Assembly: GCA_930979925.1 (NCBI GenBank)
Contig: CAKNIB010000007.1
Coordinates: 1-64,000, forward strand
Source: an uncultured Clostridia bacterium
Lineage (GTDB): Bacteria; Bacillota; Clostridia; Christensenellales; UBA1242
Reading direction: 5' to 3'
DNA length: 64,000 nucleotides
Of this stretch, positions 1-64,000 are shown piece by piece; the stretch's first letter is position 1; each line of letters starts with the position of its first letter. The position numbers and the translations under genes are program-made. The notes beneath the pieces are model-generated. The model saw only the letters and a list, made by a program, of their open reading frames with translations, made no database searches and was not told the origin of the DNA.

Positions 1-2
1 GC

Positions 3-182
3 TGTGTGTACAAAATAAACGGCGTAAAGGGTTATACCTTTACCGGCTACTCAGATACAACAGAGACAAACTATGTAATAGTAGACTATCTATCAGTCCC
101 AGTTCCAGCAGGACTATCTTGGCTAGCATATGGAGGCGAGCGAGCCACGCTTGCCGAGATAAAATCCTGGGCAAATAGTTAA
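3..182 (+). CDS. C-terminal end of an unidentified protein, truncated by window start
   Basis: Open frame from the window edge (CVYKINGVKGYTFTGYSDTT...EIKSWANS) ending TAA at 180-182. Confidence 0.4.
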   Translation, partial: CVYKINGVKGYTFTGYSDTTETNYVIVDYLSVPVPAGLSWLAYGGERATLAEIKSWANS

Positions 183-234
183 AAGAAAACCATGCTAAGC
201 AATATTAAATATCAAGTTAAACGCATATCTTACA

Positions 235-507
235 TTGGAGGGGTATGTGTTTAATTTTTTTGATGAGATAAAAAGCAAAGTTAATCTTGACCATAATTTG
301 CTCAATGACTACAACATAATAAATATCTCTGGGAAGTTGCTTTACGTAGAGGGACATCAAGGCGTGACCATAATCACCAAAGAAATGGTTGCCTTTAAAA
401 TCAAAAAGGGCAGAGTGGTTGTGGAAGGACAGGACATAATTTTAAATGAGCTTACAGAAAATACCCTTCTTTTGCAGGGTAAGATAACCAAGATGGAGAT
501 ATTTTAA
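235..507 (+). CDS. yqfC: YabP/YqfC family sporulation protein
   Basis: 90 aa, YqfC-like composition; directly upstream of yqfD and in the ybeY/era neighbourhood. Confidence 0.8.
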   Translation: MEGYVFNFFDEIKSKVNLDHNLLNDYNIINISGKLLYVEGHQGVTIITKEMVAFKIKKGRVVVEGQDIILNELTENTLLLQGKITKMEIF

Positions 508-1628
508 TGTTTAAAAATAGAAGCAAGCTTAAAGTTAAAGGACTAAACCAAGAGAGAGCGTTAAACGAGATATCAAAAAATGTTAAAGTATACAACTATA
601 GACGGCAGGAGCAGAACTTAAGTGAGTTTGAGGTAGATTTTAAACATGCAAAGTCAGTAGAAGTCCATTTAGAAAACAAGGGTTTTGAAGTGCTCATGGT
701 AGCACATAGAGGGCTTTTTTATAGCACAAAAAATTTGCTTAAAAGCTATGGCATAATAGCAGGTCTTATAATAGTTTTAGCCTTTTATCTACTGCAATAC
801 AACTTTGTACTTAAAGTGGAAGTTTGGGGAGCAGAAAACGGACAAATTGAGACTATAAAGGACTTTGTGGAGGAAAATCTTCCAAGCCACTTCAAAAGTA
901 AGATATCAACAGAGGACCTCGAGCTTGATATTAGAAACAATTTTGATTTTGTAAGTTCGATAAGCGTAGCTATTATTGGTCAAAGCTTGGTTATAAATAT
1001 AAATCAAGCGGTTTTGCCCAATGAAATGGAAGGTGATTTTCAGCCCATAGTCAGTTCGTACGATGGACTTATTACCAAGATTAATCTAGTCCAGGGCACA
1101 CTAAATGTAAATGAAGGTGATATTGTACGTAAGGGCGATGTTTTGGTATATCCTTATACAACCGACTCTGATGGAGAACGTCATGCAGTGGAGGCAAAAG
1201 CTGAGATACTTGCAAATGTGTGGATAAACGAGACAGTCACTCATTATGATTACCGTATAGAACGAGTAAGGACGGGAAAAACTATTATTAAAAATCAAGT
1301 TTGCCTAGGCGGGCTTGTGATTTATGAGAATAAAACTGAGGTTGAGTTTACCGATTATGATGTCGAGAACACAGCTCGCGAGCTTACTAAAAATTTGATT
1401 TTGCCTTTTACTTTAAATAGAACTATATATTACGAAGTTGAAACAAAAGAGGTAACTGAAAATTTTGAAGACGTAAAAGATGAAATAATTGAAAAAGCTA
1501 GGGCAAAAGCCTTGATTTTTTTGGAGGAAAATGACATAATAATAGAAGAAAACTATACGTTAAACGAGGCAGGCGGTTGTCATGTTGTAAATTTTCTCTT
1601 GACAATCAGTAAAAACATAGGAGGATAA
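507..1628 (+). CDS. yqfD: Sporulation protein YqfD
   Basis: N-terminal region, single TM (YGIIAGLIIVLAFYLLQYNFVL), YqfD-like C-terminus; overlaps yqfC stop. Confidence 0.85.
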   Translation: MFKNRSKLKVKGLNQERALNEISKNVKVYNYRRQEQNLSEFEVDFKHAKSVEVHLENKGFEVLMVAHRGLFYSTKNLLKSYGIIAGLIIVLAFYLLQYNFVLKVEVWGAENGQIETIKDFVEENLPSHFKSKISTEDLELDIRNNFDFVSSISVAIIGQSLVININQAVLPNEMEGDFQPIVSSYDGLITKINLVQGTLNVNEGDIVRKGDVLVYPYTTDSDGERHAVEAKAEILANVWINETVTHYDYRIERVRTGKTIIKNQVCLGGLVIYENKTEVEFTDYDVENTARELTKNLILPFTLNRTIYYEVETKEVTENFEDVKDEIIEKARAKALIFLEENDIIIEENYTLNEAGGCHVVNFLLTISKNIGG

Positions 1629-2111
1629 ATGAAGATTAATTTTGAAAAAGTTCCACTGAGATACAGAGGGATGATAACAAAATTATATGATTTTGCACTA
1701 AATTACACTAAAAATGATACGGAAGATGCAATAATTTCGGTATCATTTACTGACGAGAAAAACATAAAAAAGCTAAATAATGAGTATAGAAAGGTAGATA
1801 AAGTTACCGATGTTCTATCCTTTCCAATGCTTGATATAGTATATCCACAAAAATTGCAGGATTTCACCCAGGAGTTTTCTCCTGATGGAACCCTTTACAT
1901 AGGTGATGTCGTAATTTGCAAAAATGTGGCAAAGAGACAGGCAAAAGAATATGGTCACAGCACTAAAAGAGAAGTTGCCTTTTTAGCTCTTCATGGACTT
2001 TTACACGTGCTAGGATATGACCACATCAAAGAGAACGACGAAAAGCTAATGCAATCTACAGCAAAAGAGATATTGGACAAGCTGAATATAAAAAGGAAGG
2101 GCGATGTTTAA
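1629..2111 (+). CDS. ybeY: rRNA maturation endoribonuclease YbeY
   Basis: HGLLHVLGYDH metal-binding motif; VTDVLSFPM motif. Confidence 0.93.
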   Translation: MKINFEKVPLRYRGMITKLYDFALNYTKNDTEDAIISVSFTDEKNIKKLNNEYRKVDKVTDVLSFPMLDIVYPQKLQDFTQEFSPDGTLYIGDVVICKNVAKRQAKEYGHSTKREVAFLALHGLLHVLGYDHIKENDEKLMQSTAKEILDKLNIKRKGDV

Positions 2112-2940
2112 AGCAGGGTATGTAGCAATTGTTGGACGAGCTAACGCAGGTAAAAGTAGTCTTGTCAATGCACTGGTAGGCGAGAAGGTGGCGATAATTT
2201 CTTCAAAACCACAGACGACGCGAGATAATATTTTAGGAATTGTTAACGGAGATAATTATCAGATTGTTTTGGTTGACACACCAGGTATACATCATTCTAA
2301 AAATGTACTCGACAAGCAAATGATGAAAAATGTCAGGTCGGCAGTCAATGGTGTTGATTTAATTTTGTATTTAATTGATGGAACGGCCTCACCAGATGAA
2401 GAGGAAAGAGAATATATTGCACATTTACAGTTGCCAACCAAGGTAGTAAAGACAAAAATTGACCTAAAGAATATCAAGGATTTTGATTGCGATATAGAGA
2501 TATCGTCAAGAACTGGACAAAACATAGATAAACTCAAAGAGTTAATCTTGCAAAATTTGCCAGAGTATGATAAGCCTCATTATATCTTTGATAAAGATTA
2601 CTATACCGATAAAAGTGTAAAGTTTTTAATTGCCGAAGAGATAAGAGAAAAGGCGCTTAATACCTTGCACCAAGAAGTTCCGCATGGAATAGCTGTTGAG
2701 ATTATAAGGTTTTACGAAGAGGAAAATATAGTATATATTGATGCCGACATAGTTTGCGAAAACGAAAGGCATAAGGGCATGATAATAGGCAAAAACGGCC
2801 AGGTATTAAAACAAATAGGCTCACAAGCACGAGAGTTTGCACAAGAACTTTTAGACAAAAAAATAATGCTAAAAATATTTGTCAAAGTTGAAAAAGACTG
2901 GCGCAACAAACCCGACAAAATCAAGAGCTTAGGGTATTGA
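2104..2940 (+). CDS. era: GTPase Era
   Basis: GRANAGKSSLVNAL (G1), DTPG (G3), C-terminal KH domain; overlaps ybeY. Confidence 0.95.
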   Translation: MFKAGYVAIVGRANAGKSSLVNALVGEKVAIISSKPQTTRDNILGIVNGDNYQIVLVDTPGIHHSKNVLDKQMMKNVRSAVNGVDLILYLIDGTASPDEEEREYIAHLQLPTKVVKTKIDLKNIKDFDCDIEISSRTGQNIDKLKELILQNLPEYDKPHYIFDKDYYTDKSVKFLIAEEIREKALNTLHQEVPHGIAVEIIRFYEEENIVYIDADIVCENERHKGMIIGKNGQVLKQIGSQAREFAQELLDKKIMLKIFVKVEKDWRNKPDKIKSLGY

Positions 2941-2982
2941 TTTATAGTATAAGAAACCTAAACCTAGTAATAGTTTATAAAG

Positions 2983-3014
2983 CAAATAGGTTAAATTACG
3001 ACCTATTTGTTTTA
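2983..3014 (+). terminator. Rho-independent terminator after era
   Basis: CAAATAGGT-taaattacg-ACCTATTTG followed by T-rich tract. Confidence 0.75.
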
Positions 3015-3094
3015 TGTTTTATTGTTTAATTTAATAAAATTAACAAAATTTTGCAAAAAATTAGCCAAAATAATTGATTTTTTATTAAATTTTA

Positions 3095-3676
3095 TTAATT
3101 TATTTTAAATTTACTAAAAAATTCTTCTGTAGATAGTAAACCAGTTCGGTTAATTCTTTTAAGGTGAGATAATACTGTAGGATCGCCTTTGTAAACCTTG
3201 TTTATACCTTCATTACAGGTTAAAAAAGCTTTAAAACCGATGTCTCTTAAAATATTCTCGCTTTCTTTGCTATATTTGCCAAAAGGGTAGGCAAAAACTT
3301 GAGAAGTAAAGCCACATTCTTGTTGAAGCTTGTTTTCTAGTTTTAATATGTCATTTGATAATGCCTTTTTATAATCTTCTTCACTTTCACTGCTGGCTTT
3401 TGCTATGCCAAATTTAGGCTTAAACTGATGCATTTTGTATGTATGATTCCCTATTTCAAAGAGACCTGAGTCATGCAAGGTTTTTATCTCGCTCCATGTT
3501 AGATAAGAATAATTAGGGTTATCTATATCGCCACTAGAGGTGCTGTACTCTGAAAAACATCCAATTACATTAAGATTTGCTTTAAAGTTGTACTTCTCTA
3601 TTATTGGATAGGCATAAAAATAGTTGTTATAGTGTCCGTCATCAAATGTTAAAACGACTGGCTTTTTGGGGTTCAC
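3095..3676 (-). pseudogene. Polysaccharide deacetylase (NodB-type), N-terminally truncated
   Basis: Starts directly at VNPKKPVVLTFDDGH (NodB motif 1) with only ~10 in-frame codons upstream before a stop; region normally preceding motif 1 missing. Confidence 0.7.
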
Positions 3677-3693
3677 CCCATTTTGCTTGGACT

Positions 3694-4389
3694 TTATTTA
3701 TTTTCCCAAATTTTTTCAAACTCTTTTGGCATTTCTTGAATAAAGTTTTCAATGCCTACAATATCAATAAGTGAAGTTTTCATTGTGATAGGGATATTCT
3801 TTGCTTTTGCTTGATTTACAATATTTATAACCCATTCTTTTTTAGGAATGATTTTGCCTTTTCGGTTGCCCGTTTCTGCGCCAATCACAACCCAATCAAC
3901 ATTTTCTAAATCAAGTTCTCCCACATCTTCAAAAAGTGGTTCAAAAGTGATATGATAGTGTTTGGCTTTAACATTCTTTTTAAATTCGGTTATTCGTTTT
4001 GCTTCTTTTGCGGTGGTCACTGTCACGCCAAGCCAAACATTATCTAAATTTGTTGAATAATGACAAAATTCAGGGCGTTTTGTGAGTAAAATATACTCGT
4101 GCTGTGGATTATCTTTAAGTGCTTTGAAAATTTCATCACACCAAGAGTTTTTACACCAACTTGAAAAGTCGCTCATACTTGTGATTAACATAACTCGTGG
4201 CTTGCCTTTATAAAGCTGCGGAAGGCGTTGTTCCATAAGTGTTGGAACATTAAAATCTGGAATATGCTTAAAGCGTTGGTTGATTTTTCTTGCATAGCAA
4301 TAACTACAACCAATGTCACAACCCATAACAGGGTTAAAAGTTTTCACAAGTTTAATTTTATCTTCCATTATTTTCCTCCAAATTTTCAA
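3694..4389 (-). CDS. DUF5131/Gp37-like radical SAM protein (radical SAM mobile pair member)
   Basis: NPVMGCDIGCSYCYAR CxxCxxxC-type cluster, LTKRPE, FEPLFEDVGELDLENVDWVVIGAETGNR. Confidence 0.8.
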   Translation of the reverse strand: MKIWRKIMEDKIKLVKTFNPVMGCDIGCSYCYARKINQRFKHIPDFNVPTLMEQRLPQLYKGKPRVMLITSMSDFSSWCKNSWCDEIFKALKDNPQHEYILLTKRPEFCHYSTNLDNVWLGVTVTTAKEAKRITEFKKNVKAKHYHITFEPLFEDVGELDLENVDWVVIGAETGNRKGKIIPKKEWVINIVNQAKAKNIPITMKTSLIDIVGIENFIQEMPKEFEKIWENK

Positions 4390-4792
4390 TTATTTTTTTG
4401 AGAGTGTTTTCAAAATTTTCAATTTGCTTATCGGTAAAATTTTTATAAAAAATCTTTTCCATTTGTTTTGATACGTCAAGATAATTTTCTTTAAGTTCTT
4501 TTGCTTTATCTGTAAGAGAAACAATAATTTCTCGTTTATCTTCCTTACTTATAGTTCTTTTAATCAAACCTTGCAATTCCATTCGCTCTAGCATTGCAGT
4601 TAAAGTTGTTTTAGCAAGTTTTGTAAATTTTGAAATTTGCTTAATTGAGAGATTGTTGTTGTTCCATAAAATATACAAAATTCTACCTTGCGCACCATTA
4701 AATTCGTCAATGCCTTTCGTTTTTAAAATTTTCTCAAAGGTTCTGTCTGATAGTTGTTTTACTTGACTTATTAAAAATCCACCACTGCTCAT
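4358..4792 (-). CDS. MarR family transcriptional regulator
   Basis: Winged-helix MarR pattern (LSIKQISKFTKLAKTTLTAMLERMELQGLIKRTISKEDKREIIVSLTDKAKEL); lies between two radical SAM paralogues. Confidence 0.85.
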   Translation of the reverse strand: MSSGGFLISQVKQLSDRTFEKILKTKGIDEFNGAQGRILYILWNNNNLSIKQISKFTKLAKTTLTAMLERMELQGLIKRTISKEDKREIIVSLTDKAKELKENYLDVSKQMEKIFYKNFTDKQIENFENTLKKIIENLEENNGR

Positions 4793-5454
4793 AAATTTTC
4801 TCCTAAAAATGATTTTGGCAATTCTTGAATAAATTCATTTTCATCAAAAATTCCAAGCAAATCTTCTTTCATAAAAACGGGGATTTTCTTCGCTTTTGCT
4901 TGGTTTATAATGTTTAAAACCCATTCTCGTTTCGATATTGATTTACCTTTTCTATTTCCTGTTTCGGTGCCAACAACAATCCAATCTATATTTTCCAAAT
5001 CAAGTTTGCCAACGTCTTCAAAAAGAGGCTCAAAAGTCAAATGATAGTGATTTGCTTTAACATTTTCAAACAGTTCACTTATCCTAACTTTTTCTTTTGC
5101 AGTTGTTATTGTCACTCCAAACCAAGCATTTTCGGGCGCAGATGAAATATTTAATTTTTCTGGTCGCTTTGTTAAAAAAATATATTGAGTTTTAGGATTT
5201 TGACGCATTTTTTCAAAAGTTTTATTTATCCAATTATCTTTCCACCCAGACAAATCACTTTGCCCAGTTAAAAGGTATGCCGAATGTTTATTATTATCAA
5301 GAAGTCTTAGTTTACTCTCAAAAAATGTTGGGATGCTAAAGTCGGGAATAGTCCTAAACCTTTTGCAATTATTTCGTGCATAACAATAACTGCAACCAAT
5401 GTCACAGCCAATAACAAGATTTATATTTTTAATTATATCTTTAATGTAATACAT
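4789..5454 (-). CDS. DUF5131/Gp37-like radical SAM protein (second member of pair)
   Basis: VIGCDIGCSYCYARNNCKRF; clear paralogue of 3694-4389; overlaps marR start. Confidence 0.8.
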   Translation of the reverse strand: MYYIKDIIKNINLVIGCDIGCSYCYARNNCKRFRTIPDFSIPTFFESKLRLLDNNKHSAYLLTGQSDLSGWKDNWINKTFEKMRQNPKTQYIFLTKRPEKLNISSAPENAWFGVTITTAKEKVRISELFENVKANHYHLTFEPLFEDVGKLDLENIDWIVVGTETGNRKGKSISKREWVLNIINQAKAKKIPVFMKEDLLGIFDENEFIQELPKSFLGENL

Positions 5455-5670
5455 AGATAAATAATACTATATAGAACTAATTTTGTCAACTAATTGAAAC
5501 AAATTCATTAGTAGGACCATTTGACCCCATTTGCACAGAAATAGGCAGAAAAAGATAGAAAATTTTAGTCTTTGCACTTTTTATAAAAAATGGTTAAAAA
5601 ATTTCTATAATGACAATAGTTCAAAAATAAAAATGGCTCTATAAAATAAAAGTAAATTTTAGTAAAAAAT

Positions 5671-5714
5671 AAAACCCTTTAAAGTGGCTAAATGCCTTTA
5701 TTTTAAAGGGTTTT
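5671..5714 (-). terminator. Hairpin terminator downstream of tRNA-Thr 3' fragment
   Basis: AAAACCCTTTAAA...TTTAAAGGGTTTT containing CCTTTATTTTAAAGG, shared with the other tRNA 3' flanks. Confidence 0.6.
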
Positions 5715-5721
5715 ATGTGCT

Positions 5722-5768
5722 TGGAGCTAACGAGCAGATTCGAACTGCCGACCTTTACATTACCAAGA
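5722..5768 (-). pseudogene. tRNA-Thr 3'-half fragment (displaced att-like scar)
   Basis: Reverse complement TTGGTAA TGTAA AGGTC GGCAGTTCGAATCTGCT CGTTAGC TCCA = anticodon loop to CCA; 5' half absent. Confidence 0.75.
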
Positions 5769-6101
5769 ATGAGCCCTATAATAAAAGTGTGTGAGCCCTA
5801 CACCTTAAAATTATAGATAAATAAAGGAAATTATAACATTGCAAAGAATATTTGCTGTATTTTACTATTTGATTTTGACAGCAGTTGACAACAAATGTGA
5901 TATTTTTGAGTAATTTAATCGTGTTAGAACTGCCTAAAACTAATAAAGTTGTTTATGAACTTAACTTAATTATTAAGTGTAAAATATTCTATTGAATACA
6001 GGATATTTTTATAAATTTTGAATAATTTTCACAAAATTTGAAATAATATTTTAAAAATGTATTGACATTTTTATTAATAATGAATATAATACTAATGTGA
6101 G

Positions 6102-7382
6102 GTGATTATTATGTTATTAAATTTTACATTTAAAAATTATAAGTCCTATGTAGATACTTGTGATTTTTCAATGGTGGCAAACAAGGATAAATCACACGAA
6201 GATAATTTAATTAATTTTGGGAAAGATAGAATTTCAAAAACAAGGATTATTTATGGAGCCAATGCTTCTGGAAAAACATCTTTTATAAATGCTATAGAAT
6301 TTATAAAAATCTTTTCTATGATGTCAAATAACTTAGTAGAAAATAATAGGATAGGAATTAGTCCATATAAATTTAGAGAAAATTCTTTGAGTGTTCCATC
6401 AGAATTTTCGTTAACATTTGTTAAAAATAATATTAAATATAGTTATAGTTTTAGTTGCACATTTGAAAAGGTTATCGATGAAAAACTTGATGTTTATAAT
6501 TCGGCTAAACCAACCAATATATTTACAAGAACGAACACTAATGATTACAAATTTAATACTGATGTGAGACAATTAAATGAAATTAAGACAAAGAATACTA
6601 AAAATAAATTATTCTTATTAACAGCAGCCACATGGAATTATGAAAAAGTAAAACCAGTTGTTGATTATATACTGAATGATATAATCATTTTACATGATAT
6701 TAGTCAGCCTACTAAGTATAACATAAGTTATATTATAGAAAACAATGACTTGGAAGAATATAAAAAGTTTTGTTTAGATTTTTTAAATAATGCCGATATA
6801 AGTATTAGTGATTTCCAAATAAATACACAAAAAATAAAAGAGTTAGGTAAACAGGCCGAATTAATGACAAAACTTATGAATGTCATCGTTAATAGTGACC
6901 CTGAGCAAATGAAGAAGTTTGGTAATTCAGATATATTTAATATTAAAACCATTCATAATATTAAAAGTGGAGAAAACTCATCTAATTATCCATTAGAGTT
7001 AATTGAAGAATCGGATGGAACACAACAGTTATTTCATTTTGCACCAGCATTATTTTACACATTTAAGGAAGGGAAAACTTTATTTATAGATGAAATTGAT
7101 AGGAGTTTACATCCTTTACTTGTGGAATACATTATTAAGAAGTTTTATGATAATGAATTAAATAAAAATAATGCTCAGCTGATTTGTAATACGCATGATA
7201 CAAATTTACTTAACCTTGATATATTTAGAAGAGATGAAATATGGTTTACAGAAAGAAATAATAATACTGCCACAACGGAAATGTATGCTCTTTCGGATTT
7301 CTCTCCAAGAAAAGATGAAAATATAGAAAAGGCATATTTGCTTGGAAGATATGGCGGTATCCCTTTTATTAAGGAGGGATAA
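6102..7382 (+). CDS. AAA/ABC-type ATPase, RloA/AbiL-like defence component
   Basis: Walker A IYGANASGKTSFINAIEF; ESDGTQQLFHFAPAL signature; LFIDEIDRSLHP Walker B; overlaps an RloB-like gene. Confidence 0.8.
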   Translation: MIIMLLNFTFKNYKSYVDTCDFSMVANKDKSHEDNLINFGKDRISKTRIIYGANASGKTSFINAIEFIKIFSMMSNNLVENNRIGISPYKFRENSLSVPSEFSLTFVKNNIKYSYSFSCTFEKVIDEKLDVYNSAKPTNIFTRTNTNDYKFNTDVRQLNEIKTKNTKNKLFLLTAATWNYEKVKPVVDYILNDIIILHDISQPTKYNISYIIENNDLEEYKKFCLDFLNNADISISDFQINTQKIKELGKQAELMTKLMNVIVNSDPEQMKKFGNSDIFNIKTIHNIKSGENSSNYPLELIEESDGTQQLFHFAPALFYTFKEGKTLFIDEIDRSLHPLLVEYIIKKFYDNELNKNNAQLICNTHDTNLLNLDIFRRDEIWFTERNNNTATTEMYALSDFSPRKDENIEKAYLLGRYGGIPFIKEG

Positions 7383-8005
7383 TGGTTAGGCATACAAAAG
7401 TCAAATTTTCAAAAAAACGAAATCCAATAATTGTCCTTATTTGTGAAGGAAGAAATAAGACCGAGACTAAATACTTTAATCATTTTATTAAAAGAGAAAA
7501 TCCATACAATTTAAAAATTGTTCCATCTGAAGCTACTGACCCTAAAAGTATGGCCAAGAAAGCTAGACAAGTTATTGATGATATGCAATTAGATAATAGA
7601 CTTGGTGATAGAGTTTTCTGTTTAGTAGATTTAGATTTATCGGATTCTCAATTTCAGAAAGTCGAAGACGAGAAAAAGAGAGTTAAAAAGAAATTCCAAG
7701 TGGAATTTATTTTATCAAATCCTTGTTTTGAAGTGTGGCTACTATATTATTTTACAAAACATCCTAAGCCAGAAATATCTTCACAAAAAGTAAAAGAACA
7801 ATTAAAGAAATATGTTCCACAATATACAGAGAGCTATGACATTGTTAAAGAATATAATTTACAAGAAAAGTTCGGTATAGCTATCAATAATTCAGATTTA
7901 AAAAACCAAATGTATGACAAAGAACAAAGCGCATTGGATAAAAATCCTTACACTGAAATTTCTGATTTATTAGATGTTTTATTGACATATAAAAAAGAAG
8001 AATAG
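7382..8005 (+). CDS. RloB-like (TOPRIM-type) protein
   Basis: IIVLICEGRNKTETKYFNHF, CLVDLDLSD, FILSNPCFEVWLLYYF motifs typical of RloB; coupled to the ATPase gene. Confidence 0.8.
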   Translation: MVRHTKVKFSKKRNPIIVLICEGRNKTETKYFNHFIKRENPYNLKIVPSEATDPKSMAKKARQVIDDMQLDNRLGDRVFCLVDLDLSDSQFQKVEDEKKRVKKKFQVEFILSNPCFEVWLLYYFTKHPKPEISSQKVKEQLKKYVPQYTESYDIVKEYNLQEKFGIAINNSDLKNQMYDKEQSALDKNPYTEISDLLDVLLTYKKEE

Positions 8006-8013
8006 CAAAGATA

Positions 8014-8040
8014 GCATTAGAAAAACCTAATGCAATTTTT
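8014..8040 (+). terminator. Terminator after RloB-like gene
   Basis: GCATTAG-aaaaac-CTAATGC + aattttt. Confidence 0.6.
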
Positions 8041-8157
8041 ACAATAAAAATAATTTATAAATTAATTTTCTATTTACCAATAATTTTCATAAATTTTGTA
8101 GAAGAATAGTTAATTTTGAAAAATTGTATGGTATAATCGTTTTATGGAGATTTACTT

Positions 8158-8835
8158 ATGAACGATTTGGAGATAAAAAAACAAGCAAAAGAATTTGCAA
8201 ATTTTTGGGCTGATAAAGGTTATGAAAAAGGACAAAGCCAAGTTTTTTGGTTGACTTTATTAAATAAAGTTTTGGGTGTTGACAATCCGGAACAATATAT
8301 TTCTTTTGAAGATAAAGTTATGCTTGACCATACAAGTTTTATTGATGGCTATATTTCTGCTACACATGTTTTAATTGAACAAAAAAGTAGAGACCGAGAT
8401 TTAAGAAAAGCAATAAGACAAGCAGATGGAACTCTTCTTACTCCATTTCAACAAGCGAAAAGGTATTCTGCCGACCTTCCATACTCTAAAAGACCAAGAT
8501 GGATTATTACTTGTAATTTCCAAGAGTTTTTAATATATGATATGGAAAAACCTAATGGAGAACCTGAAAGCATATTGCTTAAAAATCTTCCAAAGGAATA
8601 TTATCGCTTACAATTTATTGTAAATAGTCAAAATGAAAATATTAAAAAAGAAATGGAAATATCCATTAAGGCTGGTGAAATTGTTGGTATTCTTTATGAC
8701 GCCTTGCTTAAACAATATAATGAAAAAGATGAACAAGAATTAAAAAGTCTTAACGAACTTTGTGTAAGACTTGTATTTTGTCTTTATGCTGAAGATAGTG
8801 CTTTGTTTGGCGGAAAGTTTGGCAGTTTTAAATGA
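8158..8835 (+). pseudogene. Type IIG (MmeI-like) restriction-modification protein, N-terminal remnant
   Basis: MmeI N-terminal-like sequence (EFANFWADKGYEKGQSQVFWLTLLNKVLGV...LIEQKS...CVRLVFCLYAEDSALF) stopping before any methyltransferase motif. Confidence 0.7.
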
Positions 8836-8885
8836 TGTTAAATTGCAGGTTGAAGAACTTGTCGACATCGTCAAAAGGAGGGAAA

Positions 8886-9167
8886 ATGAAGAAGAAATAT
8901 AAATCATACAGCTTTTGGACAGCTCTTTCTGGGGCAGTTGTTGTTTTATTGAATGCCTTAGGTGAATGTTTTGGCTTTTCTATCAACAATGATTTGGTAT
9001 CTGGGGTGATTATGGCTTTTGCTGGTGTCCTTGTTGTGCTTGGTATTGTGACTATGGATAAAAGTGAAGGAGATCAACCAGAAAGTGATTCACAACCTGA
9101 TGATACGGTTGAAGATGAGGAAAAACAAAACACAGAAGGGCAGGATGATAAAAATAAAACTGAATAA
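8886..9167 (+). CDS. Small phage holin-like membrane protein
   Basis: MKKKYKSYSFWTALSGAVVVLLNALGECFGFSI...VIMAFAGVLVVLGIVT: two hydrophobic segments, acidic tail; RBS AAAGGAGGG before ATG at 8886. Confidence 0.5.
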   Translation: MKKKYKSYSFWTALSGAVVVLLNALGECFGFSINNDLVSGVIMAFAGVLVVLGIVTMDKSEGDQPESDSQPDDTVEDEEKQNTEGQDDKNKTE

Positions 9168-9177
9168 CACGACAAAA

Positions 9178-9262
9178 GGAGGCAAGAAAGGCTCTGTCCG
9201 AGCCTGAAAAGCTTTTGCTTTTCAAAGCAGGTTTGTTTCAAACCTGCTTTTTTCTTGCCTCC
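9178..9262 (+). ncRNA. Almost fully paired cloverleaf / four-way-junction element
   Basis: Outer stem GGAGGCAAGAAA (9178-9189)/TTTCTTGCCTCC (9251-9262); hairpins GGCTC/GAGCC (9190-9204), GAAAAGC/GCTTTTC (9206-9223), AAAGCAGGTTTG/CAAACCTGCTTT (9224-9250); one unpaired junction nt. Confidence 0.6.
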
Positions 9263-9405
9263 AAGCAAACAACTTTAATTAAAGCCTCTTTAACCACCCC
9301 AAAAACTGATTTTAAGAACTTATACTTCCTTCCCAAAAATAATCAAAATAAGCTTTGTTTAGATAGTGCCAGTTTGAAAAGAGGGGAATAAATGTTTTTA
9401 ATAAT

Positions 9406-9439
9406 AAAAAAAGCTCATGCGAGCAAAGTGAGCTTTTTT
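9406..9439 (-). terminator. Bidirectional-type terminator
   Basis: AAAAAAGCTC...GAGCTTTTTT. Confidence 0.65.
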
Positions 9440-9512
9440 GTTTTTTATGAAATTTTTGTTGAAGCAAATCAGTTTTGTTTGTTGATTGAAAATCTTTTTA
9501 TGTTGGCAATTT

Positions 9513-11645
9513 TTAACTCATAACAGGCTTTTCATCAAGCATGATGTTTGCAATGCCTGTGTAGAACTTATAGTTTTTGTCAATGTTTCCAACTTCTTTA
9601 AGAACTTTGAATGTCACTTCAAGATAGTCACATCCATCTTCTCCGCTGAACATGTTTGGATTGAATCTTCCTGAGATGTAAGTGTAACCTTCTGGCAATT
9701 CATCTTGATCAAACTCTGGATTTGTCCCATATTCAACAACTTCATAATATTTTCTTACATCTGTTGTTCCAACAAGAACAAGTGGTTCGGTTGATACGAT
9801 AGGGTTGCCTTCATAGTTGCCTTCGCTTCCTACATCAGTCATAAGAATGCATTCACCAATGTTTGGGTTGAATGGATTTACATGCAAGTCTGGCAAACCA
9901 TCAAACACAACACCACTGCTGTGGTCATCAGGTGCAATGTAACCGTTGTCTGGGTCTGCAAGTGAGCCTTCTTGTCCTTCAAAGCCTCGCAAGTAGTTCA
10001 TATCATAAGAACCATCATAAACTCGAACTTGTTTTGAATCAATGACTGTCCTTGTGTTTGTTTCATGGTTGTAGTAGTTGAGGTCAACAATCACATCGAT
10101 GTATTCAGCATGCTCAGGGTCTTCTGCTGCGGCGGCGAGGTCTTCGGCTGTTGTTCCGTCAAGCCCTGCGTCATATTTGAGCGCAATCCATAAGCCACTG
10201 ACATAAACTTCATTTTTCATCATAAGTGCCACTGATTGATATTCAAGTGGTCTGATTGTTTGTGCACCTTCCACATAAACAGGGAATTGTGTGTCATCAG
10301 AAACTGCGTAAGTGTCGCCAGCATATTCAATGATTTCAGATGCGAGGAATCGGTCATCAATTGTGACATCTTCGCCGTCATCATCACCGATTTTAACCAA
10401 TGAGCAAACACCGTCGACAATGTTTCTTACAGCATTTTCATAATCTCTTCCAAGATCATGATTTGAAACAGATGCTTTGTCAAAATTGTATTTTACATAA
10501 GTCATTTGATTGTTTTCATCAAGAGTTACATAAGCTAAAACATCGGTATAATAATCAAAGAACATATCATCAGCATTGACTGCAGTTTCTCCAATGATGT
10601 TGTCTATGATCCAGTTTTCAATCTTAGTGATTTGCCTGTCAACAAGTCCTACATAAGAGCCTAAAATCTTGAATGTGTTTTTTGCTGAATTTAGTGCATC
10701 ATCCACAGATTGGAAATCTCCAATTCGGACTTCATAAGTTCCGTCTTTATTTGTTGTGACCGTGACTTCGGCAGGCTCTAGGTCAATTGCATAGCAATAA
10801 ATCACATATTCAAGAGTTTTTACATAATCGGAATAATGTTCAAAGTCTTTTGCGATTTCATCTGGGTTTGTGAATTCGCTACTTGATAGATAGAGTTCTT
10901 CATAATAATCACTATTAAAACGCACTGTTGTATAATAACTGTTTATTAAATCATTTGCCGATGCAGTTAAGTCTTCAGAATTTACATAAATATTATTGTT
11001 TTGATTTACAATATTTATTGCATCATTATTTTCATCAGCATAATATATATATGCTTTTATATTTTCTAAGGATGTGGTGTCGGGTTCAATAGTCCAATTC
11101 CATTTGACATTAGGGTTTGCACCTATAATATAAAAACTTGCGTCAACTGTTTCGCCATAACTTATAATATTGCCAAATGTATCCAATTCAACCAATTGCA
11201 TTTTGTTGACTTGTCCGATGGTGTTGACTTGATATCTTATGCTATCATATAGATATGGTATAAAATTTTCAATTGGGTGTGAGCTGTCTATCCATTCACT
11301 AGCAAAATCTGGTAAGTATATTGAGGCCGTTGCTTGTTGTGTTAGTCCGTAAGTTTGATAAAGCATATTCATAATATGATAGGCATACTGACCATAGTAA
11401 TCATTGGTTGTGCCTTCTTCAGCACCAGAACCTTGGTCATAGTCATAGTTGTCAGGGCGGTATAAGATTTTTGAACCTAACATATCTTCAGTGAAGCCAC
11501 CAACTTCTGGGAAGTCTGCTCCACCATCGCCGCCACCACCGCCGTCATCAGTGCTTGGCAAAAATATGCAACCTGTGCATGTGATTGCAAAACATACAAT
11601 CATAACAAAACTAAAAATTTTCAACCACAAACTTTTCTTTTTCAT
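9513..11645 (-). CDS. Large secreted lipoprotein of unknown function
   Basis: Signal peptide with lipobox-like AITCTGC, Gly/Asp linker, 710 aa. Confidence 0.75.
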   Translation of the reverse strand: MKKKSLWLKIFSFVMIVCFAITCTGCIFLPSTDDGGGGGDGGADFPEVGGFTEDMLGSKILYRPDNYDYDQGSGAEEGTTNDYYGQYAYHIMNMLYQTYGLTQQATASIYLPDFASEWIDSSHPIENFIPYLYDSIRYQVNTIGQVNKMQLVELDTFGNIISYGETVDASFYIIGANPNVKWNWTIEPDTTSLENIKAYIYYADENNDAINIVNQNNNIYVNSEDLTASANDLINSYYTTVRFNSDYYEELYLSSSEFTNPDEIAKDFEHYSDYVKTLEYVIYCYAIDLEPAEVTVTTNKDGTYEVRIGDFQSVDDALNSAKNTFKILGSYVGLVDRQITKIENWIIDNIIGETAVNADDMFFDYYTDVLAYVTLDENNQMTYVKYNFDKASVSNHDLGRDYENAVRNIVDGVCSLVKIGDDDGEDVTIDDRFLASEIIEYAGDTYAVSDDTQFPVYVEGAQTIRPLEYQSVALMMKNEVYVSGLWIALKYDAGLDGTTAEDLAAAAEDPEHAEYIDVIVDLNYYNHETNTRTVIDSKQVRVYDGSYDMNYLRGFEGQEGSLADPDNGYIAPDDHSSGVVFDGLPDLHVNPFNPNIGECILMTDVGSEGNYEGNPIVSTEPLVLVGTTDVRKYYEVVEYGTNPEFDQDELPEGYTYISGRFNPNMFSGEDGCDYLEVTFKVLKEVGNIDKNYKFYTGIANIMLDEKPVMS

Positions 11646-11711
11646 AATTCTATTTTACCCCATTTCTATGCAAAAATCAACATATTTTGATATTATTTGC
11701 TTCAGCCAACA

Positions 11712-11740
11712 AAAAAAACGGACTTTAAGTCCGTTTTTTT
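11712..11740 (-). terminator. Bidirectional terminator
   Basis: AAAAAAACGGACTTTAAGTCCGTTTTTTT. Confidence 0.8.
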
Positions 11741-11749
11741 GCTTGTTTT

Positions 11750-13018
11750 TTATAATTCAATTTCAAATTCTTCAAATGTTCCATCTTCTTTTGGAAGAGA
11801 TACTTTTGCAACATATTTCACAGATTTCTTTGTTTGTGTTTGTTCTTTATCTATTTCAATTTCTTCCAAACGATCTTTTCCAGAATTTTCATCCAAGAAT
11901 TTACCTTCGTAAGTTGCAGATTTTTCTTCCGTAGTATAGAATTTTTCATCAAGTAAATTTTCAATTACAGTTTTTCCATTTGCAGATTCATTTAAAATAC
12001 GCAACTTGTATTCTTCGTGTCCGTTTTCTGATACATTTAATATTGTATACATATTTGCTGTTCCACCTAATGATGGATCTACAGTACTACCATCAACTTT
12101 AATGAATGATTGAACCTCGCCTGTCAACTCAGTTTTGATTTTTTCTTTGATTGCGTTGAGAAGTTCTTTTTGACTTTCTTGATCAGCCTTTTCACAATAG
12201 TATCCATGTTCTTCTTTATAAGAAGCTTTTGGATTGAAAGGATTTCCAACAGTAAAAGCATCCTCTAGTTTTTCAATATCTGGATTATACAAATCGCTTA
12301 ATGTTAGGACATCAGTTGTAGTCACAGATTGAACTGAATAACTAATATATTCATTGTCATCATGGAAATATCTAGCTCTTATATTTTTTATAGTTTTTCC
12401 GTCTTCTAAAGTACTAATTTCCCAAATTACATCTTTGGCATCTTCAACAGCAGCATTATTTCCTAGTCCTTTTTGAACCATATTATCAAGAAGAGTGCTG
12501 TTTAATGTTTCATAAATTTTTGCCTGTTTCTCTTGAGCTTCGTTGTATTCTCTTACTTCATTGTTATAGAATTCTTTATAGTTTGAGCCATACTTTTCTT
12601 CTGTAAATTCTTCAAGAACAGGGGCTTCTGTGCCATAAAGTTCTTCAATTGTATCAATTTCATCATACTCAGGCATTGGATCAGGTTCAGGTTCTGGATC
12701 TGGGTCTGGATTAGGGTCTGGATCTGGATCAGGATCAGGTTCAGGTTCTGGATCAGGTTCAGGTTCTGGATCAGGTTCAGGCTCTGGTTCTGGATCTGGG
12801 TCAGGTTCAGGCTCTGGATCTGGAATTGGGGCAACAATTGGTGGATTTGGATCTATTGGATCTTTTTCATTGTTACATCCAGTCAAAGTGAATGCTGTGC
12901 CAATGAATAATGCGGCACTAAGTACAACAGCAGAAGCTATTGTTGCGACTTTTTTTATAAATTTCATTCTATAAGGTGTTTTTGATTTCACTGCACCCTC
13001 GCTTTTAATTTTTTTCAT
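11750..13018 (-). CDS. Lipoprotein with Pro/Asp/Glu repeat stalk
   Basis: Signal peptide, TLTGC lipobox, then (PDPEPE)n low-complexity stalk, 422 aa. Confidence 0.8.
12665..12825 (-). repeat. Low-complexity tandem repeat encoding PD/PE stalk
   Basis: Repeated ggttcaggttctggatc / ggatctggatcagg hexamer-based units. Confidence 0.85.
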
Positions 13019-13307
13019 AAAAAATCCCTCTCTTTCAACCTAATTATAGCATACATAAAATAAAAATCAATACTTTTCCCAAAAAAATTATTTTTATATT
13101 ATGGTTTCGGCCCTTTTGGTCGGTGTTCCAAATCAAAAATGCGTCAACTTTGTGTCTAGGTCGATTTGGAAAGGTGAGAGCTTTATAATACCGACTTTTA
13201 TATTATAAAGTTTGTCTTTATATAAAGAATAGCACAAAGAAAAAGAATATTGCAAAATATTTTGTAATTTTTTTTGAATTTGCTAAAATAACATAGACTT
13301 AGGCAAA

Positions 13308-14324
13308 ATGAAAGTTTATGAAATAGATAACTATGCTATACAAAAATTGGTTAATAATTTAATGGAACAAGGCTATAGCAATGACACTGTCAAAAAATGC
13401 AAACACTTATTAAACCAATTTTTTGAATATGCAATTGATAATAAATGGATACTTGTCAATCCTACACTAAAAGTAAAAATTAAAGGTAAACGGAATATTT
13501 ATCAAGCAAACGATGATGAAAAATATAAAGCAATGCCACCAGAGATTAGAGATAAATTTTTAAACGCATTAAATAAAGATGAAGCAAATTTTATCAAACC
13601 GCTTTGCATTACTCTTATGTTTGCGGGACTTCGCATTGGTGAGGCTCTTGCTTTAAAATGGAAAAATATAGACTTTGACAACAAGACAATAAAAGTTGAA
13701 AGAGCGATAACGCAAGTGCCTAAGTTTGATGAACAAGGTAATATTAAAGACCGAATAACAGTCATTGGCGATACGAAAACAACTTGCAGTGTAAGAGAAA
13801 TACCTGTTGCCGACATTGTTATAAAAACTTTAATACAGTGGAAGAATAAGCAGACGGATAGACAACAAAATAATCCTGATGTGTCTGCAATTTTAACATC
13901 TCCTACATCTTTTGTATTTGCTAATGATGATGGAAGTTATAGGACTTATTCGGGAACTAGAAAGATATTTGATAGGTTTAAACGAAGAAATAGACTGGAC
14001 AAATTCAATATTCACTTTCACGGATTAAGGCACACTTTTTCTAATATGCTTTTTGAAATGAACGAAAATCCAAAAGTTATTCAACAACTATTAGGACATA
14101 GAGATGTAAAAACAACAATAACTGTTTACAACTCTGTTAATAGTGATTATGTAAGAGAAGCAACCGATAGACTTAACACAAAAATTCAAGAAAAACAAAA
14201 AGAACAAGCCGAGGAATTCTCCAAATATGATATGACCGATGAAGAAATAGAACAAAGAATTTGTGAACTTGAAAGACTACAAGAGCAAAAGAAAAGGAAG
14301 AAAGAAAAAGATTTTGAGATGTAA
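13308..14324 (+). pseudogene. Tyrosine recombinase/phage integrase, N-terminally truncated
   Basis: Core-binding + catalytic domain (FAGLRIGEALALKW, HGLRHTFSNML, LGHRDVKTTITVY); starts inside the core-binding domain, arm-binding domain absent. Confidence 0.75.
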
Positions 14325-14365
14325 AAACTTGACTTTTTTAATCATTTATGGTAAAATTCTTCCAC

Positions 14366-14595
14366 TAATGCGATACGGTAAAATATAACTCCTGTTGTAA
14401 TTGGTTGATATTTTATATCAATGGACTTCTTTTGGGAAGGATTTCCCCTGGGCATCGTATCTGTGAGCATCTCTAGTATCAAGTCTCAAATGATTGTGAT
14501 GATGGAAATCTAGAACGATGTGCAGGAGTTGAGCACGGTTTCCGTGCTCATGAATAGATTGTGCTTTAGTTTATACCGTTATTACCTCAATTTTG
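14366..14595 (+). ncRNA. Candidate retron ncRNA (msr-msd), boundaries approximate
   Basis: Structured region before retron RT: hairpins TTGATAT-ttt-ATATCAA (14405-14421), GGGAA/TTCCC (14434-14447), TGAGCACGG-ttt-CCGTGCTCA (14530-14550); long-range AACTCCTG/CAGGAGTT (14387-14394/14523-14530) and ACGGTA/TACCGT (14375-14380/14574-14579). Confidence 0.6.
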
Positions 14596-14656
14596 TTATA
14601 TGGTGCAGGAGACCACTTAATGTGGGCAAATAACAAAAAAGGAGGTAAACCAAATT

Positions 14657-14869
14657 ATGAAGAAGAACAATAATTCATCTTCAACTGTTGTTAATATTAC
14701 AGGAAATAATAATACTGTAATAATTAATGACTCTACTAGATCAGTTAAAAAGACTGGCAAAAAGAAAAAGTCATTTAAGACTTGGTTAAAAGCATTAGGT
14801 AAACTTATTCGTTCCGCATTTGTAAATATTTCAGTTCTTCTAATAGAAATATTTGCAAAGTTGGGATAA
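14657..14869 (+). CDS. Small cationic/hydrophobic protein, candidate retron-associated effector
   Basis: 70 aa with good RBS (AGGAGG); N-term STVVNITGNNNTVIIND, then KKTGKKKKSFK and hydrophobic helix; 17-nt overlap with RT ORF. Confidence 0.65.
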   Translation: MKKNNNSSSTVVNITGNNNTVIINDSTRSVKKTGKKKKSFKTWLKALGKLIRSAFVNISVLLIEIFAKLG

Positions 14870-15869
14870 GCACAACCAATTCAAATATAATGAGGTTTAC
14901 CCTTTGGAATATAAAAATTGTTATTTGTATGGATTAAAATCCAAAAAGAAATTGTTAGAGCTTTTGCATATTGATAGAAAGGTATACTGCAAAAGTTCTT
15001 TTCTTAATTGTAAAATTAAGCCATATATTGATATTAATAAAAATAAGAAAAAAAGATTAGTAGAAGCTCCAGATGAAGATATAAAGAATATTCAATCAAT
15101 TATTTTAAGGGCTTTGCAAATGATAAAAGTGCCTAATTATGCCTTTTCAGGAATTAAAGGTAAATGTTATATAGACAATGCAAAAGTCCATTCTAACAAA
15201 AAATACTTATTTAAAATAGATATTTCCAAATTTTTCCCCAATATTGGAAGAAATAAAGTTTATAATTTTTATCTTAATAAACTTAAAACATCTCCAGATG
15301 TGGCAAATATTTTAACAAACTTATCAACAATAAACCTTGATTTAAAAAATCAAAATACTAAAACAATGTCAAAAGTAAATGAGTTTATAAACGATGCAAA
15401 TATCAAAAAAAGAAATCATTTAATTACGGGGTCTCCTTTAAGTTCTATAATGTCTTACTTTGCAAATGTTGATATGTTCGAAGAAATTAACAAAATAGCA
15501 TTAAAATATAAAATAACAATGACCGTTTATGTAGATGATGTTGTCTTTTCTTCTAATCACAAAATACCATACTTTTTTCGAAAAAATATTTTAAAGATTA
15601 TAAGTAAGAATTCTTATGATGTATCTGTGAAAAAATGCAAATGGTATAATGTGCCTGAAAATAAAAAAGTAACTGGTGTAATATTGGATAAAAACGGGAA
15701 GATGCAAGTTCCTAACAGACTAATGCTAAAAACTCATAATTATATTCAGGAAGTTAAGAATGGCGATAAAACTAATATTAATAAATTGCAAGGATGTTTA
15801 GTTGTTGCAAATTCAATAAATGGGAAATTGAAAGAACTTAGAGGACAACTAAAGAACATAAAAAATTGA
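14853..15869 (+). CDS. Retron-type reverse transcriptase
   Basis: NAKVHSNKKYLFKIDISKFFPNI (region X/motif 3), TGSPLSSIMSYFANVDMFEEI, YVDD, and VTG in region Y (KKVTGVILDKNGKMQVPNR); likely TTG start or internal start. Confidence 0.85.
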   Translation: MQSWDKHNQFKYNEVYPLEYKNCYLYGLKSKKKLLELLHIDRKVYCKSSFLNCKIKPYIDINKNKKKRLVEAPDEDIKNIQSIILRALQMIKVPNYAFSGIKGKCYIDNAKVHSNKKYLFKIDISKFFPNIGRNKVYNFYLNKLKTSPDVANILTNLSTINLDLKNQNTKTMSKVNEFINDANIKKRNHLITGSPLSSIMSYFANVDMFEEINKIALKYKITMTVYVDDVVFSSNHKIPYFFRKNILKIISKNSYDVSVKKCKWYNVPENKKVTGVILDKNGKMQVPNRLMLKTHNYIQEVKNGDKTNINKLQGCLVVANSINGKLKELRGQLKNIKN

Positions 15870-15918
15870 CAGCAATTGACAGCAAATTTATCAGTTTTGG
15901 GTAGTTTTAGAACGATTT

Positions 15919-15958
15919 AGACCGATAGTTGAAATTTTGACTATCGGTCTATTTTTTT
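15919..15958 (+). terminator. Terminator after retron RT
   Basis: AGACCGATAGT...ACTATCGGTCT + ATTTTTTT. Confidence 0.85.
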
Positions 15959-16044
15959 GAAAAAATTTTGACAGCAAATATTGATAAATTTGACAGCAAA
16001 TATTTTTTATTAGGAAAATTAATAAATATTTTAAAAAATGAAAA

Positions 16045-16084
16045 ATCGCTAATCTCCTTTATTTTAAAGGGTTTTAGCGATTTT
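16045..16084 (-). terminator. Terminator of tRNA-Thr
   Basis: AAAATCGCTAA-tct-CCTTTATTTTAAAGG-gtt-TTAGCGATTTT nested stem. Confidence 0.75.
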
Positions 16085-16090
16085 TATTTG

Positions 16091-16166
16091 TGGAGCTAAT
16101 GACGGGACTTGAACCCGTGACCTCCGCCTTACCAAGGCGGTGCACTACCGACTGTGCTACATTAGC
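16091..16166 (-). tRNA. tRNA-Thr(GGT)
   Basis: GCTAATG...CCGCC TTGGTAA GGCGG...TTCAAGT...CATTAGC TCCA; full cloverleaf. Confidence 0.95.
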
Positions 16167-16228
16167 ATATTCAGTTTTCGAGTTAAATTTTGTTGTTTTT
16201 TTAAGTGGTAAAATTTGCCATTTTTTAT

Positions 16229-16267
16229 CTTACCAAGGCTGTGCGCTACCTGCTGCGCCACATAAGC
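16229..16267 (-). pseudogene. tRNA-Thr 5'-half fragment
   Basis: Reverse complement GCTTATGTGGCGCAGCAGGTAGCGCACAGCCTTGGTAAG: acceptor 5' strand, D-arm, anticodon stem and loop, then abrupt loss. Confidence 0.75.
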
Positions 16268-16511
16268 AAGAACCAAATGAAGGGCGATTTTTGAGAGTTG
16301 TTTGCTTTTAAAATGACATTTTCACCATATTAAGATTATTTGATTTTGCACTAAACAGGTATAAGTCAATTTTGAAATTTAATTTGTTGATATTTTGACT
16401 TTTACGGTGCCCGTAGATTGTACTTTTGTTGGTTTTGTCGTAATGTCGTTTATCAACTCTTAGAGTATACCATATCTTTGAAGCTATGTCAATTATTTTT
16501 GCTTTAAAGCT

Positions 16512-17897
16512 TTACTTTTTTAAATTGTAAGCAAGTTCTACTATGTCGCCAGCGCCCAAAATGGCAAATAAAACATCATTTTCGCAATATTTTTCAATAT
16601 AATCTTTACATTTTACAAAATTATTTAAATATTTAGCCTTCTTAAGTTTGCAATTTTTATCTTTTAGGTCATTAATTTTGTTATTAATATCTTTTGAAAG
16701 CTTGTAAGATGTTATCCCTTTAATAGGCTTTTCGCGTGCAGGGTAGATAGGTAAAAAACAAACCTCATCCGCCTGGTCAAAGCAATTAAGAAATTGATTG
16801 TAGAGGTCGCGAGTCCTCGAGAAAGTATGTGGCTGAAAGATGGCAACTAATTTTTTATAACCTAAACTTCGACAAAGAGATAAAGTAGCTTTTATTTCAT
16901 CCGGATGATGCGCGTAGTCATGGACAATAAGAGTATTTTTCTCTTTATAAATAATTTCAAAACGTCTTGCTATGCCTTTAAAGCTCTTTATGCCACACTT
17001 AAATTTATCAAAAGGTATACTCAGTGCGACAGCAACTGCCGCGCAGGCAAGTACATTGTATATGTTGTGATAGCCATAACAGGGCAGTTCTACATTCCCT
17101 AAATTTTCCCCTTTTAGGTGTAAATTAAAAGAAATATGCGCTTTATTATCAATTTTTATGTCTTTAGCCTGTAAATCGGCATAATTATTGATGGCAAAAG
17201 TAATTTTTTTACAATGAGTTTTAAGAAGACGCGATAACTTGTCGTCATTATTTATTATTACAAAGCCATTATCATCAGTATTATCAACAAACTTTTGAAA
17301 AGAAACAAATTCATTATCTATATTTTTAAAGTAGTCCAAATGGTCTGGCTTTATGTTTAAAACGATAGAAATATAATTTTTAAGGCTCAAAAAGCTATCT
17401 TTGTACTCACATGCCTCAGTTACAAGAATATCACTTTCTGACACATTGACATTTGAGTTAATATTCTTTAATATGCCACCTATATGTATATTGGGATTTA
17501 GACCATTTGCCAAAAGCATGGCGGAGATTAGTCCTGTAGTTGTAGTTTTTCCGTGAGTTCCAGCAATAGATATAGTTTTTTTATTTTTTGAAAGTTCTCC
17601 TAACACCTCAGCGCGACTTAGGATACTTTTACCAAGCTTCTCTGCTAGCAAAATATCGCTGTTATCTTGAGACACTGCTGCAGTGTAAAGTACGGCATCG
17701 CATATTTTTACAAACTCAGGCGCATAGCCCTGTTTGTAGTCAATAATATTATCTTTAACAAGTTTTTCTATTTCAGAATTAAAACTGATGTCAGAACCCA
17801 AAATTTTTATTCCTCGCGCGTGCAAAAAATAGGCAAGAGCTGACATACTTATCCCGCCAATTCCAATTATGTAAACAGATTTAAAATTTTCTAACAT
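16512..17897 (-). CDS. murC: UDP-N-acetylmuramate--L-alanine ligase
   Basis: GIGGISMSALAYFLHARG, GTHGKTTTTGLI, HPDEI, FQPHTFSRT motifs. Confidence 0.96.
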   Translation of the reverse strand: MLENFKSVYIIGIGGISMSALAYFLHARGIKILGSDISFNSEIEKLVKDNIIDYKQGYAPEFVKICDAVLYTAAVSQDNSDILLAEKLGKSILSRAEVLGELSKNKKTISIAGTHGKTTTTGLISAMLLANGLNPNIHIGGILKNINSNVNVSESDILVTEACEYKDSFLSLKNYISIVLNIKPDHLDYFKNIDNEFVSFQKFVDNTDDNGFVIINNDDKLSRLLKTHCKKITFAINNYADLQAKDIKIDNKAHISFNLHLKGENLGNVELPCYGYHNIYNVLACAAVAVALSIPFDKFKCGIKSFKGIARRFEIIYKEKNTLIVHDYAHHPDEIKATLSLCRSLGYKKLVAIFQPHTFSRTRDLYNQFLNCFDQADEVCFLPIYPAREKPIKGITSYKLSKDINNKINDLKDKNCKLKKAKYLNNFVKCKDYIEKYCENDVLFAILGAGDIVELAYNLKK

Positions 17898-17965
17898 GGT
17901 TTTATATATGCAGAAAATTAACTATCTTTTACTCACATCTTACGAGTTTTATCATAAAAATTAAT

Positions 17966-18841
17966 ATGGACACAAGTTTTGATATTCTAGACATAGAACA
18001 TAAAGTAAGCGTCGACGCTGGAAGGGAACTTACATCTATGAAGGTCTCGGCGAAGGTTAAAGCTGTTTTTTATCCAAAGAGTGAAAGAGAATTAATATTT
18101 TTATACGATTATTTTACAAAAAATAAGCTTCCATTTAAAGTTTTGGGCAATGGTAGCAATGTGCTATTTAGCGAAAGCGCTAAGGACCTAATTGTTATTT
18201 CATGCAAAAAACTTGGTCAGAGACTGTCAAGAAAGGATGATGTGGTAACGATTTCTGCCTCCTGCAACCTTTCTCACATTTATAGATTTTGTCAGAAGAA
18301 TGGACTTTCTGGCTTTGAAAAACTGGCGTCAATTCCGGGGACACTTGGTGGAGCTCTTAAGATGAACGCTGGGGCATTTGGACAATGCATAAGTGACAAC
18401 CTACTTACCGTTCGCGTTTATAAAGAGGGCAGAGTTTGCAGCTTAAAGAAGGAAGCTCTTGGATTTGGCTATAGAACTTCAAATTTAAAAAATTGCCTTG
18501 TTTTATCTGCCAGATTTAAGCTTAAGAGAGAGGATAAATGCAAGATTGAACAAGATTATTATAGCTATTCTATAAGCCGAGCGCAAAAACAACCGAAAGG
18601 CCTGAGTTTAGGTAGTGTTTTTAAAAATCCTCATTTAGTATCGGCAGGCTTTTTAATAGATAAATGTGGACTTAAAGGGCTCCAATGTGGGGGAGCGAAA
18701 ATATCAGAAAAACATGGCAATTTTATAATTAATTTTAACAATGCGACATATAACGACGTAAAAAACCTCATAGAAATAATAAAAAAGGAAGTTTATGATA
18801 AATTTAAGATAAAACTCGAAGAGGAAATTGAGATTATTTAA
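17966..18841 (+). CDS. murB: UDP-N-acetylenolpyruvoylglucosamine reductase
   Basis: LGNGSNVLF, SIPGTLGGALKMNAGAFG, GSVFKNP motifs. Confidence 0.95.
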   Translation: MDTSFDILDIEHKVSVDAGRELTSMKVSAKVKAVFYPKSERELIFLYDYFTKNKLPFKVLGNGSNVLFSESAKDLIVISCKKLGQRLSRKDDVVTISASCNLSHIYRFCQKNGLSGFEKLASIPGTLGGALKMNAGAFGQCISDNLLTVRVYKEGRVCSLKKEALGFGYRTSNLKNCLVLSARFKLKREDKCKIEQDYYSYSISRAQKQPKGLSLGSVFKNPHLVSAGFLIDKCGLKGLQCGGAKISEKHGNFIINFNNATYNDVKNLIEIIKKEVYDKFKIKLEEEIEII

Positions 18842-19132
18842 AAACAGTACTCGTTTTCTACAGCCTGATAATTTGTCCACACTCAAAGAGGTTTTTGCCT
18901 CTTTTTTATGTTTTTTATAGTTTTTCATGCATTTTTGAAGGTTTTTTCGCTTAATTTTGATATTTTTTCTTGTTTTAACCTTAAATTTTCAAATTTTAAA
19001 AATAATTGATTATGGAAAATAATTTATCGTTTTCGACAAAAAGAGACAAAATTTTAAATTATTTAAAATTATTTTGATATTTAATATCATTTTTTTACTA
19101 AAATATGTTATTATATAAATGATAGGATAAAC

Positions 19133-22100
19133 TTGGTAATTCAAGTTTTTATGATAAGTGGTGAGGGGTTTATGTTTTGTCAAAGACAAAAAATAAAAAA
19201 TATAATTTTGTTTTTATTTGTGACATGTTTGTTCGGCATTTTATTTTTTGGTTTCAGTGCTTTTTCAAACGATGCTTCAGCTGAAAGCACTGGTACTACT
19301 ATAGAAGACTTTTACGATTTTAAAAATGCGGTTAAAAATTTAACAGAAGCTGACTCTCAGCAGTTATCGCTGTCCAGTCTTTCAACAAATGAAAGCTCTT
19401 TAGAAGACTCAGTATATAAACTTAGAAGACTGATTGTAATCGGGGACATCAAAGAGGATTACGGTGCAGTTTATAGTATTGACTATGACAACATCCATAT
19501 TCTCTGCTATGATAGTGAAAGCTCTACAGCAAAGGCATACCAAAGTTTTTGTAAAGACAATACAAATGTAATCATTGACCAAGAAATCAAGGTCAATAGC
19601 TATGCTGACAATACATATAATTATGCAAGCGACTTAAACTGGGGTGGCGAGGCCATTGAGGTCAAAGGAATTAGAGACTATCTTCAGACAAATGGTAGCG
19701 ACGAAGAAATTGTTGTAGCCGTGCTTGACTCAGGGATAAATCCTACTCATCGACTTATTCAAGGTAGAATTTTGACTGACCAGGACGGCAACTTAGTTGG
19801 CAGTAGCTATGTCGATTCGACAGTGGCTGGTAGAGAATATGATTTTGAGGATGACAACAATCATGGCTCCAACGTTTCAGGTATTATAACCATGCTAACG
19901 CCATCTAATGTAAAAATACTGCCTATTAAGACTATGGGCGCAGATGGTAGCGGATATTTTTCATATATAACTGCAGCACTTAAAGAGATAGAGGATGTAT
20001 ATTCCAATCAATATAATATCTGCGCTGTTAACTTAAGTTTAGGCGGGGTTTATAGTCAATCGACCGCGAATGCCATGGACGAGCTATTTGACTCTTTGCG
20101 CGAAAAGAACATATTGACAGTTGTTGCTGCCGGCAATGACCAAATGGACACATCAGAATTTATGCCAGCTAGCAGTGATAGTGCGATAACAGTTTCGGCG
20201 CTAGAGGAGGCTAGCGACGGCATCTATCAGTTTGATAAGGATTATTCTAACTATGGCGCAAGCGTAGACATCTCAGCACCTGGCAGTAACATACGCTCGG
20301 CAAGCGCAAGAGACGAGTATGATACTATCAAGGATGGAACCTCTCAAGCAACTCCACATGTGTCAGCTGCAATCGCACTTTTGTGCCTTGATGGGAGATA
20401 TTGGTCAGGCTCAAACCCTACTTACACTGCCGACACAGTAGAGGCAAGACTTTACGACAATACCGTAGACCTTGGCAAACCTGGACGCGATAAATACTAT
20501 GGCGAAGGTATGCTAAACCTAAAATATTTTGATGTAGAGAACTCTCAAGATTTTCTTACCTTCCAAAATGGCAACGGTGAAACCATAGAAATAGAGCCTT
20601 ACATAGAGTTTAGCGGAAGTTACACATTAAACGTAATTGCGCCAGACTCAAGTTATGAGATTTACTATACAACTGATGGTACCGTGCCAAATAGGAACAC
20701 AGCAAATAGATACATATCAACTTTAAGAGTAACCGACTCAACTATTTATTATTTTATGGGCTATAAAATAGAAAATAATAGCATTACAGCCTCAACTGAC
20801 ATATATGTTGTCGACCTATTTGACTCAAGTGACGATATTAGCAAATTTTTTGTAAATAACAACGGCACATTGACAAACTATACCGGACATTTTACCGAGA
20901 TAACTTTGCCAAGCACCATTGATGGGCAAACCTTTACCGCACTTGGCGATTACTTGTTTGACGAGAGCGAGCTTGTCAGCATAACACTACCTGACAATTG
21001 CATAACCTTTGGCGTTCACTGCTTTGCAAACTGTAGTGACCTAACATACGTCGACGCTGACAAGGTTGTAAATATTGGCGCTTATGCATTTGAGAACTGT
21101 ACTTCTTTATCCTCAATTGATTTATATTCTGCTCAAGTTTTAGGTCAGAAGATAGAAGATGAAGCAATAAATGGTCACATATTTGTAAATTGTACAAGTC
21201 TAACCGCAGTAAATCTCCCTGATGTTACGTATATGGGAGAAGATTTGTTTGAAGGAAGTAGCGTAACAAGAGTGGGAATAGGTAGGAGTTTTGTCATATA
21301 TACAGAAACAGGCGAGAAAACCATACAAAATTATTATGGCAGACCTATTGCAAGTGGTGTTACCATATATGGATATTCTGGCTCTGACGCACAAACACTC
21401 GCATCAAATTATAGAAATACCTTTATTTCTATTGACTCTTTCTCAATCACAAACAATCTTTCATCGCAGGCGACAACCTCTAGAAACTCTAACTTTACAT
21501 TATCAATAGAGGTGAGCGGTTATGACCCAAAATATCAGTGGTATCAAACAGAGAATAACACATCAAACGGCACGCCTCTTGCAGGGCAAACCTCAAATAC
21601 CTTAAATGTTGATACAAGCCAAACAGGGGAATATAAATATTATGTTGTAGTAACCGACTGGGAAGGCAATACTCATACTTCAAACATCTGTACAGTGACA
21701 GTTGAGGGCTCAGTCGCTCAAATTTACCGCTATGGCGCGTGGGAGTATTACGGCTCGTTAGAGGACGCAATACTTCAAAGCCAAGCAGGTGATATAGTAG
21801 TGCTGACAGATGACTGCATAGTAAATAGCTACTTGATAATTCCACATGATATAACTCTTGTTTCAACCAATAACGCAAAATTGATAATTTCAAGCCTTCT
21901 TCAGACGCTAAGTCTTACAGATAGTAGACCAATTATAACACTCCAAGGTTCGCTAACTCTTGGCTACAACCAGCCAACCTATCAAGGTCTTACTTTAACT
22001 GATATAACAATAGAAGGTCAAATTTCAAACGGACTATTTGTACTCTTTTCGTCTAGTCAAAGCCTTAACTTGACAATAAACGCAAGAGCTCAAATTAGTA

Positions 22101-24544
22101 ATTTAACAGTAAACACATTGCTTGATGGTAACCTTTCGCTTGCTCTGCAAGGCGGTAAAATTACAAATGTGCAGGCAAATAACATTCTAATAAACGCAAA
22201 CGAAATCTATTTGACAGATGGTGAGATATCAAACAATAGCGCACAAGTCATTCTCTCTGCAACAGCTAGCCTTCAAATAGACAATGCTATCGTGTCACAA
22301 AATACAGCAACCGACCTTATACAGTCAAACGGTTGTGACATCACAATAAATGACGGAACTTTTTCAAATAACACACTTTCAAGGGCATTTATTTACTTCT
22401 CGGTTATTGATGATGGCACACTTAGTCAGCTAAACCTTGTCAGTGGCACTCTTTCTGAAAACCAAACAGTGTATGAGCTATACATAACTGACGAAAATTT
22501 CACAGGCACCCAAAAAAATCTAAATTGCGTATCACTAGGCGATTTTAATATATCAAATGTCTATATTAATAACAGTAAGTCAAACCCTGCAATCAATGTT
22601 ACATCTCAGATTGACCATACAATTAATATAGATGGCTATAATCTCTCAGCCTTCGAGGTAGGTGGTAGCCCAATTATAACTTATGATAGTCAATTAAACC
22701 TCGACCTAACTTATTTACGTAATGAAAAATATAATTTTGTAGATATAGACCAGTCTGGACAGGTTTATTTGCAGGAAAAGACTTCTCACATCTTAACATA
22801 TATCGTTTACGACAATTATACAATCACAGATAATTATTACGTTGACCAAGAAATAAAACTTATTTCAGACCCAGAACGCGAAGGCTACAACTTCCAAGGC
22901 TGGTTTACCGATGAGACTTACCAAACTCCATTTGCATTGACCTATATGCCAGACGAAGATGTCACAGTCTATGCAAAGTGGGAGATAATCACCTTTGTGA
23001 TAACTGTTGACCATAGCGAAAATGGCAGTATCTCTCAGTCGGGCAACGTCCAAGTAGATTATGGCTCTAGCCTTGTACTTACTTTTAGTCCAGATTTAGG
23101 CTATGAGGTTTCAAGAATTGTCGTTGACAACGTTGAGCTCTCAGCAGATGAGCTTGAGTTGTATAAAGAGGGTTATACTTTTGAAAATATCACCTCTGCT
23201 CACTCAATTTTTGTAGAGTTTGGCTTAAAAGATTTTAAGATTACCTATATGCTTGACCATCTCGGACTTGAAAATATGTCGCAGACCTATAAAATGGGCA
23301 ATACAATAACTCTTCCGCGAGCACCGTTTATCTCAAATTATCAATACTTTGAAGGTTGGTATGACAGTTTTGATGGTGAGTCTTATCAAGATAAACATCA
23401 ATTTAGCACAATGCCAGCGCAAGATATCACAGTCTATGGTAGATTTTTAGATAGACATTATATAATTAATGTCAGCGCAAACGCTCACGGACAAATTAAC
23501 ACTACCTCGTTTGATATAACCTATCCAAACTCTGCAATAGTTACCTTGACGGCGGACACTGGATACTATATTGGCAACATCACTGTGGACTCAAATGATA
23601 TCTCGCAAGAAGACCTTGCTGGTGCGGTTGAGACAAATAGCTTTGAGTTTTTAATAGACAAATACGGCTTTGCAAACATCGACAATAGCCCATCTGAGAC
23701 TCATGAAATAAACATTGAGTTCATGCCATATTTAAATAAGATAACCTTCCATCTTAACTATGAGGACGGTGGCAGTATAGAAGAGACTTTCTATACCGAT
23801 GAGACAATAACGCTTCCAAACACGCCAACACGCATAGGTCATACTTTTATGGGCTGGTTCTATGATGAGGCTTGCACAAACACCTTTGATTTAGAGTATA
23901 TGCCATATCAAAACATTGACCTCTATGCTAAATGGGAGATAAGTTCATACCGAATTACAGCTTCAGCGAGAGGAAATGGTAGTATATCTCCAGCCGGCGA
24001 GAACTTTGTGACCTATCAAGACCAACTGCTCTTTACATTTACGCCAAATACCGGTTATCATGTAGGGTCAATTATTGTTGATGGCAATCCTTTGACGGGG
24101 AGCGCACTTACAAACGCCATAGCAAGCGGATACACTTTTGCAGGGGTAGAAAATGACCATACAATAATAGTAGTGTTTGAAATTAACACCTATGTTGTCA
24201 ATTTAACAGTATCAGGCAATGGTCAGGTGCAAACTCAAAGCAACTTAAATATGGTGCGCTATGGAGATGACGTTATACTGACCTTGGTTTCGAATTTTAA
24301 CAAATATGGCGCTGATATTTATATAAATGGCTCAAAAGTGAAGTCAGAACGAGAGATTACTCTTGAAAATGTCGACAGAAATATGAGCGTAATAATATCC
24401 TTCTATGAAAAACCATTTATAGAGACCACAGCCGGCATTATCTCTATAACTGCAATAATCGTAGCGCTATTTATAATCATTATCCTTTGCGTGATAGGAA
24501 GCCTAAAACGCAAAAAGATGTATGAAGATATGGAAAACTACTAA
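19133..24544 (+). CDS. Giant surface-anchored S8 subtilisin-like protease with BspA-type LRRs and InlB B-repeats
   Basis: Catalytic AVLDSGINPTH, NHGSNVSGI, GTSQATPHVSAAIALL; LRR_5-like TALGDYLFDESELVSITLPDN; Flg_new-like GYNFQGWFTDETY and HTFMGWFYDEACT; C-terminal TM helix. Confidence 0.88.
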   Translation: MVIQVFMISGEGFMFCQRQKIKNIILFLFVTCLFGILFFGFSAFSNDASAESTGTTIEDFYDFKNAVKNLTEADSQQLSLSSLSTNESSLEDSVYKLRRLIVIGDIKEDYGAVYSIDYDNIHILCYDSESSTAKAYQSFCKDNTNVIIDQEIKVNSYADNTYNYASDLNWGGEAIEVKGIRDYLQTNGSDEEIVVAVLDSGINPTHRLIQGRILTDQDGNLVGSSYVDSTVAGREYDFEDDNNHGSNVSGIITMLTPSNVKILPIKTMGADGSGYFSYITAALKEIEDVYSNQYNICAVNLSLGGVYSQSTANAMDELFDSLREKNILTVVAAGNDQMDTSEFMPASSDSAITVSALEEASDGIYQFDKDYSNYGASVDISAPGSNIRSASARDEYDTIKDGTSQATPHVSAAIALLCLDGRYWSGSNPTYTADTVEARLYDNTVDLGKPGRDKYYGEGMLNLKYFDVENSQDFLTFQNGNGETIEIEPYIEFSGSYTLNVIAPDSSYEIYYTTDGTVPNRNTANRYISTLRVTDSTIYYFMGYKIENNSITASTDIYVVDLFDSSDDISKFFVNNNGTLTNYTGHFTEITLPSTIDGQTFTALGDYLFDESELVSITLPDNCITFGVHCFANCSDLTYVDADKVVNIGAYAFENCTSLSSIDLYSAQVLGQKIEDEAINGHIFVNCTSLTAVNLPDVTYMGEDLFEGSSVTRVGIGRSFVIYTETGEKTIQNYYGRPIASGVTIYGYSGSDAQTLASNYRNTFISIDSFSITNNLSSQATTSRNSNFTLSIEVSGYDPKYQWYQTENNTSNGTPLAGQTSNTLNVDTSQTGEYKYYVVVTDWEGNTHTSNICTVTVEGSVAQIYRYGAWEYYGSLEDAILQSQAGDIVVLTDDCIVNSYLIIPHDITLVSTNNAKLIISSLLQTLSLTDSRPIITLQGSLTLGYNQPTYQGLTLTDITIEGQISNGLFVLFSSSQSLNLTINARAQISNLTVNTLLDGNLSLALQGGKITNVQANNILINANEIYLTDGEISNNSAQVILSATASLQIDNAIVSQNTATDLIQSNGCDITINDGTFSNNTLSRAFIYFSVIDDGTLSQLNLVSGTLSENQTVYELYITDENFTGTQKNLNCVSLGDFNISNVYINNSKSNPAINVTSQIDHTINIDGYNLSAFEVGGSPIITYDSQLNLDLTYLRNEKYNFVDIDQSGQVYLQEKTSHILTYIVYDNYTITDNYYVDQEIKLISDPEREGYNFQGWFTDETYQTPFALTYMPDEDVTVYAKWEIITFVITVDHSENGSISQSGNVQVDYGSSLVLTFSPDLGYEVSRIVVDNVELSADELELYKEGYTFENITSAHSIFVEFGLKDFKITYMLDHLGLENMSQTYKMGNTITLPRAPFISNYQYFEGWYDSFDGESYQDKHQFSTMPAQDITVYGRFLDRHYIINVSANAHGQINTTSFDITYPNSAIVTLTADTGYYIGNITVDSNDISQEDLAGAVETNSFEFLIDKYGFANIDNSPSETHEINIEFMPYLNKITFHLNYEDGGSIEETFYTDETITLPNTPTRIGHTFMGWFYDEACTNTFDLEYMPYQNIDLYAKWEISSYRITASARGNGSISPAGENFVTYQDQLLFTFTPNTGYHVGSIIVDGNPLTGSALTNAIASGYTFAGVENDHTIIVVFEINTYVVNLTVSGNGQVQTQSNLNMVRYGDDVILTLVSNFNKYGADIYINGSKVKSEREITLENVDRNMSVIISFYEKPFIETTAGIISITAIIVALFIIIILCVIGSLKRKKMYEDMENY

Positions 24545-24607
24545 AATCAATAAAACTAATAAAAATAAAAAACACAAAAACAATTAACTTAAAAAATCCT
24601 AAAAATC

Positions 24608-24648
24608 AAAAAATCTCCTATAAATCACTTATTTTTAGGAGATTTTTT
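24608..24648 (+). terminator. Terminator after S8 protease
   Basis: AAAAAATCTCCTA...TAGGAGATTTTTT. Confidence 0.8.
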
Positions 24649-24939
24649 TAGTCAATAGAGCAAAAATTATATAATTTTTTGATAAATTTATGTAGCTAAC
24701 CACCATTTTAGGCAGTTAGTAGTTTTTACATACTATGTGAGTCTAAATCAACATAGTGCGATGTCGTTTCAATATCAAAAGTTCTTTTGCTACACATATT
24801 GGTTTTGTCGCAAGTCTTGGCTAAGATTATTTTTTATAGTCACAAAATCATAAATCAAAACAAAATCATAATAATAGATATCTATTTAGTTGATTTTTAC
24901 CTAGTTTTTATGGTAAAATTCTTTTGTAAGGAGATAAAT

Positions 24940-25983
24940 ATGGGATTATTAAAGAACATAGAATGGACTGACACAAGCAGTAACTTGATTATATGGAAGT
25001 ATCCAATAAACAAAGACCATGTCAATAAAGGCTCAGCTCTGACAGTCAGAGAAAGCCAGGTGGCAATATTTGTAGATAAAGGTAGACTTGCCGACGTATT
25101 TTTGCCAGGTTTTTATAAACTTGACACACAAAACATGCCAATTCTCACCAAACTTATGTCATGGAAGTACGGCTTTGAAACGCCTTTTAAATCAGACATA
25201 TACTTTGTCAATACAAAACAATTTACCAATCAAAAATGGGGTACAACAAACCCAATTTTAGTCAGAGACAAAGACTATGGCGCAGTTAGAATTAGAGGCT
25301 TTGGTAACTATTCTTTTAAGGTAGACGACGTTTACGTTTTTATGCAAAACTTAAGCGGAACTAACACTAAGTTTGAGACCACTCAAATCTCAGACTATCT
25401 TCGTAGCATGGTTGTAAGCGGAATTTCAGATGCAATCGGCGAGAGCAAGATTGCTGTTCTAGACATGGCAGCAAACTTGCAAGAACTATCAAAGATTGTA
25501 GAGACAAAGGTAACAAGCGACTTTAAAGAGATAGGTCTTGAGCTTACAAACTTTGTTTTTGAAAGCTTTTCACTTCCAGAAGAGCTTGAAAAAGCACTTG
25601 ATAAGAACACTAGCCTTGGCATGATGAGGGGTAACATGGATGTCTACACTCAAATGGAGACACTTGAGGCAATGAAAGAGGCGGCTAAAAACCCAGGAGC
25701 AGCAGGCGGAACCATGGGTGCTGGCATGGGACTTGGCATGGGCATGGGACTTGGCAATATCTTTGCAAACAATATGCAACAGATGAGTAACATGAGCGCT
25801 CCAAAAGAGCAAAAGCCACAGGCAAGCACAAAAACATGTCCAAATTGCAATGCTGTTGTCAATGCAAACGCTAAATTCTGTCCAGAATGCGGGCAGAAAC
25901 TAAAACATGTTTGTCCTGATTGTGGCACAGAAGTTAAAGCAAATGCTAAATTTTGTCCAGAATGTGGAAGGAAACTTCAATGA
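24940..25983 (+). CDS. SPFH domain / double zinc-ribbon protein (YdjI-like)
   Basis: MGLLKNIEWTDTSSNLIIWKYP, SPFH-like middle, two CPxCG ribbons at C-term; RBS AAGGAG before ATG 24940. Confidence 0.8.
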   Translation: MGLLKNIEWTDTSSNLIIWKYPINKDHVNKGSALTVRESQVAIFVDKGRLADVFLPGFYKLDTQNMPILTKLMSWKYGFETPFKSDIYFVNTKQFTNQKWGTTNPILVRDKDYGAVRIRGFGNYSFKVDDVYVFMQNLSGTNTKFETTQISDYLRSMVVSGISDAIGESKIAVLDMAANLQELSKIVETKVTSDFKEIGLELTNFVFESFSLPEELEKALDKNTSLGMMRGNMDVYTQMETLEAMKEAAKNPGAAGGTMGAGMGLGMGMGLGNIFANNMQQMSNMSAPKEQKPQASTKTCPNCNAVVNANAKFCPECGQKLKHVCPDCGTEVKANAKFCPECGRKLQ

Positions 25984-27068
25984 GTGAAAAATCAGTAGAA
26001 GAAAAATTATATAGTGACGATAACCTCGATGTAAGCACTTTTAAGTGCAAAAATTGTGGTGGCGAGGCTGTTTTCGACCCAAAAACACAGAAAATGAAGT
26101 GCCTATACTGCGGAAGCAGTTTTGACATAGATAACAGCACCGTTATAAAAGAGCGCGACCTAAGCGAGCTTATAGATGGTGGCGATGTCTGGGACGAGAC
26201 CGAGGTCTATCAGTGCAAAAGTTGCGGAGCTAAAGAGATACTATCAAACCAAGAGGTTTCAGTAAAATGTTCTTTTTGTGGTACTAGCAATATTGTCAAG
26301 ACTGAAGAGCTTCCAGGGCTTAAGCCTCAAGGTATAACGCCTTTTAAGATACCAAAGGAGCAGGCAAATCAAATTGCTGTAAAGTGGGCAAAACAGAAGC
26401 TTTACGCTCCACGTAGTTTTAAAAAGAGTGTAAAAGCAGAGGCACTACACGGAATTTACAACCCAGTTTTCACCTTTGATGCTCTTACAAAGAGTTCTTA
26501 CAACGGCACACTAGGAAAAAATTACACAAGATACAGATTTATTAACGGCAAACGCGTAGCCCAAACTGAAACACGCTATTTCAACATTAATGGTTTTCAA
26601 GATGTGACATTTGACGACCTTTTAGTCCAAGCCTCAAGCAAGATACCAACCGGTATAATTAAGGACATAGAGCCTTTTCCAACGAAGGTTGCGCTAGAGT
26701 ATAGGACGGAGTACTTAAGAGGCTATCCGGCGTCAACTTATGACAAGTCGGGGAGCGACTGCTGGAATGAATGCAAAAATATTATGGACAGCACCATTGA
26801 GCGACAGATTTTAAAGAGATATGACTATGACGTCAAAGTTAGACTTGCTGTCAATACCACTTATTTAAACGAGCAGTACAAATATGTTTTAGTACCAGTT
26901 TACGTTGGACACTATAATTATAAAAAGAAATTATATAATTTCTACATAAATGGCTTCAATGGAAAGATTGGAGGTAAAACTCCAGTTTCAGCCGTAAAAG
27001 TAACATTTACTGTATTTATAATTTTGGCATTAGTGGCTGGCGTGATAGCTGCCATAATGCTACTATAA
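25980..27068 (+). CDS. Multi zinc-ribbon membrane protein
   Basis: CKNCGG..CLYCGS, CKSCGA..CSFCGT; C-terminal TM; start ATG 25980 overlaps previous gene. Confidence 0.75.
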   Translation: MSEKSVEEKLYSDDNLDVSTFKCKNCGGEAVFDPKTQKMKCLYCGSSFDIDNSTVIKERDLSELIDGGDVWDETEVYQCKSCGAKEILSNQEVSVKCSFCGTSNIVKTEELPGLKPQGITPFKIPKEQANQIAVKWAKQKLYAPRSFKKSVKAEALHGIYNPVFTFDALTKSSYNGTLGKNYTRYRFINGKRVAQTETRYFNINGFQDVTFDDLLVQASSKIPTGIIKDIEPFPTKVALEYRTEYLRGYPASTYDKSGSDCWNECKNIMDSTIERQILKRYDYDVKVRLAVNTTYLNEQYKYVLVPVYVGHYNYKKKLYNFYINGFNGKIGGKTPVSAVKVTFTVFIILALVAGVIAAIMLL

Positions 27069-27078
27069 GGAGGGGAAG

Positions 27079-27486
27079 ATGAGCTGGAGCGAAATTGCAC
27101 TAATTTGCGTGGGAGCTGTTCTACTTGTTGTGATTATAGCTTGGGCGGTAACTGCAAAAAAGCCTAAGAATAGCGACAAAAAGGTCGACGACTTTGAGGT
27201 TATTGACGGCGTACGCTACACCAAGGATGACCAAGTTGTTGACGAAAAGGGTGAGGTTAAAATGACCTTGCGAAAAGGTGATATCATGCTAGAGCGTGGT
27301 AAGGTTTACAAGGTAGGCAAGGACCTTTTAGCCGGTAAATACACCGTTCTATCAGGAGATGAAAACATAAGCTCGATAAATATCAGAGTGGGCGGTTTGG
27401 TTCGCGATTATAAACATTTTTCTTCAATAATGCTTACTGATGGCGATGAGATATCAGCCCTTTCGGCAAACGTTATTTTAAGATAA
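27079..27486 (+). CDS. Hypothetical single-TM protein
   Basis: RBS AAGGAGGGG; N-terminal TM; collinear with upstream zinc-ribbon genes. Confidence 0.6.
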   Translation: MSWSEIALICVGAVLLVVIIAWAVTAKKPKNSDKKVDDFEVIDGVRYTKDDQVVDEKGEVKMTLRKGDIMLERGKVYKVGKDLLAGKYTVLSGDENISSINIRVGGLVRDYKHFSSIMLTDGDEISALSANVILR

Positions 27487-27501
27487 TAAAAGGAGTAAAA
27501 A

Positions 27502-27951
27502 ATGGGAAGAAATATTTGGTATAAACTTTTAGGTGCACTTATTGTGCTAGTTGCTGCAGTGCTTTGGATACTTTCTCTTACTGTTCCAGAGGCCTTTGGC
27601 TTTTTCTCACTTGCATGGGCAGGCGTTATCATCTGCGGAGGCCTTGGACTTATTATGCTTTTGCAGGGTAGCTTGCAAAAAAATGTAACTACAATTAAAA
27701 AGCTTAAAATTTGGTTTGGCGTAGCTCTTATCATCTGTGCTATTCTTTGTCTTGTATCTGCAATTGCCATACCTGACAGCTTAGTCCTTCCAATAATTGC
27801 AATAGTTGTTGCTGTTGGACTTGTTATTGCCATTATTGCAACAGGCGGAGCAAGATGGGATGAAGGCGACAACCACAAAGCTGGATACAAAAACTATAAC
27901 CAGCGCAAGGCCGAAGAAGAGAAACAAGAACAAGAAAACAAAGAGGATTAA
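27502..27951 (+). CDS. Hypothetical multi-TM protein
   Basis: Four hydrophobic segments, charged tail; RBS AAAGGAG. Confidence 0.6.
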   Translation: MGRNIWYKLLGALIVLVAAVLWILSLTVPEAFGFFSLAWAGVIICGGLGLIMLLQGSLQKNVTTIKKLKIWFGVALIICAILCLVSAIAIPDSLVLPIIAIVVAVGLVIAIIATGGARWDEGDNHKAGYKNYNQRKAEEEKQEQENKED

Positions 27952-28029
27952 TTTGACACTTGTTTTTGCAGTCTAAAACTTTGTCTACACATTTTAAATT
28001 TTAAAAATTTAGGCAAACAAAAAGATAAA

Positions 28030-28063
28030 ACCATGACAATAAAACTTATATGTCATGGTTTTT
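28030..28063 (+). terminator. Terminator
   Basis: ACCATGACA...TGTCATGGT + T-tract. Confidence 0.75.
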
Positions 28064-28094
28064 TTGTTGAGGTGATTATTCTTTATTAAAATGA

Positions 28095-28601
28095 TTATTC
28101 TTTATTAAAATGAGAGCCACAGTATGGACAAGTAAAACCACTTTCATCTGCTTGAAGAGAAGCTCCACAATTTAAACATTTGTTTGTAACAACTTTTTTC
28201 TTTGGCTTTTCTTTTTGATTAGGTACAAGCTTTGCTCCATCAAAGATGTACCCAGTGATATACTTTTTTCTTATACCATTTACTATATGGTCTCTAGCCT
28301 CTCTTTCTCTGATATGGAGTTGCCCGGCTATCTCTTGCAAAGTGGTTAAATTATCCTCCATTACAGCGTCAACAACATGCTTGAGGGTGCGCTTACTGCC
28401 ATAACTCGTCCACATCATAGGTGCACCGTAGAAACCAATAACAACACATGCTATGCCAATGCCTAGTACCGCCCAAATAGACTTTGTTGCTCCAACTATT
28501 ATCAGTGGAATTCCAATAACAAAAAGAACGCTAATTATTATCGCCCAATTTCTATGTTTTTTTAGGTCTTTATTGATATCAATTTCAGTTTTCTCTTTCA
28601 T
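28095..28601 (-). CDS. Membrane protein with C-terminal zinc ribbon
   Basis: Two TM segments, HTH-like middle, NKCLNCGASLQ...CPYCGSHF. Confidence 0.65.
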   Translation of the reverse strand: MKEKTEIDINKDLKKHRNWAIIISVLFVIGIPLIIVGATKSIWAVLGIGIACVVIGFYGAPMMWTSYGSKRTLKHVVDAVMEDNLTTLQEIAGQLHIREREARDHIVNGIRKKYITGYIFDGAKLVPNQKEKPKKKVVTNKCLNCGASLQADESGFTCPYCGSHFNKE

Positions 28602-28703
28602 ATAATAATTATATTATAAATTTCTATCAAAAGTAAAGATATTTTTAATAGTTTTCTAAATTAAAAACCTAAATGATATCGCTCTCATCTAGGTTTTGTT
28701 TTT

Positions 28704-29405
28704 TTAATCTTTATTTTTAACTTCTTTCTTTTCTTCGCTTTGCTTTGCTTCCTGTTTTTCTTCGCTTGCCTCATCATTGCCTTCTTCTTGCTCTTTAGCC
28801 TCGCTTAACTTTAGACTATTTTGTTTTTCAAGCTCGGCAAGAATTTTGGCAAGTAATTCTTCCTGCGTAGGCTTAGGTGGCGTTGGTACAGGTTTGTTTT
28901 TCTCACGCAACTCGGCTGTAGCCTTGATAACAGCGTGATAGTCTTTCATGTTCACGCCTTGCTCTTTTAGAACTTTCTTTTCTGCCTTAGTTGGTCTTTC
29001 TTTAACTGATTTTTTCCATAGACCTTGGGCGTTCATCATAATTCTAAGTACTGTAAACAATACAAGGGCTACAAGAATAAAGTTTATAATAGCAGTAATA
29101 AAAGACCCCCAATCAATGTAAATGCTGTTGGTTAAATCAACAATCTTGTTGCCAGCCGAGTCCAATATGTAGGCGCCTGACGCGTCAGTTTGATATGCGG
29201 TTTTTAAGAAGGTGTAGGCAGAATCAAGTCCTGCTCCACCAAGTGATAGAAGCCAATTAATGCAAGGCATAATAATGCCGTTGGTAAGCGCGGTTACGAT
29301 AGCAGTGAAGGCACTAGCTACTATAACACCAATAGCCATATCAACAACATTTCCGCGACTTATAAACTTTTTAAAGTCAGCAAAGAAACTTTTAATTTTT
29401 TTCAT
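28704..29405 (-). CDS. mscL: Large-conductance mechanosensitive channel MscL
   Basis: FKKFISRGNVVDMAIGVIVASAFTAIVTALTNGIIMPCI; long charged C-terminal extension. Confidence 0.92.
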   Translation of the reverse strand: MKKIKSFFADFKKFISRGNVVDMAIGVIVASAFTAIVTALTNGIIMPCINWLLSLGGAGLDSAYTFLKTAYQTDASGAYILDSAGNKIVDLTNSIYIDWGSFITAIINFILVALVLFTVLRIMMNAQGLWKKSVKERPTKAEKKVLKEQGVNMKDYHAVIKATAELREKNKPVPTPPKPTQEELLAKILAELEKQNSLKLSEAKEQEEGNDEASEEKQEAKQSEEKKEVKNKD

Positions 29406-29534
29406 AATTTTCCCCCACTTTTATGATAGTATTTTTTAAACAATAAATCAATAAAAATAAATAAAAAATTGACATTTTTTTACAAACCCCTTTACATTTT
29501 TAACAATGGTGCTATAATCATTTTAGGAGGATTT

Positions 29535-29762
29535 ATGATATACACAATTCAAGACGTAAGAAATCTAGTAAAAAAAGGTTTTTCTTTTCATGACCCAATC
29601 GATCTTTTCTATATGATGAAACAAGCAAATGAAACACTCGAATATGAAATAAGGATAAATAGATCAAGAAAAACATTTGTTTTCCGCAAAATAGGAGAAG
29701 AGCTGGAAGAGGGAGATGAGGTCTATAATCCAGCTGAATTTGAAGAGAAAGAGCTCGATTAG
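29535..29762 (+). CDS. Hypothetical protein
   Basis: RBS TTAGGAGG before ATG 29535; MIYTIQDVRNLVKKGFSFHDP. Confidence 0.55.
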   Translation: MIYTIQDVRNLVKKGFSFHDPIDLFYMMKQANETLEYEIRINRSRKTFVFRKIGEELEEGDEVYNPAEFEEKELD

Positions 29763-29889
29763 TTATATCTAATCGTTTTTGCTTAGATCATTACTAGAAA
29801 AGTAAAAAAACAAGGCAATAAATTAACTCATATGGTAAAATTTGCCTTGTTTTTTATGTGAAATGATATTTTAATTATGTATATTTTTA

Positions 29890-31287
29890 TTATTTATTTC
29901 CTAGTTTTTCTAAGATATCTCTTGCAGCTACCAGTCCAGTTGCTGCCGCAACGACAATATTGCCTGCCTTGCCCGAGCCATCACCAATAAAATATAAGTT
30001 TTTGTCTTTAATCTTAAATTTATTGTCCGTTTCAATCTCATTTGAGAAAAATTTGATTTCAGGACCATAAAGTAATGTCTCATCATTGTTTACACCAGGT
30101 ATAATCTTATCAAGCTCTTCAAGTCCTTCAAGTATGTTGGTTATAATTCTATAAGGCATTATAAGTGCAAGGTCTCCAGCCACACAGTCCTTTAGCGTTG
30201 GCTCTATAAAGCCTTTGTTTATCCTGTGCCACTCACTGCGCCTGCCACTTCTTAAATCTTTAAGCGTCTGTATAATAGGCTTGTTGTCGCCAAGCACATT
30301 GGCAATTCTTGCAATAGACTCGCCGTAGAGACGGGTGTTAGTTGCTGGCTGAGTAAGATTTATCTTGCTGATAAACGCAAAGTTAGAGTTGTTTGACTTG
30401 ACATTTTTAAGCGCATGACCATTGACGCATATGTAGCCGTAGTAATTTTCTTTTGCAACGAAGCCACCAGGATTGGTACAGAATGTTCTTATCTCGTCGC
30501 CATATGTTTTAGTTTTAATAAATATGGTAGGGTCATATATGACATCAGTTATGCTTTGGAGTACCTCTTTACGCACCTCGACTCTCACACCAATCTCAAT
30601 GCTTTGGCTGTTATAGGGAATTTTGTGCCTATCAAGTAAACCTTGTAGCCAGCCCGCACCAGTTCGTCCAGGCGCTACAACCACGTACTTGCTTGTAAGC
30701 TCCACTTTTTTATTATCTTTTACATATGAAAGGGTGCACACATTGTTAGCGCTATCTATATCTTCAACCCTGCCGCTTTCAATGATACTCACTCCTTTCT
30801 CTTCCAGATAGTCGGTAAAATGTTTGATATATGTTGGTAACATATCAGAGCCCAAATGTTTCTGTTTTATAAGAAGAAGCCTTGCACCCTTAACAGTAAC
30901 TTCTCGCCGTATTGCCTCACTTTTCTCATCACTTTTTGGATAGACCTCAGCATCCATGCCAAACTTATTAAAGATTTCTTCAGTATCATCAATAAGCTTG
31001 TAAGCCTCACTTTCAGACATGTATTTAAAAAGGTCACTTTTGCCAAGTTTTGGTATAAAGTTGAGCTTTCCATCACTAAAAGTTCCTGCACCACCAAAAC
31101 CAGATAAAATGTTGCAAGGCTGACAATTAATGCATTTGCCTGTTTTTTTCATAGGACAAACGCGGTTTTCAGCCCGCTTTCCTTGGTCAATCAGACAAAC
31201 CTTAAGCGTTTTATCATGCTCAAGTAGCTCGTAAGCGGTAAACAATCCAGCAGGTCCAGCACCAACAATTATAACATCAAAATCCAT
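29890..31287 (-). CDS. FAD-dependent oxidoreductase (COG2509-like)
   Basis: DVIIVGAGPAGLFTAYELL; CNILSGFGGAGTFSDGKLNF; GDGSGKAGNIVVAAATGLVAA. Confidence 0.85.
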   Translation of the reverse strand: MDFDVIIVGAGPAGLFTAYELLEHDKTLKVCLIDQGKRAENRVCPMKKTGKCINCQPCNILSGFGGAGTFSDGKLNFIPKLGKSDLFKYMSESEAYKLIDDTEEIFNKFGMDAEVYPKSDEKSEAIRREVTVKGARLLLIKQKHLGSDMLPTYIKHFTDYLEEKGVSIIESGRVEDIDSANNVCTLSYVKDNKKVELTSKYVVVAPGRTGAGWLQGLLDRHKIPYNSQSIEIGVRVEVRKEVLQSITDVIYDPTIFIKTKTYGDEIRTFCTNPGGFVAKENYYGYICVNGHALKNVKSNNSNFAFISKINLTQPATNTRLYGESIARIANVLGDNKPIIQTLKDLRSGRRSEWHRINKGFIEPTLKDCVAGDLALIMPYRIITNILEGLEELDKIIPGVNNDETLLYGPEIKFFSNEIETDNKFKIKDKNLYFIGDGSGKAGNIVVAAATGLVAARDILEKLGNK

Positions 31288-31432
31288 TTCTTCCCTCGCA
31301 TTAGACTAAAAAATCTACATAAAAAGGATATCAGTAAACAGTAGAAAAGTCAAGTAAATGTCGCTTTATAAATTTTTTTTAAATTTTTGACAATAATAAA
31401 TAGATAGGTTAAAATATACTCAAGGAGGTTTT

Positions 31433-32812
31433 ATGAAAAAGGACGAACTATCAAATTTAGTTTATCATAAGAAAAATATCTATGAGAGCGCAAGTGAAGA
31501 GGAGTTAAAAAAGATTTTCAACTTTGCCGAAGGCTATAAAAGTTTTCTTAACAACTGCAAAACAGAACGCGAGTGCTGTAGTCAGGTTATTGAAGAGGCG
31601 AAGGTAAAGGGCTTTAGCGAGTTCCATTTTGGCGATAAGTTAAAAAGTGGCGACAAGAGGTTTTTTATCAATCGTGATAAAGGGGTAATACTTTTTAAAA
31701 TTGGCAAAAACCGCATTGAAAGGGAAGGCATAAGGATAATTGTCTCTCACATAGACGCGCCAAGAATTGATATAAAACAGGTACCTGTCTATGAAAGTGA
31801 CGGATTTTGTTTCTTTAAAACCCACTATTATGGCGGTATAAAGAAGTATCAATGGACGGCAATCCCTCTTTCTCTTCATGGCGTAGTCGTGTTAAAAAAT
31901 GGTGAGAAGATAAATATAAGTGTGGGCGATAAGCCAAATGACCCAATATTTTATATAACTGACCTTCTACCGCACTTAAGCCAAAGCCAGATGAGTGAGA
32001 AGGGCAAAGACATCATAAGCGGTGAGCAGTTAAATGTGGTAGTTGGTTCCATGCCGTATAAGGATGCAAAAACGGATAAGGTAAAAACAGGAGTGCTCAA
32101 GATTTTAAATGAGACTTACGGCATAGTAGAAGACGACTTTATAAGCGCCGAACTTAGCGCACTGCCTGCACTTGAGGCAAGAGATGTCGGCTTTGATAGA
32201 GCGCTGATAGGAGGTTACGGACAGGATGACCGAAGTTGCGCCTATCCAGCAAAAGAGGCTCTCTTTGATGTCCAAAATGAAAACACCAGCATGTGCATCC
32301 TTGTAGATAAGGAAGAGATAGGAAGCGAGGGCAACACCGGCATGAAATGTAAGGTATATGAGGACCTTATTGACGAAATTTGCTCAGCACTTGGCACGAA
32401 CTCAAGACAGGTTAGAGGAAGGTCGATATGTTTGTCTGCCGATGTGACCGCCTGCTATGACCCAAACTTTCCAAATGTGTTTGAAAAGCGTAACTCTGCC
32501 ATGCTCTCGTGTGGTGCATGCATAAATAAGTTTACAGGCACAGGAGGTAAAAGTGGCTCGTCTGACGCCTCAGCTGAGACAGTTGGCAGGATAAGACAGA
32601 TGTTTGATAGAGACAAGGTCATCTGGCAAAGTGCGGAGCTAGGCAAGGTGGACATCGGCGGTGGCGGAACTGTTGCCAAGTTTATCTCTCAACTCAACAT
32701 TGATACTCTTGACATAGGCGTGCCAGTAATATCTATGCACTCGCCATACGAATTGATATCCAAGGCCGACCTTTATAGCATGTATCAAGCATCACTTGCA
32801 TTTTTAAAATAA
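31433..32812 (+). CDS. M18 family aminopeptidase
   Basis: VSHIDAPRID, HYYGGIKKYQW, GQDDRSCAYPA, DKEEIGSEGNTGM, ISMHSPYEL motifs. Confidence 0.92.
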   Translation: MKKDELSNLVYHKKNIYESASEEELKKIFNFAEGYKSFLNNCKTERECCSQVIEEAKVKGFSEFHFGDKLKSGDKRFFINRDKGVILFKIGKNRIEREGIRIIVSHIDAPRIDIKQVPVYESDGFCFFKTHYYGGIKKYQWTAIPLSLHGVVVLKNGEKINISVGDKPNDPIFYITDLLPHLSQSQMSEKGKDIISGEQLNVVVGSMPYKDAKTDKVKTGVLKILNETYGIVEDDFISAELSALPALEARDVGFDRALIGGYGQDDRSCAYPAKEALFDVQNENTSMCILVDKEEIGSEGNTGMKCKVYEDLIDEICSALGTNSRQVRGRSICLSADVTACYDPNFPNVFEKRNSAMLSCGACINKFTGTGGKSGSSDASAETVGRIRQMFDRDKVIWQSAELGKVDIGGGGTVAKFISQLNIDTLDIGVPVISMHSPYELISKADLYSMYQASLAFLK

Positions 32813-33148
32813 TTTTGCTATTTAATTGCTATATGTCTTATTTTAGGCGGGTTATAGAAGATTTTTAGTTATTTTGTTAAAAGCGGAAAAATTATTAAAA
32901 AATTTAAAAATTTTTAAAAACTCATGTTTAATTGCTATAGACCTTATAAATAAAGGCTTATAGCAATTTTTTATACTTTCAAAAAATGTCTAAAATTTTT
33001 AAAAATAACAAACAAAAAATCGCTGTAACCCTTTAAAATAAAGGTTAATAGCGTTTAGATAACAAAATTTAAGAAATTTTCAAATTTTACGTTAATTTAC
33101 TTGCATTTTATTATTATATTTGTTATTTTAAATACATCAGGGGGAAAT

Positions 33149-34330
33149 ATGGATATTTTTAACAAAGTAAAAGAAAAACACAATTATGATATAGCAAAGG
33201 AGAAGGGCGTCTATCCTTATTTTCATAAATTGTACTCAGGTCAAGATGTGGTTGTTAATATGGAAGGTCACCGAACCATTATGCTAGGCTCCAATAATTA
33301 CCTAGGACTTACCAATCATCCAAAGGTAAAAGAGGCAGCTATAAAGGCTATTGAAAAATATGGCACAGGTTGCTCAGGCTCACGATTTTTAAACGGTACA
33401 CTTGACTTGCACCTAAAACTTGAGGAGGAGCTCGCCCAGTTTTTAAACAAAGAAAGAGTAATGACCTTCTCTACCGGCTTTCAAAGCAATCTAGGAATTA
33501 TCAGCGCGATTGTTGGACGCAATGACTATATTATCTGTGATAAGGAAAATCATGCTAGCATATATGATGGTTGCAAGCTTAGCTATGGCAAAATGCTAAG
33601 ATATAACCATGACGATATGGAAGATTTAGAGCGCAAACTTCAAGCGGTACCTAAGGAGAGCGGTGCGCTTATAGTTACAGACGGCGTATTTAGTATGAGC
33701 GGTGACATTGCGAACCTGCCAGTAATTGTTGACCTTGCAAAGAAATACGGCGCAAGAGTTATGGTTGACGATGCTCACGGTCTCGGCGTTATAGGCAAGG
33801 GCGGAAGAGGCACTGCAAGCTACTATGGTCTTGAAGATGAAGTTGATATTTATATGGGCACCTTTTCTAAATCACTTGCCTCTCTTGGCGGATATATGGC
33901 TGCCTCAAAGGATGTGGTTGAGTATGTAAAACATACCTCTCGCCCTTACATATTTAGTGCCAGCATCACACCAGCCTCAGTTGCTAGTGCGAATGCCGCA
34001 CTTGACATATTAAAGGCAGAGCCAGAACGTGTTGAAAATCTTAACAATATTAGCGCTTATATGCGCCAAAAACTTAAAGAGAAAAACATTGATATTATAG
34101 AAAGTAAAACTCCAATCATCCCAATATACACCTATCAAGACGATAAAACCTTTATCGCCTGCAAATTACTACTTGAAAGGGGAGTTTATGTAAACCCAGT
34201 AGTATCTCCAGCTACACCAGTCGGACAAAGCCTGCTCAGAACTAGCTATACAGCAAATCACACCAAAGAGATTATAGACGAGGCGGCAGATAAAATCGCC
34301 GAGGTTCTTGACATAGTAAAAAATATGTGA
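33149..34330 (+). CDS. Alpha-oxoamine synthase family PLP enzyme, resembling serine palmitoyltransferase
   Basis: GVYPYFHKL, NNYLGLTNHPKV, GTGCSGSRFLNGTLDLH, DDAHGLGVIG, GTFSKSLASLGGY. Confidence 0.75.
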   Translation: MDIFNKVKEKHNYDIAKEKGVYPYFHKLYSGQDVVVNMEGHRTIMLGSNNYLGLTNHPKVKEAAIKAIEKYGTGCSGSRFLNGTLDLHLKLEEELAQFLNKERVMTFSTGFQSNLGIISAIVGRNDYIICDKENHASIYDGCKLSYGKMLRYNHDDMEDLERKLQAVPKESGALIVTDGVFSMSGDIANLPVIVDLAKKYGARVMVDDAHGLGVIGKGGRGTASYYGLEDEVDIYMGTFSKSLASLGGYMAASKDVVEYVKHTSRPYIFSASITPASVASANAALDILKAEPERVENLNNISAYMRQKLKEKNIDIIESKTPIIPIYTYQDDKTFIACKLLLERGVYVNPVVSPATPVGQSLLRTSYTANHTKEIIDEAADKIAEVLDIVKNM

Positions 34331-34332
34331 TT

Positions 34333-34461
34333 CAGACTGCATAAAAACTTCGCGATGCTGCGTTTACTGTAAAACGCCCAAAACCAGTCATTTAGGTTTA
34401 CTAAACTCCTGTCTTTGGGCATTTCCCGAGCACAAGCCTACGCTCGTTTTTCTACAGTCTG
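34333..34461. repeat. 129-bp imperfect inverted-repeat (REP/MITE-like) element
   Basis: CAGACTGcataAAAAC...GTTTTtctaCAGTCTG ends; inner GCCCAAA...TTTGGGC and TTTAG...CTAAA. Confidence 0.6.
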
Positions 34462-34567
34462 ATGATTTGTTTGACTATGGAATATTTTATATGCAATAAA
34501 AGGATGTTCTAAATGAAACTTAAACTTGATTTCACAGAAGCGGTAAACACATTAAAAACAAAACAAT

Positions 34568-34876
34568 ATGCTTGACGATAATATAAGTTGGGCATTTGTA
34601 GGTGTTAGAATGCATTATTATTTGTTCTCTATTTATGGAGATAATCTTTTTGTTGTTCCTTATAATGTATTTTCAGCGTCAAGCAAGCCAAAACTTGAAA
34701 AGACAAAAAAGATTGCAAAAGACCAAATCCAAGAAGTTAAATATAAAGGGCTATTAAAAGATAAAGCGCTAATCATATTAAAAAATGGTGAGAAAATAAA
34801 ATTTACACCATATCCATATGATAATGCCTGGGACTATATCCGCGCCTTATTTGCAAGACTAGGCTTTAAACTATAA
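34568..34876 (+). CDS. Hypothetical protein
   Basis: 102-aa ORF, followed by strong terminator at 34916-34954. Confidence 0.5.
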   Translation: MLDDNISWAFVGVRMHYYLFSIYGDNLFVVPYNVFSASSKPKLEKTKKIAKDQIQEVKYKGLLKDKALIILKNGEKIKFTPYPYDNAWDYIRALFARLGFKL

Positions 34877-34915
34877 TATATGGTAATAAGTAAGAATGGT
34901 AATAAAATTATAGAT

Positions 34916-34954
34916 AAAAAGCTCTCAAGTTAATTTAATACTTGAGAGCTTTTT
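34916..34954. terminator. Bidirectional terminator
   Basis: AAAAAGCTCTCAAG...CTTGAGAGCTTTTT. Confidence 0.85.
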
Positions 34955-34986
34955 CTAATTTGAAGATATTTTATGTATGATAATTA

Positions 34987-35541
34987 TCAATAATATATCG
35001 TGCCTTTGTTTCTTTTTTCGTTAAGTGGGCTTAGTACAACTCGACCTTCTTTTAACGAGGCTTGTACGTCAATTATTCGTTGATTGCTTGAGCCTTTAAA
35101 ACGCAGGGTAATGTCTTTTAACTCCTCTTTAAACTCGCCGTCAACAAGGATGTCAATGTAGGAGAGAAATTCTCGTGTCCAAGGACATTTTGCCCGACTT
35201 TCGCCTAATAGCTCGCTGTCAAAAAGATATCCACTATAACACCAAATATTCTTCCTAGGGAACTTTTCTTTTACCTTTTTTACAAGGGGTAGGAGCGCTT
35301 TTTGGTTGGCAGGCTCCATAGGCTCGCCACCCAGCAGTGTTAGACCATTTACCACATCATTATCAAGCGACTTTAATATTTTATCTTCTACCTCTTGGGT
35401 GTAAGGCTTGCCATAATCAAAGTCCCAGGTCTCAGGGTTAAAACAGCCTTTGCAGTGATGAGTGCAACCGCTTACAAAAAGTGACGTTCTGACGCCTTCG
35501 CCATTTGCGATATCATAATATTTGATATTTCCGTAGTTCAT
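34987..35541 (-). CDS. nrdG: Anaerobic ribonucleoside-triphosphate reductase activating protein
   Basis: NGEGVRTSLFVSGCTHHCKGCFNPETWDF; LLGGEPM. Confidence 0.93.
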   Translation of the reverse strand: MNYGNIKYYDIANGEGVRTSLFVSGCTHHCKGCFNPETWDFDYGKPYTQEVEDKILKSLDNDVVNGLTLLGGEPMEPANQKALLPLVKKVKEKFPRKNIWCYSGYLFDSELLGESRAKCPWTREFLSYIDILVDGEFKEELKDITLRFKGSSNQRIIDVQASLKEGRVVLSPLNEKRNKGTIYY

Positions 35542-35614
35542 ACTTGCTCCTTTGTAACAAATTACTTTAAAAGTTAAAGTATTTGTGATATAATATTTTT
35601 AAAGGGGATTAAAA

Positions 35615-36217
35615 ATGAAATGTTTAATAATAAATGGTAGTCCAAAGAAAAATGGTAATACCGATAGAGTGCTTGATGCATTTAGAACAAATTTTGATGG
35701 TGACATTGAAGAAATTAATCCGTTTTCAATAAATGGTAAAGGTATTCAAAGTTGCCTTGATTGTGGAGGATGTACTAGACAAAAAGGTTGTGTTATTAAC
35801 GATGATTTTAACAAGCTAATAAAAGATGATTATGATATTCTTCTTATAGCTAGTCCCATTTATATGTCAAACTTACCTGGTCCCATGATAAATATTGTCA
35901 ATAGATTTAATTTTATTTTTAACAATAAAAATGTTTTGCATAGTAGTTTTGATTTTAAACATAAAAAGGGTGTTTTGATATTATTAGGTGGTGGCAGTGC
36001 TTGTAAAAAACTTATGGGTGATAGTAATCAATCAAATGCCATCAAACAATCTATGTATATATTTAGTAAACTTAATGCAGAAGTTGCCAAAGAAAATACT
36101 ATTGTGTATGTAGAAACTGATGCTCATCCAGTTGAAAATAATTACCTTTTGTTAGAGCAGGTTAAAGACATAGCATGCAGTTTAAACAAAGAAAATTTTT
36201 TTATTGAAGAAAGATAA
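35615..36217 (+). CDS. NAD(P)H-dependent FMN reductase / flavodoxin-like protein
   Basis: INGSPKKNGNTDRVLDAF; ASPIYMSNLPGPM. Confidence 0.8.
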   Translation: MKCLIINGSPKKNGNTDRVLDAFRTNFDGDIEEINPFSINGKGIQSCLDCGGCTRQKGCVINDDFNKLIKDDYDILLIASPIYMSNLPGPMINIVNRFNFIFNNKNVLHSSFDFKHKKGVLILLGGGSACKKLMGDSNQSNAIKQSMYIFSKLNAEVAKENTIVYVETDAHPVENNYLLLEQVKDIACSLNKENFFIEER

Positions 36218-36268
36218 AAAATTTAGAAAATTAAGTGCGGAGCTTAGGTCCGCACTTTTTTTAATTAT

Positions 36269-38434
36269 TTACAAATGCAATACTCTATCTCTAATCTCTT
36301 GCGTTCTTCCTTGGTTCCAGAATTGACTGCCGATATAGCCACAGGTTCTTCTTGCAACGTTCATCTTTGTTTGGTCACGGTTGTGGCAGTGTGGACACTC
36401 CCAAACAAGTTTGCCGTCATCATCTTCTACAATCATTATCTCGCCATCATAGCCACAAGCTTGACAGTAGTCAGACTTGGTGTTAAGTTCGGCGTACATA
36501 ATGTTGTCGTAGATAAACTTGATAACTTGAAGAACGGCCTCAATGTTGTCTTGCATATTTGGCACTTCAACATAGCTAATAGCGCCACCAGTAGAGAGTG
36601 CTTGGAACTGACTTTCAAACTTAAGCTTATCAAACGCGTTAATAGGTTCAGTAACATGTACGTGATAGCTGTTTGTAATATAGTTTTTATCGGTAATTCC
36701 AGGAATAATACCAAACCTCTTTTGAAGACACTTAGCAAACTTGTAAGTTGTGCTTTCAAGTGGAGTGCCATAGATAGAGAAACCAATGTTAGTCTTTGCC
36801 TTCCACTTATTGCAGGCATCGTTCATTTTCTTCATGATTTCAAGTGCAAATGGAGTAGCCTCAGGGTCGGTGTGTGACTTGCCAGTCATATATTTAACAC
36901 ACTCATAAAGCCCAGCATATCCAAGTGATATAGTTGAGTACCCACCATAGAGTAGTTTGTCAATTTTTTCGCCAGGTTTAAGCCTTGCAATAGCTCCATG
37001 TTGCCAAAGAATTGGAGCTGCATCTGATAGCGTACCTTTAAGCCTGTTATGTCTACACATTAATGCTTCATAACAAATCTCTAGTCTTTCATCAAGTATT
37101 TTCCAGAACTTTTTCATGTCGCCGCCACTAGAAAGGGCAACATCAACAAGGTTGATTGTAACAACGCCTTGATTAAATCTACCATAGAACTTGTAATTGC
37201 CGTTTTCATCCTTCCAAGGAGAGAGTGCACTTCGACAGCCCATAACAGGGAAACAGTTTCCTTCTTTAAGCTCTTTCATCTTCTTTTCAGAGATATAGTC
37301 AGGAACAAGCCTCTTTGCCGTACATTTAGCAGCAAGCTCGGTCAGATAGTAATACTTGCTTTCTGGGTGGATATTATCCTCTTCAAGCACGTAAATAATC
37401 TTAGGGAAGGCAGGGGTGATAGCCACACCTTTTTCATTTTTAACCCCTTCATAACGTTGTTTTAAAGTTTCCTCTATAATCATAGCAAGGTCTTCACGTT
37501 CTCTTTCGTTTTTAGCCTCACCAAGATACAAGAACTCGGTCACAAAAGGCGCTTGACCATTGGTGGTCATAAGGGTGATAACTTGATATTGTATAGTCTG
37601 TACACCGCGGTTAATCTCAGCTTTAACCCGTTTTTCAGTGATTTTGTCTACCATTTCAGGGTCAGCATGTCCACAAGCCTCAATCAGCTCTTGCGTAACA
37701 TCTTTTTTGATTTTTTGACGAGAAATATCAACAAATGGTGCAAGATGAGCAAGACTTATGCTCTGTCCGCCATACTGGCTAGAGGCAACCTGCGCTACAA
37801 TCTGCGTTGCAATATTGCAAGCAGTCGAGAAGGAGTGTGGCTTTTCAATAAGAGTGCTAGAAATGACCGTACCATTTTGGAGCATATCTTCAAGGTTTAC
37901 AAGGTCACAGTTGTGCATTCTTTGAGCAAAATAGTCAGCGTCATGGAAGTGGATAAGACCTTCTTCATGAGCCTTCCAAACATTTTCAGGAAGCAAGAAA
38001 CGTTTTGTAAGGTCCTTGCTGACCTCGCCCGCCATATAGTCACGTTGTACGCTGTTGACGGTAGGGTTTTTATTGCTGTTTTCCTGCTTAACCTCTTCAT
38101 TTTGACAATCAATTAGAGAGAATATCTGCTTATCGGTAGTGTTTACCTGCCTTGCAAGCTGTCTTATATAACGATAGGTGATGTAGTTTTTAGCAACCTC
38201 ATAAGCGCCTTCGCCCATAATGCCGAACTCAACAAAGTCCTGTATCTCTTCCACGCCGACAGCTCGACCCATGGCGTTACATTCCTCTGTCACCTTAGCT
38301 ACAATTTTGTCAATTTGCTCTTCGTTCAGTCTTTTTGTGACATCGTCGACAGATAGGTTGGCCTTTGTAATAGCATTTTTGATTTTGCTTGCGTCAAAGA
38401 CCATCTCTTGACCATTACGTTTAATAATTTTCAT
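36269..38434 (-). CDS. nrdD: Anaerobic ribonucleoside triphosphate reductase
   Basis: ATP-cone N-terminus, CQACGYDGE...CPHCHNRDQ, RRTCGYIGSQFWNQGR glycyl radical motif. Confidence 0.95.
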   Translation of the reverse strand: MKIIKRNGQEMVFDASKIKNAITKANLSVDDVTKRLNEEQIDKIVAKVTEECNAMGRAVGVEEIQDFVEFGIMGEGAYEVAKNYITYRYIRQLARQVNTTDKQIFSLIDCQNEEVKQENSNKNPTVNSVQRDYMAGEVSKDLTKRFLLPENVWKAHEEGLIHFHDADYFAQRMHNCDLVNLEDMLQNGTVISSTLIEKPHSFSTACNIATQIVAQVASSQYGGQSISLAHLAPFVDISRQKIKKDVTQELIEACGHADPEMVDKITEKRVKAEINRGVQTIQYQVITLMTTNGQAPFVTEFLYLGEAKNEREREDLAMIIEETLKQRYEGVKNEKGVAITPAFPKIIYVLEEDNIHPESKYYYLTELAAKCTAKRLVPDYISEKKMKELKEGNCFPVMGCRSALSPWKDENGNYKFYGRFNQGVVTINLVDVALSSGGDMKKFWKILDERLEICYEALMCRHNRLKGTLSDAAPILWQHGAIARLKPGEKIDKLLYGGYSTISLGYAGLYECVKYMTGKSHTDPEATPFALEIMKKMNDACNKWKAKTNIGFSIYGTPLESTTYKFAKCLQKRFGIIPGITDKNYITNSYHVHVTEPINAFDKLKFESQFQALSTGGAISYVEVPNMQDNIEAVLQVIKFIYDNIMYAELNTKSDYCQACGYDGEIMIVEDDDGKLVWECPHCHNRDQTKMNVARRTCGYIGSQFWNQGRTQEIRDRVLHL

Positions 38435-38570
38435 CTTTTTTCCTCCCTTGTAAGTCAAAATGAGCAAAATATTTTTTTTAACAATTTTTGTGCTTTGTTT
38501 GACTTTCTAAACGAATTATACTACACTTTTTATGAAAATTGTGTTGTTTTTACAACATTTTGAGGGGTTT

Positions 38571-39251
38571 ATGGAAAATTTTTCAGAAATAAAGAAGACA
38601 AAAATTTTTGCAGAAATCAGCGAAAACGATATGCAAGCTATGGCATATTGTTTGAAAATAAAGTTTAAAAATTATAACAAAAATACACTTATAATTGAGC
38701 AAGGACAGCCTGCCGAAGAGGTGGTAATCTTGCTAAAAGGTGGCGCCAAAGTAGAAAATATTGACACCTTTGGCGACATTTCGCTTATCACAAAGCTCAA
38801 GGCGGGTGATGTGTTTGGAGTGGAAAATTCTTTTCTCGGCGAGACTCAGTATAAGGACAATCTTGTTGCAACCGAGAATTGCCTCGTTATGTTTTTAAAT
38901 AGACATAGATTGATAACGCCCTGCGAAAATAAGTGTAAAAGACATGACCTTGTGGTAAAAAACTTAATGAGGGTGATTGTCGAGCGGAATAAGGCGCTCA
39001 TGGAAAAGCTAAAACTGCTTTCAAAGAAAAATATTAGAGAAAAAGTGCTTGCCTATCTACATAATCAAAGTATAAAAGCGGGATCGTCCTACTTTGACCT
39101 GCCTTACAACAAGACCGAACTTGCAAATTACCTCTCGGTTGACCGAAGTGCTCTCTCAACCACACTGTCAAAATTGCGAGAGGAGGGACTTATTGATTTT
39201 GATAAAAAACATTATCATATAAATAACAAAGCATTTGAAAAATTACAATGA
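38571..39251 (+). CDS. Crp/Fnr family transcriptional regulator
   Basis: cNMP-binding fold (LLKGGAKVENIDTFGD), HTH LPYNKTELANYLSVDRSALSTTLSKLREEGLI. Confidence 0.88.
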   Translation: MENFSEIKKTKIFAEISENDMQAMAYCLKIKFKNYNKNTLIIEQGQPAEEVVILLKGGAKVENIDTFGDISLITKLKAGDVFGVENSFLGETQYKDNLVATENCLVMFLNRHRLITPCENKCKRHDLVVKNLMRVIVERNKALMEKLKLLSKKNIREKVLAYLHNQSIKAGSSYFDLPYNKTELANYLSVDRSALSTTLSKLREEGLIDFDKKHYHINNKAFEKLQ

Positions 39252-39475
39252 TCAATTATAAAAATTATAATAAACATAGGATAAACAACAAAAATTCTAA
39301 ATTTAACAAAACTTTTGACAAATTTTTTAAAATATCGATTTTTAGTTGACAAATCGGTAGCTATGGGAGTAAAATAAAAATAACTTAAAGAAGACTTTGC
39401 TAAAATTTTAACTTGTTATATAACTTATACGAATAATATTTTAATACCAACAAATACTATTTAAAAGGAGTGGCC

Positions 39476-40057
39476 ATGACATATAAAGCTAAATTGATAA
39501 CATCAATATGCGCGTTTTTCTTAGTGCTAGCATTGCTTGCAGCAGGCGTTTGGGCTGCTAAAACGATTAATATTAGCATAGGCGGAACGGTCAATTTCAC
39601 AGCCACAAGTGTGTATTGTACTGTAACAGGTGAGGTTGAGAACGCAAAAACAAACCCGACCCTACCTCAATTAGATTTTTCGGCAGATACAAATCCAACT
39701 GTAACATGGTCGCCAACCGACCTTTCATTCCAAGATGAAGGCACTAACATGGGGCAGGATATAAATATAGTTATAACAGTACAAAATAAAGCTGATAGAA
39801 GATTAGATGTAACCATTTCAGAAGGAGACGGCATGGTACCAGGCACAGGCTATGATATCCAAAACATTGTATACTCTCTTAGATATGGTGCTACAGAAAC
39901 AGCAGCTAAAGCTGCTAACCCAATAGCATTTGGCACAACTCAGCAAATTAGCAATTTAGGCACAGGTGTGTTTGTTATAACATTCCATATAGAGACAAAA
40001 AATAACCCTGCTTCATTAGATTATGATTTTGATGTAAACCTTGAAAATGCCGGTTAA
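39476..40057 (+). CDS. Secreted protein with N-terminal signal/TM, unknown
   Basis: MTYKAKLITSICAFFLVLALLAAGVWAA signal; beta-rich mature region; RBS AAAAGGAG. Confidence 0.65.
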   Translation: MTYKAKLITSICAFFLVLALLAAGVWAAKTINISIGGTVNFTATSVYCTVTGEVENAKTNPTLPQLDFSADTNPTVTWSPTDLSFQDEGTNMGQDINIVITVQNKADRRLDVTISEGDGMVPGTGYDIQNIVYSLRYGATETAAKAANPIAFGTTQQISNLGTGVFVITFHIETKNNPASLDYDFDVNLENAG

Positions 40058-40279
40058 TTGACATTTTAATAAAATAAGCCTTGCACAAAGCAAGGTTTTT
40101 TTGTATAAAAATTATTATAAAACAAGATTGTTTTTTTTACAAAATACGACAAAATTTTACAAAAAGGTAAAAGGATAAAATCAAAACAAAAAAATGTCAA
40201 AAAAGTATAAAAAATTAGAAAATTAACCTTGTAAAATGAGAATAAATGTGCTATCCTAAAATTAATAAAGGAAAGAAAT

Positions 40280-43027
40280 ATGGGAAACAAAAGACAAGTC
40301 AAAGATATTATCAACGAAGAGAAGGTATTTAGGGCGGTAGCTCAAAACCCTGGTGACATTGTCACCATACAAGAGAGACTACTTAAACACAAAGTACTTG
40401 ACTCTCGGACGAAAATATCTAGGGCCATGCAGGAGCTTATCTCTGCTGGCAGGCTTGTTTTAAAAGGTAAAGATTTGCAGGTAAGTCCTTCTGCCATCTT
40501 TCATGGAAAGTATGTAGAGGAGGGCAGGGATAGCTACGTAATACTTGACGGCGATAGCAACCATTATTATATAGATAGAAGAGATACAAGTGGCGTTAGA
40601 AGTAATGACAGAGTGGAACTTGGCTTTTACTATTTTGTTACTAAACAGGGTACTAAAAAGGTGCCGTTTATAATAGGAAGAGAAAAAACCAAAGTTAGCA
40701 CTGCCGATGAGCTATTAAAGCCAATGGATACAAACATTGTCTATGGTAGAGTTATGAAGACAAGTCATGATGAGCTAGTCTTTATGCCAAACGACCACCG
40801 CAGGTTTTCTCATCCTATATTTATCAGTAACGATAAAAAGACAATTGCAAAGTATCAAGATAAAATTTGTACCATGCGTATTATAGATGATGAGCGTGAG
40901 GGCAAACAGGCGGTAGGAGTTTTGCTTGAAATCAAAGGTGATGCCGGCAACCCTATTGCCGAGTATGACGCTATTGCAGAAAGCCATGGCGCTAATATGA
41001 GCTTTTCAGACCCAGCCGTGCTTAGAGAGATTGAAAGAATACCAACAGAAGTTGACCTAAAAGAGTACAAACTTTGCACGCCTGAGGAGTTTAGCGGTCA
41101 GCCTGACCAGCTTGTAGACCTACGCGGACTTAACTTTACCACAACCGACCCTGCTACTTGTAAGGATATGGACGACGCCATTTACTCATGCGTAGAAGAT
41201 GGTCACTTGGTTGTCTATACTGCCGTTGCAAATGTCACCAAATATGTCAACCTAAACAGCGAGATAGGAAGAAGATATATTAAAGCCGGCTTTACAACTT
41301 ATGCGCCAAACAAGGCGTACAATATCCTGCCACCTGAGCTTTCAACAAACATATGCTCACTTAATCCAAATGTTCCACGCCTTGCCCTCGTTGTTAAAAC
41401 GGTTATTGACCAAAGAACTGGCAAGCCAATATCATCTACTATTATGGACGCTGTTATAGAAAGCAAGGAAAAGTTTAGCTACGAAGAGGCACAAGCGATT
41501 TGTGACGAGCACAGCGAGATTACCGCAAGTTATCTAAAAGATAAGTTTAAGAAGGGCGAGCCTCTTTCACGCGAAGAACAGGTTGTTATGAATAAAATAG
41601 CCTCCGATTTGCTTTGGAAGGGATTAAATAGCAGAAATCTTTTGCAGTTTGACTCAAACAACGAATACAATGTCACCTTTAACGAAGATTTTTCTGACAT
41701 TTTAGATATAAATAAGGAAGAAGATATCCCTTATCATAAGGTTATAGAGGCCTTCATGGTAACAGCAAACGAGGCAACAGCCGATTATGCTTTAAGATAT
41801 AACATACCAAATATCTATAGAGTGCATGACAAGCCAAATGAGAGCAAGATTGACCAGGCATACGAGTTTTTTGGCTTCTTAAATATACCATTTGAAGGCG
41901 ACCTCTCACCACGTGCAATACGAGGAATAATCGCAAGCGTGAAGGGCACCGAAAAAGAAAAGGTTGTCAATAACTTCTTAGTTAGGATGCAAAGCAAGGC
42001 TAAGTATAGCGATAGCCCAAATCCACAATCGCTTAGACTTATTGGCAGACCGGAACATAAGCACAAAAAGGTTAAATATCCATCAGAGCAAACTGAGAAC
42101 ATAGAGACTATGGTAGGCATGTTACAAAGTTTAGATAAAAATATCAGCCACTTTGGACTGCAGAGCGAGCATTACTCTCATACCACTTCACCTATACGCC
42201 GTGTAACTGACTATGTAACTCATTACAATGTCCTTGCTCATATAAAGGGCGGTAAAATGCTAGAAGACAACATGGTCAGAGATATCGCACTTTGGGCAAA
42301 TCAGATGGAAGATGCAGTTGACGGCGCAGAGAAGGAGTTTGACGAGCTTAATAGTGCTATTTACTGCGAGCATCATATTGGCGAGGTTATGCACGGTCAA
42401 ATTTGCTCCTTTAGAAAGCTGGTTGACAAGGGCGATATTACCTCTGACGAAGTCATGGTTATCGTTGAGAATGAGGACAAAGGCATAAGAGTGCAGATAC
42501 CTCTTACCGAAGTTCTTGCCAGCCGTGGTGGCACTACCAAAAATATCGCGATTTCACCATTTGGAAGCGCAGTAGTCAACAAGGAGTCAGGCGCACCTAT
42601 TCTTACAGTTTGCCAAGATGTTACCTTTAGAATAACTGAAAGCAATCGAGTAACTCGCTCAGTTATGGCAAGCATGGACTTGCATGGCGAAAGAGTATAC
42701 GACGGTCCTTTCCTTCCAAAAATAGACCTTAACCCACGCGCAACCACGCGAAAAAGAGAACGTATGCTTAAAAATCAAGAGTTCTTAAGGCAACATAGTG
42801 GTGATACAGAACTTCTAGAGGCAGAAGAAGAGATGCGCGGGCTAAAATTTAGAAACCAGATAAAATATGGTGACTACTCGGAAGATGTTACCTGTCGCGA
42901 AGCCCTTCATGCTAACCGCTCTAATAGCAGAAAGGTAAAAAGGAAGAAAGAGGAAGATAGAATAAGAAACAAAACTCAAGAGATATATTTTGATGACGAG
43001 CATGAAGACGAAAATGATAGGGATTGA
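40280..43027 (+). CDS. rnr: RNase II/R family exoribonuclease
   Basis: RNB motif FTTTDPATCKDMDDAIY; SHFGLQSEHYSHTTSPIRRVTDYVTH. Confidence 0.85.
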   Translation: MGNKRQVKDIINEEKVFRAVAQNPGDIVTIQERLLKHKVLDSRTKISRAMQELISAGRLVLKGKDLQVSPSAIFHGKYVEEGRDSYVILDGDSNHYYIDRRDTSGVRSNDRVELGFYYFVTKQGTKKVPFIIGREKTKVSTADELLKPMDTNIVYGRVMKTSHDELVFMPNDHRRFSHPIFISNDKKTIAKYQDKICTMRIIDDEREGKQAVGVLLEIKGDAGNPIAEYDAIAESHGANMSFSDPAVLREIERIPTEVDLKEYKLCTPEEFSGQPDQLVDLRGLNFTTTDPATCKDMDDAIYSCVEDGHLVVYTAVANVTKYVNLNSEIGRRYIKAGFTTYAPNKAYNILPPELSTNICSLNPNVPRLALVVKTVIDQRTGKPISSTIMDAVIESKEKFSYEEAQAICDEHSEITASYLKDKFKKGEPLSREEQVVMNKIASDLLWKGLNSRNLLQFDSNNEYNVTFNEDFSDILDINKEEDIPYHKVIEAFMVTANEATADYALRYNIPNIYRVHDKPNESKIDQAYEFFGFLNIPFEGDLSPRAIRGIIASVKGTEKEKVVNNFLVRMQSKAKYSDSPNPQSLRLIGRPEHKHKKVKYPSEQTENIETMVGMLQSLDKNISHFGLQSEHYSHTTSPIRRVTDYVTHYNVLAHIKGGKMLEDNMVRDIALWANQMEDAVDGAEKEFDELNSAIYCEHHIGEVMHGQICSFRKLVDKGDITSDEVMVIVENEDKGIRVQIPLTEVLASRGGTTKNIAISPFGSAVVNKESGAPILTVCQDVTFRITESNRVTRSVMASMDLHGERVYDGPFLPKIDLNPRATTRKRERMLKNQEFLRQHSGDTELLEAEEEMRGLKFRNQIKYGDYSEDVTCREALHANRSNSRKVKRKKEEDRIRNKTQEIYFDDEHEDENDRD

Positions 43028-43086
43028 TTTTTTAAGGGTTTAATAGAAAATTTAATTATAAAACACAAAGTGTAGCCAATACAAAG

Positions 43087-43120
43087 AGACATTTAGGAAA
43101 ATCTTAAATGTCTTTTTTTG
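43087..43120 (+). terminator. Terminator
   Basis: AGACATTTA...TAAATGTCT + T-tract. Confidence 0.75.
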
Positions 43121-43216
43121 TTGCAATTAAGTGACAAAAAAGTTTTTCTTTTGCAAAAACCTTATCTTATTTGACTTTAGCCGAGTTTAAGTTTAAAATG
43201 TTTAATAGGAGAAAAA

Positions 43217-43804
43217 ATGAGCAAGTTATATTTCAAGTATGGCGCCATGGGCAGTAGCAAAACGGCGCAAGCGTTAATGTGCAAGTTTAATTATGAGCAA
43301 AAGGGCTTTACCGTCTACCTTTTTAAGCCAGTAGTCGACGACCGCCATGTAGAAGATGGTAAATCTATGGTTTATAGCCGTATAGGCTTAAAAAGTCCAT
43401 GTATAGAATTTACAAGAGAAGATAATTTTTTAAGCTTAGCTAAAGAGAAAGGTCTTATCGGCGAAAAGAGGGTAATAATTGTAGATGAAAGCCAGTTTTT
43501 AAGCAGAGAACAGGTAAACCAGCTTAAAGAGATTTCAACAAAAATCCCTGTCATATGCTACGGACTTTTGACTAACTGCAAGACAGAACTCTTTGAAGGC
43601 AGCAAACGCCTTGTTGAGATTGCCGAGTCGCTTATGGAGATAAAAAGCGTGTGCCGTTGTGGTCGCAAGGCAACCGTCAACGTCCGCTTTGTAAACGGAA
43701 AAGTGGCGACAGAGGGTGAAGAGATTTTGATCGGTGGCGATGAAAAGTATGAGAGCATGTGCTACAACTGCTATAAAAAACTGCTAGAAGAAAATAAAGG
43801 TTAA
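43217..43804 (+). CDS. tdk: Thymidine kinase
   Basis: FKYGAMGSSKTAQAL; VDESQFL; CRCGRKA...CYNCYKK. Confidence 0.95.
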   Translation: MSKLYFKYGAMGSSKTAQALMCKFNYEQKGFTVYLFKPVVDDRHVEDGKSMVYSRIGLKSPCIEFTREDNFLSLAKEKGLIGEKRVIIVDESQFLSREQVNQLKEISTKIPVICYGLLTNCKTELFEGSKRLVEIAESLMEIKSVCRCGRKATVNVRFVNGKVATEGEEILIGGDEKYESMCYNCYKKLLEENKG

Positions 43805-43843
43805 TTGCTCGTATATAAAAATTTTTAATAAAAGGTTTAAAAA

Positions 43844-46186
43844 ATGAATTATAATAGTAAAAAATATTTAAATATTCTCGATAAATACTTTAGAGCTTGC
43901 AACTATTTGTCAACAGCTCAGCTTTACTTGCTTGACAACCCACTTCTCAAAAGACCGCTAGAGAAGAAGGATATAAAAAAGAAGATTGTAGGTCACTGGG
44001 GGACAGTCCCAGGGCAAAACTTTGTCTATGCTCATCTTGATAGGGTGATAAACAAGTATGACCTTAATATGATTTTAATCTCCGGACCCGGTCATGGCGG
44101 GAACTTTTTTCTTGCCAATAGTTATTTAGAAGGCAGATACAGCGAGGTCTATCCTGAGATAAGCCAGGACGAAAAGGGCATGAAAAAGTTTTGCAAGCAA
44201 TTTTCTTTTCCATGTGGTGTTTCAAGCCACGTTGCGCCAGAAACTCCAGGCTCAATACATGAGGGCGGGGAACTTGGCTACTCAATCCTTCATGCCTTTG
44301 GCGCCGTGTTTGACAATCCAGACCTCATAGCTACGGTAATTGTTGGCGATGGCGAGGCTGAAACAGGTCCTCTTGCTACTTCTTGGCAATCAAATAAGTT
44401 TATCAATCCAAAAACGGATGGGATAGTACTGCCAATTCTTCATTTAAATGGATATAAGATAAGTAATCCTACCATTCTTTCTAGAATAAGCCATGACGAA
44501 CTTAAAAAGTACCTCGAAGGTTGTGGTTGGCATCCATATTTTGTCGAGGGTAGCGAGCCTATGCTTATGCACAAAAAAATGGCAATGGCTATGGATAAAT
44601 GCATAAATGATATCAAAAAGATTAAAAACGATGCACAAAAGGATAAATTTAAAAATAACCGCCCAATTTACCCTATGATTGTTTTAAGAACGCCAAAAGG
44701 CTGGACTGGTCCAAAGATAGTGGACGGCAAGCAGATTGAAGGTACTTTTAGAGCCCATCAAGTCCCAATTTCAATGGAAAAAGAGGAGCATTTAGCTCAG
44801 CTTGAAGAGTGGCTAAAAAGCTACAAACCATGGGAGCTTTTTAACGATGACTACACCTTAAAAGAGGAGATAAGGTCAATTTTGCCAGTAAGCGACCAAA
44901 GAATAAGTGCCAACCCTGTTACAAACGGTGGACTTTTATTAAAAGAACTTAAACTGCCAGATATGCACGATTACGCCGTTAAAATCAGTCGTCCAGGCGC
45001 AGTGAAAGCTCAAGATATGTTGGTGCTAGGCGGATATATTCGCGACGTATTTAAACTCAATAAAGAAAACAAAAATTATCGAATTTTTAGCCCAGATGAA
45101 GCAATGTCCAATCGCCTCTATCAGGTGTTTGAAGAGGAGAATCGTGATTTTAACGCAAAAATGCTACCAAATGACGAATATTTGTCGCGTGACGGACGAA
45201 TTATGGACAGCTATCTTAGCGAGCACGCCTGTGAAGGCTGGCTAGAGGGCTATCTTTTGACAGGTAGACATGGCGTATTTGCAAGCTATGAGGCATTTAT
45301 TAGAGTGGTCGACTCAATGGTCTCTCAGCACGCAAAATGGCTTAAGGTGTGCCAAGAACTCTCATGGCGCAAACCAATTTCTTCATTAAATTTTCTTTTG
45401 ACCTCTAATGTTTGGCAACAAGACCATAACGGTTATACCCATCAAGAACCAGGCTTTCTCGACCATATAGCCAACAAAAAGTCGGAGATTGTAAGAATTT
45501 ATCTTCCACCTGACGCAAACTGCCTGCTCTCATGCTATGACCATTGCCAGGCGAGCAAAAATTATATAAACGCCATTATTGCATCAAAACATCCAAGTTA
45601 TCAGTGGCTTGACATCGATAGCGCTATTGCTCATTGCACAAAAGGTCTTGGCGTATGGGAATGGGCGTGCCTAAATGACTTTAATAACCCTGACATTATT
45701 ATCGCCTGCGCAGGTGATACTCCAACACTCGAGGCTCTTGCTCTTATGACGCTTATAAAAGAGTACTTGCCAAAACTTAATGTTAGGTTTATCAATATTG
45801 TGGATATCATGAAGCTTGAGCGTAACGACCTTCATCCTCATGGTCTTACGAATAAAGAGTTTGATGAGTATTTTACCAAGAATAAGCCGGTTATATTTAA
45901 CTTTCACGGTTATCCAAAGTTTATCCATGACATGATTATCACGCGTAATAACAGAAATATAGACGTGCATGGCTATCAAGAGGAGGGCACCATAACAACT
46001 GCTTTTGATATGCGCGTGCAGAATAAGATTGATAGATATCATCTTTTGCTTTCAGTAATAGAAAAATTAAAGATAAAAGATGATAATTTGGTCGCAGAAA
46101 TTAATAAAAAACTTGAAAAACATAAAAAATACATTGCCGAACATGGCGTTGATATGCCAGAAGTTGCAAACTGGAAATGGAAGTAA
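43844..46186 (+). CDS. xfp: Phosphoketolase (xylulose-5-P/fructose-6-P)
   Basis: GHWGTVPGQNFVYAHL, GPGHGGN, ETPGSIHEGGELGYSI, GDGEAETGPLATSW. Confidence 0.95.
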   Translation: MNYNSKKYLNILDKYFRACNYLSTAQLYLLDNPLLKRPLEKKDIKKKIVGHWGTVPGQNFVYAHLDRVINKYDLNMILISGPGHGGNFFLANSYLEGRYSEVYPEISQDEKGMKKFCKQFSFPCGVSSHVAPETPGSIHEGGELGYSILHAFGAVFDNPDLIATVIVGDGEAETGPLATSWQSNKFINPKTDGIVLPILHLNGYKISNPTILSRISHDELKKYLEGCGWHPYFVEGSEPMLMHKKMAMAMDKCINDIKKIKNDAQKDKFKNNRPIYPMIVLRTPKGWTGPKIVDGKQIEGTFRAHQVPISMEKEEHLAQLEEWLKSYKPWELFNDDYTLKEEIRSILPVSDQRISANPVTNGGLLLKELKLPDMHDYAVKISRPGAVKAQDMLVLGGYIRDVFKLNKENKNYRIFSPDEAMSNRLYQVFEEENRDFNAKMLPNDEYLSRDGRIMDSYLSEHACEGWLEGYLLTGRHGVFASYEAFIRVVDSMVSQHAKWLKVCQELSWRKPISSLNFLLTSNVWQQDHNGYTHQEPGFLDHIANKKSEIVRIYLPPDANCLLSCYDHCQASKNYINAIIASKHPSYQWLDIDSAIAHCTKGLGVWEWACLNDFNNPDIIIACAGDTPTLEALALMTLIKEYLPKLNVRFINIVDIMKLERNDLHPHGLTNKEFDEYFTKNKPVIFNFHGYPKFIHDMIITRNNRNIDVHGYQEEGTITTAFDMRVQNKIDRYHLLLSVIEKLKIKDDNLVAEINKKLEKHKKYIAEHGVDMPEVANWKWK

Positions 46187-46260
46187 TAACAAAGTGGCAA
46201 CAAAAATAGAATAGCCTTATCTTGCTTGTTTTATACAGCCAGATAGCTTGCTTGCACACA

Positions 46261-46293
46261 AAAACACGATAGCTTAAATGCTGTCGTGTTTTT
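46261..46293. terminator. Terminator
   Basis: AAAACACGAtag...ctgTCGTGTTTTT. Confidence 0.75.
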
Positions 46294-46339
46294 GTGTTTT
46301 ACTTTTAAGTTTTTTATTTTTATTTTTAATATTGATTTT

Positions 46340-46822
46340 TTAATTATTTTGAGCTCCAATTTTTAATAGGGATTTTAGTAATATTAAATCATTTTCGCTT
46401 AGCTCACTTTCTTCAACCATAAAGGCGTTGATACTGTTGACATAGAGAAGCAAATAGCCATCGCGCTCTTTAATCTTTTTTATATCTTTATAATAGTATT
46501 TTACAGTCCCAATAATCTCGCCATTTTTTGAGGAAGAAGCATTAAAATAATCTTCTTCAAATTGGTAGTGATTGACAGTCGCATTGCCTTCTGCCTTTTT
46601 AATCATGTTGTTGACAGAGACAAGATAGACAAGCCCATACCCAAACGGTAGGGCAAATACAAGCATAACATCTAGGTACCCACTACTTACAAAACAGCTT
46701 GCAATAATATATCCAGCTATGCCCACACATCCAATTACAAGCATAATAATGGACACAAGTTTAATATTTTTAGAAAGCACCTTTTGCGCTTTTGTGTTAA
46801 TCTCAGTTTTGCACTCAATCAT
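46340..46822 (-). CDS. Hypothetical membrane protein (YcxB-like topology)
   Basis: Two TM segments and a beta-rich C-terminal region. Confidence 0.55.
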   Translation of the reverse strand: MIECKTEINTKAQKVLSKNIKLVSIIMLVIGCVGIAGYIIASCFVSSGYLDVMLVFALPFGYGLVYLVSVNNMIKKAEGNATVNHYQFEEDYFNASSSKNGEIIGTVKYYYKDIKKIKERDGYLLLYVNSINAFMVEESELSENDLILLKSLLKIGAQNN

Positions 46823-46970
46823 TTTTTCTCCTTTATTTATTGTATATAATAAATAATAATATTACAAATAAAACAAGTATATTTTTTATTTTGCTATGCT
46901 AAAAATATTTGTTGATGCCAAAATTTTCAAAATAATAAAATAAATTATTGTTTAATTAAACTTTATTAAT

Positions 46971-48116
46971 TTACTCAATTGCTCTACCGACTATTGCACC
47001 ACTTGTCCACGCCCATTGAAGGTTGTAGCCTCCGCAAATGCCGTCTACATCACAAACCTCACCACAAAAGAAAAGGTTAGACAGGGTTTTGCATTGCAAA
47101 CTCTCATCAAGCGCGTCAAGAAAAACTCCGCCACTGTAGACTTGATTATTAGGGTAGAAACCTTTGACCTCAAACGCAAGCTTTTTAATTACCTTACTCA
47201 AACTTTCAATTTCATTATCAGTCAACTTGACAGAGGTTCGTTTTTCGTCAATTTTAACTCTATTTAATATCTCGTACCCAAGCTCTCGCACAAAAAGACC
47301 ATCAAAAAATTGAGGAATAGGTAGACAAAGCGTTTTTCTATCAGTTAAAAGATTAAAAACCTCTTTTTCGCTCATATCAGGCAAAAGGTCAATATAAAGG
47401 CGACCATTGAAATTGTTATTTCGCGCATAGAATGAGGATAAATTAAAGGCTACAATTCCGCTTATCCCACTTTCTTTAAAAAGCACTTCTCCGCGCTCGG
47501 ACTTGCTCTCCACTCCATCGCTAACAGTCAATAGCGCATCATGTACTCTAACATTGGCAAGATTTCTTGTACTCCCAGTTTTAATCGAACATAAACTAGG
47601 GCAAAAATCTCTAAACTTTATATTATTTTCTTTTAAAAAATCAACCACGCTGTTACCACCACTTGCAACCACCAGCCTTCTGCAAGAAAAATCGTTTTTG
47701 TCCGTTTGGATATAAAAAACATTGTTTTTGTGTTCTATTTTTGTTACAGTATGCTCTAAGTAGACGGTGATTTGCTTTTTAGCAAATTGATTATCAATCA
47801 CATAGACCACGCTCTTAGCCGAGTTTGATAGGGGATAGACCCTTCCTTCTTCGTAAGACAATACAAGTCCCAAAGACTTAAAAAACTCTAGCGTGTCGTT
47901 TAAACTAAATTTATCTAAATACTTTTTTATTTGAGTATTATAAAACTTATCTTCAATATCAAGATTAGTTAAATTACATCTGCCGTTACCAGTTACCAAA
48001 AGTTTTTTAGCAACTTTGTTTGCCTTGTCAATAACAGCAAAATTTTTATTTTTTGTCATTAACGCACACATGCACCCACTTGCGCCAGCGCCTATAATAA
48101 TTGTATCGTAAAACAT
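46971..48116 (-). CDS. HI0933/BaiN-like FAD-dependent oxidoreductase
   Basis: IIIGAGASGCMCALM, KKLLVTGNGRCNLTN, VYSGGVFLDAL, CGEVCDVDGICGGYNLQWAWTSG. Confidence 0.88.
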   Translation of the reverse strand: MFYDTIIIGAGASGCMCALMTKNKNFAVIDKANKVAKKLLVTGNGRCNLTNLDIEDKFYNTQIKKYLDKFSLNDTLEFFKSLGLVLSYEEGRVYPLSNSAKSVVYVIDNQFAKKQITVYLEHTVTKIEHKNNVFYIQTDKNDFSCRRLVVASGGNSVVDFLKENNIKFRDFCPSLCSIKTGSTRNLANVRVHDALLTVSDGVESKSERGEVLFKESGISGIVAFNLSSFYARNNNFNGRLYIDLLPDMSEKEVFNLLTDRKTLCLPIPQFFDGLFVRELGYEILNRVKIDEKRTSVKLTDNEIESLSKVIKKLAFEVKGFYPNNQVYSGGVFLDALDESLQCKTLSNLFFCGEVCDVDGICGGYNLQWAWTSGAIVGRAIE

Positions 48117-48321
48117 CTTTCTCCTTTGTAAAGTAGTTTACCAAAAATGAATTGATTTTCCAAATTTTTCAATAAATTTAATGTAATAACAAAAAATATT
48201 TCTTAAATTATTTTTAAATCTAACACTTAGTTTTTTGTACGGTAAACAAAATATATTTAAATTAGTAAAAATATAAAATAAAAAAGGATATGTTGTAATT
48301 CCATATCCTTACTTACTAAAA

Positions 48322-48885
48322 TTAATCTTTCTTTTCTTCGCTGGCTTGAGTTTCTTCTTCAGTCTTAACTTCATCTACATTTGCATTTTGTGGCTGTACA
48401 TTTACCTGAGCATTTGCATCAACTGGAGCATTTGCTTGTGTTGCGCTTGCCTGTGCCATGAGTTTAGGGTTTTTAGCGTAGTCGAGCATTATAAACACTG
48501 CTGCGCAAATGAGACATAGAGCCATGATAAATGATAAAACGTCAAATCCTGATGTGAGACCGATTATAGTGAAAACAATGATGATTATATCAAAGATGAA
48601 AGATGTAAGAACCATTCCCTTTCTTCTATTAAACTCAACAGGCGAAAGTTTAACTCTTGTGATACTTACTGCAGAGAAGACAAGTCCAAGCACGCAGAAA
48701 GCAAGAATTAAAAGATAAATTGCCATAACGAAAACGGCTGCGCCAGTGTCACTAGCATTAATATCACTTAAAACTTGAGCGGCTGCAAAGACTAAAACTA
48801 AACTTAGAATAGAAAGAATAGCAAAACATACTATGTTGATGATTAAACCAGCTAGTAAAAATGGTCTTTTTGTTTGTTGTTCCAT
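48322..48885 (-). CDS. Hypothetical multi-TM protein
   Basis: Four hydrophobic segments and low-complexity tail. Confidence 0.55.
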   Translation of the reverse strand: MEQQTKRPFLLAGLIINIVCFAILSILSLVLVFAAAQVLSDINASDTGAAVFVMAIYLLILAFCVLGLVFSAVSITRVKLSPVEFNRRKGMVLTSFIFDIIIIVFTIIGLTSGFDVLSFIMALCLICAAVFIMLDYAKNPKLMAQASATQANAPVDANAQVNVQPQNANVDEVKTEEETQASEEKKD

Positions 48886-49126
48886 AATTTAAAATTCCTT
48901 TTAATTATATTTCGTTTTTATTATAAACGTTTTAGCACTATAAAGTCAATTAAATAAGAGATATTTTTGTAAAAATTATAAAAAATTTTCAAAACTATTG
49001 TCAAAAAGAAGCTAATTTTTGTCAAAGGGTTATATTTTTGAAAAAAGTTAAATAAATATCTTATTATGCTATTGATTTTTAGTCGCTAATATGATATATT
49101 ATAAATATTCGTTTTAAGGAGCATTT

Positions 49127-49999
49127 ATGATAGACATTTATAGATATTTACAAAGGAAAAACAAAAAGGATGTAATTATTTTAGGTAGGGCATATGCAAT
49201 AGACAAGACAGGCTTTTCAAGGTTTGCTGAAAAAACTTGGCAGGATGACGAAAAACTTGTAAGAGCAGTAGTTTCAGTGGCTTATTTATTGTTTGATAGA
49301 AACGCCAAGAACGAAAAAGAGGTCATGAGACAGTTAGGAAATCTCTATAGTGATTTTGAAACAGAAAACGGCAACAAATTGCTGCAAGCAATAGTCAAGT
49401 TTTATGATAATGGTAGAGTGCAAGTATACAGAGGCATCAAATTACCATCCGTGCAGATGTTACTACTACAAAAGCTTAAAAATTATGAGAAGATAACGCT
49501 GTTGCAAACAGAGCTACGGAAGGTTGACCGCAAAGTAATACCTTTACTAAGTGATGATACAATTGCACTTTTGAAAAAATATGATGGCAAACCAGTAATA
49601 CTTTCAATGTATAAAAAGAAGAGGAAAACTCCTGAGAAGGTTTACCAAATAAAATTGAAAGGACAAAGACCTCATGAGTTTACTATATCTTTAAACGGAG
49701 GCAGTCCAGTACACCTCGTTAGCGAACTTGGTGGTGTAGCCATAATTAAAGACGCCGAAACTGGCAAGGTACTATTTGAAAATAATACTAAAAATATGAC
49801 CTTTGCAAACAGGCTCACAAAACTTGTCTACCTTTATGGCTATGATGATGCAAAAAGAATTGTTAGTAAAAGGATTGATTCGCTGTCAAGAGGAGACACA
49901 AAAGGCTATCTAAGCGAATCAGACATAAAAAATAAAGCTCAAATAGAGAGAGCAAAGTCTCAACTTAAGAAGTCAGATATAGACGAATTTAATCTATAA
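49127..49999 (+). CDS. Hypothetical protein
   Basis: 290-aa ORF, RBS AAGGAG, terminator downstream (50015-50042). Confidence 0.6.
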   Translation: MIDIYRYLQRKNKKDVIILGRAYAIDKTGFSRFAEKTWQDDEKLVRAVVSVAYLLFDRNAKNEKEVMRQLGNLYSDFETENGNKLLQAIVKFYDNGRVQVYRGIKLPSVQMLLLQKLKNYEKITLLQTELRKVDRKVIPLLSDDTIALLKKYDGKPVILSMYKKKRKTPEKVYQIKLKGQRPHEFTISLNGGSPVHLVSELGGVAIIKDAETGKVLFENNTKNMTFANRLTKLVYLYGYDDAKRIVSKRIDSLSRGDTKGYLSESDIKNKAQIERAKSQLKKSDIDEFNL

Positions 50000-50156
50000 A
50001 AATATCAAAAATGGGCGTTAACATACAAGTTAACGTCTTTTTTTTGTCGAAAAAACAAGAAAAATAAAAAATCGTGTCGATTAATGACGGCAAACTGACG
50101 CCACTACGAATACTTTTGTATTTTTAACAAACTATTATGGTATAGTGAAGTGCCAC

Positions 50157-50357
50157 ATGAAGAAAATATATCCAAGATACACATTAAGAGTATCAAATGT
50201 TCTTCTATTTAAATTAGCCTTTGTTGCAGATTTCTATGGGAGGTCGAAGAACCGTGAAATAGAAAATATCATCAAAAAGCATGTAGAAGACTTTGAGAAA
50301 AAGTACGGTGTAATCCCAGTTCCAGAGAACATCCAACAGGGCGACTCAGTCGAATAA
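50157..50357 (+). CDS. Arc/ribbon-helix-helix-like small protein
   Basis: KIYPRYTLRVSNVLLFKLAFVADFYGRSKNREIENIIKKHVEDFEKKYG RHH pattern. Confidence 0.5.
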   Translation: MKKIYPRYTLRVSNVLLFKLAFVADFYGRSKNREIENIIKKHVEDFEKKYGVIPVPENIQQGDSVE

Positions 50358-50764
50358 AACAGAAGTCAAACTTTTCTTGTTTGAAGTGCGCTAATGGCGG
50401 ACTATGTTTTTCACACGATTTTTTTGGTAGCCATGTAATACAAGAACCTGCACAAGCTGTATTAAAAGCAATTAGTTTACTAGCAGAACCTTGTAGCCTT
50501 TCACCACGCTTTCTGTGAAATCGTTTTTGCTTGACATCAAAAATATTTTTGGTAGAAGATAAAAGCTTTTACTTGCGAAAGTTTTTTGAGAATAGCACAG
50601 CTTAGTTATTTTTATGGTAATAAAATTTTTTACATCAAACAGCCTGTAATATTATCCAAAATATTTTCTTACTAGAATTTATGAAAATAACGATAAACGG
50701 TTGACAAATAAGACTGTTTGTAGTATAATTTCACTTGTCAGCTAAAGAGTATTAATTGTATTGT

Positions 50765-50786
50765 GGACTGCTAGCTCAGTTGGGGC
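50765..50786 (+). pseudogene. tRNA-Lys 5' fragment (acceptor + D-arm only)
   Basis: GGACTGCTAGCTCAGTTGGGGC then unrelated sequence. Confidence 0.6.
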
Positions 50787-50906
50787 GACGCGTAAAGAAA
50801 ATAAGCCTGTGTGCTTATTTTTAGCCAAAGCCAAGTCAAGTTACATCTTGACTTCGGAAGAGCTTGCTCTAGCAACTGAGCAAGATACAACTTAATAATC
50901 AAATAT

Positions 50907-50956
50907 GGACTGCTAGCTCAGTTGGTAGAGCATTCGACTCTTAATCGAAGGGTCCG
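50907..50956 (+). pseudogene. tRNA-Lys(CTT) 5'-half fragment
   Basis: GGACTGCTAGCTCAGTTGGTAGAGCATTCGACTCTTAATCGAAGGGTCCG then T-arm lost. Confidence 0.8.
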
Positions 50957-50979
50957 AAAAGACATAAAACTATAAATAT

Positions 50980-51055
50980 GGACCAGTAGCTCAGTTGGTA
51001 GAGCAATTGACTCTTAATCAATGGGTCCAGGGTTCGAGTCCCTGCTGGTCCACCA
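50980..51055 (+). tRNA. tRNA-Lys(CTT)
   Basis: GGACCAG...ATTGA CTCTTAA TCAAT...GGTTCGAGTCC...CTGGTCC ACCA. Confidence 0.95.
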
Positions 51056-51279
51056 GAAACTCCTTTATTTTAAAGGGGTTTATTTATTTTTATATAACTA
51101 TTTTTGCCTAATAAAATTTTTGAATTGCCTAATAAATTTGTGTTTTTATATTAAATTTTTGACTGCTCAAAAAAATATAAAAATGCAAATTTTTTATAAA
51201 AAATAGTGCCTGCCTAATAAATTGCCTAATAAAAATATAAAAAATGGACTATGAGTTTTTATCTCATAGCCCATTTTTC

Positions 51280-52611
51280 TTACATCTCAAAATCTTTTTT
51301 TTGCTTTTCTTTTTGCTTTTTCCACTCTAAATATTCTTCATCTTCTTTTTCTGCAATTATATTTTTCAACCTTTCTATCTCCTGTTCAAGCTCTTGGGTC
51401 TTGTCAGTTTTTTCTTCCTTTTCTTGAGTTTGAGAAAATGCAAAAACATTTGTCATTGTGTTTGCACTGTTTAATTTTGTAGAATAATCAAGATGTGAAT
51501 AAATGTTTGCGGTGGTGCTGAAATCTGCATGACCAAGCCATTCTTGAATTTGCTTCATAGGAACACCGTTAGATAGCATAATACTCGCACAAGAGTGCCT
51601 TAAATCGTGAAATCTTATCTTCCTTAAATTGTTTCTTCGTAAAATTTTAATAAAGTTTTTTGTCAACCTGTTAGGGAGTATCAATCTTCCAAGATTATCA
51701 ACACAAACATAGTCTAAATAACGGTTATCATAATTTTTCCCAAGCAAAATCTTATTCTTTTCAATTTCATTCTTTTTGTCTAACAGCAATTGTTCTGCTT
51801 GTAGCAAAAGTGGTAATGTGCGGTTGCTTGTTTGATTTTTCAACTTGTCCGAAAGATAGATTTCTCTTTTCCCATCAATCTTCGTTTCCAAAACTTTGTG
51901 CTGAACAGAAATCAATTTATTTTCAAAATCAATTGCATTCCATTTCAAACCTAGCACTTCACTCCGCCTAAAACCATACATAGCAGTAAGCATAATAGGA
52001 AGTTTACATTCGTTATCTTGTATAACCTCAAACAATTTTTCAATCTCTTTAATATCATAAAAACTTGCTTTAAATTTTTCGACTTTTGGTCGTTTGACCT
52101 TGTCGGCAACATTGACTAAAACTAAATCATTTATAAAAGCATATTGCAAACACTCTCTAATCAAGACGTGATATTTTAAAACTGAGTTGCTTGACAGGCC
52201 TCGTGCATATTCGCTTTTATAAAATCCTTCAATGTGATAAGGTTTTAAATCTTTTAGTTTTAATCGCATATTTTTACAATATTTTGAAATATTCTCGGCA
52301 AGTTTGTTATACATATTGATTGTGACAGGCTCAATTGTGTTTTTCTTTATAACAAGAAAGTTTTTCAAGAAATCAACAAACAAAATATCTTCATTTGAAT
52401 TAGGTTCATTATTTAAATTTTGATTTATCTCAAAGGACTTTAAAATCTCTTTCATTTTTTGCTTTGCTTTTGTCTTATTGCCTTTTTCTCTTAATTCTGT
52501 TGAAATCCATTTTTGTTTAGGTTTACCATATTCATCTTTGTAATTCACGACAACATAGTATGTTCCGTGACTGACTTGTAAACTTCCTTTAATCATCAAC
52601 ATTTCCTCCAT
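51280..52611 (-). CDS. Tyrosine-type site-specific integrase
   Basis: MYGFRRSEVLGLKW, HDLRHSCASIMLSNGVPMKQIQEWLGHADFSTTANIYSHL. Confidence 0.93.
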   Translation of the reverse strand: MEEMLMIKGSLQVSHGTYYVVVNYKDEYGKPKQKWISTELREKGNKTKAKQKMKEILKSFEINQNLNNEPNSNEDILFVDFLKNFLVIKKNTIEPVTINMYNKLAENISKYCKNMRLKLKDLKPYHIEGFYKSEYARGLSSNSVLKYHVLIRECLQYAFINDLVLVNVADKVKRPKVEKFKASFYDIKEIEKLFEVIQDNECKLPIMLTAMYGFRRSEVLGLKWNAIDFENKLISVQHKVLETKIDGKREIYLSDKLKNQTSNRTLPLLLQAEQLLLDKKNEIEKNKILLGKNYDNRYLDYVCVDNLGRLILPNRLTKNFIKILRRNNLRKIRFHDLRHSCASIMLSNGVPMKQIQEWLGHADFSTTANIYSHLDYSTKLNSANTMTNVFAFSQTQEKEEKTDKTQELEQEIERLKNIIAEKEDEEYLEWKKQKEKQKKDFEM

Positions 52612-52807
52612 TGTTCAAAAAATCAATAACACTTTGTTTTGGTATCAAAATAAGATTTCCAGATTTAACACTTTTGATTTTGTTAGTGGCAATAAGCTCA
52701 TAGGCGGTATTTCTTCCAATGCCTAACATTTTTTGCAAGTCCTTAACCTTTACAACATCAGCAAAGTTAGTAAAGATATTTTTTGTATTTAAGTTTAATT
52801 CGTTCAT
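52589..52807 (-). CDS. Excisionase / helix-turn-helix DNA-binding protein
   Basis: VVKVKDLQKMLGIGRNTAYELIATNKIKSVKSGNLILIPKQSVIDFL; overlaps integrase. Confidence 0.85.
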   Translation of the reverse strand: MNELNLNTKNIFTNFADVVKVKDLQKMLGIGRNTAYELIATNKIKSVKSGNLILIPKQSVIDFLNNGGNVDD

Positions 52808-52929
52808 TGTAATCTCCTCAAAAAATTAAAATTTCTTTTCTATATTTAAAAAATTTTCTATTCTAAATTTTTGAGAAAATGTATTTCATTTTCCGTTTGT
52901 TTTCTATATCTATTCTTTAAAATGTGGCT

Positions 52930-53175
52930 TGCAGATATGGGCTCCCGAAAAGTTTAGTAAACTTTTTGGGTAAAGGAAAAGTTAACCGTAAGTGGCAAGC
53001 AAATTTTGCTTGCAAAATTTCAAGCCCAAAGGTTGCACTTTGACGTGAAAATGGGTTTTCCCATTTGTCGAGATAAAGGAAGAAAACGAGTCAAAAAATG
53101 TATCATAAGAAAATGCTTGTAAAACAAGTGTTTTCTTAACATTTTTGACCAAAAGCGTTTCTTCCGCTTATCCTG
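52930..53175. other. Palindrome-rich non-coding region, candidate oriT/origin
   Basis: Hairpins CCCgAAAAGTTT/AAACTTTTtGGG (52944-52970), GCAAGCAAA/TTTGCTTGC (52995-53013), AAATGGG/CCCATTT (53049-53066), ~88-nt imperfect hairpin (53078-53165). Confidence 0.5.
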
Positions 53176-53324
53176 TATATCGTCAAAGCAAAATCTGACT
53201 CATTCGAAAACACAAAATTCTTTGTATTTTCTCATTCCAACGATTTGCTTTTCCTCTTCCAAAAAATTCTTGCAAGCAAGTATTTTCGGGAACCCTTTTA
53301 GATATAATTTCGTCATAGCAAACA

Positions 53325-54503
53325 CTACATTTCGTATTCATTTCTTTCTCTATAAGCTTCAAGTTTTTCAAGAAATCTTTGGAATTCCATCATCTCATAT
53401 TGCTCCTGCTGTTTGTAATAATCTAAACAAGAAAACAAATATTCAAGTTGTCTTTTTCGTTGTCGTTTCTTAAAAAATCTATCTCGCTTTGTATGCGTTG
53501 TTGTGCTATCTAAGTTATCTTTAATCTTTCCAATTTCAAGTGCAGTTTGAATTGTTTTGTTGCCAAGCCTTCGCAGTAAATCTTTGTGATAAATCTCTGG
53601 GCCATATTTGTCAGGAATATGTTTGTAGTTTTTGTTTTGCCAAATTTTAAGATTTGAAATTTGAGTTTTGTAGTCAATATATTTCAGCTTCATTTCTTTG
53701 TTTGAATAGATAATGCTTTCTGTCAGTTTATCAACTTCATTTTTCAAAAACTCCATATTTTCACTGTCATAACTTACTCTTCCTGTTTTTGGTATTTGCA
53801 AATACAACTTCAAAAACTTTCTTTTGAGCGACCGTGTCATTTCAAAAATATTAGTGCTTCCATTAATCTCTTCTCTTAAATCTTTTCGCAGTTTGACAAT
53901 CTCGGCAGTCTTGTTTGTGAGTGCTTTTTCAAAGATGATTTTGCTTGTGATTAAAACATCTTTCGCTATCTTTCCAGAGTGATAGGAGAGTGTTTTATTG
54001 TTCTTCATAAACTGTGGCTCTTTCTCGAAGAATGATATGTGGATATGCTTGTTCTCGGTGTTCTCGTGAAGTCCTGCATACCAAACAATATTGTCTTTGT
54101 CAAGTCCTGCACGAGTAAAGAATTTTGGTAATTCTTTCTTTAAAAAGTTATAGGCTTGTTTATAATCTCTACAATATTCATCTCCAAACTCTTCACGAAA
54201 AGAAATCACACAATCCCATATACAACTTTGAGTGTTCCTTAACATTTCCCTTAACTCTTTCTTCTCATCATCATTTAAAAGACCTTTCGCACTAAACATG
54301 CCACAAGACTTCTCGCTGTTACCAACATATTCGGTGTAGTCTTTTGGCACGCTTGTCACACTTCCCGTGTCAACATAACTGACATAGTTATAACTGCCAT
54401 TGCAACTTAAAAATTCACGCTTGCGAATTTTATCTTCCTGCTTTGTGTTGTATTTATCACTTGGCTTGTAATACTTGCAAATAAACACAATGTTATCTGT
54501 CAT
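53325..54503 (-). CDS. MobL-type relaxase
   Basis: IVWYAGLHENTENKHIHISFFEKEP with relaxase-like HxH; next to RHH-like small protein and integrase. Confidence 0.75.
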   Translation of the reverse strand: MTDNIVFICKYYKPSDKYNTKQEDKIRKREFLSCNGSYNYVSYVDTGSVTSVPKDYTEYVGNSEKSCGMFSAKGLLNDDEKKELREMLRNTQSCIWDCVISFREEFGDEYCRDYKQAYNFLKKELPKFFTRAGLDKDNIVWYAGLHENTENKHIHISFFEKEPQFMKNNKTLSYHSGKIAKDVLITSKIIFEKALTNKTAEIVKLRKDLREEINGSTNIFEMTRSLKRKFLKLYLQIPKTGRVSYDSENMEFLKNEVDKLTESIIYSNKEMKLKYIDYKTQISNLKIWQNKNYKHIPDKYGPEIYHKDLLRRLGNKTIQTALEIGKIKDNLDSTTTHTKRDRFFKKRQRKRQLEYLFSCLDYYKQQEQYEMMEFQRFLEKLEAYRERNEYEM

Positions 54504-54730
54504 CTTTTCACGCTCTCATAGATTGCATTAACAACATCTTTGATTTCATCAATTCCTTCCAAAATCTCATCTTCTTTGCTTTCTCTTTCTGCAAATTGCT
54601 TTAAACACGCGTTTAGAAACTCGTTAATTGACTTGTATCGGCTTTTTTGATAAATCTCTTGTAATTTATCGACAAGCTTCAAATCGTGAATTCTGAGCAT
54701 ATTCTCACACTTAATCTTGTCTGACTTCAT
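54500..54730 (-). CDS. Small DNA-binding/mobilisation accessory protein (RHH-like)
   Basis: MLRIHDLKLVDKLQEIYQKSRYKSINEFLNACLKQF; 4-bp overlap with relaxase. Confidence 0.6.
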   Translation of the reverse strand: MKSDKIKCENMLRIHDLKLVDKLQEIYQKSRYKSINEFLNACLKQFAERESKEDEILEGIDEIKDVVNAIYESVKR

Positions 54731-54810
54731 ACTTCCTCCTTTTTAGTTTTAGATTTTGAGTTTAAATTTTAATTTTACATTTCACACCTCCTTTTAAATG
54801 ATTTTACTAT

Positions 54811-54952
54811 TCTCGCGTTATCACCATTTGATAATGCGGAAATAGTTTTCGCAAAGATTTTAGCATTGTCGCTGCACATACATTGTGTGCAGCGGGAAAT
54901 ATTTTTTATTTACTTTAACATTATCGCGGGGACAGCATTTGTCCCTGCGGAA
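54811..54952. repeat. Three ~55-bp-spaced covarying hairpins
   Basis: TCGCGTTATCA-ccat-TTGATAATGCGGAAATA; TCGCTGCACA-tacat-TGTGTGCAGCGGGAAATA; TCGCGGGGACA-gcat-TTGTCCCTGCGGAAAAA. Confidence 0.7.
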
Positions 54953-54994
54953 AAATTTGTTAAGAAAAAATATCTCTGCACCGCAAAGATATTA

Positions 54995-55081
54995 GTCCCT
55001 CTACTTATATAACCACACAAAACTTAAAATCGTCAGGGTATTTTTGGCTATTTTTACAAAAAAAATTTAAAACTTTTACCT
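54995..55081 (+). repeat. Direct repeat copy A flanking VWA/MoxR/DGR cassette
   Basis: GTCCCTCTACTTATATAACCACACAAAACTTAAAATCGTCAGGGTATTTTTGGC...; pairs with 60335-60423. Confidence 0.75.
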
Positions 55082-55180
55082 TTTGTTATTTCTACACTAT
55101 GAAGAAATTCATATAACCTATGAAATCTTAAACCGTGACAGTGTTTTTATAAAAAAGTCAACATATTTTATGCTGACTTT

Positions 55181-56695
55181 TTATAATGAAAGTTCTGGCT
55201 CTGCCAAATCTCTTTCTGCATTGATCATATTTTGCAAATCTTTTGGATAAACATCAATAACCTTGCCACAGCATGGATGAAAATCCCTATTGCTATATAC
55301 AAGCCAAATAACATTTATTCCTTTTAAATCTTCTTTTGGCATAGTTCCCGGACAAGGCTCGCCGTCTGTGAAAACAATTTTATTTACTTCACGCCTTTTA
55401 GAAAATGAGCGAACTGCTAAGTCCCAATCTTCCGTCCAAGCAGAATTTCCACGTGCTTGTGACGGGATTTTAAAATTGTCAATATCTCTATTAGACTTGA
55501 TTTCGACCATACCCCAAAATCTTTCATTAAAGCAACCAACTTTCAACTTAGACTCTTTAAGAATAGGTTTAAGTTGTCTTAAAAAGGCTTTTACCATTTC
55601 AAGAGAAACTGAGCCAGAAACATCAATCATAACTTCGGTTTCAGCTTCATCTTCAACATCATTTTCTTCAAGTCTGTATGCATAGTTATTTTCTACAATT
55701 GACCTGCGTTGTGACCAAATCGTTTCTGTTTTTTCAACTTCTCGCCTTAAAAGCAATTTCCAATCAAGTATAGGTTTTGCCTGTCCAACATCTCCAAGTT
55801 CAATGTTTCCGCTTTGTGATTTTTTTAATTCCTGTTCTCGCAAACCTTCCATATTTCGTTTTGCACGTTCACGTCTTTCTTGACGATTTTCTTGAAACTC
55901 AGTTTTTTCATCAAATTGCGCCTTATCAAATTCAGGAATTTGAGCATTAGGGTCTAACTTACTATTTTCTGCAACTTGGCTCGACTGTCCATTTTGTTCG
56001 GCTTTGTTCATTTGTTTATTGTCTTGTTTTTTGCTTTCTTCAAATGCTTTTTCCCAAAGGCTGTGGTCATCAGCGAATTGTTCACCACTATCAGTACCTT
56101 GCTCTTGATTATATTGGCTTTTTGGTTGTCCGTCAAAACTATCTTGGCCATTCTTTTCTTGACTTTCTTCGCCACTTTGGGCATTGCCTTGACCGTTTTG
56201 TTTATTTTGTTTTTCGTCACCATTTTGACTTTGATTTTGTTCATTCTTAGATTGCTGTTGCTGCTTGGTTTGTTTTTCTTTTAAAAGTTTATCATAAAAC
56301 TCTTCAGCACTATAATTCAAAGCTTCTGGCATATTGACATATCCATTCTTTATTTTAAATCCATCTCTCTCTAAATTTGCATTGATTATGGCATCAGTTG
56401 CAATATTCCAAAGTTCTTGATCTCGTTGTTGACCGTTTCTATCCATAATTCTATACATGTGCTCAAATTTCACATGCATAAGTTCATGTGCAATGATGAA
56501 AAGTTTGTCATCATCACTTAAACTTGCAAGATAATCGGGGTCGAAATAAATATTTTTTCCGTCAGTTGCTGCAGTATGATATTTTAAATCTGTTCTGTAT
56601 TCCAAATTAGCACCAGCAATTTGTGCACCAAAGCGAGGATACCTTGCAATCATTAATCTTTTGACATCTTGCAAAAGTTTTCTGTCATATTCCAT
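55181..56695 (-). CDS. DUF2201-like putative metallopeptidase with C-terminal VWA-like domain
   Basis: FIIAHELMHVKFEH zinc motif; EVMIDVSGSVSLEMV VWA MIDAS-like; Gln/Asn-rich linker. Confidence 0.8.
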   Translation of the reverse strand: MEYDRKLLQDVKRLMIARYPRFGAQIAGANLEYRTDLKYHTAATDGKNIYFDPDYLASLSDDDKLFIIAHELMHVKFEHMYRIMDRNGQQRDQELWNIATDAIINANLERDGFKIKNGYVNMPEALNYSAEEFYDKLLKEKQTKQQQQSKNEQNQSQNGDEKQNKQNGQGNAQSGEESQEKNGQDSFDGQPKSQYNQEQGTDSGEQFADDHSLWEKAFEESKKQDNKQMNKAEQNGQSSQVAENSKLDPNAQIPEFDKAQFDEKTEFQENRQERRERAKRNMEGLREQELKKSQSGNIELGDVGQAKPILDWKLLLRREVEKTETIWSQRRSIVENNYAYRLEENDVEDEAETEVMIDVSGSVSLEMVKAFLRQLKPILKESKLKVGCFNERFWGMVEIKSNRDIDNFKIPSQARGNSAWTEDWDLAVRSFSKRREVNKIVFTDGEPCPGTMPKEDLKGINVIWLVYSNRDFHPCCGKVIDVYPKDLQNMINAERDLAEPELSL

Positions 56696-56704
56696 AGAGC
56701 ACCC

Positions 56705-57088
56705 CTAAAAAGCCACAACCGCAAAATGATATAGGTCTTGAGATATATTCTTTAAAGTAGACCTATCTTTCACTGTAAAAACTATAATACAATTCTTTGG
56801 AAGATAGTATCCATTTAGTTCTCTATCTTTAACAAGACTAACATATCTATTTTGTTGTTCAGTCGAAATTTCGTCAATTCCTTTAATTACGAAATAACAT
56901 AATTTATTTTTTTTGCATTTTTCATCAATCTTGTCTGCATATGGTGGAATGCTTCCTGTGAGAAGAAATTTGTCGCTCACATTTGCTTTCATAGAAACGA
57001 TTGGAGATAATTTTTCACTATCTATATTTTCAATTACAACACAAGTAGCATTTGAATTGCGCTGTAAATCTATTAATTCTTTTATCAT
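56705..57088 (-). CDS. Small protein of MoxR/VWA operon
   Basis: 127 aa between MoxR-like ATPase and VWA genes; 4-bp overlap with ATPase stop. Confidence 0.6.
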   Translation of the reverse strand: MIKELIDLQRNSNATCVVIENIDSEKLSPIVSMKANVSDKFLLTGSIPPYADKIDEKCKKNKLCYFVIKGIDEISTEQQNRYVSLVKDRELNGYYLPKNCIIVFTVKDRSTLKNISQDLYHFAVVAF

Positions 57089-59403
57089 CTAATCATCCCT
57101 CCTTCATCTTCAAGCTGCATAGCCGAGATTTCTCTTAACTCTGCTATTTTTTCCATACGCTTTTCATCATTACCAGCCCAATAGATGTCGTAGACAGACA
57201 AATATTCTGGATCGCAATGTTTGCGTATAAATTCTCTACAAACGCCAACTTGTTCGGGGGTTGCATTTAGAAGCCCTGCCATAGTTGCGAATTTTTCGTT
57301 AATATCAGTTGGAAGGTCTGCTTGAGTGTATCTCTTTTCAACTATTTCTTCAACGGTAAGGGTAGGGTGATTATAAAAATCAAAAAACTCTTCCGCCCAT
57401 TCTTCACGCAGTTTTGAGCCAATTGAAGCTTTAAGTAGCGCCTCAACATCTTTTCCTACGAATTTACCATTTTTTAAATCTTCTTCAAAGGCATAAAGAG
57501 TTCTTGAAATAGATTCCCAACCACGAGGGTCATTTGTTCTTCCACGGCAACCATTTCGGTCAAGATGATTTTCTCCAACTTCTGGTTCTTCATAGAAATA
57601 TCCCATATCTTCTATTTCTTCACTACGTCGATTTTCTTGATATTTTGAGAAAATATAGCCAATAACAGAAGGGTGTATTTTTGAAGGAATTGCAAACTCG
57701 TATATCCATTCGCCAACTTTTGGTTCCATATCTAAAATGTGGTCAAATCTCTTTTCAAGAGGCTCTGCCAAATCTTCGGCAACATTAGAATATTTTTTCT
57801 GGTTTCCCGTTGCAACCACAACAGTGTTTGCAGGAAGTTTTAGTCCTTTTCCCGTTTCAACAAGTTTGTTAAGAACAAGAGTGTAGACAAGTGATTGAAC
57901 AGCAGGTTTAACGTTCAAAAGTTCATCAAGCATAATAACAACTTTGCCCTTCGCTGTTTTTGAACGCTCGTAAATTGTGTCAGCAAGGTCATAAAGATTT
58001 TGAATGTTCTCTTGAATAAGTTTTCTTTCATCATCTGTTGCACAAGCCATAAGTGCTTGTTTGGCAAAATCTGGCGGAATAGATTGTCCCGTCTGTAAGT
58101 TCATAGAACCCACAACCTTTTCAGGGAACATATTGTTTGTAAGTTTTATATAAATCAAGTCTGGATACAGCTTTTTAATTCTTTCGGTTTTACCAATTCC
58201 AGAAGGACCACGGAGCAAAACAGATTGCCCAGCGTCAATCCAACTTTCAATCATTTCGGTATCGGTCATTCTTCTGCGCTGATTTTGAGGAGTTTTATCT
58301 GGATTCAATTTTTCAAGCCTTGACCTGCGAACTTGTGGCTCAAATGTGAGTTCTTTTTCATCTTCTTGTGTGATAGCGGAAGAAATACTCAAAGAACTAT
58401 CAAGCGCTTCTTGTAGAAATCCTTTACCTTTGAAACAATAATTTTTATCCGATTTATATCTTTTATTTCCGTTTCCCTTACTCAATTCTTCGTGTAAATC
58501 ATAGCCATTAAAAATCGCACGCAATGGACTGTTTTGCCACATTGTATGTTCTGTTTCGCCATATTCTGGATAGAAAGGAATTCCTGACATAATTCCTTCT
58601 TCCGATTTTACATAAATAGTTTTAGCAGTTCCATTTCCATTAGGATTGATAGACCTTGGAAGTTCATCCCAATTTTTTATTTTCCATTTGATTGGTTGAA
58701 CTTCGGCCCACATAGGAGTTCCGTCTTCTGGTGCTTTCGTTTTGTCCTTATATTCAGAGTCATTGTCATATTTTTTTGAAATAACTCGAACATATTTTTT
58801 GCCACCATATTCGAACTCTTGATTTTGCTGGAAACTGCCGTCTTCTTTCATATATCCGGTGTAGGTTTTACCGGTTGGAGTTAATTTATGTGCATTAAAA
58901 AGTCTTTCTAATTCTCCGCTATTTTTTGCTTTATCTTGTGGATAAGAGCCAAATTCAATAGTGTAATATAAAATTTTGCCACTTTTATCCTTAAAAGACT
59001 CAATTTTAAAGTCGCTCGACGCGCTTCGCGCGGAGATTACAGATGAGAGATTAAGGTGTAAAGCTGGACACAGCCCAGCGCTCTTTCTGTCTGCATGTTT
59101 ATAGTCGAGCGAGCCATCACTTCTAACATAGTACACATGACTCCTAGAGTTGGCCGAGCGCAGCCAATACCAAGTCGATTGTCTATCCTTAGGACCTTTT
59201 CTTTCTCCACCAAGGAAGGCCCCATTCATAACAGCGTAATCTGAAGCGTAAACATAACATTTATCTGAATCTATGCCTTTCACTTCATCATAAGTTTCAA
59301 AGAACACAAAATCTTGGGTATCAAACGCAGAGTTGCCTGTTTTTTGATTTTCGTCAGTATTGTCAAGACGTGTTCTTACAATAAAATCTTTTAATTCTGC
59401 CAT
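57085..59403 (-). CDS. MoxR-type AAA ATPase with N-terminal DUF6273/CLec-like (DGR target-type) domain
   Basis: N-term STWYWLRSANSRSHVYYVRSDGSLDYKHADRKSAGLCPALHLNLSS; ATPase RGPSGIGKTERIKK and VVIMLDELLN. Confidence 0.8.
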   Translation of the reverse strand: MAELKDFIVRTRLDNTDENQKTGNSAFDTQDFVFFETYDEVKGIDSDKCYVYASDYAVMNGAFLGGERKGPKDRQSTWYWLRSANSRSHVYYVRSDGSLDYKHADRKSAGLCPALHLNLSSVISARSASSDFKIESFKDKSGKILYYTIEFGSYPQDKAKNSGELERLFNAHKLTPTGKTYTGYMKEDGSFQQNQEFEYGGKKYVRVISKKYDNDSEYKDKTKAPEDGTPMWAEVQPIKWKIKNWDELPRSINPNGNGTAKTIYVKSEEGIMSGIPFYPEYGETEHTMWQNSPLRAIFNGYDLHEELSKGNGNKRYKSDKNYCFKGKGFLQEALDSSLSISSAITQEDEKELTFEPQVRRSRLEKLNPDKTPQNQRRRMTDTEMIESWIDAGQSVLLRGPSGIGKTERIKKLYPDLIYIKLTNNMFPEKVVGSMNLQTGQSIPPDFAKQALMACATDDERKLIQENIQNLYDLADTIYERSKTAKGKVVIMLDELLNVKPAVQSLVYTLVLNKLVETGKGLKLPANTVVVATGNQKKYSNVAEDLAEPLEKRFDHILDMEPKVGEWIYEFAIPSKIHPSVIGYIFSKYQENRRSEEIEDMGYFYEEPEVGENHLDRNGCRGRTNDPRGWESISRTLYAFEEDLKNGKFVGKDVEALLKASIGSKLREEWAEEFFDFYNHPTLTVEEIVEKRYTQADLPTDINEKFATMAGLLNATPEQVGVCREFIRKHCDPEYLSVYDIYWAGNDEKRMEKIAELREISAMQLEDEGGMIR
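59015..59035 (-). promoter_or_regulatory. GC-rich hairpin downstream of variable region
   Basis: Coding strand CTC CGCGC-GAA-GCGCG tc GAG inside an otherwise AT-rich gene. Confidence 0.6.
59050..59172 (-). other. Candidate DGR variable repeat (VR)
   Basis: Encodes WYWLRSAN...GLCPALHLNL; many NNY codons in positions AAY-template DGRs diversify; hairpin follows; DGR-type RT gene adjacent. Confidence 0.55.
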
Positions 59404-59473
59404 ATTTTAACTCCTTTGATGAAACGAGTATAACATAATTTTGTTATAAATGCAATACTAAAGCAATGTAATT

Positions 59474-60094
59474 TTATATTTTGTATTTTGTTCTAAGAGT
59501 TATAAGTAATTTTTTTGAATTTGAATGGCATAAATGCCCCTTAAAGGCATTTAATCTGACATCAATGTATTCTTTATCAACAAGGTTGTTATTGCGTAGT
59601 TTTGACAGTGTTTTCACATTTTTTCTTAACCTTAATTTTGCTTGTCCGCGTAGAAATGTTTTAATTTTACCTTTTTCACAGAGTATATGTCTAAATCCTA
59701 AAAAATCAATTTCGTTTTTAAGCCTGCCAATTTGTGTTTTGCTGTTAAGGGATAAATCAAGTTCTTCCTTTACACATTTTTCGATTTCTTGTTTGCAGAA
59801 TTTAAGATATTCTTTATTGTTATGAACTAAAATCATGTCGTCCATATAGCGAACGTAATACTTTATTCGTAGTTTTTCTTTAATCAATCTATCAACCTTG
59901 TTCAGATAAAATAATGCAAACCATTGGCTTGTTTGATTGCCAATAGGAAGCCCAACTTTTGTGTCATTGTTTTTGCTTTGTAATATGGTGTTTATAAACC
60001 ATAAATCTTCTTCATCAAGTGATGTTTTTGCCAGATTTTTAAGTAAAATTTCGTGATTTATGCTTTGAAAATATTTTTTAATATCACATTTCAA
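59474..60094 (-). pseudogene. DGR-like reverse transcriptase, N-terminally truncated
   Basis: LKCDIKKYFQSINHEIL, GLPIGNQTSQWFALFYLNKVD (DGR IGxxxSQ), YVRYMDDMILVHN, IDFLGFRH; in-frame stop shortly upstream removes RT motifs 1-2. Confidence 0.75.
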
Positions 60095-60335
60095 AAAATA
60101 TCCAGATGTTTTAGTTGCTGGCGATGAAACATATCACAAAAAAGATTTGCTAAAAGTTGCAAAAAGATATGGAAAATTTTATTTGTTGCAAGATTACGAT
60201 AACAAAGATATTAGCATAATAAAAATTGCAGATGGGAAAATGGAGTTTTATATAGAAAATAATGGAAAGATTTGGGAAGCAGATAGTGACGTTAACCTAA
60301 TCGTAAACGAAAAACAAGAAGAAAAAATTAAATAG
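60095..60335 (+). pseudogene. C-terminal fragment of unidentified protein
   Basis: YPDVLVAGDETYHKKDLLKVAKRYGKFYLLQDYDNKD...EEKIK open on + strand, abutting the RT truncation point. Confidence 0.45.
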
Positions 60336-60423
60336 TTCCTCTACTTATATAACTACAAAAAATCTTGAATCGTGGGGCCATTTTTAGCAATTTTCTTAAA
60401 AATAATTTAAAAAATTTTTACAC
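60335..60423 (+). repeat. Direct repeat copy B flanking VWA/MoxR/DGR cassette
   Basis: GTTCCTCTACTTATATAACTACAAAAAATCTTGAATCGTGGGGCCATTTTTAGC...; pairs with 54995-55081. Confidence 0.75.
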
Positions 60424-60550
60424 AACAAAAAAAGAAGCAAGCAAAAACTTACTTCTAACAATGCAAAAGAAAACTTTTCTTTATTTTAATTTCTTTTGAA
60501 AGTATATTTTTCAACACAAACAAAAAATAATATTATTATATAAAAAATAA

Positions 60551-60587
60551 AAGAGTGTTATAGCAATTTGCCTTTAACACTCTTTTT
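60551..60587. terminator. Terminator
   Basis: AAGAGTGTTA...TAACACTCTTTTT. Confidence 0.75.
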
Positions 60588-60600
60588 GTTGTTTGTTAAT

Positions 60601-61920
60601 TTAATACTTATATAAATCTTTTCTCAAATTCTTTAAATAGTTCATATTGTAATCATCACAATTTTTGGATAGATTTAAAGTTCCGTAAAGTAGAGCATCG
60701 TGGTTTGAAAATTTACGTTCGTTTTTGCCAGTGCTGTTAATTATGTTAGATTGCCCAACAAAAGTAAATTGCGAGTCCTTACCTACATAGTTACAATAAA
60801 CAACAGGGATAGAATTTTCTATTGCTCTTGATATAATACACATTTTGTGTAAGTTGTCATAAGGTTTCATATTCGCCGAAATACAAATAATCATTTCAGC
60901 ACCATTAAGCGCCAGCATTCGTGCAGTTTCTGGAAATTCTAAGTCATAACAAATCAACAATCCAATTTTGCCAAAAGACGTGTCAAAAACTTTTAATTCA
61001 TTCCCAGCTGAAAAATATAGTTTTTCATCTCCAAATAGGTGTGTCTTATCATATAGGCCAACCATTTCGCCATTTTTATCAATAAAGCAAGCACTGTTGA
61101 AAATTTTAGATTTTTCTTTTCTTGGGAAGCCAAAAACACAAGCAATATTGTTTCTTTTGCAAACACTTTGCAAATCCTTAATTAAATCATCAGTCTTTGT
61201 AATACCAATTGTTTTTGTCTTTTCTGTGGCAACATAGCCTGTCAAAAACATCTCAGGAAATATGATTAAATCACAACCTTTTTTAGTCGCTTTTTCTATT
61301 GTGTTTTTCGCAAAAGTCAAGTTTGATTTTATATCTTGCTTCGATTGACATTGAACAAGACAAATTTTCATATATAGTTCCTTTGGATTTAAAAGTCTTT
61401 CTTTCGTAAGTTCTGTGACTATTTCCTTCGCTTCTTTTTTAAGTGCGGGGCAATAGTTTGTTTTCTCTCCAACGATTTCATAACCTATTTTTTGTTGCAT
61501 TTTCCAAGAGTTTTCATTAAAGTCAAAATATCCATTTTCGATTTTATCAAATTTTAAGTCTTCGAAAATATATTTTGCTCGTGCTTTCATAACTTCTGTG
61601 CCAAAACCTTGATGTTGATATTTTTTGCCAATCCAAATTCCGCCTTTAACTTTATTATCTTTAAATTCAATGCTTGTTCCACCAATTAGTTTATCACTAT
61701 CTTTCAACACTATTGCAAGATAATAATCTTTTTTATTTTGTTTAACAAAATTGAGAAATTGTTTTGCATTTTCTTTGGTATAAGAGAATGGCACTGTCAA
61801 ATTTTTTGCGGTGTCAAAATCGTTCAATCCTTCAACAATATCATCAACATCTTTCAATTTGTATGGTCGCATTAAAAGTCTTTCAGTTTCAATTTTCATA
61901 ATATCACCACTTTTAAACAT
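60601..61920 (-). CDS. GNAT acetyltransferase fused to carbon-nitrogen hydrolase (nitrilase)
   Basis: N-term IETERLLMRPYKLKDVDDI...GFGTEVMKA; C-term LIIFPEMFLTGY, YDKTHLF, GLLICYDLEFPE. Confidence 0.85.
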   Translation of the reverse strand: MFKSGDIMKIETERLLMRPYKLKDVDDIVEGLNDFDTAKNLTVPFSYTKENAKQFLNFVKQNKKDYYLAIVLKDSDKLIGGTSIEFKDNKVKGGIWIGKKYQHQGFGTEVMKARAKYIFEDLKFDKIENGYFDFNENSWKMQQKIGYEIVGEKTNYCPALKKEAKEIVTELTKERLLNPKELYMKICLVQCQSKQDIKSNLTFAKNTIEKATKKGCDLIIFPEMFLTGYVATEKTKTIGITKTDDLIKDLQSVCKRNNIACVFGFPRKEKSKIFNSACFIDKNGEMVGLYDKTHLFGDEKLYFSAGNELKVFDTSFGKIGLLICYDLEFPETARMLALNGAEMIICISANMKPYDNLHKMCIISRAIENSIPVVYCNYVGKDSQFTFVGQSNIINSTGKNERKFSNHDALLYGTLNLSKNCDDYNMNYLKNLRKDLYKY

Positions 61921-62435
61921 TAAATTTTCTTCACATAGACATCTTCAACAAAATCAAGTTTATCGTGATTTCTAACAGAATTTTTGCTATGAGAATAAAC
62001 AAATCCTAATTTCTTTGCAAGTTCAATTGAAGCAATATTTTCGTGAAAAGCAGAGTATTCAACAGTTTTAATATTATGACTTTTACAATAGTCCAAAAGT
62101 GCAGTCAAAACTTGTTTTCCATAACCTTTACGAATATAATTTTTCCCTATGCAAAGGCCTATGTTTTTTATTGTGTCATTTTCTTGTGAAAAGGTCAAAA
62201 AGCCAATAGGAATGTTGTTTGCTTTCTCATAAACAAAATACAAATCCACATTGGATTCTTGCCACGATTTAAGTCGCTTTTTAGTCCACTCTATTTCATT
62301 ACTCGCTCTCCAGAGCATATATTTTGCAGTTTCGTTTTGACTAAAAACATTTTGATGTATTTTTTCTATATCCTCTTTTGAAATGTATGTCTTTAAAATC
62401 AAGTCTTTTGTTTCAATTTTCATAAACTTCTCCAA
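61920..62435 (-). CDS. GNAT family N-acetyltransferase
   Basis: IGLCIGKNYIRKGYGKQVLTALLDYC; ASIELAKKLGF. Confidence 0.88.
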   Translation of the reverse strand: MEKFMKIETKDLILKTYISKEDIEKIHQNVFSQNETAKYMLWRASNEIEWTKKRLKSWQESNVDLYFVYEKANNIPIGFLTFSQENDTIKNIGLCIGKNYIRKGYGKQVLTALLDYCKSHNIKTVEYSAFHENIASIELAKKLGFVYSHSKNSVRNHDKLDFVEDVYVKKI

Positions 62436-62604
62436 TTTGCACCGAAAAGGTTGTTTAAAAAAACATAAAAGTTTAGTTTTACTATTTAATTTTTAGAGTT
62501 TATTCTATTCTCTTCACTAATATATCAAATTATAAAATTGTCATTATTATTAAATTTTTTATACCAGACATGCTGGTAATATATTGTTTATTACAACAAT
62601 ATAT

Positions 62605-63810
62605 TTATATTTTCCAATTTTTTATTTCCTCCTTATATTTAGCTAGTTGACTATATATTTGGTTCGTCCAAGAAGCTAAATTGTTTATTTCATTTTGTCC
62701 TATCCCAACATTATGAGCTATATTAATTCTAATTTGATATAATTCATCCAATCTAATTTTTATAAAATCTAAATTTTTAAAATCATCTTTAAATAATTGA
62801 AAATTGGTATTATTTGTTATCAAGCCACTTAAATCACCAAAGTCCACATAAAAAATTATCGTTTCACCTCTAGGCACTTTCCAACCTTGTTTCACGTCAT
62901 CTTGCATCCTACTTTCTGCTTTTTTATGTGCATTTTGGCAATTTTTAAACAATTCAGTAAGTTCATAATTCCCATATTTTTTAAAATATTTTATATTAAC
63001 ATAAATTCTGATAAAATTTTCAAATTCAAACAAATCAATATAGGGCTGTAAATTATTCCTTGCTATATCTTGTAAATTTTTTGGAATAATATCAAACAAA
63101 TGCAGTGCATTAGTCTTTAGGGTTGAAATTTTACCATTCTTAATCATAAAAGCCTTATATATTTCTTCAATGATAGATAAGAGAATATTATTTAATTTTT
63201 CATATTGTTCACTATAAAAATTTTTTATCTTTTGGCAGTTATTTTTATCTCTATAATCAACACTATTTTGAAAAGAAAGAACCAAATCTCTATAATTCTG
63301 ACAAAAATTATTTAATTCAAAATATGTAGACTGATTAATATTAATATTTGTTTGATCTTTTATCTCAATAAATTTATCATTTAATCTCTTTCTGATATTA
63401 TTTAAATTCTCAATAAATTTATCGTTTTCATTTTTAAAATCCGGACTTATGGTAGGATATATTATCAATTTCTTTAAAAAAGAAAAAACTCTTTTTTCAT
63501 AATTTTTATTATGCCTTTCTCTTCTCTTTTTAGCCCTATCCTCTTTTGTTACATACATATAGTATATAATAAAAATTATTATACATACAAATATTACCGA
63601 TGCTATGATAATTAACATAAACTTCCATGACCAGAAAATAAACCCATAAAGAATGCTAAAAAGAGCAATAATCCCTAACCACCATATCCAAACCAATTCA
63701 TCAGTAAACCAGCTTCTTAAATCTATAGGTTCAGAGAAAAAATAGTGGAGTATAGAAAAAATCACTAAAATTACAATAAAAACAATTAAGAAAATAATTC
63801 TTGCATCCAT
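62605..63810 (-). CDS. Hypothetical membrane protein
   Basis: Three N-terminal TM segments and a long helical soluble domain. Confidence 0.6.
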   Translation of the reverse strand: MDARIIFLIVFIVILVIFSILHYFFSEPIDLRSWFTDELVWIWWLGIIALFSILYGFIFWSWKFMLIIIASVIFVCIIIFIIYYMYVTKEDRAKKRRERHNKNYEKRVFSFLKKLIIYPTISPDFKNENDKFIENLNNIRKRLNDKFIEIKDQTNININQSTYFELNNFCQNYRDLVLSFQNSVDYRDKNNCQKIKNFYSEQYEKLNNILLSIIEEIYKAFMIKNGKISTLKTNALHLFDIIPKNLQDIARNNLQPYIDLFEFENFIRIYVNIKYFKKYGNYELTELFKNCQNAHKKAESRMQDDVKQGWKVPRGETIIFYVDFGDLSGLITNNTNFQLFKDDFKNLDFIKIRLDELYQIRINIAHNVGIGQNEINNLASWTNQIYSQLAKYKEEIKNWKI

Positions 63811-64000
63811 ATTTATATATTAACATACTTCAACATAAAAAGCAAACTATTACAACTTTGCACTTATTTTGTTGCAAAAGAAATTTAGTTGCACTAAAAT
63901 ATTGTTATTAGATGTAAAGATGAATATTTTATAACGAATCCAACCAATTTAACCTTTGAAATAGAGAATGACGCCCATAAAAATTGAGAATTAATGATTA

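Follow-up and report, generated by a model that had tools for sequence, protein, structure and literature searches.

The three tandem palindromes that precede the mobilisation genes in the window (the whole stretch of 64,000 nucleotides analysed here, from an uncultured Clostridia bacterium) are best read as three promoters. Computational evidence strongly supports the promoter anatomy of each unit and the matching of such operators with winged-helix regulators encoded by other elements. The tandem promoters probably form an OR-gate, through which a satellite responds to whichever helper's regulator is present.

The palindromes at 54813-54842 and 54924-54953 follow exactly the pattern TCGC-N5-CA-NCATT-TG-N5-GCGGAAA, which would be expected 0.00 times by chance in the window, also when three mismatches are allowed. 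The original prediction described three hairpins with a shared frame. All three are real, but the CA/TG part of the frame is not constant, because the middle copy (about 54869-54898), which otherwise keeps the frame, reads AC-AATGT-AT on the minus strand versus CA-AATGG-TG (or GCTG) in the other two. The G.T wobble noticed at the same position in two copies was confirmed for copies 1 and 3. The motif CGCAAAGATWTTAG indeed recurs at 54850-54863 and 54982-54995. The former copy is the reverse complement of the -10/start region of unit 2 and the latter forms an arm of the intrinsic terminator that precedes the array; no common function was seen for the two.

The folding of a 231-nt region is far stronger than that of shuffles on both strands (z = -6.6 and -6.1). 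The proposed covariation of the stems was borne out in 32 units from close relatives, which align without gaps: 92.8% of the stem cells are paired versus 72% in shuffled units, and the covariation score is 0.494 versus 0.132 (0/500 shuffles). At gathering and relaxed thresholds, Rfam gave only two tRNAs and one weak match, and the palindromes match no known family. Caution is needed here, as covarying stems across paralogous sites can reflect the half-site symmetry of a dimer and not nucleic-acid structure.

The features of the locus are listed in Table 1. In the logo of 126 distinct units, an A-tract followed by a T-tract lies at -56 to -47, and the 25-bp inverted repeat extends from -44 to -20. 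An extended -10 element (TGnTAnnnT) is marked by T-15 in 94%, A-11 in 100% and T-7 in 96% of the units, values biased by the inclusion of the -10 columns in the search model, and a purine occupies +1, a column outside the model, in 96%. The promoters of the regulator genes, found by palindrome search alone and without the model, have the same -10, and its spacing is unchanged except in about one case. The units contain no -35 hexamer; the inverted repeat occupies its place. A terminator of unrelated sequence, as judged by eye, precedes nearly every array for which enough sequence is available. In most arrays, the last unit is followed by a conserved strong Shine-Dalgarno sequence and a start codon directly followed by a stop. 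Directly upstream of the window's terminator, at about 55000-55030 on the minus strand, lies a promoter-like motif, TTATATAAGTAGAGGG, also seen in L002, L003, L005 and L011. It is repeated in some relatives and may make a very short RNA.

Table 1. Features of the array and of the element downstream of it (window positions)
Feature	Position	Strand	Details or basis
Intrinsic terminator, just upstream of array	54963..54993	-	11-bp stem, then T-rich tail
Promoter unit 1, first in transcription direction	54905..54961	-	A/T tract 54952-54961; operator palindrome 54925-54949, class GGGAC
Unit 1 extended -10 TAAAGT	54912..54917	-	predicted start 54905
Promoter unit 2	54850..54906	-	operator palindrome 54870-54894, class GCACA, no regulator partner found
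Unit 2 extended -10 TAAAAT	54857..54862	-	predicted start 54850
Promoter unit 3	54794..54850	-	operator palindrome 54814-54838, class TTATC
Unit 3 -10 TAAAAT	54801..54806	-	predicted start 54794
Shine-Dalgarno AAAAGGAGGTG, then start-stop pair ATG-TAA	54775..54795	-	directly after unit 3
76-aa RHH-like protein gene, first in controlled operon	54500..54730	-	position and reading of the original prediction
MobL relaxase gene	53325..54503	-	PF18555, E = 2.4e-22
Nic-like motif CGCTTATCCTGT	53165..53176	+	end of inverted-repeat region
Excisionase-like HTH_17 protein gene	52589..52807	-	
Tyrosine integrase gene	51280..52611	-	

Units of this kind also occur singly. In conjugative elements and some phages, one unit lies in front of a gene for a winged-helix (HTH_11) protein of 115-130 aa. 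The HTH genes examined each have a single unit nearby, or none that the model recognises, within the stretch covered. The gene order in one-unit elements is HTH gene, sigma-region-4-like gene, RHH-like gene, MobL, coupling protein (PF02534) and VirB4-like ATPase. The N-terminal winged helix of the regulator matches PF08279 (E = 3.5e-7); none of the NCBIfam families passed its cut-off. The AF2 model of the protein is moderate (pLDDT 76, pTM 0.50); Foldseek listed the winged helices of BirA, MarR-type proteins and DriD, with nothing below E = 1e-3. Searched for in plasmids, the regulator gave no match, and phage records yielded just two distant ones. The second gene of the ICEs L077, L078, L084, L091 and L109 is sigma-region-4-like and matches PRK06930, 'positive control sigma-like factor'. 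It was considered as the source of the operator-binding protein and dropped, since the helix of the first gene fits the classes.

The variable stem is not continuous: about nine core sequences recur across unrelated arrays. One-unit elements have homologous flanks, yet their stem classes and the recognition-helix residues of their first gene differ. For instance, helix SKMTVRRH is found with operator GTGTTC, SRSTVKRH with TGGTTC/TGGGTC, SRKTVVRH with TGGGAC, SKITVHRH with ATTATC and SRITVVRH with TGTATC. In 24 non-redundant regulator-operator pairs, some of them closely related, helix distance was correlated with operator distance when the remainder of the protein was taken into account (partial Mantel r=0.45, p=5e-5, the lowest value that 20,000 permutations can give). 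Among all columns, residue 36 has the strongest association: K/R occurs mostly with GAC, S/M with TTC or GTC, I/L with ATC and N with CAC. L191 and L091, a close pair, differ in helix and operator interior, yet the stretch of some 80 bp that separates the two features is almost identical. In six viral contigs, the same protein heads an apparent early operon (HNH, helicase), each with one palindrome and its own helix, and the helix-class rule also holds there. L233-L238 are phage contigs in which an early operon is headed by the HTH regulator with a single operator. Because the recognition helix tracks the variable stem, the covariation would come from the symmetry of the two half-sites that a dimer contacts, and the stems would fall into about nine specificity classes. 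The earlier conclusion that covariation implies selection on a hairpin is therefore not supported.

The arrays combine classes with almost no repeats. In 29 distinct multi-unit arrays, a single same-class unit pair was observed versus 31.7 +/- 5.3 expected in shuffles, a contrast inflated by shared ancestry of the arrays, whose unit orders do differ. The full 25 bp of individual helper operators recur in several array units, asymmetric variants included. Unit 3 of the window, for instance, is identical over 25 bp to the operator of the ICE regulator L190 (helix SKITVHRH). The mobilizable elements that bear arrays have no regulator of their own. The 36-kb contig CASEEU010000068.1 (L091 and L119) carries both a one-unit ICE of class TGTTC and a three-unit array that includes TGTTC.

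The following mechanism is proposed. A winged-helix regulator of about 120 aa would bind the inverted repeat, its double-stranded operator, as a dimer. Bound over the -35 region, the dimer would recruit polymerase to the extended -10 promoter. The variable base pairs of the half-sites would set the class and be read by recognition-helix residues around 36 and 39. A mobilizable element that lacks a regulator of its own could, by lining up operators that differ in class, let any one of several helpers switch on the operon of RHH-like protein, MobL, excisionase and integrase, at a time when the transfer apparatus is likely present. Dimer binding, activation as opposed to repression, and mobilization by those helpers are inferred. 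Against the OR-gate, a search of the window's own genome found no regulator gene, and the classes GCACA and TGACC have no known partner, none having been found for them in viral contigs either.

The minus-strand block downstream of the array encodes the RHH-like protein, MobL, the excisionase-like protein and the tyrosine integrase, contains the nic-like motif and adjoins tRNA-Lys. The original prediction of a mobilisation-operon leader was correct. No Pfam or NCBIfam family was reached by the 76-aa RHH-like protein. The element has a relaxase and an integrase but no type IV secretion genes, and in this it resembles an integrative mobilizable element. A direct repeat of the tRNA-Lys end that would place its right end was sought, and no convincing one came to light. 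Besides this element, the source genome has two more with MobL (94% and 67% identity) as well as a fourth array, L063, that lacks MobL. Elsewhere in the window, a reverse-transcriptase gene (RVT_1, 59474-60094) adjoins a DUF6273 + AAA protein (57085-59403), which is followed by a VWA/metallopeptidase-like protein (55181-56695). The RVT_1 neighbourhood (57085-60094) could be a diversity-generating retroelement module.

The main rival to activation is repression. Here, the same operators and regulators are kept, the helpers autorepress their own operon, and arrays are silent only when matching repressors sit on all promoters, as in an immunity or incompatibility device. Operator matching fits this equally well, the operator overlaps the -35 region, a common repressor location, and the regulator gene heads its own operon. 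Repression is nonetheless unlikely. The loss of any one repressor would switch the satellite on, that is, without helpers, contrary to known integrative mobilizable elements, whose excision depends on helper regulators (PMC5704250). The missing -35 hexamer is likewise what is expected of an activator-dependent promoter. For these reasons, activation is preferred.

Two further readings are far less probable. Hairpins of RNA or single-stranded DNA, selected for structure as leader RNA or as hairpin promoters on the transferred strand, would explain the covariation and folding statistics, and the nic-like motif would make the plus strand both transferred and template strand. This is very improbable given that the stems fall into discrete classes which follow the recognition helix of a DNA-binding protein, and given the extended -10 and purine start at a fixed distance after each stem, which also speak against the RNA array proposed earlier. 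The stem mispairs (45 G.T, 35 A.C and 50 other) show no clear wobble preference for one strand, and units are also found in phage early operons. Moreover, the palindrome of one-unit elements lies upstream of the predicted start, so that it need not be transcribed and would act as DNA. RNA-leader, attenuator and single-stranded promoter ideas were accordingly dropped, given the discrete classes and the helix association. Downstream palindromes in an array would still be transcribed from upstream units and hence may have a secondary RNA role.

The location of the array just upstream of the RHH-like gene and mobL would suit ordinary repeats of a relaxosome or oriT to which the element's RHH-like accessory protein binds. 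In pLS20, the founding MobL system, oriT likewise lies upstream of the relaxase gene, and its repeats are bound by two RHH proteins (PMC5313138, PMC5675868). Such a role is scarcely credible for units that exist without RHH or MobL genes (L081, phages), that are missing from many MobL relatives and whose class tracks the HTH helix. No nic-like motif was found within or beside the palindromes; a conserved one, CGCTTATCCTGT, lies about 1.6 kb off, beyond mobL. It ends an imperfect long inverted repeat (window 53059-53180), resembles the MOBP nic consensus and is conserved downstream of mobL in L002, L003, L005, L006, L011, L025, L026 and L079. The inverted repeat is also kept in relatives without palindromes. 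The CGCTTATCCTGT region is more likely the oriT than the array is, and the earlier suggestion of an origin is not supported. Nor is that of relaxase or RHH binding sites: the palindromes are probably protein-binding sites, but RHH/MobL genes follow many of the arrays and not all.

T4 middle promoters combine a MotA box at -30 with an extended -10. The units here similarly have an extended -10 and a putative activator site where the -35 box would be; they differ in the 25-bp inverted repeat and in the HTH_11 winged helix. Like YafY/WYL-type and other HTH_11 (PF08279) regulators, the protein has an N-terminal winged helix, but it measures only about 120 aa and no effector domain was seen. As in pLS20, small accessory genes and repeats precede a MobL-type relaxase gene. 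In contrast to the pLS20 oriT, the repeats would be promoters, and the nic-like motif lies downstream of mobL (PMC5313138, PMC5675868).

Mobilizable islands are a further parallel. SGI1 and other islands are reported to be driven by AcaCD of IncA/C plasmids (PMC4207636, PMC4605294), and MGIVflInd1 by SetCD of SXT (PMC4207636, PMC4605294, PMC5704250). Like these islands as described there, the present elements have no master regulator of their own, and their excision and transfer genes would stand under promoters answering to a helper's regulator. Unlike those islands, whose sites in these accounts answer to one helper regulator type, the array holds several mutually distinct operator classes; the regulator is an unrelated small winged-helix protein and the hosts are gut Clostridia. 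Array and ICE promoters share identical operators, which may or may not go with SGI1-like helper control.

MobL relatives occur in 62/298 genomes of the same family. Close ones have 1 to 6 palindromes upstream in the same frame. The covariance-model search suggested earlier was productive: a model built from the 32 units found units, with covarying stems, in 53/298 family genomes. An order-wide search yielded nothing but weak relatives outside the family. In a pattern scan of 85,462 species, units were essentially confined to gut Clostridia MAGs. Prevotella-type pattern matches (L103, L110) failed the model and are probably due to chance. In viral contigs, only 1 of 63 pattern matches passed the covariance model. 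In total, 50 distinct arrays with 1 to 9 detected units each were collected. Their contexts vary. Some belong to RHH-MobL elements and others to a replication-like gene with excisionase and integrase. L063, L064, L068-L072 and L074 have a large serine recombinase and a 160-aa RHH-like gene, with no relaxase seen nearby. Such serine-recombinase elements often lie beside methyltransferase or other defence-like genes. A literature search that covered few subscription journals yielded no report of such arrays.

That integrative mobilizable elements borrow a helper's master regulator is already known; the element described here seems to have separate promoters for several regulators that are mutually distinct. 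It is fairly likely that satellites of gut Clostridia collect operators of many conjugative elements, and possibly of phages, so that an array records the helpers exploited and a short helix code links operator class to regulator. If this is true, which helper mobilises which satellite would be predictable from sequence. It would also mean that helpers have diversified in specificity, and would provide regulator-operator pairs that form a natural orthogonal set.
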